From assembly GCF_000018405.1 (NCBI RefSeq), contig NC_009943.1, positions 3,351,001 to 3,415,000 of the forward strand: a stretch of DNA of 64,000 bases, read 5' to 3'. The DNA comes from Desulfosudis oleivorans Hxd3. Lineage in GTDB: Bacteria; Desulfobacterota; Desulfobacteria; Desulfobacterales; Desulfosudaceae. The translations under genes and the position numbers were made by a program. The notes beneath the pieces are model-generated. The model saw nothing but the letters and a program-made list of their open reading frames with translations, had not been told where the DNA came from and made no database searches. Below are positions 1 to 64,000 of this stretch, piece after piece (the stretch's first letter is position 1; each line of letters starts with the position of its first letter).

Positions 1-132
1 ACGAAGCAATCCTGGTCATCCTTGTGTCATTGCGAGCCGCAGGCAAAGCAATCTTGACCGCACTGTGCGTCATTGCCGGACTTGATCCGGCAATCCAGTG
101 TAAAATTGATTAAAATACCTTCCCGCTTTTCA

Positions 133-340
133 GTGTACTTTTCTTGGCGGCAAGAAAAGTACCAAAAGAACCGCGCCCCGCAGCTTGGCCTCTGGCTTGC
201 CACGCCACAGGCGTGGCTGCCCTCGCGCGAACGCTTTTTTCGGCGCGAAAATGAACTCGCCCGCCTTCGGCGGTGCTCAAACAGCATTTTCGCTTTCTCC
301 GAAAAAAGCGCCCCCGCTCGGCTGCGCTGCAACGGGCGAA
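133..340 (+). repeat. Structured intergenic repeat, family A copy 1
   Basis: A ~208-bp element that recurs at 2431-2616 (inverted) and 4071-4257. It opens with a perfect hairpin (ACTTTTCTTG at 137-146 with CAAGAAAAGT at 151-160). It continues with a nested stem: CGCTTTTTTCGG at 232-243 pairs with 299-310, and inside it GCGAAAATG at 245-253 pairs with CATTTTCGC at 285-293. It ends in a conserved CTCGGCTGCGCTGCAA block. Reading frames through it encode Arg/Ser-rich peptides with no family resemblance and shift between copies, so I treat it as non-coding. The rest of bases 1-496 holds no gene I can support. Confidence 0.8.
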
Positions 341-496
341 AACAATCGCCGGCACTGTCCTATCCTTGCATGCGCCATCCCCTCATTGTTTTTCTGTTGA
401 CACTTCAGTGGGATAACTTTTAGTATCCGAAAGGCTTGGGGAAAACTAGCATTTTACATCACGCCGTATAATCACTGTTAGGCTTATAAAAAGAGC

Positions 497-1012
497 ATGC
501 AAGGACTACTTCCATTTTTTATATTTATGTATGCGGTCATATTTACTTCCATCTTAATTCATGAGATTGGACATGTCATAGGTGCGCTGGCCGTGAATCT
601 TCACATTGATGAAGTTAAAGTGGGTTTTATTGGCTTTCGAAAGAGAAGAGGAAAATTCCGATTACATTTTTATAAGAATGCTTTCTCTGGTCATGTTAAA
701 CGAATTGAACCAGACAATACGATTCCTCTTAAAAAAGAGTTTATCTTTTCAGTTTCAGGAATATCTGCCAATTTAATATTTGGCGCTTTATTGCTTTCTG
801 CATACCATTATCGTAATAACAATGACTTGCGTGAACTACTGATGATCTTTGGTGCTGTCTCTATCTTTATAGGGGTTATTAACTTGATCCCATTTAAATT
901 AAAACGCTTGAATTTAATTTCAGATGGCTTACGTTTGATTGTCGTTTTAGCTCGTTGGTTGACCGGAGTGGACCAGCCTAACAAGGCAGCTCAAAAAGAC
1001 AACCAGGGCTAG
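497..1012 (+). CDS. Putative M50 (site-2 protease-like) zinc metallopeptidase
   Basis: A 171-residue membrane protein. The first membrane segment contains HEIGH (His22, Glu23, His26), the zinc-binding and catalytic motif of site-2 proteases. Near the C-terminus an NLIPF stretch is followed by SDGLRL (Asp143), matching the second M50 motif in which an Asp supplies the third zinc ligand. About four hydrophobic segments are visible, and there is no PDZ domain. It is shorter than RseP-type enzymes, so it may be a minimal M50 protein or an immunity-like peptidase. The gene is clearly richer in A and T than the surrounding DNA and stands alone, which suggests transfer. Its substrate cannot be inferred. 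Confidence 0.65.
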   Translation: MQGLLPFFIFMYAVIFTSILIHEIGHVIGALAVNLHIDEVKVGFIGFRKRRGKFRLHFYKNAFSGHVKRIEPDNTIPLKKEFIFSVSGISANLIFGALLLSAYHYRNNNDLRELLMIFGAVSIFIGVINLIPFKLKRLNLISDGLRLIVVLARWLTGVDQPNKAAQKDNQG

Positions 1013-1171
1013 GGGGGTTTTGAACATTCGGGGAAAATTGATCCTGGAGCTTCCCCCCTGCCCGGCCTGACTGCCATCGACAAAATCCTGGATCGGATTT
1101 TGAAGAGTTGACGTTCCTCCAAAAATGTCATTGAGACGCTTTCCTTCCTGCAGGAAGTGTCCAGAAAGATT

Positions 1172-1675
1172 CTAACTTTTAGATATAAAATGAAAGGTTA
1201 TCTGTTTTTCCTCTTGACCGAGGTCTAATAAAAGGTCAAATTTTTGCCTGGGCTGATAGTTTAATATTTTTGCTTTTGAGGTCTTGTCTTTTTGAGATCG
1301 CTCTTTTTCAATATTTTTCTTTAATATATTAATGAGCTCTATGTCTCCATTGTAATTGAAATAATTTTTATCGATTGTTTCTTCAATAAGATAAACGCCA
1401 TCAATTCTCCACCGTGATGTATCTTCAAAATCAACCGTCGCTTTTCGGTCTCCCACTTTAAAAACTTCCTGGCCACTATAAACAACCGCTCCATCCTTTT
1501 TATAGTGGGCCCGAAGACTGATCTGAACAGACACCTCCGAGTCGCCAAAAACAGGGCTGGAGTCCCAAATCCCCAGAAAGTCTTCTGTGGTGTAAGCTGC
1601 CTGTTTACAAGAAAGTAACACCACCGTGATGAGAAACAGGCTACCCCAAAAAACAGTGTGTTTGTTTTTTTGCAT
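1172..1675 (-). CDS. Hypothetical lipoprotein
   Basis: A 167-residue protein of no family I recognise. The N-terminus is a lipoprotein signal: a KNK basic start, a hydrophobic run and a lipobox VLLSC at about residues 19-23, so it should be anchored by its Cys to the envelope. The mature part is polar and mostly beta-like in composition, with a lysine-rich region around residues 118-140. It is AT-rich like its neighbours and points away from the M50 gene. The start is ATG at 1675. The gene is supported mainly by the intact lipoprotein signal and frame length. Confidence 0.6.
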   Translation of the reverse strand: MQKNKHTVFWGSLFLITVVLLSCKQAAYTTEDFLGIWDSSPVFGDSEVSVQISLRAHYKKDGAVVYSGQEVFKVGDRKATVDFEDTSRWRIDGVYLIEETIDKNYFNYNGDIELINILKKNIEKERSQKDKTSKAKILNYQPRQKFDLLLDLGQEEKQITFHFISKS

Positions 1676-1765
1676 AATAGTTCTTTAACTTTGATCAAGT
1701 ATACCGGCGGGGCTTTTCGGCGAGTGAAACGAGTCGGTCAACAGCCCCATGTTATAAAATTTTTA

Positions 1766-2104
1766 TTATTGCAGCTGGTTTTTCAGAAACCACTGGGCCT
1801 TTCCATTCCGCAAAAAATATTCTAAAGCTTCCAAGTAAATAAAAAACAAAACTAAATCCAATGTCATAAAGAGATAATTAATTTTCAAGACTTCAGATGG
1901 ATTTATTAGAGATAAAAATAACCTTATGAATAGTGACCCCAAAATAATCGCAAGGAACCCCAAAATAAATTTAAAGGGATTAAGAGGCCTTTTTTTCAAT
2001 CCATATTTGGGATCCATTTTTCGTCTGATAAAAGTATATGCATAATAAACTAGCGAAACTACGATGATTGATGGTAACAAGCAGTTCTGGTTCATTTCAT
2101 TCAC
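1766..2104 (-). CDS. Small hypothetical membrane protein
   Basis: A 112-residue protein with three or four hydrophobic segments (near residues 8-25, 46-68 and 75-96) and a basic loop, KKRPLNPFK, between the first two. I recognise no family. The frame begins with GTG at 2104; an in-frame ATG at 2095 is an equally likely start, and neither has a strong ribosome binding site. It lies 90 bases upstream of the lipoprotein gene on the same strand, so the two may be co-transcribed. Like them it is AT-rich compared with the chromosome around it. Confidence 0.45.
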   Translation of the reverse strand: MNEMNQNCLLPSIIVVSLVYYAYTFIRRKMDPKYGLKKRPLNPFKFILGFLAIILGSLFIRLFLSLINPSEVLKINYLFMTLDLVLFFIYLEALEYFLRNGKAQWFLKNQLQ

Positions 2105-2265
2105 TTTTTATAACTATAGATTGTCTGCCGTGACGTAAACCGTCCATTTCCCCCATTGTTCTTGGATACTAGAATTTACCTCATTGAAATGTCAACGAAA
2201 AAGCGGGCTGTTGATTCTGCGTTATGGCGCAAGAGCTACGTGGGGGACCAAGCGGATGGGTGCTC

Positions 2266-2336
2266 TGTTTGTAGTGTGCCCGTAAGGGCATTGGAAATGA
2301 CCGGCTGCAAAACGCCTGACGGCGTCACTACAAACA
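2266..2336. repeat. Palindromic intergenic repeat, family B copy 1
   Basis: A 71-bp element bounded by perfect 11-bp inverted termini (TGTTTGTAGTG and CACTACAAACA). Inside are two short stem-loops: GCCC-GTAA-GGGC and CGCC-TGAC-GGCG. Related copies lie at 28573-28645 and 35223-35280. It has no coding capacity and resembles a MITE or REP-type element. Gap 2105-2789 otherwise holds repeat family A copy 2 and a hexamer tract, and no gene I can support. Confidence 0.75.
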
Positions 2337-2430
2337 AGAAGAGGAAAAAAGTTTTTTCTTTGCAAGTGTGTAAAACCTGAAATCTCTCCCAGCAGTTTAC
2401 GGAACAACCGGACATCAACGAACCAACCCC

Positions 2431-2616
2431 GCCCATTGCAGCGCAGCCGAGCGCGAACGGTTTTTTCGGAAGAAGCGAAAATGCTGTTTGAGCACCGCCG
2501 AAGGCGGGCGAGTTCATTTTCGCGCCGAAAAAAGCGTTTGCGCGAGGGGAGCCGAAGGCCAAGCTGCACGGGCGCGGTTCTTTTGGTACTTTTCTTGCCG
2601 CCAAGAAAAGTACACG
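2431..2616 (-). repeat. Structured intergenic repeat, family A copy 2 (inverted)
   Basis: This is the reverse-oriented copy of the element at 133-340. It contains the ACTTTTCTTG/CAAGAAAAGT hairpin (near 2589-2612), the GCGAAAATG/CATTTTCGC inner stem and the outer stem. The outer stem has one arm of the copy 1 type (CGC) and one of the copy 3 type (CCG), which leaves one mismatch. With copy 1 it brackets the AT-rich patch in inverted orientation. Confidence 0.8.
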
Positions 2617-2740
2617 GATAAGCAGGGGGAGGAAAAAAGAGTTTAGCGGAAGAGATTGCTTCGTCGCTGGCGCTCCTCGCAATGACGCACTGTGCGGCGG
2701 CTGGCAAAAAGGCTTGACCGGCAGGCGATCAGCCGGTGTC

Positions 2741-2775
2741 GATACCGATCCCGATAGCGATAGCGATTTGGATGG
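2741..2775. repeat. Imperfect GATACC/GATAGC hexamer tract
   Basis: Consecutive six-base units GATACC, GATCCC, GATAGC, GATAGC, GATTTG just downstream of the dapL stop. Similar tracts occur near 26410 and 35424. The six-base period does not encode a protein here. Confidence 0.55.
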
Positions 2776-2789
2776 GGAGGGGAAGGCGG

Positions 2790-4019
2790 TTACGCCTTCC
2801 CAAAAACCTCTGCCATGCGCTTCATGGCCGCATCCACATTGGCGTAGCTGTTAAATGCCGACAGGCGGATATACTGTGCGCCGCACTTTCCAAATCCCCC
2901 GCCCGGGGTACACACCACCCCGGCCTTTGTCAGCAGGGTATCAAAAAACGCCCAGGAATCGGTTTTCGTGTCCACCCAGATATAGGGCGAATGGTCCCCG
3001 CCCACGTAGGAAAAGCCCATGCCGGCCATGGCCGCGGTAATTCTGTCGGCATTGGCCATGTAGGTGCGAATCATCTCTTTTGCCTGGGCCTTGCCCTCGG
3101 GGCTGTAAACGGCTTCAGCGGCCCGCTGCACCGGGTAGGAGACGCCGTTGAACTTGGTGCAGTGACGCCGGTTCCACAATGCGTGCAGTGCGTGGGCCTT
3201 GCCGCTGGTGTCGTAGGCCATGCACTCTTTTGGCACCACGGAAAAGGCGCACCGGGTGCCGGTGAACCCGGCGGTTTTGGAAAAGCTGCGAAACTCCACC
3301 GCCACCTTGCGGGCGCCCGGAATCTCATAAATCGTCTTAGGAATGGACGGGTCACGGATAAAGGCCTCGTAGGCGGCGTCAAAAAGGATCAGGGCCTTTG
3401 CATCCAGAGCCCAGTCCACCCATGCCTGAAGGTATTCCTTTGTGGCCACGGCGCCGGTGGGGTTGTTGGGAAAGCAGAGGTAGACCAGGTCTGCCGGCTC
3501 TTTGGGAATGGCCGGCAGAAAACTGTTTTGCGCGGTGCACTCCATGTAAACGATGTTGCCGTAACGGCCGTTTTCAAAGGCCCCGGTGCGGCCGGCCATG
3601 ACATTGGTGTCCAGGTAGACCGGGTAGACCGGGTCGGGAATGGCGACCCGAATGTCTGTGGCAAACAGCTCCTGAAAATTGCCGGTGTCGCACTTGGCCC
3701 CGTCGCTGATAAACACCTCGTCGGGTTGAATGTCGGCACCCCGGGCCTGGTAATCGTTGGCCGCGACGGCTTCCCTCAAAAACGCGTATCCCTGCTCCGG
3801 CCCGTACCCGCGAAAAGAGGATGCCGTACCCATTTCATCCACGGCTTTATGAAAGGCGTCCAGGCAGGCCGGACACAGGGGCTGCGTGGCGTCGCCGATG
3901 CCCAGCTTGATGATGGACTGGTCGGGATGGGTTGCCTGGTGGGCGTTTACCCGTTTGGCGATTTCTGAAAACAGGTAGGAGGACTGGAGTTTTAAAAAGT
4001 GTTCGTTGATCTTGATCAT
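2790..4019 (-). CDS. dapL: LL-diaminopimelate aminotransferase
   Basis: A 409-residue PLP-dependent class I/II aminotransferase that converts tetrahydrodipicolinate directly to LL-diaminopimelate, with glutamate as donor, in the lysine and peptidoglycan pathway. The pattern is that of DapL: GIGD at 40-43 near the N-terminus, the FPNNPTG substrate/PLP loop at 183-189, and the PLP Schiff-base lysine (Lys248) within SFSKTAGFTGTRC. Length is normal for DapL. The start ATG at 4019 follows a GAGGATGTC ribosome binding site. It is a single gene flanked by repeats, and the adjacent murE (meso-DAP type) uses the downstream product. DapL is common in Desulfobacterota, which fits the proposed origin. 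Confidence 0.93.
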   Translation of the reverse strand: MIKINEHFLKLQSSYLFSEIAKRVNAHQATHPDQSIIKLGIGDATQPLCPACLDAFHKAVDEMGTASSFRGYGPEQGYAFLREAVAANDYQARGADIQPDEVFISDGAKCDTGNFQELFATDIRVAIPDPVYPVYLDTNVMAGRTGAFENGRYGNIVYMECTAQNSFLPAIPKEPADLVYLCFPNNPTGAVATKEYLQAWVDWALDAKALILFDAAYEAFIRDPSIPKTIYEIPGARKVAVEFRSFSKTAGFTGTRCAFSVVPKECMAYDTSGKAHALHALWNRRHCTKFNGVSYPVQRAAEAVYSPEGKAQAKEMIRTYMANADRITAAMAGMGFSYVGGDHSPYIWVDTKTDSWAFFDTLLTKAGVVCTPGGGFGKCGAQYIRLSAFNSYANVDAAMKRMAEVFGKA

Positions 4020-4070
4020 GACATCCTCTTTTCAATATGATTTTACAAAAATGGTCTCCTTATTTATCCA

Positions 4071-4257
4071 TGTACTTTTCTTTGGCGCAAAGAAAAGTAC
4101 CAAAAGAAACATGCCCGTGCAGCTTGGCCTTCGGCTCCCCTCGCGCAAACGGTTTTTTCGGCGCGGGCAGGAACTCGCCCGCTTCGCGGTGCTCAAACAA
4201 CCTGCCCGCTTTCTCCCGAAAAAACCGTCTCCGCTCGGCTGCGCTGCAATGGGCGAA
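4071..4257 (+). repeat. Structured intergenic repeat, family A copy 3
   Basis: The third copy, in the same orientation as copy 1. Its first hairpin has a changed base pair (ACTTTTCTTTG with CAAAGAAAAGT). The outer stem is CGGTTTTTTCGG (4150-4161) with 4216-4227, and the inner stem is GCGGGCAGG (4163-4171) with CCTGCCCGC (4201-4209). These arms differ from copy 1 but remain fully paired. It occupies most of the 430-base gap between dapL and the next gene. Confidence 0.8.
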
Positions 4258-4449
4258 TCAAACCGTTACAGCCCGATTACCGCTACCCTGTCCAGGCAAA
4301 CACCAGTACAAACAACAACACGATTTAAAATAGTAATAACCGCGCATTATTCAGTTACAGCCGGGAAAGCCCTTTCCATCAGCCCCCGTTTATATTAGAA
4401 TGCGTCATTCATGTCAATCGGCGCTTTGTGGTGCAGGAACGGGGATTTC

Positions 4450-5121
4450 ATGGCGTTGTCACGCACTAAAAAACTGGTTTTACTTGCCATAGCAGTGCTG
4501 CTGCTGGCGGCTTTCGGGTACCTGGTCTGGCGGTACGTTCCCGTAAGAGACCTGGTGGCCCTTGTCAATGAAGAGATACCGCCCTGGCTGTTTGTCTGCC
4601 TCATGGCCCTGCTGCCCCTGGTCGGGGCTCCCATCAGCCTGTTCTATGCCCTTGCCGGTATTGTCTTTCCCATGGGGATGGGCGTCCTGGTCACGGCCCT
4701 TGTTATTCCGTTTCACCTGGCCGGCTTTTTTTTACTGGCCCGGGCCGTGAAAACCCCCATTGAAAGGATACTGGCCCGGCGGGGCCACAGGCCCCCGGCA
4801 ATTCCGGCCCACCGACGGGCCAGCTTCTGCCTGATCATGAACATGCTGCCCATTCCCTATGTGGTAAAAAACTACCTGCAACCCCTGGCCGGCATTCGGT
4901 TTCCCCTTTTCTTCTGGGTCTCCTGGCCGGTGCAGCTGGTCCTGGCCCTGCCCATGGTGCTGATCGGCAGCGCGGCCACGGACATGGACCCCGTGCTGCT
5001 GAGCATTGCAGTGGTGCTGTTTGCCGGAATGTATGCCGTGGTGCGGCGCATTGAAAAACGGTACGCCGGCGCTATTCCGGCGCAGGATGACGGGGAGGAA
5101 CCGTCCGATACGGCCTTGTGA
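4450..5121 (+). CDS. VTT-domain (TVP38/TMEM64, DedA-like) membrane protein
   Basis: A 223-residue integral membrane protein with about five hydrophobic segments. The core, with PLVGAPISLFYALAGIVF and later an FCLIMNMLPIPYVVKNYL stretch, has the layout of the VTT/SNARE-associated family, whose members are linked to lipid scrambling or undecaprenyl-phosphate recycling. I chose the ATG at 4450 because it has a purine-rich AGGAACGGGG upstream; a frame start at 4411 would add 13 unlikely residues. The C-terminus is short, acidic and cytoplasmic. The gap that follows (5122-5392) contains no gene or repeat I can identify. The family assignment is moderate and the specific role is unknown. Confidence 0.6.
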   Translation: MALSRTKKLVLLAIAVLLLAAFGYLVWRYVPVRDLVALVNEEIPPWLFVCLMALLPLVGAPISLFYALAGIVFPMGMGVLVTALVIPFHLAGFFLLARAVKTPIERILARRGHRPPAIPAHRRASFCLIMNMLPIPYVVKNYLQPLAGIRFPLFFWVSWPVQLVLALPMVLIGSAATDMDPVLLSIAVVLFAGMYAVVRRIEKRYAGAIPAQDDGEEPSDTAL

Positions 5122-5392
5122 GAATCAGTCAAAAGGCTTTACGATTTAGGCGTGTCAAACGATTCGGGAAGGAAAACGGGGAACCATAACCATCTGAATC
5201 AAAATCCGAAACTCTTTCCCAGCAAAAACGCATAACACCGACGCAGCCCGAACGGGCTACGGCGGCACAACTCACCTGCATCCGCCTTCAGCGGCTTTGC
5301 ACGCAATCCCGGCATTTACGCACTGACCGACCCGACAGCACCGTCAACACACCGGAAAGCACAAAGCCGCCTTCAACGAATGGGCGCGGACC

Positions 5393-6568
5393 TCAGTCGG
5401 CCTTCTTGCGCAGAAAGGTCGGAATGTCCAGGTCATCGTCACTGTAGATGATGCCCTTGTAGCCCCGGTAAGAGGACCCCGGTGAATCACCGGACACCTC
5501 CTGCACCCGCCGGAAGGTGGGTGTTTCCAGGCTCGACACCGACACCTTCTCCAGATCGGCGGGGGTGATGTCCCGTACCCGGCCCCGTTTGATGTCCACC
5601 ACCGTATCCTTTTCCTGGCCGATGCCCGTGGCGATCACGGTGATGCGCATCTCGTCGCCCAGGGACTCGTCGATGGTCTGGCCCCAGATGATCTCGGTGT
5701 CGTCACCCACTTCCTGGTGAATGCGATCCGACGCCTCGGTCATCTCCTCAAAGGTCATATCGCTGGTGCTGGTGATGTTGATCAGCACGCCCTTGGCGCC
5801 GGAAATGGAAAAATCTTCCAGCAGCGGATGGGCGATGGCCCGTTCCGCGGCATCCACGGCCCGGTTCTCGCCATGGGCCACGCCGATGCCCATGAGGGCC
5901 ATACCGGCCTTGGACATGATGGTCTTGACGTCGGCAAAGTCCAGGTTCACCAGGCCGGGCACCATGATCAGGTCGGAAATACCCCGCACCGAGTGATGGA
6001 GCACCTCGTCGGCTTTGCGGAACATGTCCACCATACGGGCGCTCTTGGAGGCAATGGCCCGCAGCCGGTCATTGGGAATGGTGATCACCGTGTCGGCCAG
6101 GTCTTTGAGCGCGGCAATGCCTTCTTCCGCCTGCCGGGCCCGCTTCTTTCCCTCAAAAGAGAAAGGCTTGGTGACCACGGCCACAGTAAGGATGCCCAGC
6201 TCCTTGCAGATCTCGGCCACCACCGGAGACGCCCCGGTGCCGGTGCCGCCGCCGCATCCCTCGGTGATAAAGACCATGTGGGCCCCCTCCACCGCGGACC
6301 GGATGGCGTCGGCATTCTCCATGGCCGCCTCTTTGCCGATTTCCGGGTTGGCACCGGCCCCCAGCCCCTGGGTCACCTCGACCCCGATCTGAATTTTGAT
6401 CGTGGCCTTTGACATCTCCAGCGCCTGAGCGTCAGTGTTGGCAACAATGAACTCCACGCCCTTGAGATCGGCGTCGATCATGTTGTTAATGGCGTTGCCG
6501 CCGGCGCCGCCCACACCGATTACCTTGATTTTTGCCCTTTTTTCGCTCTCAACAAATGAGAAAGCCAT
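5393..6568 (-). CDS. ftsZ: Cell division GTPase FtsZ
   Basis: The tubulin-like GTPase that polymerises into the Z ring. It carries the N-terminal [13 protein letters not shown] loop, the tubulin signature GGGTGTG, and the C-terminal conserved peptide DIPTFLRKK that binds FtsA and other partners. The predicted protein has 391 residues, a usual length. The start is the ATG at 6568, with a GGAGG site 8 bases upstream; a longer frame to 6655 has no ribosome binding site and adds atypical sequence. It is the last gene of the dcw operon, 65 bases after ftsA. No obvious terminator is visible in the 271 bases beyond it. Confidence 0.97.
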
Positions 6569-6633
6569 ACGCCCTCCTTTCACTGGGTCGGTTGGAACCC
6601 CGCGGGTTCCGTTATGGTAATGCTGTTTATAAT

Positions 6634-7857
6634 CTATACAATATCCTTGAACCACCGCCGCATGCGGCCGATGATCCGATTGAAGATGTTGGCGTCCCGA
6701 ATGCGGAACTTGCGATCCCCGTCATTGCGGGCGCCGTAAATCACCAGGCCCACGCCGGTGGCGTACATGGGGTTGTTCACCACGTCCACCAGGCCGGCGA
6801 TGCCGGCCGGCCGCCCCAGGCGGGTAGGCTGGTTGATGATGGATTCGGCCACGTCACAGATCCCTTCCAGCAGGGCCGTGCCGCCGGTGAGCACCACGCC
6901 GGAGGTGATCAGCTCCTCGGCCCCCTTGCTGAATATCTCCCGGTTGACCAGGGTGAATATCTCCTCCACCCGGGGGGTGACAATTTCGCTTAAAATCTGG
7001 CGGGGCAGTTTCTTGGGTTCCCGGCCGCCGGTGCTCTTCACCTCGATCTCGTCGTTGCCGATACCGGCGGCCGTTCCGGAAATGGCATATTTCTTCTTGA
7101 TCTTTTCCGCCTCGGTATGGGGCGTGCGAAGGCCGATGGCAATATCGTTGGTCAGGTTGTTGCCGCCCAGGGCCAGCACAAAGGTGTGCCGGATGTTGCC
7201 GCCGTAAAACACGGCCAGATCGGTGGTGCCGCCGCCCAGGTCGATCAGCGCCGTGCCCAGGCTCTTTTCCTCGTCGGTCAGCACCGCCTCGCCCGAGGCC
7301 AGGGACTCCAGCACGATGTCGCACACGTTCAGCCCGGCCCGGTTGGCGCACTTGACGATGTTGTGGGCCGAGGTCACGGCGCCGGTAACGATGTGAATCT
7401 TCACCTCCAGGCGCACGCCGGTCATGCCCACCGGGTTCTGAATGCCCGGCTCATCGTCCACGATGTACTCCTGGGGCAGCACGTGAATAATCTCCCGGTC
7501 CATGGGAATGGCCACGGCACTGGCCGCGTCAATGACGCGGGATACATCGTTGGCGGTGATCTCCCGGCCCTTGATGGCGATCACACCCCGGCTGTTGAAG
7601 CTGTTGATGTGGCCTCCGGCAATGCCCACGTAGACGTCGGAAATCTCGTACCCGGCCATGAGTTCGGCCTCTTCCACGGCCTTCTTGATGGAGGCCACGG
7701 TGGACTCCATGTTCACCACCACGCCCTTGCGCAGCCCTTCCGAGGGATGGGTGCCGATGCCGATGATGTTAATCTTGTCACCGTCTTTTTCACCGACCAC
7801 GGTGCATATTTTTGTCGTGCCGATATCCAGGCCGACGATTATGTCCTGCTCCCGCAT
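6634..7857 (-). CDS. ftsA: Cell division protein FtsA
   Basis: A 407-residue actin-like ATPase that anchors FtsZ to the membrane. Visible features are the phosphate-1 motif [15 protein letters not shown] near the N-terminus, phosphate-2 [12 protein letters not shown], the adenosine motif [12 protein letters not shown], and the C-terminal amphipathic membrane-targeting helix ending [10 protein letters not shown]. The start ATG at 7857 has an AAGGGGG site; a frame upstream to 7929 lies inside ftsQ and is not needed. Its 5' end overlaps the ftsQ 3' end by 19 bases, consistent with translational coupling. Confidence 0.96.
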
Positions 7858-8735
7858 GTTGCCCCCTTTTTGGAATGATTGGCGTAGGCGGCCCCGGAAC
7901 CGGGCGCCACCACGATGCGATCCGGCCATTGCAGGCCGATGACCGCCACATGTTCCGGCGACGGCTCTTTACGAAAATGGGCCATTACCCGGTTGAGCCT
8001 GCGAAACTTGTCCACAAAGTCGTCATATCCCAACCTGACTTCATCAACCGTATCAAAGGCGCGCATCGTGACCCCGGTGTCCGGGTCCACGTGAATCGTC
8101 TGAACGCGCATGCCGTAGATAAACTTTTCCACCCGCGTGCCGGTGTCCAGCACCTCCAGGGCGGCCAGAAACGCCCTGCTTGCCGGCCGGCCGTCGGCGT
8201 CGATATCGCTGTAGTCCAGGCCGCAAATCACCGGCAGCGTGTCCGGGTCCGACGGTTCCATGCGCTTGAAGATCACGCCCGCGTCGCTGATAAAAAACCG
8301 GGTGCCCAGGTTCACCACCGCCATGGGAACATGTTCCCGAATGCGAATGGTCAGGGTGCCGGGAAGCTCCCGGTAGAGCTCGGCTTCCGCGATCCAGGGC
8401 TCGACCAGCAGCCGCCGGCGCACAACCGCCAGGTTGACGGCAAGAATGTTGTCCCCCGGCCGCACACCCGAGGCCCGGACCACGTCCTCCCGCGCAAGTA
8501 CCTCGTTTCCCTCCACGCGAATGGTTTGCGTGGTAAAATATTCACAGCCGGTCAGAAACCCGTATCCCGCCGCAAAGATGACACTGACCGCCAGCAGAAC
8601 CGTCACAAGCCCCGCGACCCTTAGCACGCGCACAGCCCCCTGCCGGACCGGCCGGCGGGGCGCGTTTTTCCGGGCCGGTTTCTGCATGGCCTTTACCGAG
8701 GCCGGCCGCTTGAGTATGGGTTTATTGACCGACAA
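7839..8735 (-). CDS. ftsQ: Cell division protein FtsQ/DivIB
   Basis: A 298-residue bitopic divisome protein: a basic, proline-rich cytoplasmic tail (about 1-35), one membrane helix (about 38-60), then a POTRA domain beginning at IRVEGNEVLAREDV and the FtsQ beta domain. It links the early and late divisome through FtsB/FtsL. The start is TTG at 8735, chosen because a GGAGG lies 6 bases upstream. It overlaps murB by 14 bases and ftsA by 19. The order murC-murB-ftsQ-ftsA-ftsZ is standard, but no ddl gene is present between murB and ftsQ. Confidence 0.93.
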   Translation of the reverse strand: MSVNKPILKRPASVKAMQKPARKNAPRRPVRQGAVRVLRVAGLVTVLLAVSVIFAAGYGFLTGCEYFTTQTIRVEGNEVLAREDVVRASGVRPGDNILAVNLAVVRRRLLVEPWIAEAELYRELPGTLTIRIREHVPMAVVNLGTRFFISDAGVIFKRMEPSDPDTLPVICGLDYSDIDADGRPASRAFLAALEVLDTGTRVEKFIYGMRVQTIHVDPDTGVTMRAFDTVDEVRLGYDDFVDKFRRLNRVMAHFRKEPSPEHVAVIGLQWPDRIVVAPGSGAAYANHSKKGATCGSRT

Positions 8736-9663
8736 TGGTCACCTCCGGTTCCAGGGTCACACCGAACCTGTCGGCCACTCGCCGCTGAACGGTCTCCATC
8801 AGGGCCAGCAGGTCGCCGGCGGTGGCGTTACCCCTGTTTACAAGAAAATTGCCGTGGGCCTCCGACACAACGGCGCCGCCCACGGCCAGACCTTTAAGCC
8901 CGGCCCTGTCGATGAGCTTTCCCGCCGGGTCACCGGCTTCCGGATTTTTAAAAAAGCATCCCGCGCTGCGGAACCCGGCCGGCTGAGTGGCCGTCCGCCG
9001 TCGCCGCCGTTCTTCCGCCGCGGCCTTCAATGCTTCGGAATCGTCAAACCCCAGGCCCAGGTCAACGCCGGTGATCACCGGCGGCCCGGGTGTTGCCGTA
9101 TCGTCATTCCTGACGGCAAAGCGGCGATAGGAAAAAACCAGGTCCTGTTTTTCTTTTCGAATCCTTCGGCCGTCGCCGGTCACCATTTCCACCGCCTCCA
9201 CCACGTCACCCATCCAGCCCTCGGCCGTGCCCGCGTTCATGGCAACGGCCCCGCCCACGGTGCCGGGAATGCCCACGGCAAAGGTCATACCGGCAAGCCC
9301 GTTGTCCGCGGCATACCGGCACAGCGCGGCCAGTGTAAGGCCGGCGCCCACGGTGAGGCGGGCCCCGCTCCCCCGGTCGGAATGCCGTTCGATGGTCTGC
9401 CAGTATTTTTTCATATCAATCACAATACCGCGAATGCCCCGGTCCCGGACCAGGAGGTTGCTGCCTCCGGCCAGGACCATGAAGGCAATGTTCTGTGCCC
9501 GGCACCGGCCGATCAGTTCCCGCAACTCCGAAACAGTCTCCGGGGCCACCAGGGCGTCGGCCGGGCCGCCCACCCCAAGGGTGGTGTGCCGGGACATGGG
9601 CTCGTCCCATTTTACCCGGTCCCTGAAAACCGTTGTCAGCCATTGCCGAAACCCCTGGTCCAT
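8722..9663 (-). CDS. murB: UDP-N-acetylenolpyruvoylglucosamine reductase
   Basis: A 313-residue FAD enzyme that reduces UDP-GlcNAc-enolpyruvate to UDP-MurNAc with NADPH. It shows the FAD-binding TTLGVGGPAD motif, LAGGSNLLV, the GIPGTVGGAVAMNAG loop and SAGCFFKNP near the active site, and it ends with EPEVTIVG. The general-acid position, usually Ser in E. coli-type enzymes, reads as Cys here; Cys is a known alternative in other MurBs. The start ATG at 9663 has GGAAGG upstream and lies 19 bases after murC; a frame start at 9729 would overlap murC by 47 bases without a good site. Confidence 0.95.
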   Translation of the reverse strand: MDQGFRQWLTTVFRDRVKWDEPMSRHTTLGVGGPADALVAPETVSELRELIGRCRAQNIAFMVLAGGSNLLVRDRGIRGIVIDMKKYWQTIERHSDRGSGARLTVGAGLTLAALCRYAADNGLAGMTFAVGIPGTVGGAVAMNAGTAEGWMGDVVEAVEMVTGDGRRIRKEKQDLVFSYRRFAVRNDDTATPGPPVITGVDLGLGFDDSEALKAAAEERRRRRTATQPAGFRSAGCFFKNPEAGDPAGKLIDRAGLKGLAVGGAVVSEAHGNFLVNRGNATAGDLLALMETVQRRVADRFGVTLEPEVTIVGQ

Positions 9664-9682
9664 GTGTGCCTTCCACTGGTCT

Positions 9683-11056
9683 CTATCTTTCCTGCCCGGA
9701 CAGCACATCCTCGCCGATGCGCCACACATCCCCGGCGCCCAGGGTCAACAGGATGTCGCCCTTCTGCAGTATCTCTTTCAGGTATGCCACGGCCTCGGCC
9801 CGTCCCTCCACATACCGCACGCCCTTGTGCCCGTGGGCGCGGATGCCTTCGGCCACGGACTCGCCGTCCACCCCGTCGATGGGATGTTCGCCGGCCGCGT
9901 AGATGGGCAGCACCACCAGTTCGTCGCACTGGTAGAAGGCCCGGGTAAAGTCATCAAACAGGGCCTTTGTCCGGCTATACCGATGGGGCTGGAACACCAC
10001 CACCACCCGCCGGTCTTCCCAGTGCTGCCGCACCCCCTGAAGGGTGGCCTTGATTTCCGTGGGATGATGGCCGTAGTCGTCCACCACGATGACGCCGCCT
10101 GTCTCGCCCTTTTTCTCAAGCCGCCGCTGCACGCCGGCCATGGTTTCCAGGGCTTCCTTGATCACGGCAAACGCAAGGCCCAGCTCCAGACCCACGGCCA
10201 CGGCGGCCAGGGCGTTTCGCACGTTATGGAACCCCGGCACGCCCAGGTCGATGGTGCCAAGCTCTTCCTGGCGCCAGACAACGGAAAATCGGACCTTGCC
10301 GTTGATGGGCGTGATATGGCGGGCCTGAAGGTCGGCCTGGTTGCTGGTGCCGTAAGTGATGAACCGCTTCTTGATCAGGGGCACCAGGGCCTGGAGCGGT
10401 TCGTTGTCCAGGCAGACCACGGCCACTCCGTAAAAGGGAATCCGGTCGAGAAATTCCAGAAAACTTTTTGATATGGCTGCGAGATCCGGGTAAAAATCCA
10501 GGTGTTCCCGGTCGATATTGGTCACCACGGCAATGGAGGGGGAAAACTTCAGAAATGACCCGTCGCTCTCGTCGGCCTCGGCCACAATGTAGTCACCATG
10601 GCCCAGCACCGCGTTGGTGCCGATGCTCTTGAGCTTGCCGCCGATCACCACCGTGGGATCCATGCCGCCCTGGCCCAGCACCGACGCCACCATGGAGGTG
10701 GTGGAGGTCTTGCCGTGGGCCCCGGCGATCACGATACTGTACTTGAGCCGCAGGATCTCGGCCAGCATCTCGGCCCTGGGAATCACGGGAATCCCCGCCT
10801 CCCGGGCCGCCGCCACCTCCGGGTTGTCGGCGGCGATGGCGGATGACACCACCACCACATCGGCGCCGCCAATGTTTTTGCCGTCATGGCCGTAAAATAT
10901 TTTCCCGCCCAGGCCGGTCAGCCGGTCGGTAATGTCCGACTGCCGGATATCGGACCCGGACACGGTGTATCCCAGGTTGAGCAGCAGCTCGGCAATGCCG
11001 CTCATACCGATGCCGCCGATGCCCACAAAATAGATATGGTATGCTTTTAAATACAT
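9683..11056 (-). CDS. murC: UDP-N-acetylmuramate--L-alanine ligase
   Basis: A 457-residue cytoplasmic Mur ligase that adds L-Ala to UDP-MurNAc with ATP. The N-terminal nucleotide-binding loop VGIGGIGMSG is at 11-20 and the ATP P-loop AGAHGKTSTT at 111-120; the central PHRYSRTKALFDDF stretch is typical of MurC. The start ATG at 11056 has a GGAG site and overlaps the murG 3' end by 10 bases. Codon use and spacing match the rest of the operon. Nothing is unusual in the sequence. Confidence 0.96.
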   Translation of the reverse strand: MYLKAYHIYFVGIGGIGMSGIAELLLNLGYTVSGSDIRQSDITDRLTGLGGKIFYGHDGKNIGGADVVVVSSAIAADNPEVAAAREAGIPVIPRAEMLAEILRLKYSIVIAGAHGKTSTTSMVASVLGQGGMDPTVVIGGKLKSIGTNAVLGHGDYIVAEADESDGSFLKFSPSIAVVTNIDREHLDFYPDLAAISKSFLEFLDRIPFYGVAVVCLDNEPLQALVPLIKKRFITYGTSNQADLQARHITPINGKVRFSVVWRQEELGTIDLGVPGFHNVRNALAAVAVGLELGLAFAVIKEALETMAGVQRRLEKKGETGGVIVVDDYGHHPTEIKATLQGVRQHWEDRRVVVVFQPHRYSRTKALFDDFTRAFYQCDELVVLPIYAAGEHPIDGVDGESVAEGIRAHGHKGVRYVEGRAEAVAYLKEILQKGDILLTLGAGDVWRIGEDVLSGQER

Positions 11057-12204
11057 TGAAACACTCCGGCTTCCTGCCTGTTTCCATCCGTTACAAGGGC
11101 CAGGCACGCCCGGGCCACGCGTCGCCCGGCATCGGGTTTTCCCAGGTGCCTGGACTTTTTCGCCATTTCCAAAAGCGCCTCGGGCGCACCGGCGTAAAAC
11201 CCGATCCGGTCGGCAAGCACCCGGCCCCTCAGGTCCTTCTGCCGTATCATCTCCGCGGCACCGGCTTTCACCAGGGCCTCGGCGTTAAAGGCCTGGTGGT
11301 CGTCCGTTGCACCGGGAAAAGGCACGAAAATACAGGCCTTTCCCATGCAGGTGATCTCCGCCACGGTGGTGGCGCCGGCCCGGCAGATCACCAGGTCGGC
11401 GGCCAGATACCGGGCCGCCATGTCATCAAAAAAGGGCTGGACCACGTGGCCGATGCCGGTCCGTTCATAGGCCTGCTTCACCATCTGTAAATCCGCTGTG
11501 CCGGTCTGGTGTACAAACCGGATGTTCTCCCGGTCCGCCAGAATGTCCAAGGCCTCTGTTACGGCCAGGTTGATGCCGTGGGCCCCCTGGCTGCCGCCCA
11601 CAATAAAAACGGTAAACCGTTGCCCGTTCTTTTTGGTACCGCTTTCTGCCTCACCCATGGCGTTCAAAAAAGCCTTTCGCACCGGATTGCCGGTGGTCAG
11701 GGTTTTTGCCGCGCCCAGCCGCCCGGCGGCGGCATCATGGGAGACGCACACCAGGTCGGCAAACCGGGCCAGCACCCGGTTGGTCAGGCCGGGCAGGGCG
11801 TTCTGCTCGCAGAGCACCACTTTCCGCCCCATCAGCCGGGCCGCTATCACCACCGGCGCGGACACGTACCCGCCCATGCCGATGATCACGGCCGGGTCAA
11901 AACGCCGCACCAGGCGGCCGGCGGCAACAATACCGGCCAGCAGTTTAGCCACGGCCCTGACTCTGGCCACCGGCCCCCGTCCCTTGATGCCCTCGGTTGC
12001 AATAACTTCAAAGGCAAACCCGGTCTTTGGGAGCACCCGCTTTTCAATGGGGCTGCCCGTGCCGACGAACAGCACCCGGCACCCGGGCGCCATCTCCTTT
12101 AAGCTCTCGGCAATGGCGATGCCGGGAAACAGGTGCCCCCCGGTGCCGCCGCCGGCAATGATGACGCGCATCTCGCCTGTTGTTGAGCCGGTCTGCCTAT
12201 TCAT
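11047..12204 (-). CDS. murG: UDP-GlcNAc:lipid I GlcNAc transferase
   Basis: A 385-residue GT28 glycosyltransferase that converts lipid I to lipid II at the inner face of the membrane. The glycine-rich GGGTGGHLFPG loop is at 18-28, and the C-terminal domain has the expected RAGATTVAEI and PFPGATDDHQ nucleotide-sugar motifs. The frame starts with ATG at 12204, overlapping ftsW by 8 bases, with AGGA upstream. An internal ATG at 12171 would also give a normal MurG N-terminus (MRVIIAGGG), so the first 11 residues are uncertain. Confidence 0.95.
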   Translation of the reverse strand: MNRQTGSTTGEMRVIIAGGGTGGHLFPGIAIAESLKEMAPGCRVLFVGTGSPIEKRVLPKTGFAFEVIATEGIKGRGPVARVRAVAKLLAGIVAAGRLVRRFDPAVIIGMGGYVSAPVVIAARLMGRKVVLCEQNALPGLTNRVLARFADLVCVSHDAAAGRLGAAKTLTTGNPVRKAFLNAMGEAESGTKKNGQRFTVFIVGGSQGAHGINLAVTEALDILADRENIRFVHQTGTADLQMVKQAYERTGIGHVVQPFFDDMAARYLAADLVICRAGATTVAEITCMGKACIFVPFPGATDDHQAFNAEALVKAGAAEMIRQKDLRGRVLADRIGFYAGAPEALLEMAKKSRHLGKPDAGRRVARACLALVTDGNRQEAGVFQCI

Positions 12205-13312
12205 GCCGACGTTGTCCTATATTCATTAAAATACCAATCGCCGCCATGTTGAACATCAGCGACGTGCCGCCGTAGCTCAAAAACGGCAGGGTCAGTCCCT
12301 TGGCGGGCAGCAGCCCCACTGCCACACCCATGTTGACCACCACCTGCAAACCGATGGCCGCGGTCAGGCCGATGGCCACAAAGCTGCCGAACAGGTCTTC
12401 GGCCCGCCGGGCGATTATCACGCCCCGCCACAGAATCACGAAATAGAGCGTCAGAATCACCAGCACGCCCCAGAGGCCCAGCTCTTCGCCGATCACCGAA
12501 AAAATAAAATCGGTGTGGGGCTCGGGCAGGTAAAAAAGCTTCTGGTATCCCTGTCCCAGGCCGGTTCCCCACAACCCGCCGGTGCCGAAGGCCATGAGGG
12601 AGTGGACCACCTGATACCCCTCGTCGGTCCTGTACCGCCAGGGGTCCAGGAAACTGATCAGCCGGAGCCGCCGGTAGTCGGCGGTAAACATGTAGTAAAC
12701 AACCACCGGTATCAGAAACACGCCGGAGGCGAACAGGTGCAGGGGTCTGACGCCGGCCACGAACAGCATGATCCAGGTGATGGCGGCCAGGATCACAACG
12801 GTGCCGAAGTCGGGCTGCATAACGATCAGGACCGACAGGATGGCAAACACCGCCACATGGGGAACAAACCCGATGGAAAAGTCGGTGACCTTCTCCTGCT
12901 TTTTGTGCAGGGAATAGGCCAGGTAGACAATCAGCGCGAACGTGGCAAACACCGACGGCTGAAAAGAGACCGGTCCCACGCGCATCCACCGGGTGGCGCC
13001 GCCCGCGGTGTAGCCGATGCCGTTGACGTACAGGGCCCCCAGCAGGAGAAAGGCCGCGCCCAGAAGCACATAAGCAAAAAAACGGAACAGCCGGTAGGGC
13101 ACATAACGGCAGCCCACCATCAGGCAGATGCCCACAACCAGAAAGGCCGCCTGCCGTTTCAGGTAATGGGCGCCGTCCATGAACTCGCGGATCGCTATGT
13201 GGGAGCTGGCGCTGTAGACCATCACCACCCCGATGCCGGCCAGGATCAGGGCCGGAAACAGCAGGCTGATGTCCACATAGAGCAGGTTGGATTTTGACCT
13301 AACCCCGCGCAT
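12197..13312 (-). CDS. ftsW: Lipid II polymerase FtsW (SEDS family)
   Basis: A 371-residue SEDS-family protein with about ten membrane segments, the septal glycan polymerase paired with FtsI. Diagnostic stretches are QPDFGTVV, the extracellular loop with LPEPHTDFIFSVIGEELG, and the C-terminal LTLPFLSYGGTS. The start ATG at 13312 follows GAGGGAG and overlaps murD by 14 bases; the stop overlaps murG by 8 bases. Its place between murD and murG identifies it as FtsW rather than RodA. Confidence 0.96.
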   Translation of the reverse strand: MRGVRSKSNLLYVDISLLFPALILAGIGVVMVYSASSHIAIREFMDGAHYLKRQAAFLVVGICLMVGCRYVPYRLFRFFAYVLLGAAFLLLGALYVNGIGYTAGGATRWMRVGPVSFQPSVFATFALIVYLAYSLHKKQEKVTDFSIGFVPHVAVFAILSVLIVMQPDFGTVVILAAITWIMLFVAGVRPLHLFASGVFLIPVVVYYMFTADYRRLRLISFLDPWRYRTDEGYQVVHSLMAFGTGGLWGTGLGQGYQKLFYLPEPHTDFIFSVIGEELGLWGVLVILTLYFVILWRGVIIARRAEDLFGSFVAIGLTAAIGLQVVVNMGVAVGLLPAKGLTLPFLSYGGTSLMFNMAAIGILMNIGQRRHE

Positions 13313-14678
13313 GGTCTCCCTCTTTCAGTTTTTTCACGGCATTACAGAAGTCATCGCCCCGGTGGGCATAGCTCTCATAGCTGTCGAAACTGGAGCAGGC
13401 CGGCGACAGCAGCACCGCGTCACCGGGGGCGGCCAGCTCGTGGGCACGGCGCACCGCTTCGGCCATTGAACCGGCATCCCACAGCGAGACCGATCCGTTG
13501 ATGGCCATGCGAATCTTTTCTTTGGCCGCGCCGAACAGCACCACGGCCCGGGCCCGTTCCCGGATGACATTTTTGAGGACCCCGTAATCACACCCCTTGT
13601 CCTCACCACCCAGCAGCAGCACCACCCTGGAGGTGAAAAACTCCAGGGCCCGTCGCACCGCGTCCGGATTGGTGGCTTTGGAATCGTCAAAATAATGGAC
13701 ATCGTCGATACTGGCCACATACTCCAGGCGGTGACGCAGCCCCTGGAACCCGTCCACCGCCGCCTGAATTCCCTCCACCGTGGCCCCCATGGCCAGGGCC
13801 GCCAGGGTCGCGGCCGCGATGTTTTCCATGTTGTGCCGGGCCCGCATCAACGGGGACGTCACGCTGATGGTCGCCGTTTTTGTCCCTGCCGTGACGATCT
13901 CCACGGCAGTGTCACCAATCACGGCACCGTCCTGTGTGTTTTTACCGGCATTAAAGGTCAGTTTCCTGCTTCTGATTCCCTTTGAGGCCTGCAGCACGTG
14001 AAAGTCGGCGCCGTTGATCACCGCCACGTCGTCTGCCTCCTGGTTCTCAAAAATACGGCCCTTGGACCGCACGTAAGCGTTAAAGTCCACGTACCGGGCC
14101 AGATGGTCCTCTGCGATATTGAGCAGCACGGCCACATGGGGCCGGAAGGTTTCACTGGTGTCCAGTTGAAAGCTGCTCACCTCCACCACGGCCATATCCG
14201 CGTTTTCCCCCTTGTCGGCAAACCCGATCAGGGGGGCGCCGATATTGCCGCCCACAAATACCTGCCGGCCCGACGCCTTGAGCATGTCGCCCAGCAGGGT
14301 GGTGACGGTGGTTTTGCCGTTGGTGCCGGTGACCGCGGCCACCGGCTTTGTGACAAACCGGGCCGCCAGTTCCATTTCGCCCATCACCGGAATCCCTTTT
14401 TCCGCGGCTTTTTTCAAAGGCGCCAGGGTCTCGGGCACGCCGGGGCTCACCACGATATAGTCCGCCGACAGAAAGGTACTGTCCTGGTGGCCGCCCAGTT
14501 CAAGGGTTGCGCCCAGGTCCCGGGCGGACACCACCAGGTCACCGAGCCTGGCCTCGGACGCCTGGTCGGTAATGGTCACCAGCGCGCCGCGCCGGAGCAG
14601 GAACCGGGCCGTTGCAAGCCCGGACTTTCCCAGTCCGACCACGACCACTTTTCTGTTTTCCGTTTCAACAGGTTTCAT
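13299..14678 (-). CDS. murD: UDP-MurNAc-L-Ala--D-glutamate ligase
   Basis: A 459-residue cytoplasmic Mur ligase that adds D-Glu to UDP-MurNAc-L-Ala. It has a Rossmann-like N-terminal VVVGLGKSG loop (12-20), the ATP P-loop GTNGKTT (118-124) and LLGGEDKG in the C-terminal domain. I used the ATG at 14678, which shares its A with the mraY stop (TGATG arrangement). An upstream frame to 14765 lies entirely inside mraY and is rejected. Confidence 0.96.
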   Translation of the reverse strand: MKPVETENRKVVVVGLGKSGLATARFLLRRGALVTITDQASEARLGDLVVSARDLGATLELGGHQDSTFLSADYIVVSPGVPETLAPLKKAAEKGIPVMGEMELAARFVTKPVAAVTGTNGKTTVTTLLGDMLKASGRQVFVGGNIGAPLIGFADKGENADMAVVEVSSFQLDTSETFRPHVAVLLNIAEDHLARYVDFNAYVRSKGRIFENQEADDVAVINGADFHVLQASKGIRSRKLTFNAGKNTQDGAVIGDTAVEIVTAGTKTATISVTSPLMRARHNMENIAAATLAALAMGATVEGIQAAVDGFQGLRHRLEYVASIDDVHYFDDSKATNPDAVRRALEFFTSRVVLLLGGEDKGCDYGVLKNVIRERARAVVLFGAAKEKIRMAINGSVSLWDAGSMAEAVRRAHELAAPGDAVLLSPACSSFDSYESYAHRGDDFCNAVKKLKEGDHARG

Positions 14679-15757
14679 CAGCGTATCTTCAATGTGCTTA
14701 CCGCGATCAGGGCCAGGGCGATGGCAATGATCCAGAAGCGGACAATGATCTTGGGTTCGGCCCACCCTTTGAGCTCAAAATGGTGGTGCAGCGGCGCCAT
14801 GCGAAAAATGCGCCGGCCCTTTGTGGCTTTGAAAAACCCCACCTGAAAAATTACGGACAGGGTCTCCACCACGAACAGACCACCCACCAGGGTCAGCAGG
14901 ATCTCCTGCTTGGTAATGATGGCCACCGTGCCCAGGGCCCCGCCCAGGGAGAGGGACCCCACGTCCCCCATGAATATCTGCGCCGGGTAGGCGTTGAACC
15001 AGAGAAAGCCCATCAGGCCGCCGGCCATGGCGCCGCAGAACACCGTCACCTCACCGCTTCCCGGCACGTGAATCACCTGCAGATAGTTGGAGATGATGGC
15101 GTTGCCCGCCACGTAGGCGAATACCATATAGGCCACGAACGAGATCACCAGGGGGCCGGTCACCAGCCCGTCCAGCCCGTCGGTAAGGTTCACGGCGTTG
15201 GAGGTGCCCACAATGACGAACACGCCCAGCACGATGTAAAAAAGCCCCAGGTCCGGCGCCACCCGTTTGAAAAAGGGCACCAGCAGCACGGTGTTGGTGT
15301 CCGAGGCCGCGAAAATCAACAGGCATATCCCGGCTGCCAGCACGGTCTGGGCCAGAAACTTGGCCCTGGCCGAAAGCCCCTTGTTCCTTTTTTTGATCTG
15401 CATCAGGTAATCATCAATAAAACCGATAGTCGTGAACCCCGCCAGGGCCGCGAGGGTCACCCAGATATACCGGTTGGTCAGGTCGGCCCAGAGCAGGCAG
15501 GCCACCAGCACGGAAAAGACGATCAGCAGTCCGCCCATGGTGGGGGTACCGGCCTTGCCCTGATGGCTCTGGGGCCCGAGTTCCCGAATGTACTGGCCGA
15601 TCTGCATTCTCGCCAATGTCCGGATGGTAAATGGTCCCAGCAGAAAACAGATCAGAAAGGCGGTGAGGCTGGCATAGATCGTTCGAAAGGTGATGTACTG
15701 AAACACGTTGAAAAACGATATATGCGTGTGCAGCGGATATAATAAATGGTACAGCAT
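14678..15757 (-). CDS. mraY: Phospho-MurNAc-pentapeptide transferase
   Basis: A 359-residue polytopic membrane enzyme that moves phospho-MurNAc-pentapeptide to undecaprenyl phosphate to form lipid I. Ten membrane segments can be drawn. Catalytic loops are visible: FIDDYLM with the Asp pair, NLTDGLDGL with its essential Asp, and the histidine-rich [11 protein letters not shown] loop near the C-terminus. The start ATG at 15757 has an AAGGGGGG site and begins 2 bases after murF ends. Confidence 0.97.
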
Positions 15758-15759
15758 CG

Positions 15760-17202
15760 CTACCGCCCCCCTTCCCTGTCCGCGGCGCCGTTACCGTAGG
15801 CCGAAAGGGCCTGAACAACGGTCTCCATCCGCATGCCCCGGGAACCCTTCACCAGGACCCAGTCCCCCGGTTCCAGGACCGGGCATACCGCTTCGATGAT
15901 TGTTTCTTTTGATTCAATCATAATTTTTTCAGGCGTCATGCCGGCAGCAGCGGCGCCCCCGGCTACCGCTTCCGCAAATTCACCCGTCACATAGAGCCTG
16001 TCCACACCGCTTTCGGCCGCCATGACGCCTGTTTTGCCGTGCATCACCGGCGCGTGATCCCCCAGTTCAAACATGTCGCCCATAATCAGGATACCGCGCC
16101 CGGCCCCTTTCAACTCCCGCAATCCGGCCAGGGCCGCCTTCATCGATTCCGGATTGGCGTTATACGTGTCATCCACCAGGGTAAACCCGGCCCTGGTCTG
16201 CGTAATGGTCATTCTGCCGGGCACCGGAGAAAAGTTCTCCAGCCCGGCCTTGATCTCCGGCGCGGACAGACCCAGACCGGCCCCGATGGCGGCGGCGGCC
16301 AGGGCGTTGGACACCATGAAGGTGCCGGATGCCGGAAGGGCCACGGCCACCTGCTCGTCCGTGGCGGACAGGCACAGGTCAAAACAGACCCGGCCGTCCT
16401 GCCTTCTGACCGAAGCGGCGGTGATATCGGCCTTCTGCCGCATGCCGTAGGTCACCACCCGGCCCCGGACCTTTTGCGCCATCTTCATGACCCGCATGTC
16501 ATCGGCATTCACAATGGCCGTGTCCTTGTCGGTCAAGGCTTCAAGAAGTTCAGCCTTGGCCCGGGCCACGCCGTCGATGTTTTCCACACCCTCCAGGTGC
16601 CCGGCCCCCACATTGAGGACCACGCCCATGTCCGGCTCGCAGATCTTTGCCAGTCGCCCAATCTCGCCGGGCGCGTTCATACCCATCTCAAGGATCGCCA
16701 CCTGGTGGCCTTTTTCCAGCCGCAGCAGGGTCAGGGGCAGACCGATCTCGTTGTTGAAATTTCCCGTGGTAGCCAGCACCCGGTACCGGCGGCCGCATAC
16801 CATTGCCGCCATCTCCTTGGTGCTGGTCTTGCCGTTGGTGCCGGTGATGGCCGCCACCCGTGGATTCACGCTTCTTCGGCGATGACGGGCCAGATCCCCC
16901 AGAGCGACAACGGTGTCTTTTACCACCACCCGCGCCCCCCGGCCGGTTGCCCGCGGCGTATTGATCCGGGACGCATGGGCCTGGTCGATCATCACGCCGC
17001 CGGCTCCCTGCGCCAGCACCCGGTCGATAAAATCATGGCCGTCATGCTGCTGACCCTGAATCGCCACAAACAGATCTCCTTTGCCAAGGGTCCGCGAATC
17101 AATGGAGATGTTTTCAAACATCTCGTTTCCTTTTCCCTGCACCAGCTCACCGCCGGTTGCCGCTATCACATCTGACATATGCCACACCAGGCCGCCTGCC
17201 AT
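15760..17202 (-). CDS. murF: UDP-MurNAc-tripeptide--D-Ala-D-Ala ligase
   Basis: A 480-residue Mur ligase that adds D-Ala-D-Ala to complete the UDP-MurNAc-pentapeptide. The N-terminal domain has [18 protein letters not shown], the P-loop [10 protein letters not shown] lies at 121-130, and [11 protein letters not shown] is the typical MurF central motif. It starts 6 bases after murE. No ddl gene for its dipeptide substrate is present in the window, so that enzyme must be encoded elsewhere. Confidence 0.96.
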
Positions 17203-17208
17203 AATCGC

Positions 17209-18798
17209 CTATCCGCACTGCCCCGCCGACATGGCGGGCATCTGGTCGTTCCCGGAATTCCCCCGGGCCTGCAGCGCGGCCGCGGCCTCCTGCCTGTCAT
17301 CAAAATCAATGGTCCTGTCCCTGAATATCTGGTAGTTCTCCTCTCCCTTGCCGGCGATCAGAATGGTGTCGCCGGGAGCCGCGGCCGACACAGCGGCCCG
17401 TATGGCCAGACGGCGGTCCGGCTCCACCAGGTACCGGCCATTACTGCTTTTTCCGGCCAGGCCGGCCACATCGGCCACCCGCTCGGCCAGGCCGGTCATT
17501 CCCTTTACAATATCCGCGATAATGGCTTCCGGATCCTCACTTCTCGGATTGTCCGACGTCACCACCACCCGGTCGGCAATAGTGGCGGCAATCCCGCCCA
17601 TTTTCGGCCGCTTGGCCCTGTCCCGGTCGCCGCCGCAGCCGAACACGCAGAAAAGCCGGCCGGCAGATATCTTTCGAAGGGCCGACAGCACGTTTTGAAG
17701 GGCATCCGGTGTATGGGCATAATCCACAAAAACAAAGCGGCCCATCCGGTCGGCCACCTTTTCCAGGCGGCCGGGCACACCGGCAAAGGTCTCGATGCCT
17801 TCCTGAATCGCCGCCCCTTCCACGCCCAGGACAACACCGGCGCCGGCCGCGCAGAGAATGTTTTCAAGGTTATAGGTGCCGGCCAGCGGTGAGCAGAATG
17901 GGATCGGTCCGGCCGGCGTCACAATTGTGCCGGCAAGGCCGTCCGGAGAGCTGGTCACCCCCTTTGGATAAATGTCACATGCCTCGGCGAACCCCGCGCC
18001 CATGCGACCGGGCACGGGCAGCGTATCAAACAGGCCCCGTCCCCGGGCATCATTACAGTTGATCACCGAGACCATGTGCTTTTCCCGGACGCCCACGGAC
18101 CGGGTTCCGGTAAACAGTCGTTTTTTGCACTCCCAGTAGGTCTCCATGTCCCCGTGAAAATCCAGGTGATCCTGGGTCAGGTTGGTGAAGATGGCCACGT
18201 CAAAGGCGCACCCGGCCACCCGCTGCTGGGCCAGGGCGTGGGAGGAGACCTCCATGACCACATGGGTAACGCCGGCTGTTGCCATGTCACGCAGAATGTG
18301 TTGCAGGTCGGCCGACTCCGGCGTGGTCAGCGGGTTTTTGAACCGCCGGCCCACGTAACGAAAATTGCCGGTACCGATCACCCCCACCTGTTTTCCCGCC
18401 TTTACCAGTATGTGCTCCACCAGAGCCGCGGTGGTGGTCTTGCCGTTGGTGCCGGTGACACCGACCAGTACAAGCCTTGCCGAGGGCGCGCCGTAGAAAA
18501 CAGCGGACAGCAACGCCAGGGCGTTCCGGGCGTCAGCCACCCGCACCGTCACGGCGTCGCGGGCATCCACCTCTTTTTCCGCCACCACGGCCACGGCGCC
18601 CCTGGCCAGGGCCTGGTCGATAAAATCATGGCCGTCTCTGGCACTGCCCCGAATGGCCACAAACAGGCCACCGGGCCGGACCTCGTCGGACCGGTAATGA
18701 ATCGACGCGATCTCTGGGTCCGGCATCACGCCCCGGGCCGCCGCCGTGGAACGGACGCTTTCCGGGCAGACCGGCAGCAGCAGTTCGGAGAGTCTCAT
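17209..18798 (-). CDS. murE: UDP-MurNAc-tripeptide synthetase (meso-DAP type)
   Basis: A 529-residue Mur ligase that adds the third residue of the stem peptide. The P-loop GTNGKTT lies at 116-122. The specificity motif reads DNPR (416-419), which in characterised MurE enzymes marks meso-diaminopimelate rather than lysine. This agrees with dapL in the same window. It is slightly longer than usual because of a C-terminal tail of about 25 residues. The start ATG at 18798 has GGAGG upstream and overlaps the ftsI stop by 4 bases (ATGA). Confidence 0.96.
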   Translation of the reverse strand: MRLSELLLPVCPESVRSTAAARGVMPDPEIASIHYRSDEVRPGGLFVAIRGSARDGHDFIDQALARGAVAVVAEKEVDARDAVTVRVADARNALALLSAVFYGAPSARLVLVGVTGTNGKTTTAALVEHILVKAGKQVGVIGTGNFRYVGRRFKNPLTTPESADLQHILRDMATAGVTHVVMEVSSHALAQQRVAGCAFDVAIFTNLTQDHLDFHGDMETYWECKKRLFTGTRSVGVREKHMVSVINCNDARGRGLFDTLPVPGRMGAGFAEACDIYPKGVTSSPDGLAGTIVTPAGPIPFCSPLAGTYNLENILCAAGAGVVLGVEGAAIQEGIETFAGVPGRLEKVADRMGRFVFVDYAHTPDALQNVLSALRKISAGRLFCVFGCGGDRDRAKRPKMGGIAATIADRVVVTSDNPRSEDPEAIIADIVKGMTGLAERVADVAGLAGKSSNGRYLVEPDRRLAIRAAVSAAAPGDTILIAGKGEENYQIFRDRTIDFDDRQEAAAALQARGNSGNDQMPAMSAGQCG

Positions 18799-20555
18799 CC
18801 GTTCACCTCCCCGGGTATCGAAACCATCATTTTCCCCCGGTCCTTCTCAAACTCAGGGGGCACCCCCAGGTAACTCAACACTTCATAAGCGATCCGCCGG
18901 AAGGCCGGAGCCGCCACCACGCCACCGTAGTGATGTTTCTGCGGCGCGTCCAGCACCACAAGAACGGCGATGCGGGGGTCCACCTTCGGCACAAACCCCA
19001 TAAAAGAGGCGAGAAACTCGTCTTCCGCGTAACCGCCTTCGGCGTTATACTTCTGGGCCGTGCCGGTTTTACCGCAGACCGTGTACCCCTTGATGGCGGC
19101 CATCTTTCCCGTTCCGTCCACCGCCGTCACCGTCTCCATGATATCGGTGACGGTCCGGGCCGTCTCCCTGGAGATAATCCGCCGTCCCTGGGTGACGCCG
19201 TACTGCCGGACCACGCTGCCGTTCTCATCCACAACGGCCTTCACCACATGAGGTTTCATGAGCACGCCGTCGTTGGCGACCGCTGAAAGGGCGGTGACCA
19301 GTTGAATGGCCGACACCGATATGCCCTGGCCGAAGGCAATGGCGCCGGTATCAATGGGCGTCCATCTGGCATAGTCGGCCAGCCGTCCCTGGGTCTCTCC
19401 TGAACAGTTGATGCCGGTCTCCTGGCCAAAGCCGAACCGGTGAAGGCTTTCCCACAAAACCTGGCGGCCGATCATTTCACTGATCTTCACCGCCCCGATG
19501 TTGCTGGAGAACTGCACGATCTGGCCCAGAGAGAGCCAGCCGTGGGCCTTGGTGTCATGCACCAAATTTTTGTAAACCCGGTACTTGCCCTCCTCGCAGA
19601 AAAAAACGCTGTCCGGCGTGCAGACGCCGGCCTCCAGGGCGGCCGCGGCCAGGAAGATCTTCATGGTGGAGCCCGGTTCAAAGGCGTCGGTCACCGTCCG
19701 GTTCCGCCACCAGCGCCGGTCGTACCGGGAAAAGGCGTTGGGGTTGAAAAAAGGATAGTTGGCCATAGCCAGCACCTCGCCGGTGCGCGGATCCATCACC
19801 ACCGCCATACCCGATGCCGCCTCGTAGGTCCGGGCCGTCTCCTCCAGCACCGTTTCCACGATGCTCTGAATGGTGCCGTCAATGGTCAGCACCAGGCTGT
19901 TGCCGCTGCTGCCGCCGGCATCCCCGTCCTCGGTATAAAGATCGCGGCCGATGGCGTCCTTGATGATGGTACGCTCAACCTTAAGGCCCCGCAGAGAGGC
20001 GTCATAGGTATACTCCAGCCCCTCCAGCCCTTTCTCGTCAATACCTGAAAAGCCGATCACCTGGGCGGCCAGGGTCTTGTTCGGGTAGACCCGCTGCCGT
20101 TCCGGCACAAACGCGATGGCGCCCCTGTCCAGTCCGATGCGGCGGACCGCGTCCGCCTCGGCGGGCATCACGTTACGTTTGAGCCATACAAAGGATTTAC
20201 CGGATGCGATCTGTTTTCTGATTTCCCCGGCCTTGACGCCCAGGGCCGCGGCAAGGTCATTTACCTTGTCTTCGGCATTGATCATGACACCGGGATGCAT
20301 GCCAATGGAAACCGTGTCAATGGTCACGGCCATCTCCATGTTGTTCCGGTCATAGATCGCGCCCCGCTTGCCGGTGGTGACCCGCACCTTCTGGTACTCT
20401 CTGGAGGCTTCACCGGCCAGCATATCGGCGCAGAAGGCCTGAAGATAGATCACCCGTGCCCCCACCACCAGGTACAGGGCGCTGAAAATCAGCCCCACCA
20501 CCAGGATGCGGATGCGAATGCCTTTTGTCTCGTCTGTCTTGCGGCCGTATCTCAT
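18795..20555 (-). CDS. ftsI: Septal peptidoglycan transpeptidase FtsI (PBP3)
   Basis: A 586-residue class B penicillin-binding protein, the septal cross-linking enzyme that works with FtsW. It has a short cytoplasmic tail, one membrane helix (about 14-38), a pedestal domain, and the transpeptidase motifs in order: STMK (catalytic Ser), SSN, and KTGT. No PASTA repeats are present. The start is the ATG at 20555, overlapping ftsL by 4 bases (ATGA). A frame reaching 20747 runs back through ftsL in another register and is rejected. Confidence 0.95.
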   Translation of the reverse strand: MRYGRKTDETKGIRIRILVVGLIFSALYLVVGARVIYLQAFCADMLAGEASREYQKVRVTTGKRGAIYDRNNMEMAVTIDTVSIGMHPGVMINAEDKVNDLAAALGVKAGEIRKQIASGKSFVWLKRNVMPAEADAVRRIGLDRGAIAFVPERQRVYPNKTLAAQVIGFSGIDEKGLEGLEYTYDASLRGLKVERTIIKDAIGRDLYTEDGDAGGSSGNSLVLTIDGTIQSIVETVLEETARTYEAASGMAVVMDPRTGEVLAMANYPFFNPNAFSRYDRRWWRNRTVTDAFEPGSTMKIFLAAAALEAGVCTPDSVFFCEEGKYRVYKNLVHDTKAHGWLSLGQIVQFSSNIGAVKISEMIGRQVLWESLHRFGFGQETGINCSGETQGRLADYARWTPIDTGAIAFGQGISVSAIQLVTALSAVANDGVLMKPHVVKAVVDENGSVVRQYGVTQGRRIISRETARTVTDIMETVTAVDGTGKMAAIKGYTVCGKTGTAQKYNAEGGYAEDEFLASFMGFVPKVDPRIAVLVVLDAPQKHHYGGVVAAPAFRRIAYEVLSYLGVPPEFEKDRGKMMVSIPGEVNG

Positions 20556-20848
20556 GGAATTAACTCCACTTGGTCCGTGTTCGGCATGACCATGTCCAGC
20601 CGTGTTCTTGCAATGTCCATGATGCGGGTCGGCGAGCGCAGCCGGGCCAGTTCGATTTTCAGGTCCTTCTGCCGGGCCGCCAGAGTCGCCGCCAGGTCCG
20701 TGTTCCGGGTGATGTCGTACCGCAGGTCCACGCTTTGCACGCGGCACCAGGCAAAGCAGAAAAATTCTCCGGTCAGCAGCAGGAGCACGGCCAGCCAGAG
20801 CAGGATGGTTCGGTCGCCTGACTTGCGCTGCTTTTTCTTTTCGGCCAT
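20552..20848 (-). CDS. ftsL: Cell division protein FtsL
   Basis: A 98-residue bitopic protein: a lysine-rich cytoplasmic start (MAEKKKQRKSG), a membrane helix at about 14-34, and a periplasmic coiled-coil-like helix containing LAATLAARQKDLKIELARL. The size, topology and position between rsmH and ftsI identify it as FtsL although the sequence is poorly conserved. The ATG at 20848 is preceded by GGAGG at ideal spacing; the longer frame to 21016 lies inside rsmH. The partner FtsB is not encoded here. Confidence 0.88.
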   Translation of the reverse strand: MAEKKKQRKSGDRTILLWLAVLLLLTGEFFCFAWCRVQSVDLRYDITRNTDLAATLAARQKDLKIELARLRSPTRIMDIARTRLDMVMPNTDQVELIP

Positions 20849-20864
20849 CACCTGCCTCCGGTGG

Positions 20865-21803
20865 TTATACTTTTTCCGCGGCCCGCAGCCGCACGCTTCG
20901 GGCCATGGGGTTTGCCTGAACCTCTTCCGCTGTCGGCACCAGGGCCTTGCGGGTAACGATCCGGCACTCCCGCTGCTTGCTGCACGAACAGACCGGCAGG
21001 CCGGGAGGACAGACACACGCTTTCTCCCACAGCTTCATCCGGCGCTTGACCATCCTGTCTTCCAGCGAATGAAACGACAGGACGCAAATCCGGCCCCCCG
21101 GCTTTATGCGGTCGATCACCGTGTCCAGAAACCGCTCCAGGTTCTCAAGCTCGGTGTTGACCGCGATGCGAAGGGCCATGAACACGCGGGTGGCCGGATC
21201 GATCTTTGCCGTGTGCCGCTCTTTTGCGGGATACGCATCAGTCACGATGCGGGCCAGCTGCCCGCTGGTAGTGACGGGCGCCGACCTTCTGGCCTCAACA
21301 ATGCGGCGGGCGATTCGGGAGGCATACCGCTCTTCCCCGAACTCCCTGAAAATCCGTACCAGGTCGGCCTCGGCCGACTGGTTGACAAGGTCTGCCGCCG
21401 TCAGGCTCTGATCCGGGTCCATGCGCATGTCCAGGGGCTCGTCCTTTCGAAAGGAAAAGCCCCGGCCGCTGCCGTCGATCTGGTAAAAGGAGAGCCCCAG
21501 GTCCAGCAAGACACCATCAACTGCCGGTATATCCAGGCTGGAAAGGATCTCCGAAAAATCGGCGAAATTGCCCCGAACATATAAAACGCGCTCTCCAAAA
21601 ACGGAAAGCGCCTGTTTCGCGTGAGCCAGGGCCGCGGGGTCTTTGTCAATGCCGATCAGCAGCCCTTCCGGAAGAATTTGTTCAGCGATACGGACCGCAT
21701 GTCCCCCGCCCCCCAGAGTGCAGTCCGCAACGATCTTTCCCTTTTCGCAGTTGAGAAGGGCGACCGCTTGGTCGGGCATGACCGATGTGTGGCGAAACGA
21801 CAT
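20865..21803 (-). CDS. rsmH: 16S rRNA m4C1402 methyltransferase
   Basis: A 312-residue SAM-dependent enzyme (formerly MraW) that N4-methylates C1402 in the 16S rRNA decoding centre. It begins HTSVM and contains the SAM loop CTLGGGGH (28-35), GVLLDLGLS and the C-terminal LSFHSLEDRMVK, all standard for RsmH. A Cys-rich segment near residues 265-285 (CVCPPGLPVCSCSK) is also seen in some homologues. It starts one base after mraZ ends. Confidence 0.97.
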   Translation of the reverse strand: MSFRHTSVMPDQAVALLNCEKGKIVADCTLGGGGHAVRIAEQILPEGLLIGIDKDPAALAHAKQALSVFGERVLYVRGNFADFSEILSSLDIPAVDGVLLDLGLSFYQIDGSGRGFSFRKDEPLDMRMDPDQSLTAADLVNQSAEADLVRIFREFGEERYASRIARRIVEARRSAPVTTSGQLARIVTDAYPAKERHTAKIDPATRVFMALRIAVNTELENLERFLDTVIDRIKPGGRICVLSFHSLEDRMVKRRMKLWEKACVCPPGLPVCSCSKQRECRIVTRKALVPTAEEVQANPMARSVRLRAAEKV

Positions 21804-21804
21804 G

Positions 21805-22245
21805 TTAAAGTCCCAGCTTTTCTATTTCATTCTGAAAATCCTCATCGTTCATATCGTCTTCATGCAGATTTTTCTGTTCTTCCCACTTTGCCCGCGACCA
21901 GATCTCGAAATGATCCGATATGCCGATAAGCACGATCTCCTCTTCAAGCCCGGCGTCCTGGCGAAGCTCCGGCGGAATCAGAAGGCGCCACTGTTTGTCC
22001 GGCTGGCATTCGGACGCACGCCCGATAAAAAACCGGCGGAACCGGCGCATCTGGTTGCCCTTCTTCTCCAGCATCACCATTTTGGCCTCTATTTTTGACC
22101 ACTCCTCCAGGGTGTAGGCATAAAGCCCGCCTTCAAAAAAGGTGATCATGGCGGTGCCGTCGGCCCCTATAAGATCCCGAAAACGGGAGGGGATGACGAT
22201 TCTGCCCTTTGGGTCAATTCTGTGATAGGAAGTGCCTCGAAACAT
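21805..22245 (-). CDS. mraZ: Transcriptional regulator MraZ
   Basis: A 146-residue protein made of two SpoVT/AbrB-like domains, the repressor of its own dcw operon in species where it has been studied. It begins MFRGTSYHRIDPKGR and has the paired DxKGR-like and PPELR motifs. The start ATG at 22245 is taken because the upstream in-frame ATG at 22281 would place the operator repeats inside the coding region. The C-terminal tail is acidic. It is the first gene of the operon, directly behind three 10-bp-spaced operator boxes. Confidence 0.95.
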   Translation of the reverse strand: MFRGTSYHRIDPKGRIVIPSRFRDLIGADGTAMITFFEGGLYAYTLEEWSKIEAKMVMLEKKGNQMRRFRRFFIGRASECQPDKQWRLLIPPELRQDAGLEEEIVLIGISDHFEIWSRAKWEEQKNLHEDDMNDEDFQNEIEKLGL

Positions 22246-22250
22246 AGTTA

Positions 22251-22275
22251 CTCCACTTTGCTCCACTTTGCTCCC
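22251..22275 (-). promoter_or_regulatory. MraZ operator: three 10-bp-spaced boxes
   Basis: Read on the minus strand, three boxes GGGAG (22271-22275), TGGAG (22261-22265) and TGGAG (22251-22255), each followed by CAAAG or TAACT, lie directly in front of the mraZ ATG at exactly 10-bp steps. MraZ is known to bind short G-rich direct repeats one helical turn apart upstream of mraZ. The boxes sit just downstream of the -10 hexamer, where binding would block initiation. Confidence 0.85.
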
Positions 22276-22279
22276 CTTC

Positions 22280-22307
22280 AATTTACACTCCCTGAACCCA
22301 GAGTCAA
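22280..22307 (-). promoter_or_regulatory. Promoter of the dcw operon
   Basis: Sigma-70-type promoter on the minus strand: -35 TTGACT (22302-22307), 16-bp spacer, -10 TAAATT (22280-22285). The predicted start of transcription falls at the first MraZ box. Confidence 0.65.
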
Positions 22308-22487
22308 GAAAAAAAGAATAAAAAATGATTTATTTTTTTAATAATTTATCTGACAAAAAATCAGCGGATTTGCCCTGGTGATTGTCACTTTCCTGTTGAA
22401 AAAGCGCGGCGATGCTTTTAGATTACCCCAAAATGACTTTTTCGGCCCCACACGCCGAAATTTAATCTTTAATTTTGGCAACAGAAC

Positions 22488-23483
22488 ATGACCGACGACA
22501 AACAGAAAGTCCGTGCCCTGGGCCTGTGTTCCGGCGGACTGGACAGCATGCTGGCGGCCCTGGTGCTTCGGGACCAGGGCATTGAGGTCTGCTGGGTCTG
22601 CTTTGAAACCCCCTTTTTCAGCGCGGCAAAGGCGGTGCGGGCGGCCGAGGCCCTCGATATCCCCCTTACCGTGCAAAACATCACCGGCCGGTATGTTCCC
22701 ATGCTCAAGAACCCGCCCTGCGGGTATGGCCAGCACATGAACCCCTGCATGGACTGCCACGCCCTGATGTTCAACATCGCCGGGGGTATCATGAAGGAGA
22801 AAGGATATGATTTTCTGTTCAGCGGTGAGGTGGTGGGCCAGCGGCCCATGAGCCAGACCAAGCCTTCCCTGCGGTACGTGGAAAAACATTCCGGGTTTGA
22901 CGGATACATTCTCCGGCCCCTGAGTGCCCTGCTGCTGCCCGAGACCGAGCCGGAAAAGGCCGGCCTTGTGGATCGAAACGGACTGCTGGGGCTTTCCGGC
23001 CGGTCCCGCAAGCCCCAGATGGAGATGGCCCGGCGGTTCGGCGTCTCCGACTACCCCTCTCCGGCGGGCGGATGCCTGCTCACGGACAAGGGGTTTTCCC
23101 AGCGGCTGCGCGATCTTTTTGCCCACCAGGAGACCTGCACGGAAAATGATGTTCTGCTGCTCAAGTACGGCCGCCACTTCCGGCTTTCGCCCACGGCCAA
23201 GCTGGTGGTGGGACGGACCCGGCAGGACAACCAGGACATTCTGGACCACAGCACCGGCCTCAACGCGACGGTCCTCAAGATCAAGCAGTTTCCCGGCCCC
23301 ACGGGCCTGCTGATCGGAGAGCCCGGCGAAGGGGCGCTCCTCCTGGCCGCCGGCATCTGCCTGGGATACAGCAAGGCACCGGATGACAAGCCCGCGGCCG
23401 TAAACGTGGCCGCCGGAAAACAGCAGCAGACCGTCACCATGATGGCCGTTCCTCCGGACAAGGTCCGACACCTGCTGATATGA
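22488..23483 (+). CDS. PP-loop ATPase, MnmA/ThiI-like tRNA sulfurtransferase family
   Basis: A 331-residue protein with an N-terminal adenylating PP-loop SGGLDS (15-20), then NPCMDC (Cys87, Cys90), which resembles the active-site segment of MnmA, and PSPAGGCLLTD, whose Cys could be the second catalytic thiol. This composition fits enzymes that activate tRNA uridine with ATP and transfer sulfur. The C-terminal ~120 residues (from about KYGRHFRL) form a separate domain resembling the NFACT-R RNA-binding fold of similar proteins, an assignment I hold loosely. It is transcribed away from the dcw operon. No strong ribosome binding site is seen before the ATG. The modified nucleoside cannot be told from sequence. 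Confidence 0.72.
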   Translation: MTDDKQKVRALGLCSGGLDSMLAALVLRDQGIEVCWVCFETPFFSAAKAVRAAEALDIPLTVQNITGRYVPMLKNPPCGYGQHMNPCMDCHALMFNIAGGIMKEKGYDFLFSGEVVGQRPMSQTKPSLRYVEKHSGFDGYILRPLSALLLPETEPEKAGLVDRNGLLGLSGRSRKPQMEMARRFGVSDYPSPAGGCLLTDKGFSQRLRDLFAHQETCTENDVLLLKYGRHFRLSPTAKLVVGRTRQDNQDILDHSTGLNATVLKIKQFPGPTGLLIGEPGEGALLLAAGICLGYSKAPDDKPAAVNVAAGKQQQTVTMMAVPPDKVRHLLI

Positions 23484-23512
23484 CACTTGAATCCTTACCC
23501 CTCAGTTTTTTC

Positions 23513-23540
23513 TTGACCTTTTCCCGCGCCTGACTATATA
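23513..23540 (+). promoter_or_regulatory. Promoter for the acylase-family gene
   Basis: -35 TTGACC (23513-23518), 16-bp spacer, -10 TATATA (23535-23540), about 60 bases before the start codon of the penicillin acylase family gene. Confidence 0.5.
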
Positions 23541-23603
23541 TTGGCCAATCGATCAAACAATTTTTTACAATTTCACCAGACGCATACAACCAAGGAGAAC
23601 GCC

Positions 23604-26150
23604 ATGAAAACCGGTTCTTTAACCCGTACCTGCCGGATCTGCGTGCCTGTGATGACCGCCCTGCTCCTCTGCCTGGCCACCACCGGCTGCGCCCCGCTGC
23701 TCAACAGCGTCTTTGACAACGCCCTGCCCCCCATGGAGGGGGTCCAGACGGTTCCCGGCCTGGCGGAAAAGGTCACGGTACAGCGCGACAACATGGGCAT
23801 TCCCATGATCGACGCCGCCTCACTGGAGGACCTGGTCTTTGCCATGGGGTATGTCAGCGCCTACGACCGGTTTACCCAGATGGAGGGCTTCCGGCTGGTG
23901 GGCCAGGGCCGGCTCTCCGAGCTGATCGGCAAGGCCACCCTGGAAATGGACATCTACCTGCGGGCGTTGAACGTAAACCAGGTCGCCACAATCCTTTACG
24001 AAAGCGCGTCTCCTGAACTGCTTCACATGCTTAAACGCTACAGTGAAGGCGTCAATGCCTACATGGACCAGGCGCCCCGGCCCATGACCCTCAAGCTGGC
24101 CGGATACACACCCGAGCCATGGACCGCCCTGGATTCCGTGCGTGTGTTCGTGGTGCTCACCCTGGGCCTGGCCCAGAACCTTCACGAAGAGATCAACATG
24201 CTCAACGTGGCCCGGAAGGTGGCTGTTGACGACCTGGCGTGGCTTTTTCCCATCTACCCCGACGAGCCCCTGCCCTTTGACGAGATCAAAAAGCTCCAGG
24301 GGCTGGACCTGACGGCAGCGGCCGGGGATATTCAGGCCCTCTGCGACACGGCCCGCTCCGTCAACCAGGTGCTGGTGCCGGCTGCCGCGGCCTCCAACAA
24401 CTGGGCCGTGTCCGGGCGCCGCACCCGGTCCGGCAAACCCATCCTGGCCAACGACACCCACCTCCCCCTGTGCATGCCCTCCATCTGGCACATGATGCAT
24501 CTCAAGTGCCCGGGACTTGAAGGCGCCGGAGTTGCCCTGGCCGGGGTACCGGGCATCATCGCCGGATACAACGGCCACATGGCCGTGGGCATGACCATGG
24601 TGATGGCCGACAACCAGGACGTGTTTTTAGAAAAGATCAAACGGGAGCCGGACGGCCTCTATTACCTTTACAAAGACCAGTGGAAAAAGGCCGCGGCCCG
24701 GCAGGAGACCTTCCGGATCAAGGGCGAAAAGGACACGGTCCGCACCATCTATGAAACCGCAAACGGCGTGCTCATGAATGACATTCTCACCGTCTCGCCG
24801 CGCCACGATCTGATGCCCCAGCCTGTAAACAATTCGCCCCTGGGCATCGCCGTAAAATGGGCCGTTATGGAACCGGACCAGTCAATGGAAACCTTTTTCA
24901 GCATCATGCGATCCAAATCCGTGGACGAGGTGCTGGCCCATACCCGAAAAGGCCACTCCATTATTCCGTTGAACCTGGTGATGGCCGATGAAAAAGACAT
25001 TGCCTGGCAGGTCACCGGCCGGTATCCCCTGCGCAAAAAAGGCCGGGGCCTTTGCCCCTCACCGGGGTGGACCGGTGAATACGGATGGGAGGGTTACCTG
25101 GATCCGGCCCTGCACCCGTCAGTGAAAAACCCGGACACCGGTTACGTGGGCACGGCCAACCACCGCACCGTACCCGCCGACTTTCCCCATGTACTCTCCT
25201 CTTCCTGGTACTATCCGGACCGGGCCCAGCGCATACAGCAAATGATCGAGACAACAGACATCTATGACGCGGACACGGCCAGAGCCATGCAGCTGGATGA
25301 CTACTCAGTCTTTACCGAGACCGTTAAATCCCTTCTGCTGGACCCGGCCATGGCAGAGCGCATGACCGCCACATGGCAGGCCGCCGGACAAATTGAGGCC
25401 GGGCAGAAGGCCCTGGACCTGCTTTCCGGCTTTGACGGCCGCATGGCCGTGGACTCACCGGGTGCGGCCCTGTACGGGGCCTTCCTGTTCTGCCTGGGAG
25501 AAAACCTGTTTGCAGACGAGATGGGCGGCACCGGCTCCCAGGCCTACCACTCCCTGCTGGAGACCTTTCTGATGGCCTATTCGGCCCTGCACGACCATCT
25601 CACCGACCGGTGCGAAACAAGCCCCTTCTGGGACGATATAACCACCCCGGAAAAAGAGCAGCGGCCGCAGATCCTGGCAGACACCCTGGCCGATGCCGTG
25701 GCCCTGGTGGAAAAACGGTGCGGCAAAGACACGGCCAAATGGCAGTGGGGAAAGCTGCACACCGCCACCTGGAAAACCGATGCCTCCCTGCTGGCCGACT
25801 ACATGGGCTTTTTCGACCGTACCGGTATCAAGTTTCTCTCCGGCTATTTTGACCGGGGGCCTTATCCAGCGCCCGGGGACCACACCACGCTGAACGTGGC
25901 GGCCTACTACCCGGGGAAAAACTTTGACGTGTGGCTGATTCCGGCAATGCGCGTCATCGCGGATTTCGGCGGCGAGGAGCCGCTGACCGGCATCAACAGC
26001 TCGGGCCAGTCGGACAACCCGGCCAGCCCCCACTACGACGACGGCATCACCGCCTGGCGTGAGGGTCGGTACAAGGAATTTCCCTTTGCAAAGGAGGGTG
26101 TGGACGCGCTCTACACAAACGTGCTGACCCTGGAACCGGCGGCCAGATAA
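23604..26150 (+). CDS. Penicillin acylase-family (Ntn hydrolase) lipoprotein
   Basis: An 848-residue precursor of the peptidase S45 family, which cleave amide bonds such as N-acyl-homoserine lactones, acyl-peptides or beta-lactam side chains. A lipoprotein signal with lipobox LATTGC (Cys at 29) predicts envelope anchoring, unlike soluble periplasmic penicillin acylases. Self-cleavage would expose the nucleophile Ser264 in AAASNNWAVSG, separating an alpha chain of about 235 residues from a beta chain of about 585. GYNGHMAVGMT and later NHRTVP follow the family pattern. The start ATG at 23604 has AAGGAG upstream. It seems to be monocistronic. The substrate is unknown; quorum-signal or lipid-amide turnover are possibilities. 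Confidence 0.85.
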   Translation: MKTGSLTRTCRICVPVMTALLLCLATTGCAPLLNSVFDNALPPMEGVQTVPGLAEKVTVQRDNMGIPMIDAASLEDLVFAMGYVSAYDRFTQMEGFRLVGQGRLSELIGKATLEMDIYLRALNVNQVATILYESASPELLHMLKRYSEGVNAYMDQAPRPMTLKLAGYTPEPWTALDSVRVFVVLTLGLAQNLHEEINMLNVARKVAVDDLAWLFPIYPDEPLPFDEIKKLQGLDLTAAAGDIQALCDTARSVNQVLVPAAAASNNWAVSGRRTRSGKPILANDTHLPLCMPSIWHMMHLKCPGLEGAGVALAGVPGIIAGYNGHMAVGMTMVMADNQDVFLEKIKREPDGLYYLYKDQWKKAAARQETFRIKGEKDTVRTIYETANGVLMNDILTVSPRHDLMPQPVNNSPLGIAVKWAVMEPDQSMETFFSIMRSKSVDEVLAHTRKGHSIIPLNLVMADEKDIAWQVTGRYPLRKKGRGLCPSPGWTGEYGWEGYLDPALHPSVKNPDTGYVGTANHRTVPADFPHVLSSSWYYPDRAQRIQQMIETTDIYDADTARAMQLDDYSVFTETVKSLLLDPAMAERMTATWQAAGQIEAGQKALDLLSGFDGRMAVDSPGAALYGAFLFCLGENLFADEMGGTGSQAYHSLLETFLMAYSALHDHLTDRCETSPFWDDITTPEKEQRPQILADTLADAVALVEKRCGKDTAKWQWGKLHTATWKTDASLLADYMGFFDRTGIKFLSGYFDRGPYPAPGDHTTLNVAAYYPGKNFDVWLIPAMRVIADFGGEEPLTGINSSGQSDNPASPHYDDGITAWREGRYKEFPFAKEGVDALYTNVLTLEPAAR

Positions 26151-26448
26151 ACCTGTTGTTATCCGGAAACGGTTTTAAAAGGATTCAGGCCGGCAAAAAG
26201 ATTCATCGGAATCGAAATCGATTCCCCTTGACGAATTTTTTCCTCCAGATATTGCACAAGTTGATGCCGGGTACTATATATAATCCTGTACGTTATATGG
26301 TTCGGCACCAGCAGAGCCCAGCTTTTTAATGTCTCAGCCTGTCTGGACCGGACAATTTGGAATGGCAGAAGGCTCGCCCGAATAATCGGGCAGTGACAAC
26401 GGAAGCTCAATACCGATACCGATTTCGACAATAAGGAAGGAGTTCGCC

Positions 26449-27303
26449 ATGCAGAGTTACCAGCACAGCATGGGGGTATTGCTCAACAGGAACAACATCC
26501 GTATCTTCTATCGCAGCTGGACCGTTGATGAACCGGTCGGGCTGGTCTTTCTCTGCCATGGCCTGGGCGAACACTCCGGCCGGTACAGCCACCTGATTCA
26601 GGCGCTGCGGGGCCGGGGCATCTCCTTTTACGCCTTGGACCACAAGGGCCACGGCAAGTCCGGGGGCAAGCGGGGCCACACCGACAGCTTTACCGATTAC
26701 TGCGACGACATTCACCAGTACATCACCGACCTGATCCGGCCCGACCTGCCGGACCTGCCCATGATCATGCTGGGCCACAGCATGGGCGGCCTGATCGCGG
26801 CCCTTCACGCCCTGACCTACCCCGGCGACATGGACGCGCTGGTGCTGTCCTCCCCGGCCTTTGAACCCACGGTGCCGGTTCCCGCGGTCCAGCGGCTGGC
26901 AGCGGCCCTGGCCGTCCGGCTGATGCCGCGCCTCTCCCAGAACAACAAGCTGGACCCGGAACACCTCTCCTCAAACCGGGAAACCGTGGAGGCCTACAAA
27001 AGCGACCCCCTGGTCCACACCATGGTCACGGTAAAATGGTTTGTCGAGTTTACCGCCGCCACCCGTCGCTGCATGGAACAGGCGGGCCGGGTCACCGCGC
27101 CCCTGCTGGTGTTTCACGGCGGCAACGACGCCATTGTGTCGCCCGACGGCAGCAAAGCCTTTTATGAAAAGGCGGGCAGCACCGACAAAACCCTGAAAAT
27201 CTTTTCCGGCCTGCGCCACGAAACCATGAACGAAACCCCGGAAAAACGGGAACCGGTCCTGGAAATGGTATCCGACTGGATTCTGGACCACGTAAAAAAA
27301 TAG
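26449..27303 (+). CDS. Alpha/beta hydrolase, monoacylglycerol lipase type
   Basis: A 284-residue serine hydrolase close to the monoacylglycerol lipase/lysophospholipase group. It has HGLGEHSGRY (37-46) forming the oxyanion region, the nucleophile elbow GHSMGG (Ser111), the acid Asp in FHGGNDAIVSPDG and the His in LRHETMNE near the C-terminus. There is no signal peptide, so it should be cytoplasmic or peripheral. The start ATG at 26449 has GGAAGGAG upstream. The preceding 298 bases contain an AT-rich stretch and a short GATACC tract, and I see no supported gene there. It converges with rsgA 16 bases downstream. Confidence 0.86.
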   Translation: MQSYQHSMGVLLNRNNIRIFYRSWTVDEPVGLVFLCHGLGEHSGRYSHLIQALRGRGISFYALDHKGHGKSGGKRGHTDSFTDYCDDIHQYITDLIRPDLPDLPMIMLGHSMGGLIAALHALTYPGDMDALVLSSPAFEPTVPVPAVQRLAAALAVRLMPRLSQNNKLDPEHLSSNRETVEAYKSDPLVHTMVTVKWFVEFTAATRRCMEQAGRVTAPLLVFHGGNDAIVSPDGSKAFYEKAGSTDKTLKIFSGLRHETMNETPEKREPVLEMVSDWILDHVKK

Positions 27304-27319
27304 GGGCAGCCCCGGCCGG

Positions 27320-28390
27320 CTATTTTTTTAGCTGTTTCTTGACGGATTTAACATATTTTCCAAAGTTGCGGTCTTTTTTTCTCTTCTCAACATAGGACAT
27401 CTGGTAGAACGCCGACTCCTGCCGCAGCTTGATGTAATTGTCATAGTGGGCGCGGCTGATTGCGCCTGAATTTACCGCCTCAAGCACGGCGCAGCCGGGT
27501 TCGGCGGTGTGGGTGCAGTTGCCGTAGCGGCACCCGGTTCCAAGCCCGGTAATGTCTGAAAAGTTCTCTTCCATTCCGCTTTCGGCCCCCAGAAGGCCGA
27601 ACTCGCGCATGCCCGGGTTGTCGATGACCAGGGCCCCGCCTTCAAGCAGCAGCAGTTCCCGGCGTACGGTGGTGTGCCGGCCCTCGCCGGTGCCGCTGAC
27701 ACCCCTGGTCTCAAGCAGTTCCCGTCCGAGCAGGTGATTGATCATCGTGCTTTTGCCCACCCCGGAAGACCCGACAAAGCAGTAGGTCTGTGCCGGCGCC
27801 AGTATTTGTTTAAGATCGGCCATGCCCCGGCCCGTGACATTGCTCAGGGTCAGCACCGGCGCCGTCACCCCGGCGGCCCGAATTTGCGCCACCTGGGATG
27901 CCAGCACCTCCGGCCCGACCAGGTCCGTCTTGGTCAGAAGAATCCAGGGCTCGGCCCCGCCGTCTTTTACCATGACAAGGTACCGCTCCAGCCGGTTTAC
28001 GTTAAAATCAAAATGGCAGGACTGGACGATAATCACGCAGTCCACGTTTGCCGCGATCATCTGGTAGTCCACGACATCCCCGGCGGCCCTGCGGCGCAGC
28101 GCGCTTTTTCGCTCCAGGACCGCGCGCACCCGGCCCAGTTCGCCGGCCGGGTCTTTTTCAACGCACACCCAGTCCCCCACGCAGGGCAGTTCCTGGACCA
28201 GATGGTGGCGAAACAGATAACTGCCCGCCGTCTTTGCCCGAAAAGTGCCGGCCGGGTCCATGACCAGCAGCAGATCACGGTCCACCGCCACAACCCGGGC
28301 AATGGTATCCCCGGGCCGGCATTCGGCGGCCCTCTCTTCAAACCACTCATTCCAGCCCAGAGGGGCCAGATCAGGGTATCGGATTTTCAT
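27320..28390 (-). CDS. rsgA: Ribosome small-subunit biogenesis GTPase RsgA
   Basis: A 356-residue circularly permuted GTPase that acts late in 30S subunit maturation. The G motifs come in the permuted order: G4 TKTD (153-156), G1 GSSGVGKST (207-215), and G3 DNPG (257-260). A C-terminal zinc site follows with CRYGNCTHTAEPGC (287-300). The N-terminal OB fold precedes the GTPase. The basic C-terminus ends in KSVKKQLKK. The start is ATG at 28390. It appears as a single gene. Confidence 0.95.
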   Translation of the reverse strand: MKIRYPDLAPLGWNEWFEERAAECRPGDTIARVVAVDRDLLLVMDPAGTFRAKTAGSYLFRHHLVQELPCVGDWVCVEKDPAGELGRVRAVLERKSALRRRAAGDVVDYQMIAANVDCVIIVQSCHFDFNVNRLERYLVMVKDGGAEPWILLTKTDLVGPEVLASQVAQIRAAGVTAPVLTLSNVTGRGMADLKQILAPAQTYCFVGSSGVGKSTMINHLLGRELLETRGVSGTGEGRHTTVRRELLLLEGGALVIDNPGMREFGLLGAESGMEENFSDITGLGTGCRYGNCTHTAEPGCAVLEAVNSGAISRAHYDNYIKLRQESAFYQMSYVEKRKKDRNFGKYVKSVKKQLKK

Positions 28391-28572
28391 TTGTCACCAG
28401 TCACCAGAATATTCTATTTCGGGCACGGCATTAATTTTATACATCGTAACTGAAAAACCACCCCTCCTTTTTTTCCTGAAGCCTAAAGCCTATTCTCTTG
28501 ACATGTCAATCGAAAAACATGGCATTGGCATGCGCCATAATGCAGGGTCTGAATGACGGGAAGGCCGGCTGT

Positions 28573-28645
28573 CCTGTTTGTAGTGTGCCCGTAAGGGCAT
28601 TGGAAATGGACGGTTTCAAACGCCTGACCCGTCACTACAAACAGG
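28573..28645. repeat. Palindromic intergenic repeat, family B copy 2
   Basis: A 73-bp element with perfect 13-bp inverted termini (CCTGTTTGTAGTG and CACTACAAACAGG) and an internal GCCC-GTAA-GGGC stem-loop, closely matching 2266-2336. It is followed by about 100 bp (28646-28750) that are also shared with 35283-35390, so the mobile unit may be larger. The whole gap 28391-28783 holds no gene. Confidence 0.75.
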
Positions 28646-28750
28646 AAGGGGTGTGAGAATTTTTCTTCGTGATCTTCGTTTTCTTCGGGTGCTTCGTGTT
28701 GAAAACAGCAGGAGTGACTGGCACGGCAGGCCGCTGGTGGGGAAACACTA
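28646..28750. repeat. Family B extension, copy 1 of 2
   Basis: About 105 bp beginning GTGTGAGAATTTTTCTTCG and ending in GGCACGGCAGGCCGCTGG, strongly similar to 35283-35390. In both places it directly follows a family B element and lies next to the 3' end of a minus-strand gene. The CTTCGT-rich part also resembles 39800-39835. Confidence 0.6.
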
Positions 28751-28783
28751 CCAGCGACGCCAACCGCTTACCATCAGAATCCA

Positions 28784-30949
28784 TCACTCTTTTAGCAGCC
28801 TTGCGTTCACTGCCACGATCACCGTGGACAGAGACATGACAACGGCCCCAGCCGACGGCGGCAGCAGAAACCGGAAGAACGGATATAGGATACCGGCCGC
28901 AAGCGGAATGGCGATAATATTGTAACCCGCCGCCCACCAGAGATTCTGCACCGTTTTCGAGTGGGTCGCCCCCGAGAGTTCAATAACATGGATGACATCC
29001 CTGGGATCGGAACGGACCAGCACGATATCGGCGGTTTCCATGGCCACATCCGTTCCCGCGCCGATGGCGATACCCACATCCGCTTCGGCAAGCGCCGGCG
29101 CATCATTGATGCCGTCGCCCACCATGGCCACCCGCAGTCCTTTTTTCCTGATTTCTTTAATACGGGTGGACTTCTGGTCGGGCAGCACATCGGCAAAATA
29201 GTCATCCAGCCCCAGTTCTCCAGCAACAGATTCAGCCACGGCCCGGGAGTCACCGGTCAGCATCATGACCTGAAGCCCCATCTCCTTTAAACGATGAACC
29301 GCGTCCTTCGAAGATTGCCGCACTATATCTTCCATGGCCAGCGCGCCTTCGGGCCGGTCGTCCACCAGCAGATACACCACGGTGTTGCCTTTTTCGGCAA
29401 GTTCATTCACCCGTTGGTTTTGAACGTCGATCCCGTTGTCTTTGAGATAACCGGGGCTGACCACCTTAACAGCGAGATCCTCAACAGTCCCTTCGGCCCC
29501 CTTCCCTGGAATTGCCTTGAAGTTTTCAGGCCCGGCAACGTGTAGTTCCTTTTTTTTCGCTGCTTCAACAATGCCGGCGGCTATGGAATGTTCAGACCGG
29601 CTTTCCAGTCCCGCGGCCAGCCGGAGGATATCATCCTCTGAACGGTCTCCCAGGGAAACCACCGCGGATACGCCGAACCGCCCTTCGGTCAGGGTGCCGG
29701 TTTTGTCGAACACGATGACATCGAGATTCCGTGCCGCCTCAAAGGCCGTACGGTCTCTTATCAGCAGCCCCTTTTTTGCGGCAATGGCCGTGGATACGGC
29801 CACCACAAGGGGCACGGCCAGGCCCAGGGCATGGGGGCAGGTGATAACCATCACCGTCACCATCCGCTCCAGGGAAAAGACGAATTCCCTCCCCGCGATA
29901 AGCCATGCGGCCAGGGTTACGGCCCCGGCGGTAAGGGCGACAATCGTCAGCCAGAATGCGGCCCGGTCCGCCGTGCCCTGGGCTTTGGATCCGGATTCCT
30001 GGGCCTGCCTGACCATCTCCACCACCTGGGAGAGATAGGTGTCATCCCCGGTTTTCTGCACGGCGACCGTAATAGCGGACTCGCCGTTGATACTCCCCCC
30101 GATGACGGTATCCCCTTCTCCTTTTTCCACGTGTTTGCTTTCGCCGGTAATCATGGACTCGTCAATGCTGGTGCGGCCATTTACGATCTCGCCGTCCACG
30201 GGAACCTTTTCACCGGGTTTGACCGCCACGCGGTCGTCCTTTTCAAGCCCGGATACGGGCACTTCTTCTGTTTCGCCATCCGATTTGAGGCGGTGGGCCT
30301 TTGACGGAATCAGTTTGACCAGTTCTTCCAGCGCGCCGGAGGCGCCCATGACGCTCCGCATCTCAATCCAGTGCCCCAGAAGCATGATGTCGATCAGGGT
30401 GGCCAGTTCCCAGAAAAAGACCTTTCCGGGAAGGCCGAACACCACGGCACTGCTGTAGGTATACGCGACAATGATGGCGACGCCGATGAGGGTCATCATG
30501 CCGGGGGCTTTCTTTTTCAGTTCGTCGGCAAGCCCTTTGAGGAAAGGCCACCCCCCATAGAAAAAGACAACCGTCGCGAATCCGAACTGCACCAGGGCAT
30601 CCCCCGGGAAATCCCACTTCCCTTTGACCCCCAGCGCCCCCTGAATGAGCGGTGCCAGCAAAACAATGGGAACGCTCAGTACCAGCGCAATCCAGAACCG
30701 CCGTCTGAAATCCGCCACCATGTGGGCGTGATGGTCCTGGTGTCCCTGGTGCGCGCCGTGTTGCCGGTGATCCTGATGTGTCCCGTTCCCCTCTTTTTGA
30801 TGTCTGGCATGATGATCGTGATTCCCATGCCCACGCCCGCCATCTTCTCCCTGATCATGGTGATGGTCAGCGCCTCCGCCATGGGGAGATGCATGATCGT
30901 CCACTGCCGCGTCTTTGTCGCCGGAATGTTTCTCATCGGCCCTGGTCAT
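28784..30949 (-). CDS. copB: Copper-exporting P1B-type ATPase, CopB-like
   Basis: A 721-residue P-type ATPase. The metal-site motif in the sixth membrane helix is CPH (ITCPHALGLAVP), which marks the P1B-3 CopB group rather than the CPC CopA group; members export copper ions. Also visible are the phosphorylated Asp in DKTGTLTEG, the SEHSIA nucleotide motif and the hinge GDGINDAPAL. Instead of a CXXC metal-binding domain, the first ~76 residues contain about 19 His and many Asp/Gly, a likely metal-buffering tail. The ATG at 30949 has AAGGAAG upstream. It is probably the last gene of the sulfur cluster operon, 35 bases after a PepSY-like fragment. Confidence 0.88.
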   Translation of the reverse strand: MTRADEKHSGDKDAAVDDHASPHGGGADHHHDQGEDGGRGHGNHDHHARHQKEGNGTHQDHRQHGAHQGHQDHHAHMVADFRRRFWIALVLSVPIVLLAPLIQGALGVKGKWDFPGDALVQFGFATVVFFYGGWPFLKGLADELKKKAPGMMTLIGVAIIVAYTYSSAVVFGLPGKVFFWELATLIDIMLLGHWIEMRSVMGASGALEELVKLIPSKAHRLKSDGETEEVPVSGLEKDDRVAVKPGEKVPVDGEIVNGRTSIDESMITGESKHVEKGEGDTVIGGSINGESAITVAVQKTGDDTYLSQVVEMVRQAQESGSKAQGTADRAAFWLTIVALTAGAVTLAAWLIAGREFVFSLERMVTVMVITCPHALGLAVPLVVAVSTAIAAKKGLLIRDRTAFEAARNLDVIVFDKTGTLTEGRFGVSAVVSLGDRSEDDILRLAAGLESRSEHSIAAGIVEAAKKKELHVAGPENFKAIPGKGAEGTVEDLAVKVVSPGYLKDNGIDVQNQRVNELAEKGNTVVYLLVDDRPEGALAMEDIVRQSSKDAVHRLKEMGLQVMMLTGDSRAVAESVAGELGLDDYFADVLPDQKSTRIKEIRKKGLRVAMVGDGINDAPALAEADVGIAIGAGTDVAMETADIVLVRSDPRDVIHVIELSGATHSKTVQNLWWAAGYNIIAIPLAAGILYPFFRFLLPPSAGAVVMSLSTVIVAVNARLLKE

Positions 30950-30984
30950 TTTTAATTTCTTCCTTTTTTATTGAAGGCTTATCA

Positions 30985-31175
30985 CTACTGATAAAGTGAC
31001 CGCAGAAAACCGGTATCCCTGTCCACCAGGACAACATCCACCAGGTCGCCGCTTTTTGAAGTGACAATCTTCACTTCAAATCCTTCTTTCTTTTCTTTGA
31101 TATCGCCGATCTTGAGATTTGGGTTCCGGCCTGCCTGCAGATAATCGTCAACGATCTGCCGGGCCTCGATCAAAC
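30985..31175 (-). pseudogene. Headless PepSY-like domain fragment
   Basis: From about 31175 the minus strand encodes EARQIVDDYLQAG followed by NPNLKIGDIKEKK and ending DTGFLRSLYQ. This resembles the C-terminal domain of small secreted proteins common in Desulfobacterota, which normally have a signal peptide and a Gly-rich region before it. Here those parts are missing: the frame runs back only into the preceding lipoprotein gene in a different register. The only nearby start candidate is a TTG with a badly spaced GGAG. It looks like the remnant of a deletion or frameshift that joined two genes, unless translated by frameshifting. Confidence 0.5.
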
Positions 31176-31783
31176 TCCATAATGCGGGCAAACGCTTTGT
31201 CCACTCCCGGGTGCACCTGATGATAAAGGGGGCTGTCGGGCCCGACACGCCCCCCCATATCATAGGTGAATGCCGCCATGCCCACATGACGGATCCAGTA
31301 GCCCGCCCGTACCGGACCCGCGGCGTCATAGCAGGAATGAAAATGGAGAAACGCGTCTTCCGGAGAAGGCCGTGTCTCAAGCCAGTTTTCCGGTGCCTCT
31401 GAAAAAAATACCGGGTTAATGCGATTTTCCACGGGAAGCGTCACGCTGGCGTCCGGCAGACGGGTAAAAACCGCCTCCCCTTCAAAAAGACTCGCGTTTT
31501 CCGGCAAATCACGGGTATAAAACGAGCGTTCATTAAAACAGACAAATTCGAGCCGTGTCAGGTCCCCCGGCGCCTTCGGCTTGAAATAGTAACCCACAAA
31601 CGGGCCGAACCCCACCCGGCGTCCGTCCAGATCGATCTCAACAGTGGACACATATCCCCGGGGAACTGACAGCGATATGGCCTCGTTGTTGGTTTGGCCG
31701 CAGCCCGCCCCGCCAATCCAGAACATGAAGCAGACAAACAGGACCGGTACTGATAAAAGCGTTGTTTCAGCTTTCCGGCACAT
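31148..31783 (-). CDS. Hypothetical lipoprotein of the sulfur/copper cluster
   Basis: A 211-residue predicted lipoprotein: signal MCRKAETTLLSVPVLF, hydrophobic core and a Cys in IGGAGCGQ around residue 29. The mature domain (VPRGYVSTVEIDLDGRR ... TYDMGGRVGPDSPLYHQVHPG) matches no family I can name. The ATG at 31783 has GAAGGGGTGAAG upstream and overlaps the preceding YeeE-like gene by 17 bases. The last six residues, DRGPADR, come after the likely junction with the PepSY-like fragment, so the natural C-terminus may have been lost. It is probably co-expressed with the sulfur transport genes. Confidence 0.6.
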   Translation of the reverse strand: MCRKAETTLLSVPVLFVCFMFWIGGAGCGQTNNEAISLSVPRGYVSTVEIDLDGRRVGFGPFVGYYFKPKAPGDLTRLEFVCFNERSFYTRDLPENASLFEGEAVFTRLPDASVTLPVENRINPVFFSEAPENWLETRPSPEDAFLHFHSCYDAAGPVRAGYWIRHVGMAAFTYDMGGRVGPDSPLYHQVHPGVDKAFARIMEFDRGPADR

Positions 31784-32318
31784 CTTCACCCCTTCCCCAT
31801 AAAATGCCGATAGCCCATATGCAGATACCGAACACGATGACAAAAACAGCCACCGCCAGGGGTTTGCTGCCGAACCAGTCCGCAAGGGTAATCTGCCCCA
31901 CATTGGTGGGGGCATAAAGCAACGGAATCAGGAATTCATGCAACTGGGCGAACAGAGCCGTTCCGGCCAGCCCCCCGAGAAGGGCGAACACCGCGTCCAT
32001 CCGGCCTTCGCCGGCCGCGGCCCATGTGGTGCCCGGACAATAGCCGGACAACCCCCAGCCCAGGCCGAACAGAATACCGGCGACGCCGGTGGCCACCAGG
32101 CTGGTGGGAATAATCAGGGTACGGCCCACGCCGGCGGCCTGCAACCCCAGCAGACCGACAGAGGAAAGCAGCACCGCCGTGAGCATGAACCGCGGAATAT
32201 CGCCTTCCATCATCAAATGCGCCCGCGCCATCTTATCCGCGTTGGTGGCGCCGATGCGCTGAATAACGAACCCGAATGCGATGCCGGACAACAATCCCAA
32301 CCATATTTCAGTACTCAT
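31767..32318 (-). CDS. YeeE/YedE family sulfur transport protein (C-terminal-type half)
   Basis: A 183-residue membrane protein with four or five hydrophobic segments and the motif GYCPGTTWAAAGEG, one of the two Cys-bearing signatures of YeeE/YedE proteins (thiosulfate uptake in characterised TsuA members). In single-chain homologues this motif and GGCTxG occur on one ~350-residue protein; here they are on two adjacent genes. The ATG at 32318 has AAGGGGG upstream and shares an ATGA overlap with the gene before it. It probably pairs with the partner half to form one channel. Confidence 0.82.
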   Translation of the reverse strand: MSTEIWLGLLSGIAFGFVIQRIGATNADKMARAHLMMEGDIPRFMLTAVLLSSVGLLGLQAAGVGRTLIIPTSLVATGVAGILFGLGWGLSGYCPGTTWAAAGEGRMDAVFALLGGLAGTALFAQLHEFLIPLLYAPTNVGQITLADWFGSKPLAVAVFVIVFGICIWAIGILWGRGEDVPES

Positions 32319-32857
32319 TTTTCCCCCTTTCCAATACCGCCGCCGGCCCCGCGATAGACGAAACGGGCCGTCAGCATAGCGATCCCGAAAATCAGCACAC
32401 CGAAATACAGACCGCTGACGGCAAGCTGGGTGGAGCCCGACATAAAGAGGCCCAGCGTACAACCGCCCGCCAGCCTGGAAGCGAACAGAATGACAAATCC
32501 GCCCGCGAACGTGGCGGCAAACCGTTTGACTTTACTGTTGCCGAACCGCTTTTCCCATATTTCGGGAATGTCCCGCACCGGTATGCTGAAGGTACGACCC
32601 GCAATAAAGCCGCCGATGGCCATTCCCAGCACAAAGGCGAACAGCCATGATCCCGTATCCGGGATCATCCGGTAATGGGCCTTCTCCACCACATAATCCG
32701 GCGCCACGGTCTGCAGGACACCTTTCAGCGTGCTCACAAAACCGCTTGAAGAGGCCGGCGGGCCGTATGTGGCAAAAACAAAAAGAATAATGCCCGCCAG
32801 GGCAAAGGCGGCCGGAAGCCATTTCCAATATGGTGATGTTTGATTGTTTTTCCGCAT
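32315..32857 (-). CDS. YeeE/YedE family sulfur transport protein (partner half)
   Basis: A 180-residue membrane protein with about four hydrophobic segments and the GGCTLGLFMSGSTQLAVSG motif, the second Cys signature of the YeeE/YedE family. The start ATG at 32857 is preceded by GGAGG at good spacing; an in-frame ATG at 32872 lies in the preceding gene. The C-terminus overlaps the next half by 4 bases, so the halves should be made in equal amounts. Partnership with a secreted rhodanese suggests uptake of thiosulfate or a persulfide-type sulfur compound. Confidence 0.82.
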   Translation of the reverse strand: MRKNNQTSPYWKWLPAAFALAGIILFVFATYGPPASSSGFVSTLKGVLQTVAPDYVVEKAHYRMIPDTGSWLFAFVLGMAIGGFIAGRTFSIPVRDIPEIWEKRFGNSKVKRFAATFAGGFVILFASRLAGGCTLGLFMSGSTQLAVSGLYFGVLIFGIAMLTARFVYRGAGGGIGKGEK

Positions 32858-32859
32858 AA

Positions 32860-33948
32860 TCAACCTCCGCATGAGACATAACCGCCGGACGGTTCACCGG
32901 ACGATGGTTTACCGGTTTTTCCATCCCGGGGTTTAATTCGCCTGGAAGAAACCGCCTGCCCGGAAGCGTCCGGCAGCATATCACCCACCAGGCGGTTTTC
33001 CCTTGTTTCCACGGGGAAAAACTTATCCGGATTTCCCCACTCCTTCCAGGAGGCTTCATATGTGAACACGTTTTCAAATCCCATGAGCCTCAGCACATAA
33101 TAAGAAAACGAGCTTCGCCTGCCGGAGTTGCAATAAACGATGACGCCCTTTGAAGGATCAAGGCCCCTGTAAAGCGCCTGCAGTTCGGGATAGGATTTCA
33201 GGGCCTTGGTATCGGCGTCGGTCCAGGCCGATTCATAATTGATGTTTACAGCCGTGGGAATATGACCGAGTTTCAAAGGATTGCCGTCAAGGCCGGTGGT
33301 GCCCTTTTCCCCCACATACTCAGCGCGGGACCGCACATCCACGATTTGATAATAAGGATCGCCCAGCCGCTTATAAACGAATTGCCCGGTAGTCAGTTTC
33401 TCCCGGTTCACTTCCCCGGCCGGGGCCTGATACAACAACGGTTCGGGCGTCCGGGGGGCGGTTGTGACCTCGTAACCGGCATCCCGCCATGCATTGATAC
33501 CGCGTTCCAGGAGCATCTTGTTTTCATGCCCCAGCACATCAAGCACCCAGAACACATAGGACGCTGTTGCGCCGCCGTCTCTTTCCACCGAATCATAAAG
33601 CACCACCGTATCCTTCCGGGTGATCCCGTGACGGCCGAGAATATCCTGGGCCTGGCGGACCCCGACGAATGTTGACGCCAGGTCTTCCCCCACATCGTTG
33701 AACTGGAACTCGGACCAGGGCAGGCGTACCGCACCGGGAATAACACTGCCGTCATAGTGGTCGTCGGTCCTGACATCCACGACCACCAGATCCGTATCCG
33801 TCAGGTGGGCTTTAACCCATTGGGCGTCCGTGATGAAATTTCCGTTGGGATAGCCCCTGGCCGTTTGATCGGCGGCGCTGAAGGACCACAGCGCCCCCAG
33901 AAACAGAACCAGGGCGATGACAAAATACCTGAAAAAGCTGTTTTTCAT
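32860..33948 (-). CDS. Secreted two-domain rhodanese sulfurtransferase
   Basis: A 362-residue thiosulfate sulfurtransferase-like protein with an N-terminal signal or anchor (FFRYFVIALVLFLGALW), so it acts outside the cytoplasmic membrane. Two rhodanese domains follow: the first has Asp where Cys is expected (VVLYDSVERDGG) and should be inactive; the second has the active-site loop YCNSGRRSS with the sulfur-carrying Cys. The C-terminal ~40 residues are basic and low-complexity and end SCGG, with an extra Cys. The ATG at 33948 has AAGGAG upstream. It ends 2 bases before the YeeE-like gene starts, so it is in the same operon. Confidence 0.88.
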   Translation of the reverse strand: MKNSFFRYFVIALVLFLGALWSFSAADQTARGYPNGNFITDAQWVKAHLTDTDLVVVDVRTDDHYDGSVIPGAVRLPWSEFQFNDVGEDLASTFVGVRQAQDILGRHGITRKDTVVLYDSVERDGGATASYVFWVLDVLGHENKMLLERGINAWRDAGYEVTTAPRTPEPLLYQAPAGEVNREKLTTGQFVYKRLGDPYYQIVDVRSRAEYVGEKGTTGLDGNPLKLGHIPTAVNINYESAWTDADTKALKSYPELQALYRGLDPSKGVIVYCNSGRRSSFSYYVLRLMGFENVFTYEASWKEWGNPDKFFPVETRENRLVGDMLPDASGQAVSSRRIKPRDGKTGKPSSGEPSGGYVSCGG

Positions 33949-33963
33949 GGCTGCCGTCTCCTT

Positions 33964-34437
33964 TTATTGTTTCTTTTGGTTAACAAAAGCGATGATCGCC
34001 TCAATGTCCGGCACCTCGTGGATATCATAAATTTTAATCCATTCGACGGTGTGGTCCGGCGCGATCAGGACATTGGCCCGGTTGGAAACCCCCGTGTCAT
34101 CCAGGAACAATCCGTATTGCCTGGCCACCCCGCCGTGGGGCCAGAAATCGGCCAGCAGATTGGTTTCCTTAATCCCCATGGCGTCCGCCCATGCCTGTTT
34201 GGACTTGAGACTGTCCACGCTGATGCCGTATGCCATAACTTCCAGTTCTTTGAAAACCGTATGCTTCACTTCGAGGGTGCGCATCTGGATCTCACAGATC
34301 GATGTCCAGGCCAGCGGGTGAAAAGACAGAAGGATTCTCTTGCCCGCCAGCGCCATGGGGTTTACAGCCTGATTGTCCTGATTGTTGAGAGAAAACTCCG
34401 GCGCCGTATCGCCGACTTGCAGGTGGTGATGTGTCAT
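33964..34437 (-). CDS. Peroxiredoxin (AhpC/TSA family)
   Basis: A 157-residue thioredoxin-fold protein starting with MTHHHLQVGDTAPEFSL, the standard peroxiredoxin opening. The peroxidatic Cys is Cys48 in FHPLAWTSICEIQ, with Thr at the usual TxxC position. There is no second Cys in the usual resolving positions, so it may be a 1-Cys type. No signal peptide is seen. ATG at 34437 has AAGGAG upstream. It is the first gene of the minus-strand sulfur cluster, 15 bases before the rhodanese gene; reduction of peroxides or persulfides fits the context. Confidence 0.85.
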   Translation of the reverse strand: MTHHHLQVGDTAPEFSLNNQDNQAVNPMALAGKRILLSFHPLAWTSICEIQMRTLEVKHTVFKELEVMAYGISVDSLKSKQAWADAMGIKETNLLADFWPHGGVARQYGLFLDDTGVSNRANVLIAPDHTVEWIKIYDIHEVPDIEAIIAFVNQKKQ

Positions 34438-34629
34438 GGTTTTGCTCCTTCATCATTTCAGGTTTTGAAAATATGAGCCGGTGGATATTTCTAATATAAT
34501 CCCATTTGCCTCAAAAGCACTTGGCGGGCGGCGCATCACGAAAACGGCCGGAAAGCGAAAAGAGTTTAATAGAATATCCCACAAAAATGATACGCTATAT
34601 AAGGGCCCAGAGTAAGGATTTATTCAATT

Positions 34630-34800
34630 TTATCTAATCTTCTTTTGTTTCAACAGATAGCCTATTCGATCTAAATTCTTTTTCGGTTTCAGGATAAATA
34701 CAACACCAAAAACAGTACATGCAAATATGACACAAGATATCATATTGCCATCATAGAATGACAACCGCAAAGAACCGGGCAAAAACAGAGAGAACAACAT
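34630..34800 (-). CDS. Possible small membrane protein
   Basis: A 56-residue frame starting with ATG at 34800 (a TTG at 34821 would add 7 residues). It has one convincing membrane segment (MISCVIFACTVFGVVFIL) and a Lys-rich tail ending KQKKIR. No recognisable family and no clear ribosome binding site. The DNA is AT-rich. Apart from this and repeat copies, the gap 34438-35457 shows no gene. Confidence 0.25.
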   Translation of the reverse strand: MLFSLFLPGSLRLSFYDGNMISCVIFACTVFGVVFILKPKKNLDRIGYLLKQKKIR

Positions 34801-35222
34801 TTCAGCAATCTCTTGAGCCAATCACTTTGACACTCTGAATATCAAATTCATATATTCATTATAAAGCAGAAGATTAGTGCCCATCCATATGGTATCAGGG
34901 CACAAACAAGGAGTTCACTCTGGAAATTAGAATTTTTCGCAAGGTCAAGGAAAACAAGAGATTCAGAAGATGCCCACTGTTGTAAGACGCACAAGGAATC
35001 CCACAGTTTGACGCAGAGATTACGGGAAAAGCCCGTTTATGAATGAAAACTAATTGTTCGTAGAGAAAAAAGGTCTTATTTCCCTATTCCCTTTATTCTT
35101 AATTAGACACTAAAATATCTGCGTTGGGAATGTCAAGAAAAAAATATGATACTGCTTATGCGTCATGACCCGATGCATATGTAATAGCAGCGGTCGAATA
35201 AAGGGAGGCCCCGGTTTTAATA

Positions 35223-35280
35223 CGCCCTAAAGGCATTGGGAATGGACGGTTTCAAACGCATTGGGGCGTCACTACGAACG
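35223..35280. repeat. Palindromic intergenic repeat, family B copy 3 (degenerate)
   Basis: This copy matches the middle and right half of 28573-28645 (AAGGCATTGGGAATGGACGG, TTTCAAACGC, GTCACTACGAACGG) but has lost the left inverted terminus. It is followed by a ~105-bp extension (35283-35390) as in copy 2. Confidence 0.6.
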
Positions 35281-35282
35281 GG

Positions 35283-35390
35283 AGGAGGTGTGAGAATTTT
35301 TCTTCGTGGTCTTTGTTTTCTTCGTGTGCTTCGTGTTGAGAACAGCCGGAGTTACTGGCACGGCAGGCCGCTGGTTGGGGTGGGGCAACC
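35283..35390. repeat. Family B extension, copy 2 of 2
   Basis: This block is similar throughout to 28646-28750, including GTGTGAGAATTTTTCTTCG and GGCACGGCAGGCCGCTGG. It lies between the degenerate family B element and the 3' end of the zraR-like gene. A GATACC/GATAGC hexamer tract follows at 35422-35450. Confidence 0.6.
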
Positions 35391-35421
35391 GTTTGAGGAG
35401 GAGATCGCTTCGCTGATTTCG

Positions 35422-35450
35422 ATACCGATACCGATAGCGATTTCGATGAA
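35422..35450. repeat. Imperfect GATACC/GATAGC hexamer tract
   Basis: Units GATACC, GATACC, GATAGC, GATTTC, GAT end directly before the stop of the zraR-like gene. Same six-base period as the tract at 2741-2775. Confidence 0.55.
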
Positions 35451-35457
35451 TAGGGTA

Positions 35458-36834
<1,377 letters not shown>

Positions 36835-36854
36835 GTTCTCCTTCTGTGTTTCGT

Positions 36855-38642
36855 TCATGCCGGAACGCGGATATGAAACGTTGTACCGTGGCCTTCCCGG
36901 CTCTCCACGGTGATGGTGCCGCCCAGACTCTCCACCAGCTTGTAGACAATGGCCAGGCCCAGGCCGGTGCCCCGGCTTCGGGTGGTAAAATAGGGATCGA
37001 AAATCTGCTCCATATCCTTTTCCGCAATGCCGTGGCCGGTATCTGTCACATCGATGGTCACGGTATCGTTGTTGTCGCCGTCGGACAGGGTGACGGTGAG
37101 GCGGCCCCCGCTCTCCATGGCGTCCACGGCATTTAAATACAGGTTGAGCAGCACCTGGTTGAGCCGGTCCCGGTCGGTGCGGATGACGGGCCGGGTCGTT
37201 TGAATGCGGGCCGTGGATTCTATACCCTTGTTGGTAAAATCGTTTTCCATCAGCCGCAGGGAATGCTCAATCAGCTCGCCGGGTTCTACCTCGGTTATCT
37301 CCAGGGAGACGGGCCGGGCAAACTCCAGAAGCTGGGTCACGGCCCGGTTGAGCCGTTCCACCTCGTAAATCATGGTGTCGGCGGTCTTCTTGTCCTGGTC
37401 CGAATCCGAAAACTTCTCCTTGAAATAGGTGGCAAACCCCTTGATGGAACTTAACGGGTTGCGGATTTCATGGGCCACGCCCGCGGCCAGCTTGCCGATG
37501 GCGGCCAGGCGGCGGCTGCGGGCCACCTCTTTTTCCAGGCGGCGCATGCCGGTAAGATCTTTTATCAGCAGCAGGTAGCCGGACACCCGGCCGCCTTCGT
37601 CCTGAATGGGGGAGGCCCCGATCTCCAGCACCCGGTCCACACCGTCCGGCCCCGGCACCTCCACCTCCTGGGAGACATTGCCTCCGTCCTGAACCACCTG
37701 GTCGGCCACCTGCCGCACCGGCGGCGGTAAACGGTCCATGTCCAGCGGGTCGTCATCCGTACGACAGGGCGCCATACCCAGAATCTCGGCGGCCCGGCGG
37801 TTGCACGACGTGATCTCCGGGCCGGGGCCGAAGGTGACCAGGCCGGCCGGCATGTTGGCCACCACCTCGTCGGAAAGGGCCTTGACACGGACAAAGGAGG
37901 AACGGGCCGACCGGTAGGCCTGAATGGAAAACAGCGCCAGCATGCCGGTGCACACGATCAGCAGCACCACCGTGCCGTTGAGGACTGCGCGGCGAATATA
38001 GGCGGACCGGGCCGCGTCCAGCCGGGTCATGTCAAAGCCGACAAAGATAAACTGGCGCACCGGGGGCTGGTCCATGTCCTGGAAAAAATGCATGGCGCAC
38101 CAGTCGTTGAACAGCCGCTTGTGCTCTCCGGGCGGCAGCCGGTCGATCATGCTTTTGAGCCGGCCCCGGACGGCAGGGGGCCGGTCCGGCGTAAACTGCT
38201 TGAATACCTCGAATACCGGCCCGTTGTCATGCTCCACGCGGCGGTGAGAAATTGTGGAGGGGGCCTGGTCCGCCGGAATCTCCGGGAAATTCTCATACCG
38301 GCTGCCCACCCGGTCCGGGTCGCTGTGGGCAAGGATGTCGCCGGTCTCATCGGTAATCAGCAGGTAGGCGATGTCTTCCTGCAGGGAAACCTCCATGAGC
38401 AGCCGCTGCACCTTTTCCGCGCCCCACATCATCATCACCACGCCAGTGCGGGTGCCGGCCTCAAAGGAGCGGATCAGGGCCGCGCCTTTGCCTTTCATGT
38501 TTTCCACCACCCGCTGGTCATGGGTACGGATGTTGTCGACCACCACGAATACGAAGATGGGCACGGCAATCAGAAGCACCCCCACGATGCCGAACAGAAA
38601 GATGCTTTTTAAGGAAACCGTTCGTCGCTGCCTGGACTTCAT
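36855..38642 (-). CDS. zraS: Membrane sensor histidine kinase, ZraS type
   Basis: A 595-residue kinase: membrane helix near residues 11-35, a periplasmic sensor of about 170 residues, a second helix near 205-230, a PAS domain (ALSDEVVANMPAGLVTFG), then a HisKA domain with GVAHEIRNPLSS carrying the phospho-His, and a HATPase domain with DTGHGIAEKD and GTGLGLAIVYK. Its likely partner is the response regulator that follows with a 4-base overlap option. The start ATG at 38642 is used since a frame to 38681 has no site. A sigma-54-like promoter lies about 75 bases upstream. The signal may be zinc or envelope stress by analogy with ZraS. Confidence 0.87.
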   Translation of the reverse strand: MKSRQRRTVSLKSIFLFGIVGVLLIAVPIFVFVVVDNIRTHDQRVVENMKGKGAALIRSFEAGTRTGVVMMMWGAEKVQRLLMEVSLQEDIAYLLITDETGDILAHSDPDRVGSRYENFPEIPADQAPSTISHRRVEHDNGPVFEVFKQFTPDRPPAVRGRLKSMIDRLPPGEHKRLFNDWCAMHFFQDMDQPPVRQFIFVGFDMTRLDAARSAYIRRAVLNGTVVLLIVCTGMLALFSIQAYRSARSSFVRVKALSDEVVANMPAGLVTFGPGPEITSCNRRAAEILGMAPCRTDDDPLDMDRLPPPVRQVADQVVQDGGNVSQEVEVPGPDGVDRVLEIGASPIQDEGGRVSGYLLLIKDLTGMRRLEKEVARSRRLAAIGKLAAGVAHEIRNPLSSIKGFATYFKEKFSDSDQDKKTADTMIYEVERLNRAVTQLLEFARPVSLEITEVEPGELIEHSLRLMENDFTNKGIESTARIQTTRPVIRTDRDRLNQVLLNLYLNAVDAMESGGRLTVTLSDGDNNDTVTIDVTDTGHGIAEKDMEQIFDPYFTTRSRGTGLGLAIVYKLVESLGGTITVESREGHGTTFHIRVPA

Positions 38643-38716
38643 AGTTTCAGAACCTTTAAATATTGATAAACGGCCCTGCATGGCCCGGCCGGTACAGGGA
38701 CTGACGGAGTCGGTTA

Positions 38717-38732
38717 TGCAAGAGAGGTGCCT
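38717..38732 (-). promoter_or_regulatory. Sigma-54 promoter for zraSR-like genes
   Basis: On the minus strand AGGCACCTCTCTTGCA has the invariant GG (-24) and GC (-12) with the correct 10-base interval; consensus is TGGCACN5TTGCW. It points toward the kinase gene. Confidence 0.6.
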
Positions 38733-38844
38733 TTATGTATTGAAAGCCTCCTGGCGGACCAATATAGGGGCTCGCTCTTACAGCTTCAATTGAAAGGGCC
38801 GGTTGCCTCCATTTCCGGCGGCCCCGCCGTTGTCCGAAAACTAC

Positions 38845-38859
38845 GGGTAAATTTTACCC
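38845..38859. promoter_or_regulatory. Candidate ZraR-type enhancer (perfect 15-base palindrome)
   Basis: GGGTAAATTTTACCC: a 7-base arm repeated inverted around one central base. It lies about 120 bp from each of the two divergent sigma-54 promoters, the usual enhancer distance, and resembles the GAGTAAAAATGAC-type site described for E. coli ZraR. Confidence 0.65.
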
Positions 38860-38979
38860 ATATGGATACAAAAGGGTGCATAAAAAATATCCGGATTTAA
38901 GAAAACCTTACCGCCTTTACGGAAGGAAATCAACAAAAAACAATTTCAAAAACAGATTCTTATAAAAATTATTGCTGTC

Positions 38980-38995
38980 TGGCACGGGCCTTGCT
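38980..38995 (+). promoter_or_regulatory. Sigma-54 promoter for the zraP-like gene
   Basis: TGGCACGGGCCTTGCT is a full match to the -24/-12 consensus (TGGCACG-N4-TTGCW). The predicted start is near 39006, about 69 bases ahead of the start codon. Confidence 0.85.
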
Positions 38996-39074
38996 ATTCA
39001 GATAGGCAATTGAAAAATCGAAAATCAAAATTAACTTTATAAAACCGGCAAATCCGGTCTGAAAGGAGAAGTAA

Positions 39075-39557
39075 ATGAAAAAGAGAGCACTGACAGCGGT
39101 TGTGGCGTTGTTTGTGATGGCCCTGGCCACTTACGGTTTTGCCTGGGGTCCGGACCGTTCAGGAGACTGTCCCCGGTTTCGTGGGCAAGGCGCGGAGGAA
39201 GGGGCCAATGCCCGGTCCCCGTGGAAAAGCGACCTGACGGAAGAGCAGCAGAAAGCGCTGGACGGGCTGAATCAGAAATTCATTGATGACACCGTGGATC
39301 TTCGCATCAGTATAAATACGGCGTCCGACAAGCTGGCCCTGCTGATGGAGACCTCCAAGCCGGACCGCCAGCAGATCAAAAAGCTGGTAAAAGAGATCTC
39401 TGAGCTCAAGGGAAAGCTTGCCGAAAAACATGTGGACTATCTGATGGAAGCCCGTGAGATAGCCCCTGAAGCAGGTAAACGGTTTGGTGTTGGAAAAGGA
39501 GCATGTGGTTTTGGTTTTCAGGGCCGGTCCCCCGGTCCTGGATTGTGCCGGAATTAG
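39075..39557 (+). CDS. zraP: ZraP/Spy-like periplasmic chaperone
   Basis: A 160-residue secreted protein with a clean signal peptide (KKRALTAVVALFVMALATYGFA). The mature part begins with a Cys/Arg segment (GDCPRFRGQ) and has a helical, charged core with LTEEQQKALDGLNQKF and ELKGKLAEKHVDYL, as in the heavy-metal resistance CpxP/ZraP/Spy family of zinc-binding envelope chaperones. It ends with Gly-rich sequence containing two Cys. The ATG at 39075 has AAGGAGAAG upstream. It is divergent from zraSR, reproducing the zraP-zraSR arrangement, and has a consensus sigma-54 promoter. Confidence 0.82.
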   Translation: MKKRALTAVVALFVMALATYGFAWGPDRSGDCPRFRGQGAEEGANARSPWKSDLTEEQQKALDGLNQKFIDDTVDLRISINTASDKLALLMETSKPDRQQIKKLVKEISELKGKLAEKHVDYLMEAREIAPEAGKRFGVGKGACGFGFQGRSPGPGLCRN

Positions 39558-39576
39558 CAATCCGGTAATGGCGCGC

Positions 39577-39704
39577 GGCTGTGCCGGTCTCCTCCCCTGC
39601 GGCACAGCCTCCCCCCAACGCCATTGCCTTGCAACCGGCTCCTCCTGGCTGTGCCCTCTGCCTCCCCCCCCTCCCCCTCAAACGCGCGGGGGGCACAGCC
39701 TTTT
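39577..39704 (+). terminator. Two tandem hairpins after zraP
   Basis: Four alternating copies of GGCTGTGCC and its complement GGCACAGCC: 39577-39586 with 39600-39609 (13-base loop) and 39647-39655 with 39692-39700, the last followed by TTTT. Loops are nearly all pyrimidine. The second hairpin is a likely rho-independent terminator for zraP. The rest of the gap to 40048 contains a CTTCGT-rich repeat (about 39800-39840) and no gene. Confidence 0.5.
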
Positions 39705-40048
39705 CCTTAAAAAACCGCACACCATCTCCCGCCTTCACTTTTACGCTTGTTCTTAATCGACTTCGTTCCGGTTTGAAAAGTTTCTCTCATTCGAACACCT
39801 TCTTCGTGGTCTTCGTTTTCTTCGCGACCTTTGTGTTCAAACCGGCTGGCCGGCCAGCCTGACAGGTCTTTGATTGACACAAAGTCCCGGAGGCAAAACG
39901 CCATTTAACAAAAATCATGTGCTTCGGCAAAAAAACTGGTTTTTTCACCATGCCTCATGTAAGATACCGCCATGAAGCTGTAAAAAAACCTGTAAGCATT
40001 CTGTTTTTAATATACAATCCGACATTTAAGAAAAGGAGGGTGCATCCC

Positions 40049-40432
40049 ATGTCGAAAAAACGCATTCTCGTGGTGGATGACGAACCCGATTTCGTCATGC
40101 TGGTGAAAAAATACTTGGAAAAGGCGGGCTTCCAGGTGGAAATGGCCTTCAACGGCGTTGAGGCCCTGGAAAAGGTCCATGCCAACCCGCCGGACGGTAT
40201 GGTGCTGGACGTGATGATGCCGGAAAAAGACGGCTACGAGGTGTGCGCGGAACTCAAAGGGGATGAGAAGTACGCCGATATTCCCATTGTGCTGCTGACC
40301 GCCGTGGCTGACCACGTCAGCTCTACCCGCTACTCCCACTTTGACGGCATTTCCATGAAAGCCGACGACTATCTGCCCAAGCCCGCCTCCGCTGAAGACA
40401 TCTGCGAAAGCGTCAAAAGCCTGGTAGACTAA
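40049..40432 (+). CDS. Stand-alone response regulator receiver protein
   Basis: A 127-residue protein consisting only of a CheY-like receiver: acidic pair in VVDDEPDF, phospho-acceptor Asp in GMVLDVMMPEKDGYEV, Thr in LLTAVADH and Lys in YLPKPAS. It has no output domain, so it must act by protein contact or as a phosphate relay. The ATG at 40049 follows AAGGAGG; a frame from 39917 adds unlikely residues. It converges with the hybrid kinase gene, with a shared terminator-like hairpin between. A partner among the two kinases nearby is likely but not shown. Confidence 0.88.
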   Translation: MSKKRILVVDDEPDFVMLVKKYLEKAGFQVEMAFNGVEALEKVHANPPDGMVLDVMMPEKDGYEVCAELKGDEKYADIPIVLLTAVADHVSSTRYSHFDGISMKADDYLPKPASAEDICESVKSLVD

Positions 40433-40440
40433 AACAGACC

Positions 40441-40469
40441 GGGCCGGAAAGCGTTAAACTTTCCGGCCC
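40441..40469. terminator. Bidirectional hairpin between converging genes
   Basis: GGGCCGGAAAG (40441-40451) pairs with CTTTCCGGCCC (40459-40469) across a 7-base loop, between the receiver gene stop (40432) and the kinase gene stop (40485). The T tract on either side is weak. Confidence 0.55.
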
Positions 40470-40484
40470 CTTGTGTCTGCCGGA

Positions 40485-41963
40485 CTAAACGTTTCTGGGC
40501 GCCGGCAGCCTGACGGTAAAGGTGCTGCCCTTGCCGGGCTGGCTCGCAAGGTCAATGGTGCCGCCCATCTGCTCCACCAGCCCTTTCACAATGGGCAGGC
40601 CCAGGCCGGTGCCCGTGATAAACCGGGTGTTCTCGTCCTTGACCCGGAAAAACTTTTCAAAAATCTTCTCCCTGTGCTGCTCGGCGACACCGAACCCGGT
40701 ATCCGCCACAGACACCCTGAAAAACCCATCCTCCATGTCGGCCCGCACCACAACGGAACCGCCGTTGCCCGTGTATTGAAGGGCGTTGGCCACCAGGTTG
40801 CCAAAGATGCTTTCAAGGGCCAGGGGGTCGGCGGTCAGCTCGGGAAACGGCCCGGTCCCCAGCTCCAGGGAAAGCCTCTGCTCTCTGGCCGCGGCCCGGG
40901 ACTGCATGAAGTCCACGATGCTGGCAAGCAGGTTTTCCAGCCGGATCGGCTGAATGTTGTGTGTCACGCCGCCGGACTCGATGCGGGACAGATCCAGCAG
41001 GTCCCCGATCAGGGCGATCAGGCCGCCGGTCTTCTCCTTGGCCCGGGAAAGGATGTACTGATCCTCGTTGTCGTCGTTTTCTTCGGCCATGTCCCGCAGC
41101 ACCGCGCCCAGCTGCTCGTGAATGGTGGAGAGCGGGGACCGGAGTTCGTGGGACACCTTGGCCACGAACTCGGACTTGAGTTGATCGAGCAGCTTGATGG
41201 AGGTGATGTCGCCCAGGGTCACCACCGTGCCGATGCACTCGCCGGTTTCGGCCTGGACCGGGCGGCCCCGGGCAATAAGATACTTTTCCCCGCCGATGCT
41301 CAGTTCGTGGGTAAACAGGTCGGCGGCGCCGCCGTTATCGCCCCTGGCCGTGCGCCGCACCATGTCGCAAAGCACCGGATCTTCGATGTAAGTGGCGATG
41401 TCGGCACCGGGAGCGGTTTCCGGTGCCAGCCCCACCAGCAGCTTGAACGACGGATTCATCAGCACCACGGTACCGTTTTTATCGGTAACCGCCACGCCGG
41501 TGGGAAGGGACTCCACAATGGCGCTGATCCGGCTCTTTTCCGTGCCCAGGTCGGCCAGGGTCCGGCTCCGCTCCAGGGCCAGCTGCTCGGTCTCATGGAT
41601 CAGGCGAATCTTGTCCAGTGCCCGTTCCACCACGATGCGCAGCTGGGCCGGGTCAAAGGGCTTTGGAATAAAGTCGTAGGCCCCCTGTTTCATGGCCTCG
41701 ATGGCGGTCTCCACCGTGGCAAAGCCGGTGATCACGATCACCAGGATATCCCGCTCCTGCTGCTGAATCTCCCGCAACACATCCATGCCGTCGATGCCGG
41801 GCATCTTCAGATCCAACAGCAGCACGTCAAAAAACTCCCGGCCCAGCAGCTCCAGGGCCTCGTGGCCGTTCGCCGCCATGGACACTTCACAGTCCAGGCG
41901 CCGGAGCACGCGGACACACCCCTCGCGGATATCCTTTTCGTCATCCACCACCAGAATCTTCAT
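40485..41963 (-). CDS. Hybrid signalling protein: receiver-PAS-histidine kinase
   Basis: A 492-residue soluble protein. Residues 1-125 form a receiver with phospho-acceptor Asp in DVLLLDLKMPGIDG and the FIPKPFD Lys; a helical linker leads to a PAS domain (ISAIVESLPTGVAVTD), then HisKA with KVSHELRSPLS and HATPase with DTGFGVAEQ and GTGLGLPIVKG. The receiver-first order suggests it takes phosphate from another kinase, probably the one upstream, before signalling onward. The ATG at 41963 starts 7 bases after that gene; the frame to 42083 is inside it. Confidence 0.87.
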   Translation of the reverse strand: MKILVVDDEKDIREGCVRVLRRLDCEVSMAANGHEALELLGREFFDVLLLDLKMPGIDGMDVLREIQQQERDILVIVITGFATVETAIEAMKQGAYDFIPKPFDPAQLRIVVERALDKIRLIHETEQLALERSRTLADLGTEKSRISAIVESLPTGVAVTDKNGTVVLMNPSFKLLVGLAPETAPGADIATYIEDPVLCDMVRRTARGDNGGAADLFTHELSIGGEKYLIARGRPVQAETGECIGTVVTLGDITSIKLLDQLKSEFVAKVSHELRSPLSTIHEQLGAVLRDMAEENDDNEDQYILSRAKEKTGGLIALIGDLLDLSRIESGGVTHNIQPIRLENLLASIVDFMQSRAAAREQRLSLELGTGPFPELTADPLALESIFGNLVANALQYTGNGGSVVVRADMEDGFFRVSVADTGFGVAEQHREKIFEKFFRVKDENTRFITGTGLGLPIVKGLVEQMGGTIDLASQPGKGSTFTVRLPAPRNV

Positions 41964-41970
41964 GCGTTGC

Positions 41971-43458
41971 CTATCGTCCACTCTCGTCCTCTCCTTGTCC
42001 CGAATAGGCCGGCAGCTCCACTCTGAAAACAGCGCCCCGTTCAGGTTTGTTGGCGGCGGACACCCGTCCGCCGTGATCATCAATAATGCTGTAAACCAGG
42101 CTCAGGCCCAGGCCCGTGCCCTTGCCCTCGTCCTTGGTCGTATAAAAAGGCTCAAAGATACGGGGCAGGGTGTCGGCCGGAATACCGGGGCCGGTGTCGG
42201 CGATCTCCACCGTCACCATTTCGCCCATGGCCGACGCGCCGGTGGTGATGGTCAGCTCGCCCTTGCCTTCCATGGCCTGGGCCGCGTTGAGAATAATATT
42301 CATGAACACGTGATTGAGCTGCTGCACGTCCGCATCCACCCACAGGGCCGTGTCGGCAAACCGCTTCTCAATGGTGATGTCATGAAACAGGGTCTGGTTT
42401 TCAAGCAGAAACAGGGTACGGGCCACGCTCTGGTTCACATCCACCATGGTCCGCTGCTGGCGGGTCTGGCGGGCGAACTCCAGCAACTCCCGCACGATGT
42501 CGCTGCTGCGCTGGGCGTCCCGCAGAATGCGATGAATATCCTCGGTGACCTCCCTGCTCAGGTCATAGTCCTCCAGCAGCAGCTTGGCGTACAGCATGAT
42601 GCCACCCAGGGGGTTGTTGAGCTGGTGGGCCACGCCCGCGGCCAGCTTGCCCAGGGAGGACATCTTTTCGGCCTGCAGAAGCTGGGTCTGGGTCTTCTGA
42701 AGGTCGGCCTTGATGCGCAGGTCCTCGGTCATGTCATGAAAAAACCCGATGGAGGCGATCTCCTTTTCCCCCTCGTACACAATGGAAGCGTTCAACAGGA
42801 TGGGCACCGTGCCCCCGTCCTTTCTCAGGGCGTCCACCTGAAAGGACTTGAGTTTGCCTTCGCCGCCATGGTCCGGGCTGCGCATCATTCGCATGATCTC
42901 ACGGGCCCCGTCACCCGGATAGATGTTGCGAATATCCAGGCTGTTTAGCGCCTCGTCCACCGTGTAGCCCGAGATCTCGGAAGCGGCCTCGTTGAAGATG
43001 ATCACCTTGCCGGTTTTATCCGCGGCGATCACGCCGTCCACGGAACTTAAGATCAGGTTGCGCAAGAAGGCGTTGGACATCTCCAGCCGGCCTCGAATCT
43101 CGCCCAGCACGGTAACGTCGAAATCAATCATCACCAGGGCTTCAATGCGGTCCCCGTCAAAAATGGGATAGGAGTAAAAGCACGACCCGTCGCCGGCGAT
43201 CTCAAAAGTGCCCCGGGTCACGCCGGACAGGGCCGGCCGCTTGCTGCGCAGCACCTCGCTGGCCATGCAGGTCTGGCAGGGCGTATCCCGGTTGCAGAAC
43301 ACCTCGTAGCATTTTTTGCCCTCCAGGGGTTCTCCCACCAGCAGCCCGGTAAAGGTGTTGGCCACCAGAATGGTATAGTCCGGAGAGATGATAAAAAACT
43401 TCCGCTGGGACGCATCAATGGACTTGATTAACAGTTCTTTTTGCGCATCGGTTCGCAT
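41971..43458 (-). CDS. PAS-domain sensor histidine kinase
   Basis: A 495-residue soluble kinase with two PAS domains. The first (about 10-120) holds a Cys cluster CNRDTPCQTC, which could bind a metal, Fe-S or heme-type cofactor or act as a thiol switch. The second (about 130-250) starts NLILSSVDGVIAADKTG. HisKA follows with GVAHQLNNPLGG (phospho-His) and HATPase with DTGPGIPAD and GTGLGLSLVYS. No membrane helices, so the signal is cytoplasmic. The ATG at 43458 has GGAAGGGAA upstream. It is the first gene of a two-gene unit with the hybrid kinase. Confidence 0.87.
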   Translation of the reverse strand: MRTDAQKELLIKSIDASQRKFFIISPDYTILVANTFTGLLVGEPLEGKKCYEVFCNRDTPCQTCMASEVLRSKRPALSGVTRGTFEIAGDGSCFYSYPIFDGDRIEALVMIDFDVTVLGEIRGRLEMSNAFLRNLILSSVDGVIAADKTGKVIIFNEAASEISGYTVDEALNSLDIRNIYPGDGAREIMRMMRSPDHGGEGKLKSFQVDALRKDGGTVPILLNASIVYEGEKEIASIGFFHDMTEDLRIKADLQKTQTQLLQAEKMSSLGKLAAGVAHQLNNPLGGIMLYAKLLLEDYDLSREVTEDIHRILRDAQRSSDIVRELLEFARQTRQQRTMVDVNQSVARTLFLLENQTLFHDITIEKRFADTALWVDADVQQLNHVFMNIILNAAQAMEGKGELTITTGASAMGEMVTVEIADTGPGIPADTLPRIFEPFYTTKDEGKGTGLGLSLVYSIIDDHGGRVSAANKPERGAVFRVELPAYSGQGEDESGR

Positions 43459-43511
43459 AGGCGTTCCCTTCCCGCGGTTATTGAAAGATAACATCTTATT
43501 TATTTTAATGA

Positions 43512-43538
43512 ATTATACTATTTTTTGCGGTTGTGCAA
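43512..43538 (-). promoter_or_regulatory. Promoter for the kinase pair
   Basis: A perfect -10 TATAAT (43512-43517) on the minus strand, with a -35-like TTGCAC (43533-43538) at a slightly short 15-bp spacing, about 54 bases before the kinase start. Confidence 0.5.
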
Positions 43539-43643
43539 ACATTTTTGCCTTGAATTTTCCCGGCAAATGGCGTAATCAGGCCCTATTGTGACGCCGTACC
43601 CACGGCGGCACTCACTTGATTGACAAGGCTTGGAGGCCATAAC

Positions 43644-45242
43644 ATGACGATGAAAGTGCTTGTATCCGACACCATTGACGCGTCCGGCGTATCCCGCCTG
43701 GAGAACGAATCCGGCTTTGCCGTTGACGTTAAAACCGGGCTTCCCCCGGAGGAACTGAAATCCATTATTGGACAGTACGACGCCCTGATCATTCGCAGCG
43801 CCACCAAGGTGACCGCCGATATTCTCGAAGCGGGTGCCCCGAAGCTCAAGGCCGTGGCCCGGGCCGGCATCGGCCTGGACAACGTGGATATTCCCGCGGC
43901 TACCAAGCACGGCGTGGCCGTGATGAACACGCCGGAAGGCAACGTGGTGACAACGGCGGAGCACACCATTGCCATGATGATGGCCCTGACCCGCAACATT
44001 CCCCAGGGGACCCTCTCCCTGCGGTCCGGCCAGTGGGAAAAGAAAAAACTCCAGGGCCGGGAGGTGTTCAACAAGACCCTGGGCGTGATCGGTTTCGGCA
44101 AAATCGGTTCCATCGTGGCCGACCGGGCCCGCCAGCTCAAGATGAACGTTATTGTCTTTGACCCCAACATCGCCCGGACCACCATTGAAAATGAAGGGTT
44201 CGAGTATGTCTCTTTAGACGACCTTTTTGCCCGGGCCGACTACATCACCGTCCATGTACCCAAGCTCAAGCAGACCGTGGGGCTTTTAAACAAGGCCGCC
44301 TTTGAAAAGATGAAAACCGGCGTGATGGTTCTCAACTGCGCCCGGGGCGGCATTGTGGATGAGGCCGACCTGTACGACGCCCTGATGTCGGGCAGGGTGG
44401 CGGCCGCGGCCCTGGACGTGTTTGTGACAGAACCGCCCGGTGAGCACCCCCTGCTCAAGCTGGACAACGTGATCGCCACGCCCCATCTGGGCGCCTCTAC
44501 CAAGGAGGCCCAGGTCAACGTGGCCGAGGCCGCGGCCCACCAGATCATTGAGTTCCTCAAAAACAACACGGTGATCAACGCCGTCAACCTGCCGGCCGTG
44601 TCCGGCGACCTGCTGGAAAAACTGTCGCCCTTCACTACCCTGGCCGACCGCATGGGCCGCCTGCTGGCCCAATTTTCAGGGGCCAACATCACCGAAATCA
44701 AGATTGAATACAACGGTGACTTTCAGGGCCTGGACCTGGCGCCGGTCACCACCGCCGCGGTCAAGGGCCTGCTCACGCCCCTGGTGGCCTACCAGGTCAA
44801 CTCGGTAAACGCCGCCTCCCTGGCCGGAGAGATGGGCATTGCCATCACCACCCGCAGCGAAACCCTTCCCATCGACTACACCAGCCTGATCACCATCAGC
44901 GTGACCTCCGGCGCCGGCACCCACACCGTGGCCGGCACCATCTTTGGCAAAAAGGAGGCGCGGGTGGTCCGGATCAACGACTTCCGGCTGGAGATGATTC
45001 CTACAAAAGGCCATTTTGCCATCATTCACAACCTGGACAAGCCCGGCGCCATCGGCAGCATCGGCACCACCCTGGGCACCTTCGGCGTCAACATCGAGCG
45101 CATGCAGGTGGGCCAGCAGGGCGACACCCTGCGCAACATCATCTTCCTGAGAACCGGATCGCGCATTCCCGACGATGCCCTGGCGGCCGTAAAAGAGCTG
45201 CCCCTGGTCAAGGATGTGACGGTTTTTGAGCTTGACGAATAG
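43644..45242 (+). CDS. serA: D-3-phosphoglycerate dehydrogenase
   Basis: A 532-residue long-form SerA, the NAD-dependent first step of serine synthesis. The substrate domain opens MKVLVSDTIDASG; the Rossmann loop GFGKIG lies at 150-155; NCARGGIVDE and the C-terminal-side HLGAST contain the catalytic Arg and His; an intervening ASB domain and a C-terminal ACT domain (IIHNLDKPGAIGSIG) complete the type I architecture that is often feedback-inhibited by serine. The ATG at 43644 has GGAGG 8 bases upstream. Confidence 0.96.
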   Translation: MTMKVLVSDTIDASGVSRLENESGFAVDVKTGLPPEELKSIIGQYDALIIRSATKVTADILEAGAPKLKAVARAGIGLDNVDIPAATKHGVAVMNTPEGNVVTTAEHTIAMMMALTRNIPQGTLSLRSGQWEKKKLQGREVFNKTLGVIGFGKIGSIVADRARQLKMNVIVFDPNIARTTIENEGFEYVSLDDLFARADYITVHVPKLKQTVGLLNKAAFEKMKTGVMVLNCARGGIVDEADLYDALMSGRVAAAALDVFVTEPPGEHPLLKLDNVIATPHLGASTKEAQVNVAEAAAHQIIEFLKNNTVINAVNLPAVSGDLLEKLSPFTTLADRMGRLLAQFSGANITEIKIEYNGDFQGLDLAPVTTAAVKGLLTPLVAYQVNSVNAASLAGEMGIAITTRSETLPIDYTSLITISVTSGAGTHTVAGTIFGKKEARVVRINDFRLEMIPTKGHFAIIHNLDKPGAIGSIGTTLGTFGVNIERMQVGQQGDTLRNIIFLRTGSRIPDDALAAVKELPLVKDVTVFELDE

Positions 45243-45364
45243 CAAACCGGTCTTACATTTCTATTGATATACCGCCCCCGGCCGGTGTGTGCGGCCCGTG
45301 GATCAACACCCGCAGGCAATGCCCGTGCCGGTTGCATGACCGCATACGACAAGGAGTAATCCCC

Positions 45365-45691
45365 ATGACCGCTGCAGAATCCCAGGACTTTGTTCTCAAG
45401 GAAGACGACAAGAACAAGTCCCAAAAAACGGAAAGCCGGCTTCCGGCCATCAATTTTTCCACCTTTGTCTTTTCCCTCAACTCATCGGCCTTGGTACACC
45501 TGGGCGTCATTGCCGACCCCGTGTCCGGCAAAACAGAGAAAAACCTGGCCGTGGCCAAACATACCATCGACATTATCGGTATGCTGAAGGAGAAAACCGC
45601 CGGAAACCTGACCGATGATGAAAAAGGACTGCTGGAAACGGCTTTGCGCGACCTGAGAATTCTTTACGTAAAGGAGAAGGACAGCAAATGA
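45365..45691 (+). CDS. DUF1844 family protein
   Basis: A 108-residue cytoplasmic protein with the DUF1844 pattern: a charged N-terminus, then INFSTFVFSLNSSALVHLG and NLAVAKHTIDIIGMLKEKT, ending in a helical KGLLETALRDLRILYV. The function of the family is not established. The ATG at 45365 has AAGGAG upstream; a frame from 45287 adds unlikely residues. Its stop overlaps the start of the Do-family protease gene by 4 bases (ATGA), so the two are translated together, an association that may indicate an envelope-related role. Confidence 0.85.
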   Translation: MTAAESQDFVLKEDDKNKSQKTESRLPAINFSTFVFSLNSSALVHLGVIADPVSGKTEKNLAVAKHTIDIIGMLKEKTAGNLTDDEKGLLETALRDLRILYVKEKDSK

Positions 45692-47145
45692 AACATTACG
45701 CCACTCTCCCCACGGCAATCAGCAGGCGGTGCGTGGCGGGCGCCGGAATGGCCCTTGCCCTGCTTACCCTGCTTTTTACCATGAACTCGGCGGCCCTGGC
45801 CGCGATTCAAAAACAGCCGGCCCTGATTCCCGAATCATTCAGCGAACTGGCCGACGCTATCGGTCCGGCCGTGGTCAACATCCGCACCGAAACAACAACG
45901 GCCCAGAGCGACCGCCTGTCCCGCCATTTTTTTAACTCCCCCTTTGGAGAAAACGACCCGTTTAACGAGTTCTTCGAGCGGTTTTTCAATGCCCCCCACG
46001 GCCGGCAGTTCAAGCAACGCAGCCTGGGCTCGGGGTTTGTCATCGATTCACGGGGGCTGATCGTCACCAACAACCACGTGGTGGAAAACGCGGACAAGAT
46101 TATTGTCAAGCTCAAAGACGGTGATGAGTTTGACGCCACGGTGGTGGGAACCGACGCCAACACCGATCTGGCCCTGCTGGAAATCGAGGCAAAGCGGCCC
46201 CTTCCCAGCCTGGAGCTGGGCGATTCAGACGACCTGAAGGTGGGGGAATGGGTGGTGGCCATCGGCAGCCCCTTCGGCCTGGAACAGACCGTCACCGCGG
46301 GCATCGTCAGTGCCAAGGGCCGGGTGATCGGGGCCGGTCCCTATGACGACTTCATTCAGACCGACGCCTCCATCAACCCCGGCAACAGCGGCGGCCCCCT
46401 GGTCAACCTGGCCGGCGAGGTGGTGGGCATCAACACCGCCATCATTGCCAGCGGCCAGGGCATCGGGTTTGCCATTCCCGCCAACCTTGCCAACAACATT
46501 CTTGAGCAGCTGGAGACCAAAGGCCACGTGATTCGCGGCTGGCTGGGCGTGGGCATTCAGCCGGTGAGCAAAGAGATGGCCGAGTATTACAACCTGGAAA
46601 GCGGCAAAGGGGCACTGGTCACCGAGGTCTTTCCCGGGGATCCGGCGGACAAGGCCGGCATCAAGACCCAGGACATCATTCTTGAGGTCAACGGTAAAGA
46701 AATTAAAGACAGCCGGGATCTTTCCGCCATGATCGCCAGCCTGCCCGTGGGAGAAACCATCAAAGTAATGCTGCTGCGGGACGGAAAGAAAAAAACCGTA
46801 ACCGTCAAGATCAAGGAACGGGACGACACCCGCGTGGCGGGCAAATCGGAAACCGGCACCCAGAGCGCCATGGACCTGGAAGTGGCCGACATCACCGAAG
46901 AGGTGGCCAGAAAACTGAACCTGAACAGCACCGAGGGCGTGTACGTGTCTGAAGTGGCCCCCGGTGGAAAGGGCGATCAGGCCGGCATTCAGCCGGGAGA
47001 TGTGATCAGAGAGATCAACCGGCAGCGCATTCAGAACACGGCCGACTTTGAGGCCATCCTGAAAGGTATCAAGGAGGGAGACCCCCTGCTGATCCTGATT
47101 CGAAAATCCAACGGCATGTTCATGGTGATAAAAACCACCCGGTAG
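45688..47145 (+). CDS. degP: Periplasmic serine protease/chaperone, Do (HtrA) family
   Basis: A 485-residue secreted protease. Signal peptide with core MALALLTLLF and AALA cleavage region near residue 38. The trypsin-like domain has the triad His130 (TNNHVVEN), Asp160 (ANTDLALLE) and Ser234 (NPGNSGGPL), followed by two PDZ domains (GWLGVGIQPVSKEMAEYY and VYVSEVAPGGKGDQAGIQ). This is the DegP/DegQ/MucD layout. It degrades or refolds damaged envelope proteins. It is translationally coupled to the DUF1844 gene. Whether it is DegP or MucD-like cannot be decided from sequence alone. Confidence 0.93.
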   Translation: MKHYATLPTAISRRCVAGAGMALALLTLLFTMNSAALAAIQKQPALIPESFSELADAIGPAVVNIRTETTTAQSDRLSRHFFNSPFGENDPFNEFFERFFNAPHGRQFKQRSLGSGFVIDSRGLIVTNNHVVENADKIIVKLKDGDEFDATVVGTDANTDLALLEIEAKRPLPSLELGDSDDLKVGEWVVAIGSPFGLEQTVTAGIVSAKGRVIGAGPYDDFIQTDASINPGNSGGPLVNLAGEVVGINTAIIASGQGIGFAIPANLANNILEQLETKGHVIRGWLGVGIQPVSKEMAEYYNLESGKGALVTEVFPGDPADKAGIKTQDIILEVNGKEIKDSRDLSAMIASLPVGETIKVMLLRDGKKKTVTVKIKERDDTRVAGKSETGTQSAMDLEVADITEEVARKLNLNSTEGVYVSEVAPGGKGDQAGIQPGDVIREINRQRIQNTADFEAILKGIKEGDPLLILIRKSNGMFMVIKTTR

Positions 47146-47200
47146 CCCGGATATTGCATAAAACATCCGGGGTAACGGGCGACAACACCGGACAATTTGA

Positions 47201-47238
47201 GCAGGCGCTTGATATCTCCCGATATCAGCGCCTGCCGT
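47201..47238 (+). terminator. Rho-independent terminator after the Do protease gene
   Basis: GCAGGCGCTTGATATC pairs with GATATCAGCGCCTGC (one bulged T) around a TCCC loop, followed by CGTTTTA. It lies between the protease gene and ispE. Confidence 0.75.
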
Positions 47239-47263
47239 TTTATGGTAACCAAGGGGGTCCGTC

Positions 47264-48121
47264 ATGAAGGTGCTGTCCCCTGCCAAAATCAACCTGTTTT
47301 TGCACGTCACCGGAAAGCGGGCCGACGGGTATCACGATCTTTTTACCCTGATGTGCTGCATCGGCCTGTTTGACGAGCTGACATTCGAACTCACCGACAG
47401 CGGCGTTTCGGTCCGGTGTGACCATTCAGCGGTTCCCTCCGATGCTTCCAACCTGGCCCACCGGGCCGCGACCCTCTTTTTTGAGCGTACCGGCATTCAG
47501 GCCGGGGTCTCCATCACCCTTGTCAAGCACATTCCTGTGGCCGCCGGCCTGGGCGGCGGCAGCAGCAACGCCGCAACGGTCCTGGTGTGGCTCAACAACC
47601 GGTTCGGGCGGCCGCTCTCCATGGACCGCCTTCTGGAGATGGGGGCCCTTCTGGGCGCGGATGTGCCGTTTTTCATCTTTGGCCGGCCGGCCCTTGCCAC
47701 CGGCATCGGAAACCGCCTTGTCGCCTACCCTCTCCTGCCCTCCCTGCCGGTGGTGCTGATCCATCCGGACATTCCTGTTTCCACCGGCGATATCTACAAA
47801 AGTTTCAATTTAACATTGACAAATAACAAAAAAATTTCTACGATCCATTCTTTTACAAAACAGACGCCTTTTGAGTTTGCAAAACACCTTGAAAACGATC
47901 TGGAAACGGTTACTCTGGAGCGATATCCGGAGATAGGGGCCGCCAAAAAAAGACTGGTGGCCGCCGGCGCGCGGGGTGTTCTGATGTCCGGCAGCGGCCC
48001 TGCCGTGTTCGGCGTTTTTAAGGACCCGGCGGCGGCGGAACAGGCCTATGCGACGATTCCCCGGCAGACGGGAGAACGGCTGTTTTGCGCGACATTACTG
48101 ACGGCGGGACATACGGCTTGA
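47264..48121 (+). CDS. ispE: 4-diphosphocytidyl-2-C-methyl-D-erythritol kinase
   Basis: A 285-residue GHMP kinase that phosphorylates CDP-methylerythritol in the MEP isoprenoid pathway. It has Lys8 in SPAKINLFLHV, the ATP loop PVAAGLGGGSSNAA (91-104) and the catalytic Asp133 in GADVPFF; the C-terminal MSGSGPAVFG is the third GHMP motif. The ATG at 47264 has AAGGGGG upstream. In many bacteria ispE is followed by prs, as here, with a tRNA gene between. Confidence 0.95.
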   Translation: MKVLSPAKINLFLHVTGKRADGYHDLFTLMCCIGLFDELTFELTDSGVSVRCDHSAVPSDASNLAHRAATLFFERTGIQAGVSITLVKHIPVAAGLGGGSSNAATVLVWLNNRFGRPLSMDRLLEMGALLGADVPFFIFGRPALATGIGNRLVAYPLLPSLPVVLIHPDIPVSTGDIYKSFNLTLTNNKKISTIHSFTKQTPFEFAKHLENDLETVTLERYPEIGAAKKRLVAAGARGVLMSGSGPAVFGVFKDPAAAEQAYATIPRQTGERLFCATLLTAGHTA

Positions 48122-48143
48122 CCGAAAAATGAAGCCTTTGCAC

Positions 48144-48219
48144 TGGGGCGTCGTCAAGCGGTAAAGACACAGGATTTTGATTCCTGCATTCGGAGGTTCG
48201 AATCCTCCCGCCCCAGCCA
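48144..48219 (+). tRNA. tRNA-Gln (anticodon UUG)
   Basis: A full cloverleaf: acceptor TGGGGCG with CGCCCCA (7 pairs), discriminator G and encoded CCA; anticodon stem CAGGA/TCCTG around loop TTTTGAT with anticodon TTG; T arm GGAGG-TTCGAAT-CCTCC. It decodes CAA (and CAG by wobble). It lies 22 bases after ispE and 38 before prs, so it is probably cut from a shared transcript. Confidence 0.96.
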
Positions 48220-48257
48220 ATGGACACGATGCCGGAAAACGATATGAGGACAGGCCA

Positions 48258-49211
48258 TTGAAGGAACCAAACAACGATTTTAAAATTTTTTCGGGAAACG
48301 CAAATCCCGGGCTGGTGGAAAAAATCTGCGCGTACCTGGGCCGGCCCCTGGGAAAGGCCAAGGTCTCCCGGTTCAGCGACGGCGAGGTCCAGATCGAAAT
48401 CAACGAAAACGTCCGGCGCAAGGACGTGTTTCTGATCCAGTCCACCTGCGCGCCGGTCAACGATAACCTGGTGGAACTGCTGCTGATGCTTGATGCGCTC
48501 AAACGCTCCTCGGTCAGCAAGATCACCGCGGTGATTCCCTATTACGGATATGCCCGCCAGGACAAAAAGGTAGCGCCCCGGGTGCCGATCAGCGCCAAGC
48601 TGGTGGCGGACCTGCTCACCCAGGCCGGTGCCAACAAGATCATCACCCTGGACCTGCATGCCGGCCAGATTCAGGGCTTTTTCAATGTGCCGGTAGACAA
48701 CCTGTTCGCGGCCCCGGTGCTGATCACCCACATTAAAAAACACTTTTCCCCCGACAACCTGGTCATTGTCTCTCCCGACGCCGGCGGTGTGGAGCGGGCA
48801 CGGGCCTTTGCCAAGCGACTGGACGCGGAACTGGCCATTGTGGACAAGCGCCGCTCCGCTCCCAACCAGGCCCAGGCCATGGCGGTCATCGGTGACGTCA
48901 AGGATAAAATCGCGATTATTTTAGACGACATGGTGGACACCGCCGGCACTCTGACCGAGGCGGCGGCGGCCCTGGACGCCAAGGGCGCCAGGGAAGTGAA
49001 TGCCTGCTGCGTGCATCCGGTGCTGTCCGGCCCGGCGGTGGACCGCATCACCGGCTCCAAACTCAAACAGATTATCGTCACCGACACGGTGCCGCTGAAT
49101 GAAAATGCGAAACAGTGCAACAAAATAGAGGTCCTCTCCATCGCCGACCTGGTGGGAGAGGCCATGATACGAAGCTACAGGGGCGATTCGGTCACCTCTC
49201 TTTTTGTATAG
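48258..49211 (+). CDS. prs: Ribose-phosphate pyrophosphokinase
   Basis: A 317-residue enzyme making PRPP from ribose 5-phosphate and ATP for nucleotide, His and Trp synthesis. It shows [13 protein letters not shown] near the start, [24 protein letters not shown] (ATP-binding), the PRPP loop DDMVDTAGT and [11 protein letters not shown] use the TTG at 48258, which has GAGG upstream and gives the usual length; a frame to 48177 would run through the tRNA gene, so it cannot be the start. It belongs to the ispE-tRNA-prs-rplY-pth group. Confidence 0.95.
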
Positions 49212-49262
49212 CCCCGTCCATTGCGCTTACCAAAATATAAAGAAACAAAGGATTTTTGAAAC

Positions 49263-49916
49263 ATGGAATTAAAGGAACTGCAAGTCAAAACACGTCAGAT
49301 GGCGGGTGGGCCCACCCCAAAGGCGCTGCGGCGCCAGGGGTTTGTTCCCGCAATAGTGTATGGTCATAAAAACGACCCGCTTCCCCTTGCCGTGGACGAT
49401 CACACTTTTCGCCTTCTGCTCAAGGACGCCGGCCAACAGGCCCTTCTCTCCCTCGTCATCGACGACGGGGCCGCGTCAAAAACCGTCATGCTCAAGGAGC
49501 TCCAGCAACACCCGGTCTCCCTGAAGCTGATTCACGCCGATTTTCACGAAGTGGATCTGACCAAGAAAATCACCACCTATGTCCCTGTTGCCACAACGGG
49601 TGTGTGCAAGGGCGAAAAAGAGGGTGGTGTGCTTCAGCTGATCCGTAGAGAACTGGAAGTGCGCTGCCTGCCGGGACTTATTCCGGAATCCATCGCCATC
49701 GATATCAGCGCTCTCGACATCGGTGATTCGGTCCACGTGGCTGATATCGAGGCCCCGGAGGGGGTTGAGCTGGTGCATGAGGTCAACTTCACGGTGATCG
49801 CCGTAGCCGCGCCTACAAAAGAAACGGTTGAAGACGAAGAAGCAGAAGAGGCCGCGGCAGAAGGCGCCGAAGAGACCGGGGAGACCGGGGAGACAGAAGA
49901 AGGCGGCGACGAATAA
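49263..49916 (+). CDS. rplY: 50S ribosomal protein L25 (Ctc type)
   Basis: A 217-residue long-form L25/TL5 protein: an N-terminal 5S rRNA-binding domain (about 1-95, with TPKALRRQGFVPAIVYG) and a C-terminal beta domain, then an acidic low-complexity tail after about residue 190 (mostly Glu, Ala and Gly). The ATG at 49263 has AAGGA upstream. It is located between prs and pth as in many bacteria. Confidence 0.95.
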   Translation: MELKELQVKTRQMAGGPTPKALRRQGFVPAIVYGHKNDPLPLAVDDHTFRLLLKDAGQQALLSLVIDDGAASKTVMLKELQQHPVSLKLIHADFHEVDLTKKITTYVPVATTGVCKGEKEGGVLQLIRRELEVRCLPGLIPESIAIDISALDIGDSVHVADIEAPEGVELVHEVNFTVIAVAAPTKETVEDEEAEEAAAEGAEETGETGETEEGGDE

Positions 49917-49955
49917 ACCAAAGCCTGTCAACGCGGTTTTTCTATTCAGTGATGC

Positions 49956-50537
49956 ATGTATGAAACAGAACCCTATCTGCTGGCAGGACTCGGCAACCCG
50001 GGAAGTGATTACGCCCGCACCCGGCACAACATCGGGTTCATGGTGATTGACCGGCTGGCCGAACGGTTTTCTTTTGCCATCGACAGAACAAAAGGCAGTT
50101 GCCTGTATGGCACCGGAGGAATCGAGGGGCAACGGGTGGTGGCGGTAAAACCGCAGGGATTTATGAACAGCAGCGGGCCGCCGCTTTTCCGGCTGGCACA
50201 ATATTTAAAAATATCAAGCAAGCGAATGTTGGTCGTACACGACGACATCGACCTTGCTTTTGGAAAATTAAAAATAAAAACGAAAGGAGGTCATGGCGGA
50301 CACAACGGCATCAAATCGATCATCGATACCTTTGGAACGGATGACTTTGTCCGTGTCCGCATCGGTATCGACCACCCCGGCGCCCGGGAGGGGGTTGTCG
50401 GCCATGTGCTGGGACGATTTTCAGCAGAAGAGCTGGAACACCTGGACGGGCTGATACAGCAGGCCGGGGAAACCGTTACGGCGATCCTGAAAGAGGGCGC
50501 CACAGCGGCCATGAACAGGCTTCATGGCGCACGGTAA
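49956..50537 (+). CDS. pth: Peptidyl-tRNA hydrolase
   Basis: A 193-residue enzyme that frees tRNA from peptidyl-tRNA dropped by ribosomes. Active-site residues are in place: His24 in RTRHNIGF, the Asp in HDDIDL (97-98), Asn71 in KPQGFMNSSG and the GHGGHNG loop. GLGNPGSDY near the start is the usual opening. Length is normal. It follows rplY by 39 bases. Confidence 0.96.
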   Translation: MYETEPYLLAGLGNPGSDYARTRHNIGFMVIDRLAERFSFAIDRTKGSCLYGTGGIEGQRVVAVKPQGFMNSSGPPLFRLAQYLKISSKRMLVVHDDIDLAFGKLKIKTKGGHGGHNGIKSIIDTFGTDDFVRVRIGIDHPGAREGVVGHVLGRFSAEELEHLDGLIQQAGETVTAILKEGATAAMNRLHGAR

Positions 50538-50595
50538 CAACAGGTATTTTTGTAGAGAAATATAAACCATCAACTAAAACAAACAAGGAGGAAAA

Positions 50596-52668
50596 ATGGA
50601 GGCTTTAACAGGCAATCTGCCATTACTCTGCACCCTGATCGGAGTGGTGGGCATCATCTATTCTCTGATCATGGCGGGCATCGTCAAGAGCGCTCCCGCC
50701 GGTAACGAGAAAATGAACCAAATCGCCGACGCGGTCAAGGAAGGCGCTATTGCCTACCTGAACCGCCAGGCCAAAAGCATGGGAATCACCGGCATCATCA
50801 TCTGCGTCGTCATCTGGTTCACTATGGGCTCTCTGACCGCCATCGGCTTTGCCGTGGGCGCCATCGCGTCTTTCTTCGCGGGCTACATCGGCATGCGCGT
50901 TTCGGTTATCGCCAATGTTCGTACCGCTGAAGCAGCCAGGGGCGGCCTTTCCAAAGGCCTTGCCATGGCCTTCAGGGGCGGTTCCGTGACCGGCATGATC
51001 GTGGCCGGCCTGGCCCTGACCTCGGTCGCCGGCTACTACGCATTTCTGCTCTCCAAAGACCTTACCGGCGTTAATGCGGTTATTCCGCTGGTGGCCCTGG
51101 GCTTCGGCGGCAGCCTGATCTCGATCTTCGCCCGTCTGGGCGGCGGTATCTTCACCAAGGGCGCAGACGTTGGCGCGGACCTGGTGGGCAAGGTGGAAGC
51201 CGGCATTCCCGAGGACGACCCCCGGAACCCGGCCACCATCGCCGACAACGTGGGTGACAACGTGGGCGACTGTGCCGGTATGGCAGCCGACCTTTTTGAG
51301 ACCTACGCCGTTACCGCCGTGGCAGCCATGCTGCTGGGCGCGCTTTTCTTCAAGGCCAACGGCCCCGAGGTTCAGTCCATTGCCATCAATTTTCCGCTGG
51401 TGCTGGGCGCAGTGTCCATCATCGCCTCCATCATTGCTATTTTCTTTGTGCGGCTTCGTGAAGGCAGCGACTACATCATGGGCGCCCTGTACAAAGGCAT
51501 GTTCGGCGCGGCTGCCATCTCGGCCGTGGCCTTCTACTTTGTGGCCAAGAAAATGCTGACCGGCGTTGAGGGCATGGACGCAATGAACCTTTACTACTGT
51601 TCATTGATCGGCATCATCCTGACCGTTGTCATTGTTATCATCACCGAGTACTACACCGGCAAGTACCAGCCGGTAAAAGATATTGCCGAAGCCTCCACCA
51701 CCGGCCACGGCACCAACATCATCGCCGGCCTGGCCGTGAGCATGCAGTCCACCGCCCTGCCGGTGATCGCCATCTGTATCGCCATTTACGTTGCCTCTAC
51801 CCTGGGCGGTCTTTACGGCATTGCCATGGCAGCCATGTCCATGCTGTCCATGACCGGCATGGTTATCGCCATTGACGCCTACGGCCCCATCACGGACAAT
51901 GCCGGCGGCATCGCCGAGATGGCAGGCATGGACGAGAGCGTCCGGGCCGTTACCGATCCCCTGGATGCGGTGGGCAACACCACCAAGGCCGTTACCAAGG
52001 GGTATGCCATCGGCTCCGCCGGTCTGGCCGCCCTGGTGCTGTTTGCCTGCTATGTCATGGAATTCCAGTTCCATGAAGGCGGTGATCATGTCGCCCTGAT
52101 ATTTGATCTGTCAGATGTCCGGGTGCTGATCGGCCTGTTTATCGGCGGCCTGCTGCCCTTCCTGTTCGCCTCCATCGCCATGAAGGCCGTGGGACGGGCC
52201 GGTGGCGCGGTGGTTGACGAAGTACGCCGGCAGTTCCGTGAAATTCCGGGCATCATGGAAGGCACGGCCAAGCCGGACTACTCCGCCTGTGTGGACCTGG
52301 TCACCAAGTTCGCCATCAAGGAGATGATGGTACCGGCCCTGATTCCGGTTGTTGCCCCGATTATTATCGGTGTTCTTTTCGGAAAGGTCGGTGGTCCTTA
52401 TGCTGTTGGCGGTCTTCTGATCGGCAGCATCGTCACCGGTGTCTTCCTGGCCATCTCCATGACCACCGGCGGCGCGGCCTGGGACAATGCCAAAAAGTAC
52501 ATTGAAGACGGCAACTTCGGCGGCAAGGGCAGCGATGCTCATAAGGCAGCGGTTACCGGCGACACCGTCGGCGACCCCTACAAAGACACCGCTGGTCCGG
52601 CCATCAACCCCATGATCAAGATCGTCAACGTGGTGGCCCTGCTCATGGTGCCGGTGCTGTTCCTGTAA
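50596..52668 (+). CDS. hppA: Membrane proton-pumping pyrophosphatase
   Basis: A 690-residue polytopic ion pump with about 16 membrane helices that couples PPi hydrolysis to ion export. The PPi-binding signature [21 protein letters not shown] and [13 protein letters not shown] is present. At the site that separates the K+-dependent from the K+-independent group (GNTTAA versus GNTTKA), it has Lys464 in [10 protein letters not shown], so a K+-independent H+ pump is predicted. The ATG at 50596 has AAGGAGG upstream. PPi from sulfate activation and biosynthesis would be the energy source in a sulfate reducer; that link is inferred. Confidence 0.95.
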
Positions 52669-52694
52669 TACGAAACTGTTAACAACCTGAGATA

Positions 52695-52728
52695 AAAGGG
52701 GGAGAGCCGGCCGGCCCTCCCCCTTTTT
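52695..52728 (+). terminator. Rho-independent terminator after hppA
   Basis: GGGGGAG and CTCCCCC enclose a GCCGGCCGGC core, followed by TTTTT; an A run on the other side pairs with the T tract. Located 27 bases past the hppA stop. Confidence 0.85.
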
Positions 52729-52730
52729 AG

Positions 52731-52759
52731 TTGCCGGACGGGTTAAAATCTGCTATAAA
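52731..52759 (+). promoter_or_regulatory. Promoter of the carD-like gene
   Basis: -35 TTGCCG (52731-52736), 17-bp spacer, -10 TATAAA (52754-52759), right after the hppA terminator and 44 bases before the carD-like start codon. Confidence 0.6.
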
Positions 52760-52802
52760 TAGTAAGATTTGTAGTTATTCAACCTCCGAGGTGACATAAA
52801 AA

Positions 52803-53369
52803 ATGGCGCAGAAGGTAAAACCCAAAAAAGGGCCGGTCGTTAAAAAAGGCCCGAACAACTATCAACCCGGCGACCTGGTGGTCTACCCGGCCCATGGCGT
52901 GGGCCGCATTGAGACCATTGAGTCCCGGAACATCGGCGATACCCGGCAGGATTTTTACATCATGAAGATCCTGGAAACCAACATGGTCATCATGATCCCC
53001 ACCCAGAATCTTACGGCCGTGGGCATCCGCAACGTGATCTGCAAAAAAGAGGTTTCAAAGATTTACAACATCATCCGCAGCCAGGAGGAGTGCGGCGCCG
53101 GTGACAACCAGACCTGGAACCGGCGGTACAAGGAGTACATGGACAAGATCAAAACCGGCTCCCTGTACGAGGTGGCTGAGGTGTTCCGGGACCTCTTTTT
53201 GCTGAAAATGACAAAAGACCTTTCATTTGGGGAAAGAAAACTGCTGGATACGGCCCAGGGCCTGCTGGTAAAAGAGCTTTCCATTGCAAAAGGGGCCGAA
53301 GAAAAAACGGTCATCTCTGAGATCGAGTCCTTTTTCCCCAAAATGCCTCCCTCCCATGCCGCCGGATAG
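52803..53369 (+). CDS. CarD/CdnL-family transcription regulator
   Basis: A 188-residue protein with a basic N-terminal tail (about 1-18), an RNA polymerase-interacting CarD/TRCF Tudor-like domain (GDLVVYPAHGVGRIETIE) and a helical C-terminal domain with SFGERKLLDTAQGLLVKEL. CarD/CdnL proteins bind the RNAP beta subunit and stabilise the open promoter complex, notably at rRNA promoters. The ATG at 52803 has GAGGTGA upstream. It overlaps the next gene by 14 bases. Confidence 0.92.
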   Translation: MAQKVKPKKGPVVKKGPNNYQPGDLVVYPAHGVGRIETIESRNIGDTRQDFYIMKILETNMVIMIPTQNLTAVGIRNVICKKEVSKIYNIIRSQEECGAGDNQTWNRRYKEYMDKIKTGSLYEVAEVFRDLFLLKMTKDLSFGERKLLDTAQGLLVKELSIAKGAEEKTVISEIESFFPKMPPSHAAG

Positions 53370-54345
53370 AGACGTCGCCCTTGTGACGAGTGCAGGGCAC
53401 GACGGCCTGCGACTGGACACGCTGGTGGCCGGTCAGTGGGATTGTTCACGTCATTCAGCGGCCCTGCTGATCAAAAACGGCACTATCCTTGTGGACGGTC
53501 GGCCCCAGAAGCCTTCCTATAAAGTTGGCGTCAACCAGTCCATAACCGGTCGCATTCCTTCACAAAAGCCGGAAAAGCCCGGCCCCGAGCCCGCCCCCCT
53601 GCCTCTCCTGTTTGAAGATGCGTTTCTGCTGGTTGTCAACAAGCCCCCCGGCCTTGTGGTGCACCCCGCCCCCGGCCATGAAGGGGGCACCCTGGTCAAC
53701 CGCCTGCTGCACCATTTTCCGGCCATTGGCACCGTCGGTGAGCCTGACCGGCCGGGCATTGTCCACCGTCTGGACAGAAACACCTCCGGGGCCCTGGTGG
53801 TGGCCAAGACCGCGGCCGCCCATCAGGCGCTTTCCGACATGTTCAAATCCAGGCAGGTCCGCAAGACCTACCTGGCTCTGGTATACGGCCAAATGAAATC
53901 GACCGGCGGCGTTGTCACCCTGCCCATCGGCCGGCACTCCCTGGAAAGAAAAAAAATGTCGGTTTCAAGCCCTCAGGCCCGGCCAGCGGAAACTCGCTGG
54001 AAAGTGCGCAAGGCCTTTGTCGATGCCAGTCTGCTGGAGCTTGAAATTCACACCGGCCGGACCCACCAGATCCGGGTCCACTGTACGGCGCTGCAACGGC
54101 CGGTGGTGGGAGACCCCACCTACCCGTGCAAATGGACCCGGAAACGGCAGCACTTTTCCAGCCGGGCCTCTTTTGAGCTGCTCAATGCCGCCGGCCGGCA
54201 GATGCTTCACGCGTGGCGACTTGAATTTGATCATCCCGTTACCGGCGCACCCATGTGCTTTACAGCACCGCTTTTCGAAGATATAAAAGAGATGCTCCAC
54301 CTGCTCAGGGCCATTGACGGCACAACAGCACCAAAAAGAGCCTGA
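53356..54345 (+). CDS. rluD: RluA-family pseudouridine synthase (RluD type)
   Basis: A 329-residue pseudouridine synthase of 23S rRNA. It has an N-terminal S4 RNA-binding domain (RLDTLVAGQWDCSRHSAALLIKNG) and the catalytic domain with HRLDRNTSG containing the nucleophile Asp140, then KTYLALVYG and RTHQIRVHC. Length and S4 domain fit RluD, but RluA-family paralogues cannot be told apart from sequence alone. The ATG at 53356 overlaps the carD-like gene by 14 bases; a frame to 53284 lies inside it. Confidence 0.9.
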   Translation: MPPDRDVALVTSAGHDGLRLDTLVAGQWDCSRHSAALLIKNGTILVDGRPQKPSYKVGVNQSITGRIPSQKPEKPGPEPAPLPLLFEDAFLLVVNKPPGLVVHPAPGHEGGTLVNRLLHHFPAIGTVGEPDRPGIVHRLDRNTSGALVVAKTAAAHQALSDMFKSRQVRKTYLALVYGQMKSTGGVVTLPIGRHSLERKKMSVSSPQARPAETRWKVRKAFVDASLLELEIHTGRTHQIRVHCTALQRPVVGDPTYPCKWTRKRQHFSSRASFELLNAAGRQMLHAWRLEFDHPVTGAPMCFTAPLFEDIKEMLHLLRAIDGTTAPKRA

Positions 54346-54388
54346 TGCGTCAAGTGGCCGTAACCCCTCCCCCATCCATGGAGGTTTC

Positions 54389-55267
54389 ATGAAAATAAAA
54401 AACTTTACCGACAAAAAATGCTTTATCACCGGCGCGGCCAGTGGTATCGGCCGGTCCACGGCCCTTGCCATGGCCCGGCGGGGAGCCCGCCTCTTTCTCA
54501 CCGACATAAACGCGGAGCCCCTGGAGGCGGTGGTTAAGGAAATTGAGCAGGAAGGCGGCACCGTGGCCGCGTGGGAGGCCTTTGATATCCGTGACCTTGA
54601 CCGGGTGCGGGCCTTTTCAAACCGCATCCATCAGGCCCACGGCGCCATGGACATCGTGATGAACGTGGCCGGCACCGCCATCTGGGGCACGGTTGACCGG
54701 CTGAAGCATATTCACTGGAAAACCATGATCGATATCAACCTCATGGGCCCCATTAATGTGATTGAGTGTATGGTGTCCGAGATGGTGCGGGCCGGGCAGG
54801 GAGGCCATCTGGTCAACGTCTCTTCCGCCGCCGGCCTGATCGCCCTTCCCTGGCATGCCGCTTACAGTGCCAGCAAGTTCGGCCTGCGAGGCCTTTCCGA
54901 GGTGCTGCGCTACGACCTGCGGCCGCACCGCATCGGGGTCACCGTGGTCTGCCCCGGCGCGGTAAAAACCCCGCTGGTGGGCACGGCCCAGATTCTGGGT
55001 GTGGACAAAAGTCACAAGGCAGCCCGAAAGATGATCCGGCGCTTTGAAAAGCATGCCGTTACCCCTGAAAAAGTGGCGGCCGATATTATTCAGGGTATTG
55101 AAAAAAACCGGTACATGGTGATCACCTCTTTTGATATTCGAATGGCCTGGTGGGCAAAAAGACGATTTTTCTTTGCCTATCACCTGGCCATGATTGTGAT
55201 CAGCCGGTTCTTCAGACGCATGGCCCGAAAGGCGGCGCCGGCGGCCTTAGACCGAGATGCCACATGA
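54389..55267 (+). CDS. Short-chain dehydrogenase/reductase
   Basis: A 292-residue classical SDR: nucleotide loop TGAASGIG (14-21), NVAG (92-95), catalytic Ser145 or 146, Tyr159 and Lys163 (YSASK), and a CPGAVKTPL motif. A C-terminal basic, hydrophobic extension (SFDIRMAWWAKRRFFFAYHLAM) could be a membrane anchor, as in lipid-active SDRs. The ATG at 54389 has GGAGG upstream. It shares an ATGA overlap with the hydrolase gene that follows, so both act in one process, possibly lipid or fatty-alcohol metabolism; the substrate is not known. Confidence 0.85.
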   Translation: MKIKNFTDKKCFITGAASGIGRSTALAMARRGARLFLTDINAEPLEAVVKEIEQEGGTVAAWEAFDIRDLDRVRAFSNRIHQAHGAMDIVMNVAGTAIWGTVDRLKHIHWKTMIDINLMGPINVIECMVSEMVRAGQGGHLVNVSSAAGLIALPWHAAYSASKFGLRGLSEVLRYDLRPHRIGVTVVCPGAVKTPLVGTAQILGVDKSHKAARKMIRRFEKHAVTPEKVAADIIQGIEKNRYMVITSFDIRMAWWAKRRFFFAYHLAMIVISRFFRRMARKAAPAALDRDAT

Positions 55268-56340
55268 CCAGCCTTCCCTCACCCGTCAAGACCCGGCTGC
55301 AGGATACCGCGGGAAGCCTGGTGGACCGGCTCTTCCTGCTGCCGCCGAAGCTGGCCGCCCCTTTTGTGCCGCCGCCGGCCATGGACCGCAACACCTATGA
55401 GCAGCAACTTGACTTTTACATCGACAGCGGCTATGTGGCCCGGCCCGCCTCTTTTTTCTCGCTGCCCTCTGCAGCGCCCTCCTTTTCCATCATTGAAGAA
55501 CGGCCTTACCGTGACGGCCGATACCAGGAGATCGCCTACAAAAGCGGGTATGAGACAAAAAGCCCCCTGATCCGAGACGCCTATCATGCCCATACGGCCA
55601 ACCGCACCGGCTACCTGGTCCGGTGGATTCACGGGGACCGGCACCGGAACACGGTGCTCTGCCTTCACGGCTACATGCTGGGTGAACCGCGACAGGCAAG
55701 AAAGATGTTTCGGGTAAAACATCTTTTTACCGCCGGGCTGGACGTGGCCCTCTTTATCGCGCCCTTTCACTGGCGGCGCCGGGCCGGGGGCCTTTCAAAA
55801 CGGGGATTCTTTCTGCAGCCCGGCAACGTGGGAATGACCTGTGAGTGCGTGGGCCAGAGCATGCATGACCTGGCCGGGGCCTTTCACATCCTTGCTCAAC
55901 TCGGCGCGCCCCAGATCGGCCTGATCGGCGCCAGCCTGGGCGGGTACAACACGGCCCTGTTTGCCTGTTTGAGCGACATGCCGGCTTTCGGTGCCATGAT
56001 GGTGCCGGCGGTGAACTTTTCTGCCCCCCTTGGGCCGGACACGGCCCGGCACGCCTTTCCCGTTGACACGGCACTGCGCCAAAAGATCTTCAGCGTCTGG
56101 GGAATGCATTCGCCGTTGAATTTTGTTCCGAAGCTGTCTTCTGACAGACTTCTGGTGGTTGCCTCCAGAGGCGACCGGCTCTGCCCCTTTGTCCATGTAC
56201 AGGCCCTGTGTGACAAGTGGCGCATCTCCGATTGTCACTTTCTTTCCGGGGGCCACTGGCTGGTTTTCAACGGCCGACAGCGGGGCCAAGCATGGTATGA
56301 CTTTCTTTCCCGCATGGAATTTCTGGACAATCCCGGCTGA
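55264..56340 (+). CDS. ABHD18-like alpha/beta hydrolase
   Basis: A 358-residue alpha/beta hydrolase: LCLHGYMLGEPR (133-144) precedes the nucleophile elbow GASLGGYN (Ser224), with an Asp in VVASRGDRLCP and His in LSGGHWL as the likely triad. The layout resembles the ABHD18/DUF2048 group; no signal peptide. The ATG at 55264 overlaps the SDR stop by 4 bases. The frame back to 55150 lies inside the SDR gene and is rejected. Function of the group is poorly known; lipid ester cleavage is plausible. Confidence 0.75.
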   Translation: MTSLPSPVKTRLQDTAGSLVDRLFLLPPKLAAPFVPPPAMDRNTYEQQLDFYIDSGYVARPASFFSLPSAAPSFSIIEERPYRDGRYQEIAYKSGYETKSPLIRDAYHAHTANRTGYLVRWIHGDRHRNTVLCLHGYMLGEPRQARKMFRVKHLFTAGLDVALFIAPFHWRRRAGGLSKRGFFLQPGNVGMTCECVGQSMHDLAGAFHILAQLGAPQIGLIGASLGGYNTALFACLSDMPAFGAMMVPAVNFSAPLGPDTARHAFPVDTALRQKIFSVWGMHSPLNFVPKLSSDRLLVVASRGDRLCPFVHVQALCDKWRISDCHFLSGGHWLVFNGRQRGQAWYDFLSRMEFLDNPG

Positions 56341-56365
56341 AAACATCAAAATCTGCAGAACGAAT

Positions 56366-56404
56366 AAAAAAGGGGCGAAGCCCTAACGGCTTCGCCCCTT
56401 TTTG
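56366..56404. terminator. Bidirectional rho-independent terminator
   Basis: GGGGCGAAGCC (56372-56382) pairs with GGCTTCGCCCC (56388-56398) around CTAAC, flanked by an A run and a T run, so it can end both the SDR/hydrolase transcript and the minus-strand rnf transcript, whose last gene ends at 56431. Confidence 0.9.
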
Positions 56405-56430
56405 TTTTTTCCAGGTTTACCCAAAGAGGG

Positions 56431-58530
56431 TTACAGCTTGCAGCCGTCCTCCCGGTTGTAGCAGGTCGTGCAGCAGAAGAGGCACCGGTCCGCCTCCTTC
56501 AGGGCATTCTCCTCGCTGATGACCAGGTCGGCCTCGTCAAAGGTCTTGATCCGGCTGCTCACCTCCAGCTCCGGCATCTCCACCCGCTTGCTCTTTGTGA
56601 CCCCGTCCACTGTCTCAAACAGGCACCCGGGAATATGGGTCTTGAACAGGTCGTTGGGCGGCGGTGTCACCGGCTGGCCGGAGAGGTAAAGATCAATGGA
56701 GCGGGCCGCGCGGCGGCCCCCGCCGATGGCTTCCACCACCAGGGAGGCGCCGGTTGCCGAATCGCCGGCGGTAAAAATATACGGAATATTGGTCTGAAGG
56801 GTCTGGGGGTCAATCTGGTCGATGGTGTCCCACTTGGTGGTGGCCAGGGCCTCACCCCGCCGGCCCTTTTCCGTCTCTTTAAAGGAGATGTCGGGTCCCT
56901 GGCCGATGGCCAGCACAATCATGTCGGTCTCCAGCACCTGGACCGCGCCCTCCTTGGGTACGGGTTTACGGCGGCCGCTGGCGTCCGGCTCGCCCAGTTC
57001 CATCTCCTGGACCTCCAGGCCCACTACGTTACCATTCTCATCCCCGAGAATGCGGTTGGGGGAGAACAGGTATTTCATGTTGACCCCTTCATGCTCGGCC
57101 GCCTCGATCTCCACCATGTTGGCCGGCATCTCGTTCCGGGTCCGGCGATAGACAATGGAGACCTCTTCAGCGCCCAGCCGCACCAGGGTCCGGACGCAGT
57201 CAATGGCCGTGTTGCCGCCGCCGATGACGGCGCACTTTCTGCCCACCGGCACCGGGTCCGTGCCGGCGCCCTGCTGCCATGCGGCAAATTTGGTGAGAAA
57301 GGATATGCCGGTGTAAACACCCTTGAGGTCGTTGCCTTCAATCTTAAGACCGTAATCCTTCCATGCGCCGATGCCCAGGAAAATGGCGTCGTACCCGGCG
57401 GCCATCAGGCTGCCCATGTCAAAATCACGGCCCAGCCGCATGTTGGGCTTGTGCTCGATGCCCATGTTGAGAATGCCGTCGGTCTCCCACTTCAGCACTT
57501 TTTTGGGCAGCCGGTATTCGGGAATACCGTAACGGATCATGCCGCCCAGCTCCGGGTTGTCGTCAAAAATGGTCACGCCGTGTCCCACCCGGCGCAGAAA
57601 ATAGGCGGCGGTCAGGCCGGCCGGGCCGCCGCCGATCACCGCTACCTTCTTGCCGGTGGACGGCGCGCAGGAAATGGGCAGCCGCTTGCCGGAGTTCATC
57701 TCATAGTCAGCCGCAAACCGCTTGAGCTGGTTGATGGAGACCGGCTCATCCACCACCCCGCGGCGGCACTTGTCCTCGCAGGGATGGGGGCAGACCCGGC
57801 CGCAGGCCAGCAGCAACGGGTTTCTCTCCCGAATGGTGTTGACCGCGCCCTCATAGTCGCCGGTTTTGATCTGGTTGATGTACTTGGGAATATCGATCTG
57901 GGCCGGACAGGTCTGGGTGCACGGCGCATGGGCTCCGTTGGTGGCATTGAACTCAAAGAGCCGCTGGGACATGGTTTTGACCCGAATGATGTTCTTCGGA
58001 CAGACCGCCTCACAGGCCCCACACCCCACGCACTTGGCCGGGTCCACCACCGGGTAGCCGTCTTCGCCCATCACGATGGCGTCAAAGGCGCAGGCTTTAA
58101 TGCAGTCACCGTATCCCAGGCATCCGGTGGGGCAGTCCCGCCGGCCGCCGTACAGGGCCGTGACCGCGTTGCAGGAAAGGATTCCCTTGTAGTTGTATTT
58201 GTTTTCCGCCCGGTTGCCGCCGGTGCACTCGTTTTCCGACACCCTGGGCTCGGCGGTTCCCGGATCCACTCCCATGATGGCGGCGATATTGGCCGCGGAA
58301 TCCGGCCCACCCACAATACAGACACTGGGCAGGGCCTCTCCCTTCACCACCGCCGCGGCAGCGGCTGAACAGCCGGCATATCCGCACCCGCCGCAGTTGG
58401 CGCCGGCGGTTGCCGATTCGACCTCTGCGATACGGGGGTCTTCATAAACATAAAACACACGGGAAGCAACACCCAGAATGACGCTGCTGGCCATGCCCAG
58501 CCCCAACATGGAAAGAATCGCATTTAACAC
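56431..58530 (-). CDS. rnfB: RnfB fused to a GltD/NfnB-like FAD-NAD(P) oxidoreductase
   Basis: A 699-residue fusion. Residues 1-190 are RnfB: membrane helix, the Fe-S site Cys46-Cys49-Cys54-Cys71 (CGGCGYAGC), then ferredoxin-like clusters CPTGCLGYGDCIKAC and CVGCGACEAVCP. From about 200 the chain is like the small subunit of glutamate synthase or NfnB: Cys-rich CTQTCPAQ and CGRVCPHPCEDKC, FAD loop GGGPAG (300-305), and NAD(P) loop GGGNTAID with YRRTRNEMPA. The C-terminus has a Cys group (CLFCCTTCYNREDGC). Normal RnfB is about 200-330 residues. The start is GTG at 58530 with AAGGAG upstream. Last gene of the rnf operon; the fused part would deliver electrons between NAD(P)H and the Rnf chain. 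Confidence 0.92.
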   Translation of the reverse strand: MLNAILSMLGLGMASSVILGVASRVFYVYEDPRIAEVESATAGANCGGCGYAGCSAAAAAVVKGEALPSVCIVGGPDSAANIAAIMGVDPGTAEPRVSENECTGGNRAENKYNYKGILSCNAVTALYGGRRDCPTGCLGYGDCIKACAFDAIVMGEDGYPVVDPAKCVGCGACEAVCPKNIIRVKTMSQRLFEFNATNGAHAPCTQTCPAQIDIPKYINQIKTGDYEGAVNTIRERNPLLLACGRVCPHPCEDKCRRGVVDEPVSINQLKRFAADYEMNSGKRLPISCAPSTGKKVAVIGGGPAGLTAAYFLRRVGHGVTIFDDNPELGGMIRYGIPEYRLPKKVLKWETDGILNMGIEHKPNMRLGRDFDMGSLMAAGYDAIFLGIGAWKDYGLKIEGNDLKGVYTGISFLTKFAAWQQGAGTDPVPVGRKCAVIGGGNTAIDCVRTLVRLGAEEVSIVYRRTRNEMPANMVEIEAAEHEGVNMKYLFSPNRILGDENGNVVGLEVQEMELGEPDASGRRKPVPKEGAVQVLETDMIVLAIGQGPDISFKETEKGRRGEALATTKWDTIDQIDPQTLQTNIPYIFTAGDSATGASLVVEAIGGGRRAARSIDLYLSGQPVTPPPNDLFKTHIPGCLFETVDGVTKSKRVEMPELEVSSRIKTFDEADLVISEENALKEADRCLFCCTTCYNREDGCKL

Positions 58531-58566
58531 TGCATACTCCTTCGAGTTACAATTACAATAGTATGA

Positions 58567-59142
58567 TTAAGCCATGCCTTTGAACGCGAAAAACGCCAGC
58601 GCGATCATGCCCGCGGTCACCAGACCGATGGAGGTATCCTGCAGCGGCTTGGGCACCTTGCCCAGGTTGATCCGCTCCCGCACGCCGGCAAACAGGATCA
58701 GGGCCAGGCCGAAACCCACCGCGTAGGAGAAGGAGGCCACCAGGGCCTGCAGAAAATTATACTCCTCCTTGATGTTGATCAGGCAGGCGCCCATCACGGC
58801 GCAGTTGGTGGTGATCAGGGGCAGAAAGATGCCCAGGCCCGCGTAGAGGGCCGGAATGCTCTTTTTCAGGAACATCTCCACAAACTGGACCAGGGAGGCG
58901 ATCACCAGGATAAAGGCCAGGGTGCGCAGAAATTCAAGGTCAAGCCACTTGAGCAGGAACACGTCCACGCACCAGGTGATCATGCCGGCCATGACCAGGA
59001 CGAACACCACGGCCATGGACATGCCCACCGCGGTCTCCATTTTCTTGGAGGTGCCCAGAAACGGACAGTTACCCAGGAACTGGGCCAGCAGAATGTTGTT
59101 GATCAGAATACAACTGATGGCCAGAAGAATATATTCGGTCAT
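58567..59142 (-). CDS. rnfA: Electron transport complex subunit RnfA
   Basis: A 191-residue membrane subunit with six helices, beginning MTEYILLAISCILINNILLAQ and FLGNCPFLGTSKK. The two Cys in CILINN and NCPF hold, together with RnfE, the intramembrane [2Fe-2S] cluster in characterised Rnf/Nqr complexes. Length is normal. It is separated by 9 bases from rnfE and followed by rnfB. Confidence 0.95.
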   Translation of the reverse strand: MTEYILLAISCILINNILLAQFLGNCPFLGTSKKMETAVGMSMAVVFVLVMAGMITWCVDVFLLKWLDLEFLRTLAFILVIASLVQFVEMFLKKSIPALYAGLGIFLPLITTNCAVMGACLINIKEEYNFLQALVASFSYAVGFGLALILFAGVRERINLGKVPKPLQDTSIGLVTAGMIALAFFAFKGMA

Positions 59143-59151
59143 GATGGTCTC

Positions 59152-59754
59152 CTATTTTTCCAGCATGTTCATGATACAGAGCATCAGGCCGAGGCACACA
59201 AAAGCGCCCGGCGCCTGCACCATAAAGGCAAACGGCAGAAACGCGTCGCCGAACAGTGAATAACTGTTGCCGAGGACCGTCAATGTGCCGGCGCCAAGGG
59301 CCTCCCGGACCGCGGCAATGGCGGCCAGGGACAAGGTAAACCCGACACCCATACCGAGCCCGTCGGCAATGGATGGCAACAGGGGGTTTTTAAAAGCAAA
59401 GGCCTCGGCCCGTCCCAGCACGATGCAGTTCACAACGATCAGGGGGATAAAAATGCCCAGTTGCAGGAACAGGCTGTAGGTATAGGCCTGCATCAGCAAT
59501 TCCACCAGGGTCACAAAGGTGGCGATGATGGTGATAAAACAGGCGATGCGCACCTTGGTGGGAATGACGTTTCGCAGCATGGAAACCAGAATGTTTGACC
59601 CCACCAGCACAAAGGTGGTGGCAAGCCCCATGCCGATGCCGTTTTCCACTTTGGTGGTCACGGCAAGGACCGGGCAGAGGCCCAGCACCAGCCGAAACGG
59701 CGGAATCTCCGCCCACAACCCCTTGGTAAACTCTTGCGTAATAGACTTGGCCAT
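59152..59754 (-). CDS. rnfE: Electron transport complex subunit RnfE
   Basis: A 200-residue membrane protein homologous to RnfA with six helices. It contains LGLCPVLAVTTKVENG and NCIVLGRAEAFAF, which have the Cys that complete the intramembrane cluster. The ATG at 59754 has AGGGGAG upstream; a TTG two codons earlier is a poorer option. Operon order C-D-G-E-A-B is standard for Rnf. Confidence 0.95.
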   Translation of the reverse strand: MAKSITQEFTKGLWAEIPPFRLVLGLCPVLAVTTKVENGIGMGLATTFVLVGSNILVSMLRNVIPTKVRIACFITIIATFVTLVELLMQAYTYSLFLQLGIFIPLIVVNCIVLGRAEAFAFKNPLLPSIADGLGMGVGFTLSLAAIAAVREALGAGTLTVLGNSYSLFGDAFLPFAFMVQAPGAFVCLGLMLCIMNMLEK

Positions 59755-59769
59755 TTTCAACTCCCCTGT

Positions 59770-60360
59770 TTATAAACTTGCTATCTTGTTTTTGATCTCG
59801 TCTTCCAGCTGCTGGTAAATCTCACCGGCATTGGTGGCGGCATTGCACACGGCCCCGGAGGTAACGGTAGCACCGCTGATGGCGTCGATCTGGCCGCCGG
59901 CGCTTTTGACCTTGAACGTCTGGGTCACGGGAAGGCCCACAAACCGGTTCACCAGATCCGGCTCGCTCTTGGCCCTGGAGCCGATGCCCGGGGTCTCGCT
60001 GTGAGTGGTCACGCCGGCGCTGGCAATGGTGCCGGTGTCAATATCCACCCCCACCATCAGGCCCACATCACCGCCGAACCCGCCCTTGCCGCTGACGCTC
60101 AGGGCCACGTACCGGACCTTTCCGTCCACGGCGATGGGAAAAAGGGTCACCGCCTCCTTGCCCTCGCCAAGGGTGAACCGGTCAGCGATCATGTCATTGG
60201 AAGCGTTTGCAAACATCTCCCGCAGCACCGGCCCCTGCACAAAGTTGAGTACCTGAAGCTCGATCTTGTCCTGTGTCGCGGCCCGCACACCGGCCAGCAG
60301 TCCGCCGGAAACCGCGGTCAAAACGGTCAGCACCACCACCATTTTAATTAATTCACGCAT
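59770..60360 (-). CDS. rnfG: Electron transport complex subunit RnfG
   Basis: A 196-residue membrane-anchored flavoprotein: an N-terminal helix (about 7-27) and an FMN-binding domain that should be outside the cytoplasm. The covalent FMN motif SGAT (Thr165, in DAISGATVTSGAV) is intact, as is the ETPGIGSRA loop. It starts at ATG 60360, sharing a base with the rnfD stop. RnfG passes electrons to RnfD in the known complexes. Confidence 0.95.
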   Translation of the reverse strand: MRELIKMVVVLTVLTAVSGGLLAGVRAATQDKIELQVLNFVQGPVLREMFANASNDMIADRFTLGEGKEAVTLFPIAVDGKVRYVALSVSGKGGFGGDVGLMVGVDIDTGTIASAGVTTHSETPGIGSRAKSEPDLVNRFVGLPVTQTFKVKSAGGQIDAISGATVTSGAVCNAATNAGEIYQQLEDEIKNKIASL

Positions 60361-61322
60361 TATGCTACCTTCCCCATTGCTTTTGGTCTGATTTTATCAA
60401 CAAGTGGATTGATCAGGTTGATCACCAGAATGGCAAACACCACACCGTCCACATGCACGCCGATGTTTCTGATCAGAACGGTCAGCAGACCGCCGGCGGC
60501 GCCGTAGATCAGCATGGGTACAAAATTAACCGGTGAAGAGGAGTCCTCTGTGGCCAGAAAAAAAGCGCCGATCAGCGTGTAGCCCGTCAGCAGGTGAAAG
60601 ACCGGGCCCGCATACTCCACGGGCTTGGCCAGGCTGAACACCAGGGCCGTGACAAACACACCGGCCAGAAAAGAGACCGCAATCTCCCACCGGATATAGC
60701 CCCTTATCATCAGGTAGATGCCGCCGATGAGAATGCCCAGGCCGAAAGTGGCGCCGATGCCGCCGGCCTGTTTGCCCATCAGCAGGTCCATGGGCGTAAA
60801 CCCGGCCACGCTGGCCGAACCGAAATACTTGGCCGACCACATCGGGTAGACCATGTTGAAGCCGGTTTCGTAGTCGGCCAGCATGTAATTAAAATCCACG
60901 AAAGCGGGCCATGAAACACCCAGAATCGCCAGGCTGATGAGGGCAGGATTAAAAGGATTGGCGCCCAGGCCGCCGAAAATCTGCTTGGCGATGACAATGG
61001 CCACAAAAGTGCCGGTGATCACCATCCACCAGGGCGTGGTGGCCGGCAGCAGCATGGCCAGAAGCAATCCCACCAGGGCGGCATTGCCGTCTCCCACGGA
61101 AACCGGTGTTTTGGAAACCCTGTTAATCAGCAGCTCCCAGAGTATGGCGGTGGACACGGAGAGGCAGACCACGGCCAGGGCCGGCACACCATAGGTCAGG
61201 ATGCCGGCGATCACCGGAATCAGGGCCACCAGCAGAATATTATAGTGCCGGGCCGACAGGCTGCTGCCGTCATGCCAGAACGGCGCATGTGAAACAACCA
61301 GTTTTTTAGAACTATGCTGCAT
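60360..61322 (-). CDS. rnfD: Electron transport complex subunit RnfD
   Basis: A 320-residue membrane protein with about nine helices. LLPATTPWWM, GANPFNPALISLA and GLGILIGGIYL are typical of RnfD/NqrB. The usual covalent-FMN motif SGATP appears as AGFTPMD here, with the Thr-Pro kept (Thr near 176), so the flavin may still be attached; this needs proof. The ATG at 61322 overlaps rnfC by 11 bases. A frame to 61430 lies in rnfC. Confidence 0.92.
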   Translation of the reverse strand: MQHSSKKLVVSHAPFWHDGSSLSARHYNILLVALIPVIAGILTYGVPALAVVCLSVSTAILWELLINRVSKTPVSVGDGNAALVGLLLAMLLPATTPWWMVITGTFVAIVIAKQIFGGLGANPFNPALISLAILGVSWPAFVDFNYMLADYETGFNMVYPMWSAKYFGSASVAGFTPMDLLMGKQAGGIGATFGLGILIGGIYLMIRGYIRWEIAVSFLAGVFVTALVFSLAKPVEYAGPVFHLLTGYTLIGAFFLATEDSSSPVNFVPMLIYGAAGGLLTVLIRNIGVHVDGVVFAILVINLINPLVDKIRPKAMGKVA

Positions 61323-62595
61323 GATCCGCCTCCGCTGTAGTGAGTCTGGCAAATTCGTACTTGCCGAGTTGTATATACTGGAATATCGGAATTCGTGCCG
61401 GGCATACGCAACTGCACAGGCCGCAGTCAATGCAGGAAAGCAGGTCGTGGCTGTCCACGGCCTCGCCGTACTCCCCGGCCTGTAGATAGCGGATCAGCAC
61501 ATTCACCGGCACCCGGGCCGGACAGATTCTCACGCAGTCACCGCAGTTGATGCAGCTGTTTTCCGACACATCGAAAATCTGGTCGGCGCCCTGCACAAAA
61601 ATCATGTCTGTATCCGGTCCCACGGGATGACTTTCGGTGTAGACCGCGGTTCCGGTCAGCGGGCCGCCCAGGACCAGCCGGTCGTTTTCACTGACCGCCT
61701 GGGAACAGGCGGAAAGCACCTGGCCCACCGGCGTGCCCAGCACCACCGACACCAGTTTCTTGGTCCCGTTTTTCAACACCACGGTAACGATCTTACGATC
61801 CGGAACCCTGCCCTTCTCATAGGCTTTCCCCAGGGCCGCCACCGCCTCGGCACTGACAAAACAGATGCCCGCCGCCTCGCAGGTGGTATCGGCCGGAATG
61901 GTCATCCCCAGCAGGTCTTTTGCCATAATACGCGGGTTGGCCGCCGGGTAGGCAGCGCCGACCTTTTTTATTTCCAGCCCGCCGGCCTGCAGGCCGGGCG
62001 CCATCCTGTCGAACACCGTCAGCATCATTCGGGGCGCGCCGCCCAGCATCTTTTTCAGGGCCTCGGCACCCCGCAGAATGGCATCCATGCCGGCTTTCAA
62101 CACATACTGGCGGGTCACGCACAGCAGGTCCGAATCCACACCGCATACAACGATCGTCTTGATCTTGTCGGGTGTGTCAAACAGCGCGACAGGCAACCCG
62201 CCGGGCACGCACCGCAAAAACCGGTCGGCAGCCTCCAGCGACGGGGTTTTACCGGCCTGGGCAAAGGCGTCATCCGCCGCGGCACTCGCATCCACCTTGA
62301 CGGTTACAGCGGTATACCGCCGGCCGAAATTCCCGGTATAGGCATCCACCGAGGACACCGTACCGCCCAGGGCCGCCGTGGCATAAGCGTCGCTGCCGGC
62401 AATGGGTGATACCGCCTGGCCTTGGGCAATGGCGTCTCCTGTATGGACCTGCAACGCCGTCTGATTTTCAAGGGGCGTGTCCACCAGCAGGGTGATAGCG
62501 GCGGGTGCCGGTATTTCCTGGGCCGCCAGGGTCGAATCCAGGGGTTCATACATCAATGTAGGCTTTGCCAATCCGAAAAACGGTCTTTTTATCAT
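61312..62595 (-). CDS. rnfC: RnfC-like subunit with degenerate NADH-binding region
   Basis: A 427-residue RnfC-like protein. The N-terminal biotinyl-lipoyl-like fold and two C-terminal [4Fe-4S] motifs, CINCGDCVRICP (from 348) and CIDCGLCSCVCP (from 388), are present. The middle region is not typical: where RnfC normally has GGAGFPT for NADH/FMN and NGAECEPY, this protein reads CVPGGLPVALFDTP and CGVDSDLLCV (about 129-160). NADH oxidation at this subunit is therefore doubtful. Typical RnfC proteins are often longer. The ATG at 62595 has AAGG upstream. It lies 63 bases after the cytochrome gene. Confidence 0.88.
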   Translation of the reverse strand: MIKRPFFGLAKPTLMYEPLDSTLAAQEIPAPAAITLLVDTPLENQTALQVHTGDAIAQGQAVSPIAGSDAYATAALGGTVSSVDAYTGNFGRRYTAVTVKVDASAAADDAFAQAGKTPSLEAADRFLRCVPGGLPVALFDTPDKIKTIVVCGVDSDLLCVTRQYVLKAGMDAILRGAEALKKMLGGAPRMMLTVFDRMAPGLQAGGLEIKKVGAAYPAANPRIMAKDLLGMTIPADTTCEAAGICFVSAEAVAALGKAYEKGRVPDRKIVTVVLKNGTKKLVSVVLGTPVGQVLSACSQAVSENDRLVLGGPLTGTAVYTESHPVGPDTDMIFVQGADQIFDVSENSCINCGDCVRICPARVPVNVLIRYLQAGEYGEAVDSHDLLSCIDCGLCSCVCPARIPIFQYIQLGKYEFARLTTAEADHAA

Positions 62596-62658
62596 CGCCT
62601 TACCTTTTTCATCCCATTAACTATTAAATGCCGTGACACCGCCGCGGCAAACGTGTCT

Positions 62659-63213
62659 CTACTGGGCGTGGCACTCGCCGCAGGCAACGGGTCCCGCCCC
62701 ATAATCCTCGTGACATCCGATGCACTGGTCATGCAGGGCGTCCGACGTCTTCTGAAACTTCATGATCATTGCATCCCCGTAATCCGGGTCGTGGCACTCG
62801 CTGCAGGAGGCCGGAATATCCTCGCCTTCGGCCAGAGCATGGCAGTCCTTGCAGGTCCAGGCCTCCGGTTCGGTCTCCAGCACCACATGGTGCTCATCAA
62901 AAATATAGTCGTCGTAAATCACGGGGTGGCAGGCCGTGCACTCGGAAGGAACGGTCTTGACGTCAGCGGCCCGGTGACATTCGGCGCACGACATGTAATC
63001 GCCCGTTTCACCGTGATGATGACAGGCGGCGCAGTCGTCCACCTGGGCATGCATCTGATGGTCGAACATCACATCCCCCCCCAGGCTTTTGTAAACCTTC
63101 CGAACAGGTTCGTCAGGCTTTTCCGCGGGCACCGCCGCGTAACAGACCACGCCCACAATCAGTAAAATTGCGGCCAGACCGTAAGCAAGTTTTGTCTCCT
63201 TTTGTGATCCCAT
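62659..63213 (-). CDS. Seven-heme membrane-anchored cytochrome c
   Basis: A 184-residue protein with an N-terminal signal/anchor (LAYGLAAILLIVGVVCYAA) and seven CXXCH heme sites: CAACH, CAECH, CTACH, CKDCH, CSECH, CIGCH and CGECH, spread evenly. Additional His residues (HHHG, DHQMH, EHHVV) can be distal ligands. It resembles class III-type multiheme cytochromes found beside rnf genes in some sulfate reducers and Methanosarcina. It leads the operon, so it probably links Rnf electrons to periplasmic carriers. The ATG at 63213 has GAGGA upstream. Confidence 0.9.
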   Translation of the reverse strand: MGSQKETKLAYGLAAILLIVGVVCYAAVPAEKPDEPVRKVYKSLGGDVMFDHQMHAQVDDCAACHHHGETGDYMSCAECHRAADVKTVPSECTACHPVIYDDYIFDEHHVVLETEPEAWTCKDCHALAEGEDIPASCSECHDPDYGDAMIMKFQKTSDALHDQCIGCHEDYGAGPVACGECHAQ

Positions 63214-63267
63214 CTACATGTCCTCATTCCAGGTTTTAGAAAACGGGTTTGAATTAAAAATTGTAAA

Positions 63268-63303
63268 AAATATTCTCTAGCACAGTCGATGCGGCCTTTT
63301 CAA
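63268..63303 (-). promoter_or_regulatory. Weak candidate promoter of the rnf operon
   Basis: On the minus strand a TTGAAA-like -35 (near 63298-63303) is followed about 18 bases later by TGCTAGAGAAT, an extended -10-like sequence, about 60 bases before the cytochrome start. The match is partial. The gap 63214-63424 shows no gene. Confidence 0.3.
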
Positions 63304-63424
63304 GTGTTTTATGTCAAAAATGACCGATATCAGCCGGTTTCCGCAAAAGGCGGAAGAAAAACGAGGAGTACACGTATAACTACTTGAATTTAAAATGAGG
63401 TGCAGAGAAAACGGGTAAGCCCGC

Positions 63425-64000
63425 TCAGAACGGCCAGAGAAAACACTTGAGGGACGCTTCAAGGCTTTTTCGGCACCCGGCATACTGGCGGGCATACAGG
63501 TCGGCCCTGGCCTGGACCTTCCGGGCCACGGCCAGCAGAGAAGGCTTTTTCTGATGGGTGCCCCGGGAAAAACCGCCCTGGCCCTCATGGTAGGCAAGAT
63601 AGAGGCTGTAGGCGTCACTGGCGGCGATACCGCACTTCACCCGGCTCAAGTGACAATACCAGCCGATAAAGTCCACGGCATCGGCAAAATCGTCCCGGTC
63701 GGCCCCGGCGTTGCCCGTGGCCCTTTGATAGGCGTCCCATGTGGCGTCCAGTGCCTGGGCATACCCGTAGGCGGAGGAGGGGCGCGGGCCGGGCAGAAGA
63801 CAAAGGCAGGTGGTGCGGGGCGGCCTGGCCTTGGGCTGAAAGCGGGACTCCTGGTGCATAATGGCCATCAGTACCGGTATGGGAATGCCCCATCGCCGGG
63901 AGGCGGCGTGGGCCGGCTTGAACCAGTCGTCCTTCTCTTTAAAAATACGGCAGACATTGTCCCGGGAGGAGAGCGGTTGGAAGCCGGCACAGCCGAAAAC
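63425..64000 (-). CDS. Lytic transglycosylase (SLT domain) lipoprotein, 5' end cut by window
   Basis: The last 191 residues of a protein whose start lies beyond base 64000. Visible from the edge: VFGCAGFQPLSSRDN, with a lipobox-like FGCAG, then DNVCRIFKEKDDWF, and an SLT domain with the catalytic Glu in IMHQESRF and AYGYAQAL. LYLAYHEGQGGF is the expected later motif. Such enzymes cleave peptidoglycan glycan strands to 1,6-anhydro products. An ATG at 63868 is internal to the domain and not the start. Only a few residues of the N-terminal signal can be missing. Confidence 0.85.
   Translation of the reverse strand, partial: VFGCAGFQPLSSRDNVCRIFKEKDDWFKPAHAASRRWGIPIPVLMAIMHQESRFQPKARPPRTTCLCLLPGPRPSSAYGYAQALDATWDAYQRATGNAGADRDDFADAVDFIGWYCHLSRVKCGIAASDAYSLYLAYHEGQGGFSRGTHQKKPSLLAVARKVQARADLYARQYAGCRKSLEASLKCFLWPF

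Follow-up and report, generated by a model that had tools for sequence, protein, structure and literature searches.

Which electron carrier serves an Rnf complex whose RnfB subunit holds a pyridine nucleotide site of its own? The question is raised by a gene in the 64,000-nucleotide stretch of the Desulfosudis oleivorans Hxd3 genome analysed here (the window; NC_009943.1, positions 3,351,001 to 3,415,000), from a marine sulfate reducer whose genome is a single contig of 3,944,167 bases. In classic Rnf, electrons pass from ferredoxin through the RnfB clusters, RnfA/E, RnfG, RnfD and the RnfC clusters to FMN and NAD+ (PMC9588780, PMC11889175). An earlier note, made from the window's letters, had read the locus as an otherwise ordinary Rnf whose RnfB gained a complete GltD/NfnB-like flavoprotein, possibly one that bifurcates or confurcates electrons like NfnAB. 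We favor, with somewhat better than even credence, a different model, in which the large RnfB of the variant known as Rnf2 acts as a non-bifurcating NADPH:iron-sulfur module that feeds the Rnf core in the manner of NqrF.

Architecture and descent of the fusion

The fused gene (rnfB-gltD, type A; 56431..58530, minus strand) is a single uninterrupted frame of 699 residues with a GTG start and an AAGGAG site 6 nt 5' of it; the earlier note had frame, start, ribosome site and coordinates right, and left the strand unstated. Both NCBIfam and Pfam assign the N-terminal part to RnfB and the part after it to a GltD/PRK12771-like module. The first 75 residues (58306..58530, minus strand) comprise a membrane helix, at residues 2-25 in the predicted structure, and the single-cluster FdI domain, whose RnfB FeS motif (PF04060, residues 43-72 by Pfam) contains four cysteines (C46, C49, C54 and C71) that are invariant in 52 of 52 full-length fusions. 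Next comes the FdII region (residues 96-190; 57961..58245, minus strand), with ten invariant cysteines between residues 102 and 177; the 4Fe-4S pair extends to residue 183 by Pfam, and the alignment to RnfB of solved Rnf complexes holds to about residue 190. The remainder is a StnC/NfnB-like GltD module (residues 198-619; 56674..57939, minus strand), for which two 4Fe-4S sites, FAD and NADPH are predicted. Pfam finds Fer4_20 at residues 200-280 and Pyr_redox_2 at 294-604, and the FAD and NAD(P) Rossmann folds both lie within the one polypeptide, supporting the earlier proposal that the fused module adds an FAD/NAD(P) site and further clusters to RnfB. Structure matches from Foldseek cover the GltD part (residues 199-653); the RnfB part was located by sequence alignment.

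Solo RnfBs carry a tail with roughly 8-18 cysteines after FdII, and fused RnfBs have GltD at that place. Published proposals have ferredoxin dock here, on the outermost clusters at the C-terminal end of RnfB (PMC9588780, PMC11889175). Judged by its place in the chain, then, GltD stands in for the ferredoxin-docking domain, FdIII, rather than being added on top of it.

The RnfB part alone was searched against 395 Desulfobacterota genomes, with a fusion defined as an open frame of at least 660 aa. RnfB was found in 135 of the 395 genomes, and at least 59 loci, spread over 43 genomes, had a fused frame; these counts come from match lists ended at weak matches. Named carriers among the matches listed are Desulfosarcina alkanivorans and Salidesulfovibrio brasiliensis, the latter partly broken across frames. 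Relatives in other Desulfobacterota, which the earlier note had only suspected, are thus common, and a rare or unique fusion is ruled out by the same loci. So are chance and a sequencing error that removed a stop between two genes, the latter being the event that the earlier note named as fatal to its reading, since the same fusion is open in every one of these frames. No fusion was present among 150 RnfB loci sampled from four other phyla (those of a clostridial, a nitrospiral, a Chlorobium and a planctomycete genome), where the longest open frame was 542 aa.

The tree that the earlier note had called for brings the GltD domains of every RnfB fusion together in one clade (65 sequences, support 0.954), and therefore points to a single fusion event; separate events for the two classes of fusion, types A and B, are ruled out by the same tree. 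Rnf2 operons likewise form one clade in a tree built from RnfD, RnfG, RnfA and RnfE, and some unfused RnfBs belong to that clade as well. The change in RnfC described below is therefore as old as the fusion or older, and its association with the fusion reflects few evolutionary events, within one Rnf2 clade, rather than 29 independent ones. In one family (f50; L127, L143, L152 and L154), RnfC lacks the FMN/NADH motif, RnfB is unfused and a cytochrome with ten CxxCH motifs is encoded upstream. The family nests close to the fused clade, at weak support, and possibly represents loss of the GltD part.

GltD residues and the question of bifurcation

In the predicted structure of the fusion (pLDDT 89.6), the GltD module matches the large chains of NfnABC and StnC (9bov_A, Z 41.9, and 8oh5_C, Z 40.9) at an rmsd of 1.9 across about 470 residues, reaching residue 688; the match to NfnB, at Z 32.8, lies below these StnC/NfnABC-type chains. 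Residue 270 is a lysine (codon 57721..57723, minus strand) that aligns with Lys170 of StnC and with the NfnB glutamate, the residue that ligates the cluster adjacent to FAD. Lysine occupies this position in 30 of 30 type A and 22 of 22 type B fusions, and the genome's own NfnB carries glutamate at the equivalent position.

The module is not complete in the sense that the earlier note intended. Its Fer4_20 match begins at profile position 28, and the N-terminal RCxxC half is missing; in its stead there is a StnC-like C-terminal motif, CxxCCxxC (residues 683-690; 56461..56484, minus strand). C683, C686 and C690 of this motif, kept here, are present in 29 of 30 type A and 22 of 22 type B fusions. 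They seem to substitute for the NfnB-type RCxxC, and as putative ligands they likely complete the distal cluster.

The FAD loop, GGGPAG, sits at residues 300-305 (57616..57633, minus strand), exactly where the earlier note had placed an FAD loop. Farther along lies the motif GGGNTAID...R...R...YRR (residues 437-463; 57142..57222, minus strand), an NADPH-binding signature that is invariant in all 30 type A fusions across 49-69% identity. Because of this invariance, NADPH is a likelier nucleotide here than NADH.

StnC offers a precedent for such a module. It has the Lys ligand, oxidises NADPH and contains an FAD that is non-bifurcating despite a retained flavin Arg (PMC10482914). The large chains of the Sporomusa-type transhydrogenase (StnC) and of NfnABC share with our module the Lys ligand, the NADPH signature and the C-terminal Cys extension, but StnC has a NuoG-like continuation and StnAB as its partner, whereas here the module is attached to RnfB in a membrane complex. 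The residue pattern argues for a StnC-like GltD that would take in electrons from NADPH without bifurcating them.

The module has the FAD/NADPH fold of NfnB from NfnAB. The alternative, in which GltD behaves like NfnB and NADPH electrons are split between ferredoxin and the Rnf core, accords with Arg340, the equivalent of the NfnB bifurcation Arg near flavin N5, which is invariant in the fusions, including 30 of 30 type A. In addition, a soluble FdII and GltD derivative encoded near a 2-oxoacid:ferredoxin oxidoreductase hints at NADPH-ferredoxin exchange. However, Arg340 is not diagnostic of bifurcation, because StnC has the equivalent Arg although its FAD is non-bifurcating (PMC10482914). Missing here are the Glu ligand, replaced by Lys270 in 52 of 52 fusions, the N-terminal RCxxC and the NfnA partner: the rnfB-gltD operon contains no NfnA gene, and the same genome encodes a separate NfnAB, in which NfnA adjoins a true NfnB. 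The usual ferredoxin-docking domain is gone as well. We therefore consider Nfn-like bifurcation or confurcation, the mechanism suggested in the earlier note, improbable for this protein.

RnfC, the operon and a proposed route of electrons

The fusion is the final gene of a tight operon on the minus strand, with intergenic gaps of -14 to 63 bp, in the order cytochrome, rnfC, rnfD, rnfG, rnfE, rnfA, rnfB-gltD. The first gene encodes a c3-like multiheme cytochrome with seven CxxCH motifs (62659..63213; PF02085) and lies 63 bp upstream of rnfC (61312..62595). After rnfC come rnfD (60360..61322, with a putative start at 61322; TIGR01946, 221.7 bits, over cut-off), rnfG (59770..60360; NF045876, 248.8 bits), in which the FMN threonine motif SGAT is kept, rnfE (59152..59760; TIGR01948, 244.1 bits, over cut-off) and rnfA (58567..59142; TIGR01943, 246.5 bits, over cut-off). 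A strong hairpin terminator (56367..56403, no strand assigned; 16 pairs and a T-rich tail) stands directly 3' of rnfB. The operon contains no NqrF gene. A cytochrome gene of the multiheme type precedes rnfC in 18 of 29 operons with a fused RnfB and in 0 of 55 motif-bearing operons; a neighbouring cytochrome gene is absent in 11 of the 29. Elsewhere in the genome, at about 351-356 kb, is a separate classic rnf operon (L043:5968-16874), about 6 kb upstream of the NfnAB genes.

RnfC scores 140 bits against TIGR01945, under the cut-off of 246. It has no Complex1_51K or SLBB match in Pfam, and the motifs GxGGAxFP and NxxECxP are absent. The FMN/NADH motif GxGGAxFP was found in 0 of 29 operons with a fused RnfB, compared with 55 of 75 with an unfused one, and in 0 of 12 operons without a same-strand rnfB. 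In 8 of those 12 genomes a fused rnfB is located elsewhere; the gene has departed from the rnfCDGEA operon in these genomes (L126, L145, L159, L170, L174, L175, L177 and L190). The rest of the subunit is retained: the eight cluster cysteines are kept here and in 29 of 29 fused operons, and the predicted structure (pLDDT 92.8) matches A. vinelandii RnfC (8rbm_C) with Z 33.7 and NqrA with Z 27.0. RnfC is thus unlikely to be an NAD site, because its FMN/NADH motifs are lost from a subunit that keeps its fold and two 4Fe-4S clusters. In the membrane core, the RnfA/E cluster cysteines and the RnfG threonine are likewise kept in 29 of 29 fused operons.

These observations bear on two readings of the complex. 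The earlier note's picture of a classic Rnf with an extra NAD(P)H site overlooks the loss of the FMN/NADH motifs from RnfC and the replacement of the ferredoxin-docking domain by GltD. With the classic complexes of A. woodii and C. tetanomorphum, this Rnf shares the RnfACDEG core, FdI and FdII, and the RnfC fold and clusters; it differs in an RnfB without FdIII, an RnfC without the FMN/NADH motif and the added NADPH/FAD module. A second reading, in which Rnf2 is a ferredoxin:NAD+ oxidoreductase with rearranged sites that links the NADH and ferredoxin pools, follows the way Rnf2 is drawn in a 2025 survey (PMC11887813) and is compatible with the intact membrane core. The same motif loss in RnfC and the NADPH-type signature of the RnfB module speak against it, and we regard it as distinctly unlikely.

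Our preferred model, NADPH input through RnfB, extends beyond the residues to an NADPH activity, a route, an acceptor, a direction and ion pumping, all of which we infer. The GltD module would oxidise NADPH, or reduce NADP+, at a non-bifurcating FAD. Single electrons would leave this flavin by way of the two 4Fe-4S clusters of GltD, cross FdII from cluster to cluster and reach FdI, whose cluster is mobile. FdI would then hand them to the RnfA/E iron-sulfur centre and on to the RnfG/RnfD flavins, and they would exit probably to the operon's c3-like periplasmic cytochrome or to a soluble partner of RnfC. In the simplest version the cytochrome would receive them after RnfG, and the partner after RnfD and RnfC. 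Pyridine nucleotides would thereby in effect enter at RnfB where they once entered at RnfC, an arrangement like that of Nqr, in which NqrF is the entry point and NqrA is cofactor-less. Na+-NQR shares this layout, with nucleotide and FAD on the input side and a cofactor-poor RnfC/NqrA homologue on the other, although its NqrF is a reductase unrelated to the GltD module. Trees rooted on nqr operons place Rnf2 inside Rnf; the likeness to Nqr would therefore be convergent, and Rnf2 as the ancestor of Nqr is unsupported. A bolder extension, which we hold only tentatively and with more doubt than belief, is that Rnf2 represents a second, independent Nqr-like layout, in which NADPH drives ion pumping and a periplasmic cytochrome is reduced; type B would be a later branch that abandoned NADPH in favour of another donor.

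Should NADPH prove to be the substrate, Rnf2 would be a natural parallel to the proposed origin of Nqr, in which RnfB was lost, the RnfC nucleotide site was lost and a flavin input module was gained (PMC4014512). It would also give these bacteria an energy-conserving outlet for NADPH, a carrier that current metabolic models pass through Nfn and classic Rnf.

Published relatives, type B fusions and soluble derivatives

Complexes of this kind are already known, as "large RnfB" or "Rnf2". D. toluolica Tol2, D. multivorans and D. autotrophicum are described as having an Rnf whose RnfB is about 700 aa long and has NAD+-binding sites, whose RnfC is missing its NADH and SLBB parts, and whose cluster includes a cytochrome gene; the authors leave the mechanism to future experiment (PMC5109826). 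The 2025 survey reports Rnf2 as abundant, constitutive and part of the core genome of Desulfobacteraceae, which it describes as dominating sulfate reduction in marine sediment (PMC11887813), and the window's copy may well be counted there already. Taking these published descriptions of the D. toluolica and D. multivorans complexes (PMC5109826; PMC11887813) as the basis for comparison, our locus resembles the Rnf2/Tol2 type in four respects: its RnfB is about 700 aa long and has a nucleotide site, its RnfC is without the NADH part, a cytochrome gene belongs to the cluster, and the genome encodes a classic Rnf separately. The Rnf2/Tol2 papers speak of NAD+ sites and an open mode of action, whereas the signatures seen here point to NADPH and to a non-bifurcating module of the StnC type. 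In the literature on RnfB with NfnB or GltD, we found no paper that calls the module NfnB- or GltD-like. What is new here are the counts of RnfC motif loss, the apparent replacement of FdIII by GltD, the StnC-like Lys270/NADPH signature and the loss of that signature in type B. With these residues in hand, the loosely defined "NAD-binding large RnfB" becomes a precise question of NADPH versus NADH versus ferredoxin.

Type B fusions are nested in the GltD clade on a long branch and keep all FeS cysteines, Lys270 and Arg340, with the NADPH signature eroded. In 13 genomes type B fusions are the only ones, most of these inside rnf operons. NADPH cannot be the donor in type-B-only genomes, because the signature is eroded, and the NADPH rule does not extend to all Rnf2. 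This pattern is consistent with a reading in which ferredoxin is still the substrate of RnfB, through FdII, and Rnf2 is a ferredoxin oxidoreductase that reduces cytochrome c, like the Methanosarcina Rnf, or a partner of RnfC, with GltD regulatory, vestigial or fed by another donor. The frequency of cytochrome genes and the occurrence of unfused RnfBs in operons of the Rnf2 clade point the same way. However, in type A, which includes the gene studied here, the signature's invariance over 49-69% identity argues for its use, and we consider the ferredoxin reading unlikely, if worth keeping in view.

This genome has a type B paralogue as well (L042:10081-13365, at about 3.04 Mb), with an eroded NADPH signature and flanked by a MinD/CooC-like ATPase gene and an RseC/MucC gene; RseC adjoins type B in many other genomes too. 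A further set of proteins, of about 600 aa, consists of FdII and GltD without the helix and FdI (L048:6898-8694, and also in L045, L046, L047 and L049), and these fall within the RnfB-GltD clade. The L048 gene adjoins genes for 2-oxoacid:ferredoxin oxidoreductase, succinyl-CoA ligase and a fumarate reductase-like enzyme, and its product appears to be a soluble protein connecting NADPH with ferredoxin in a gene cluster of reductive TCA-like type.
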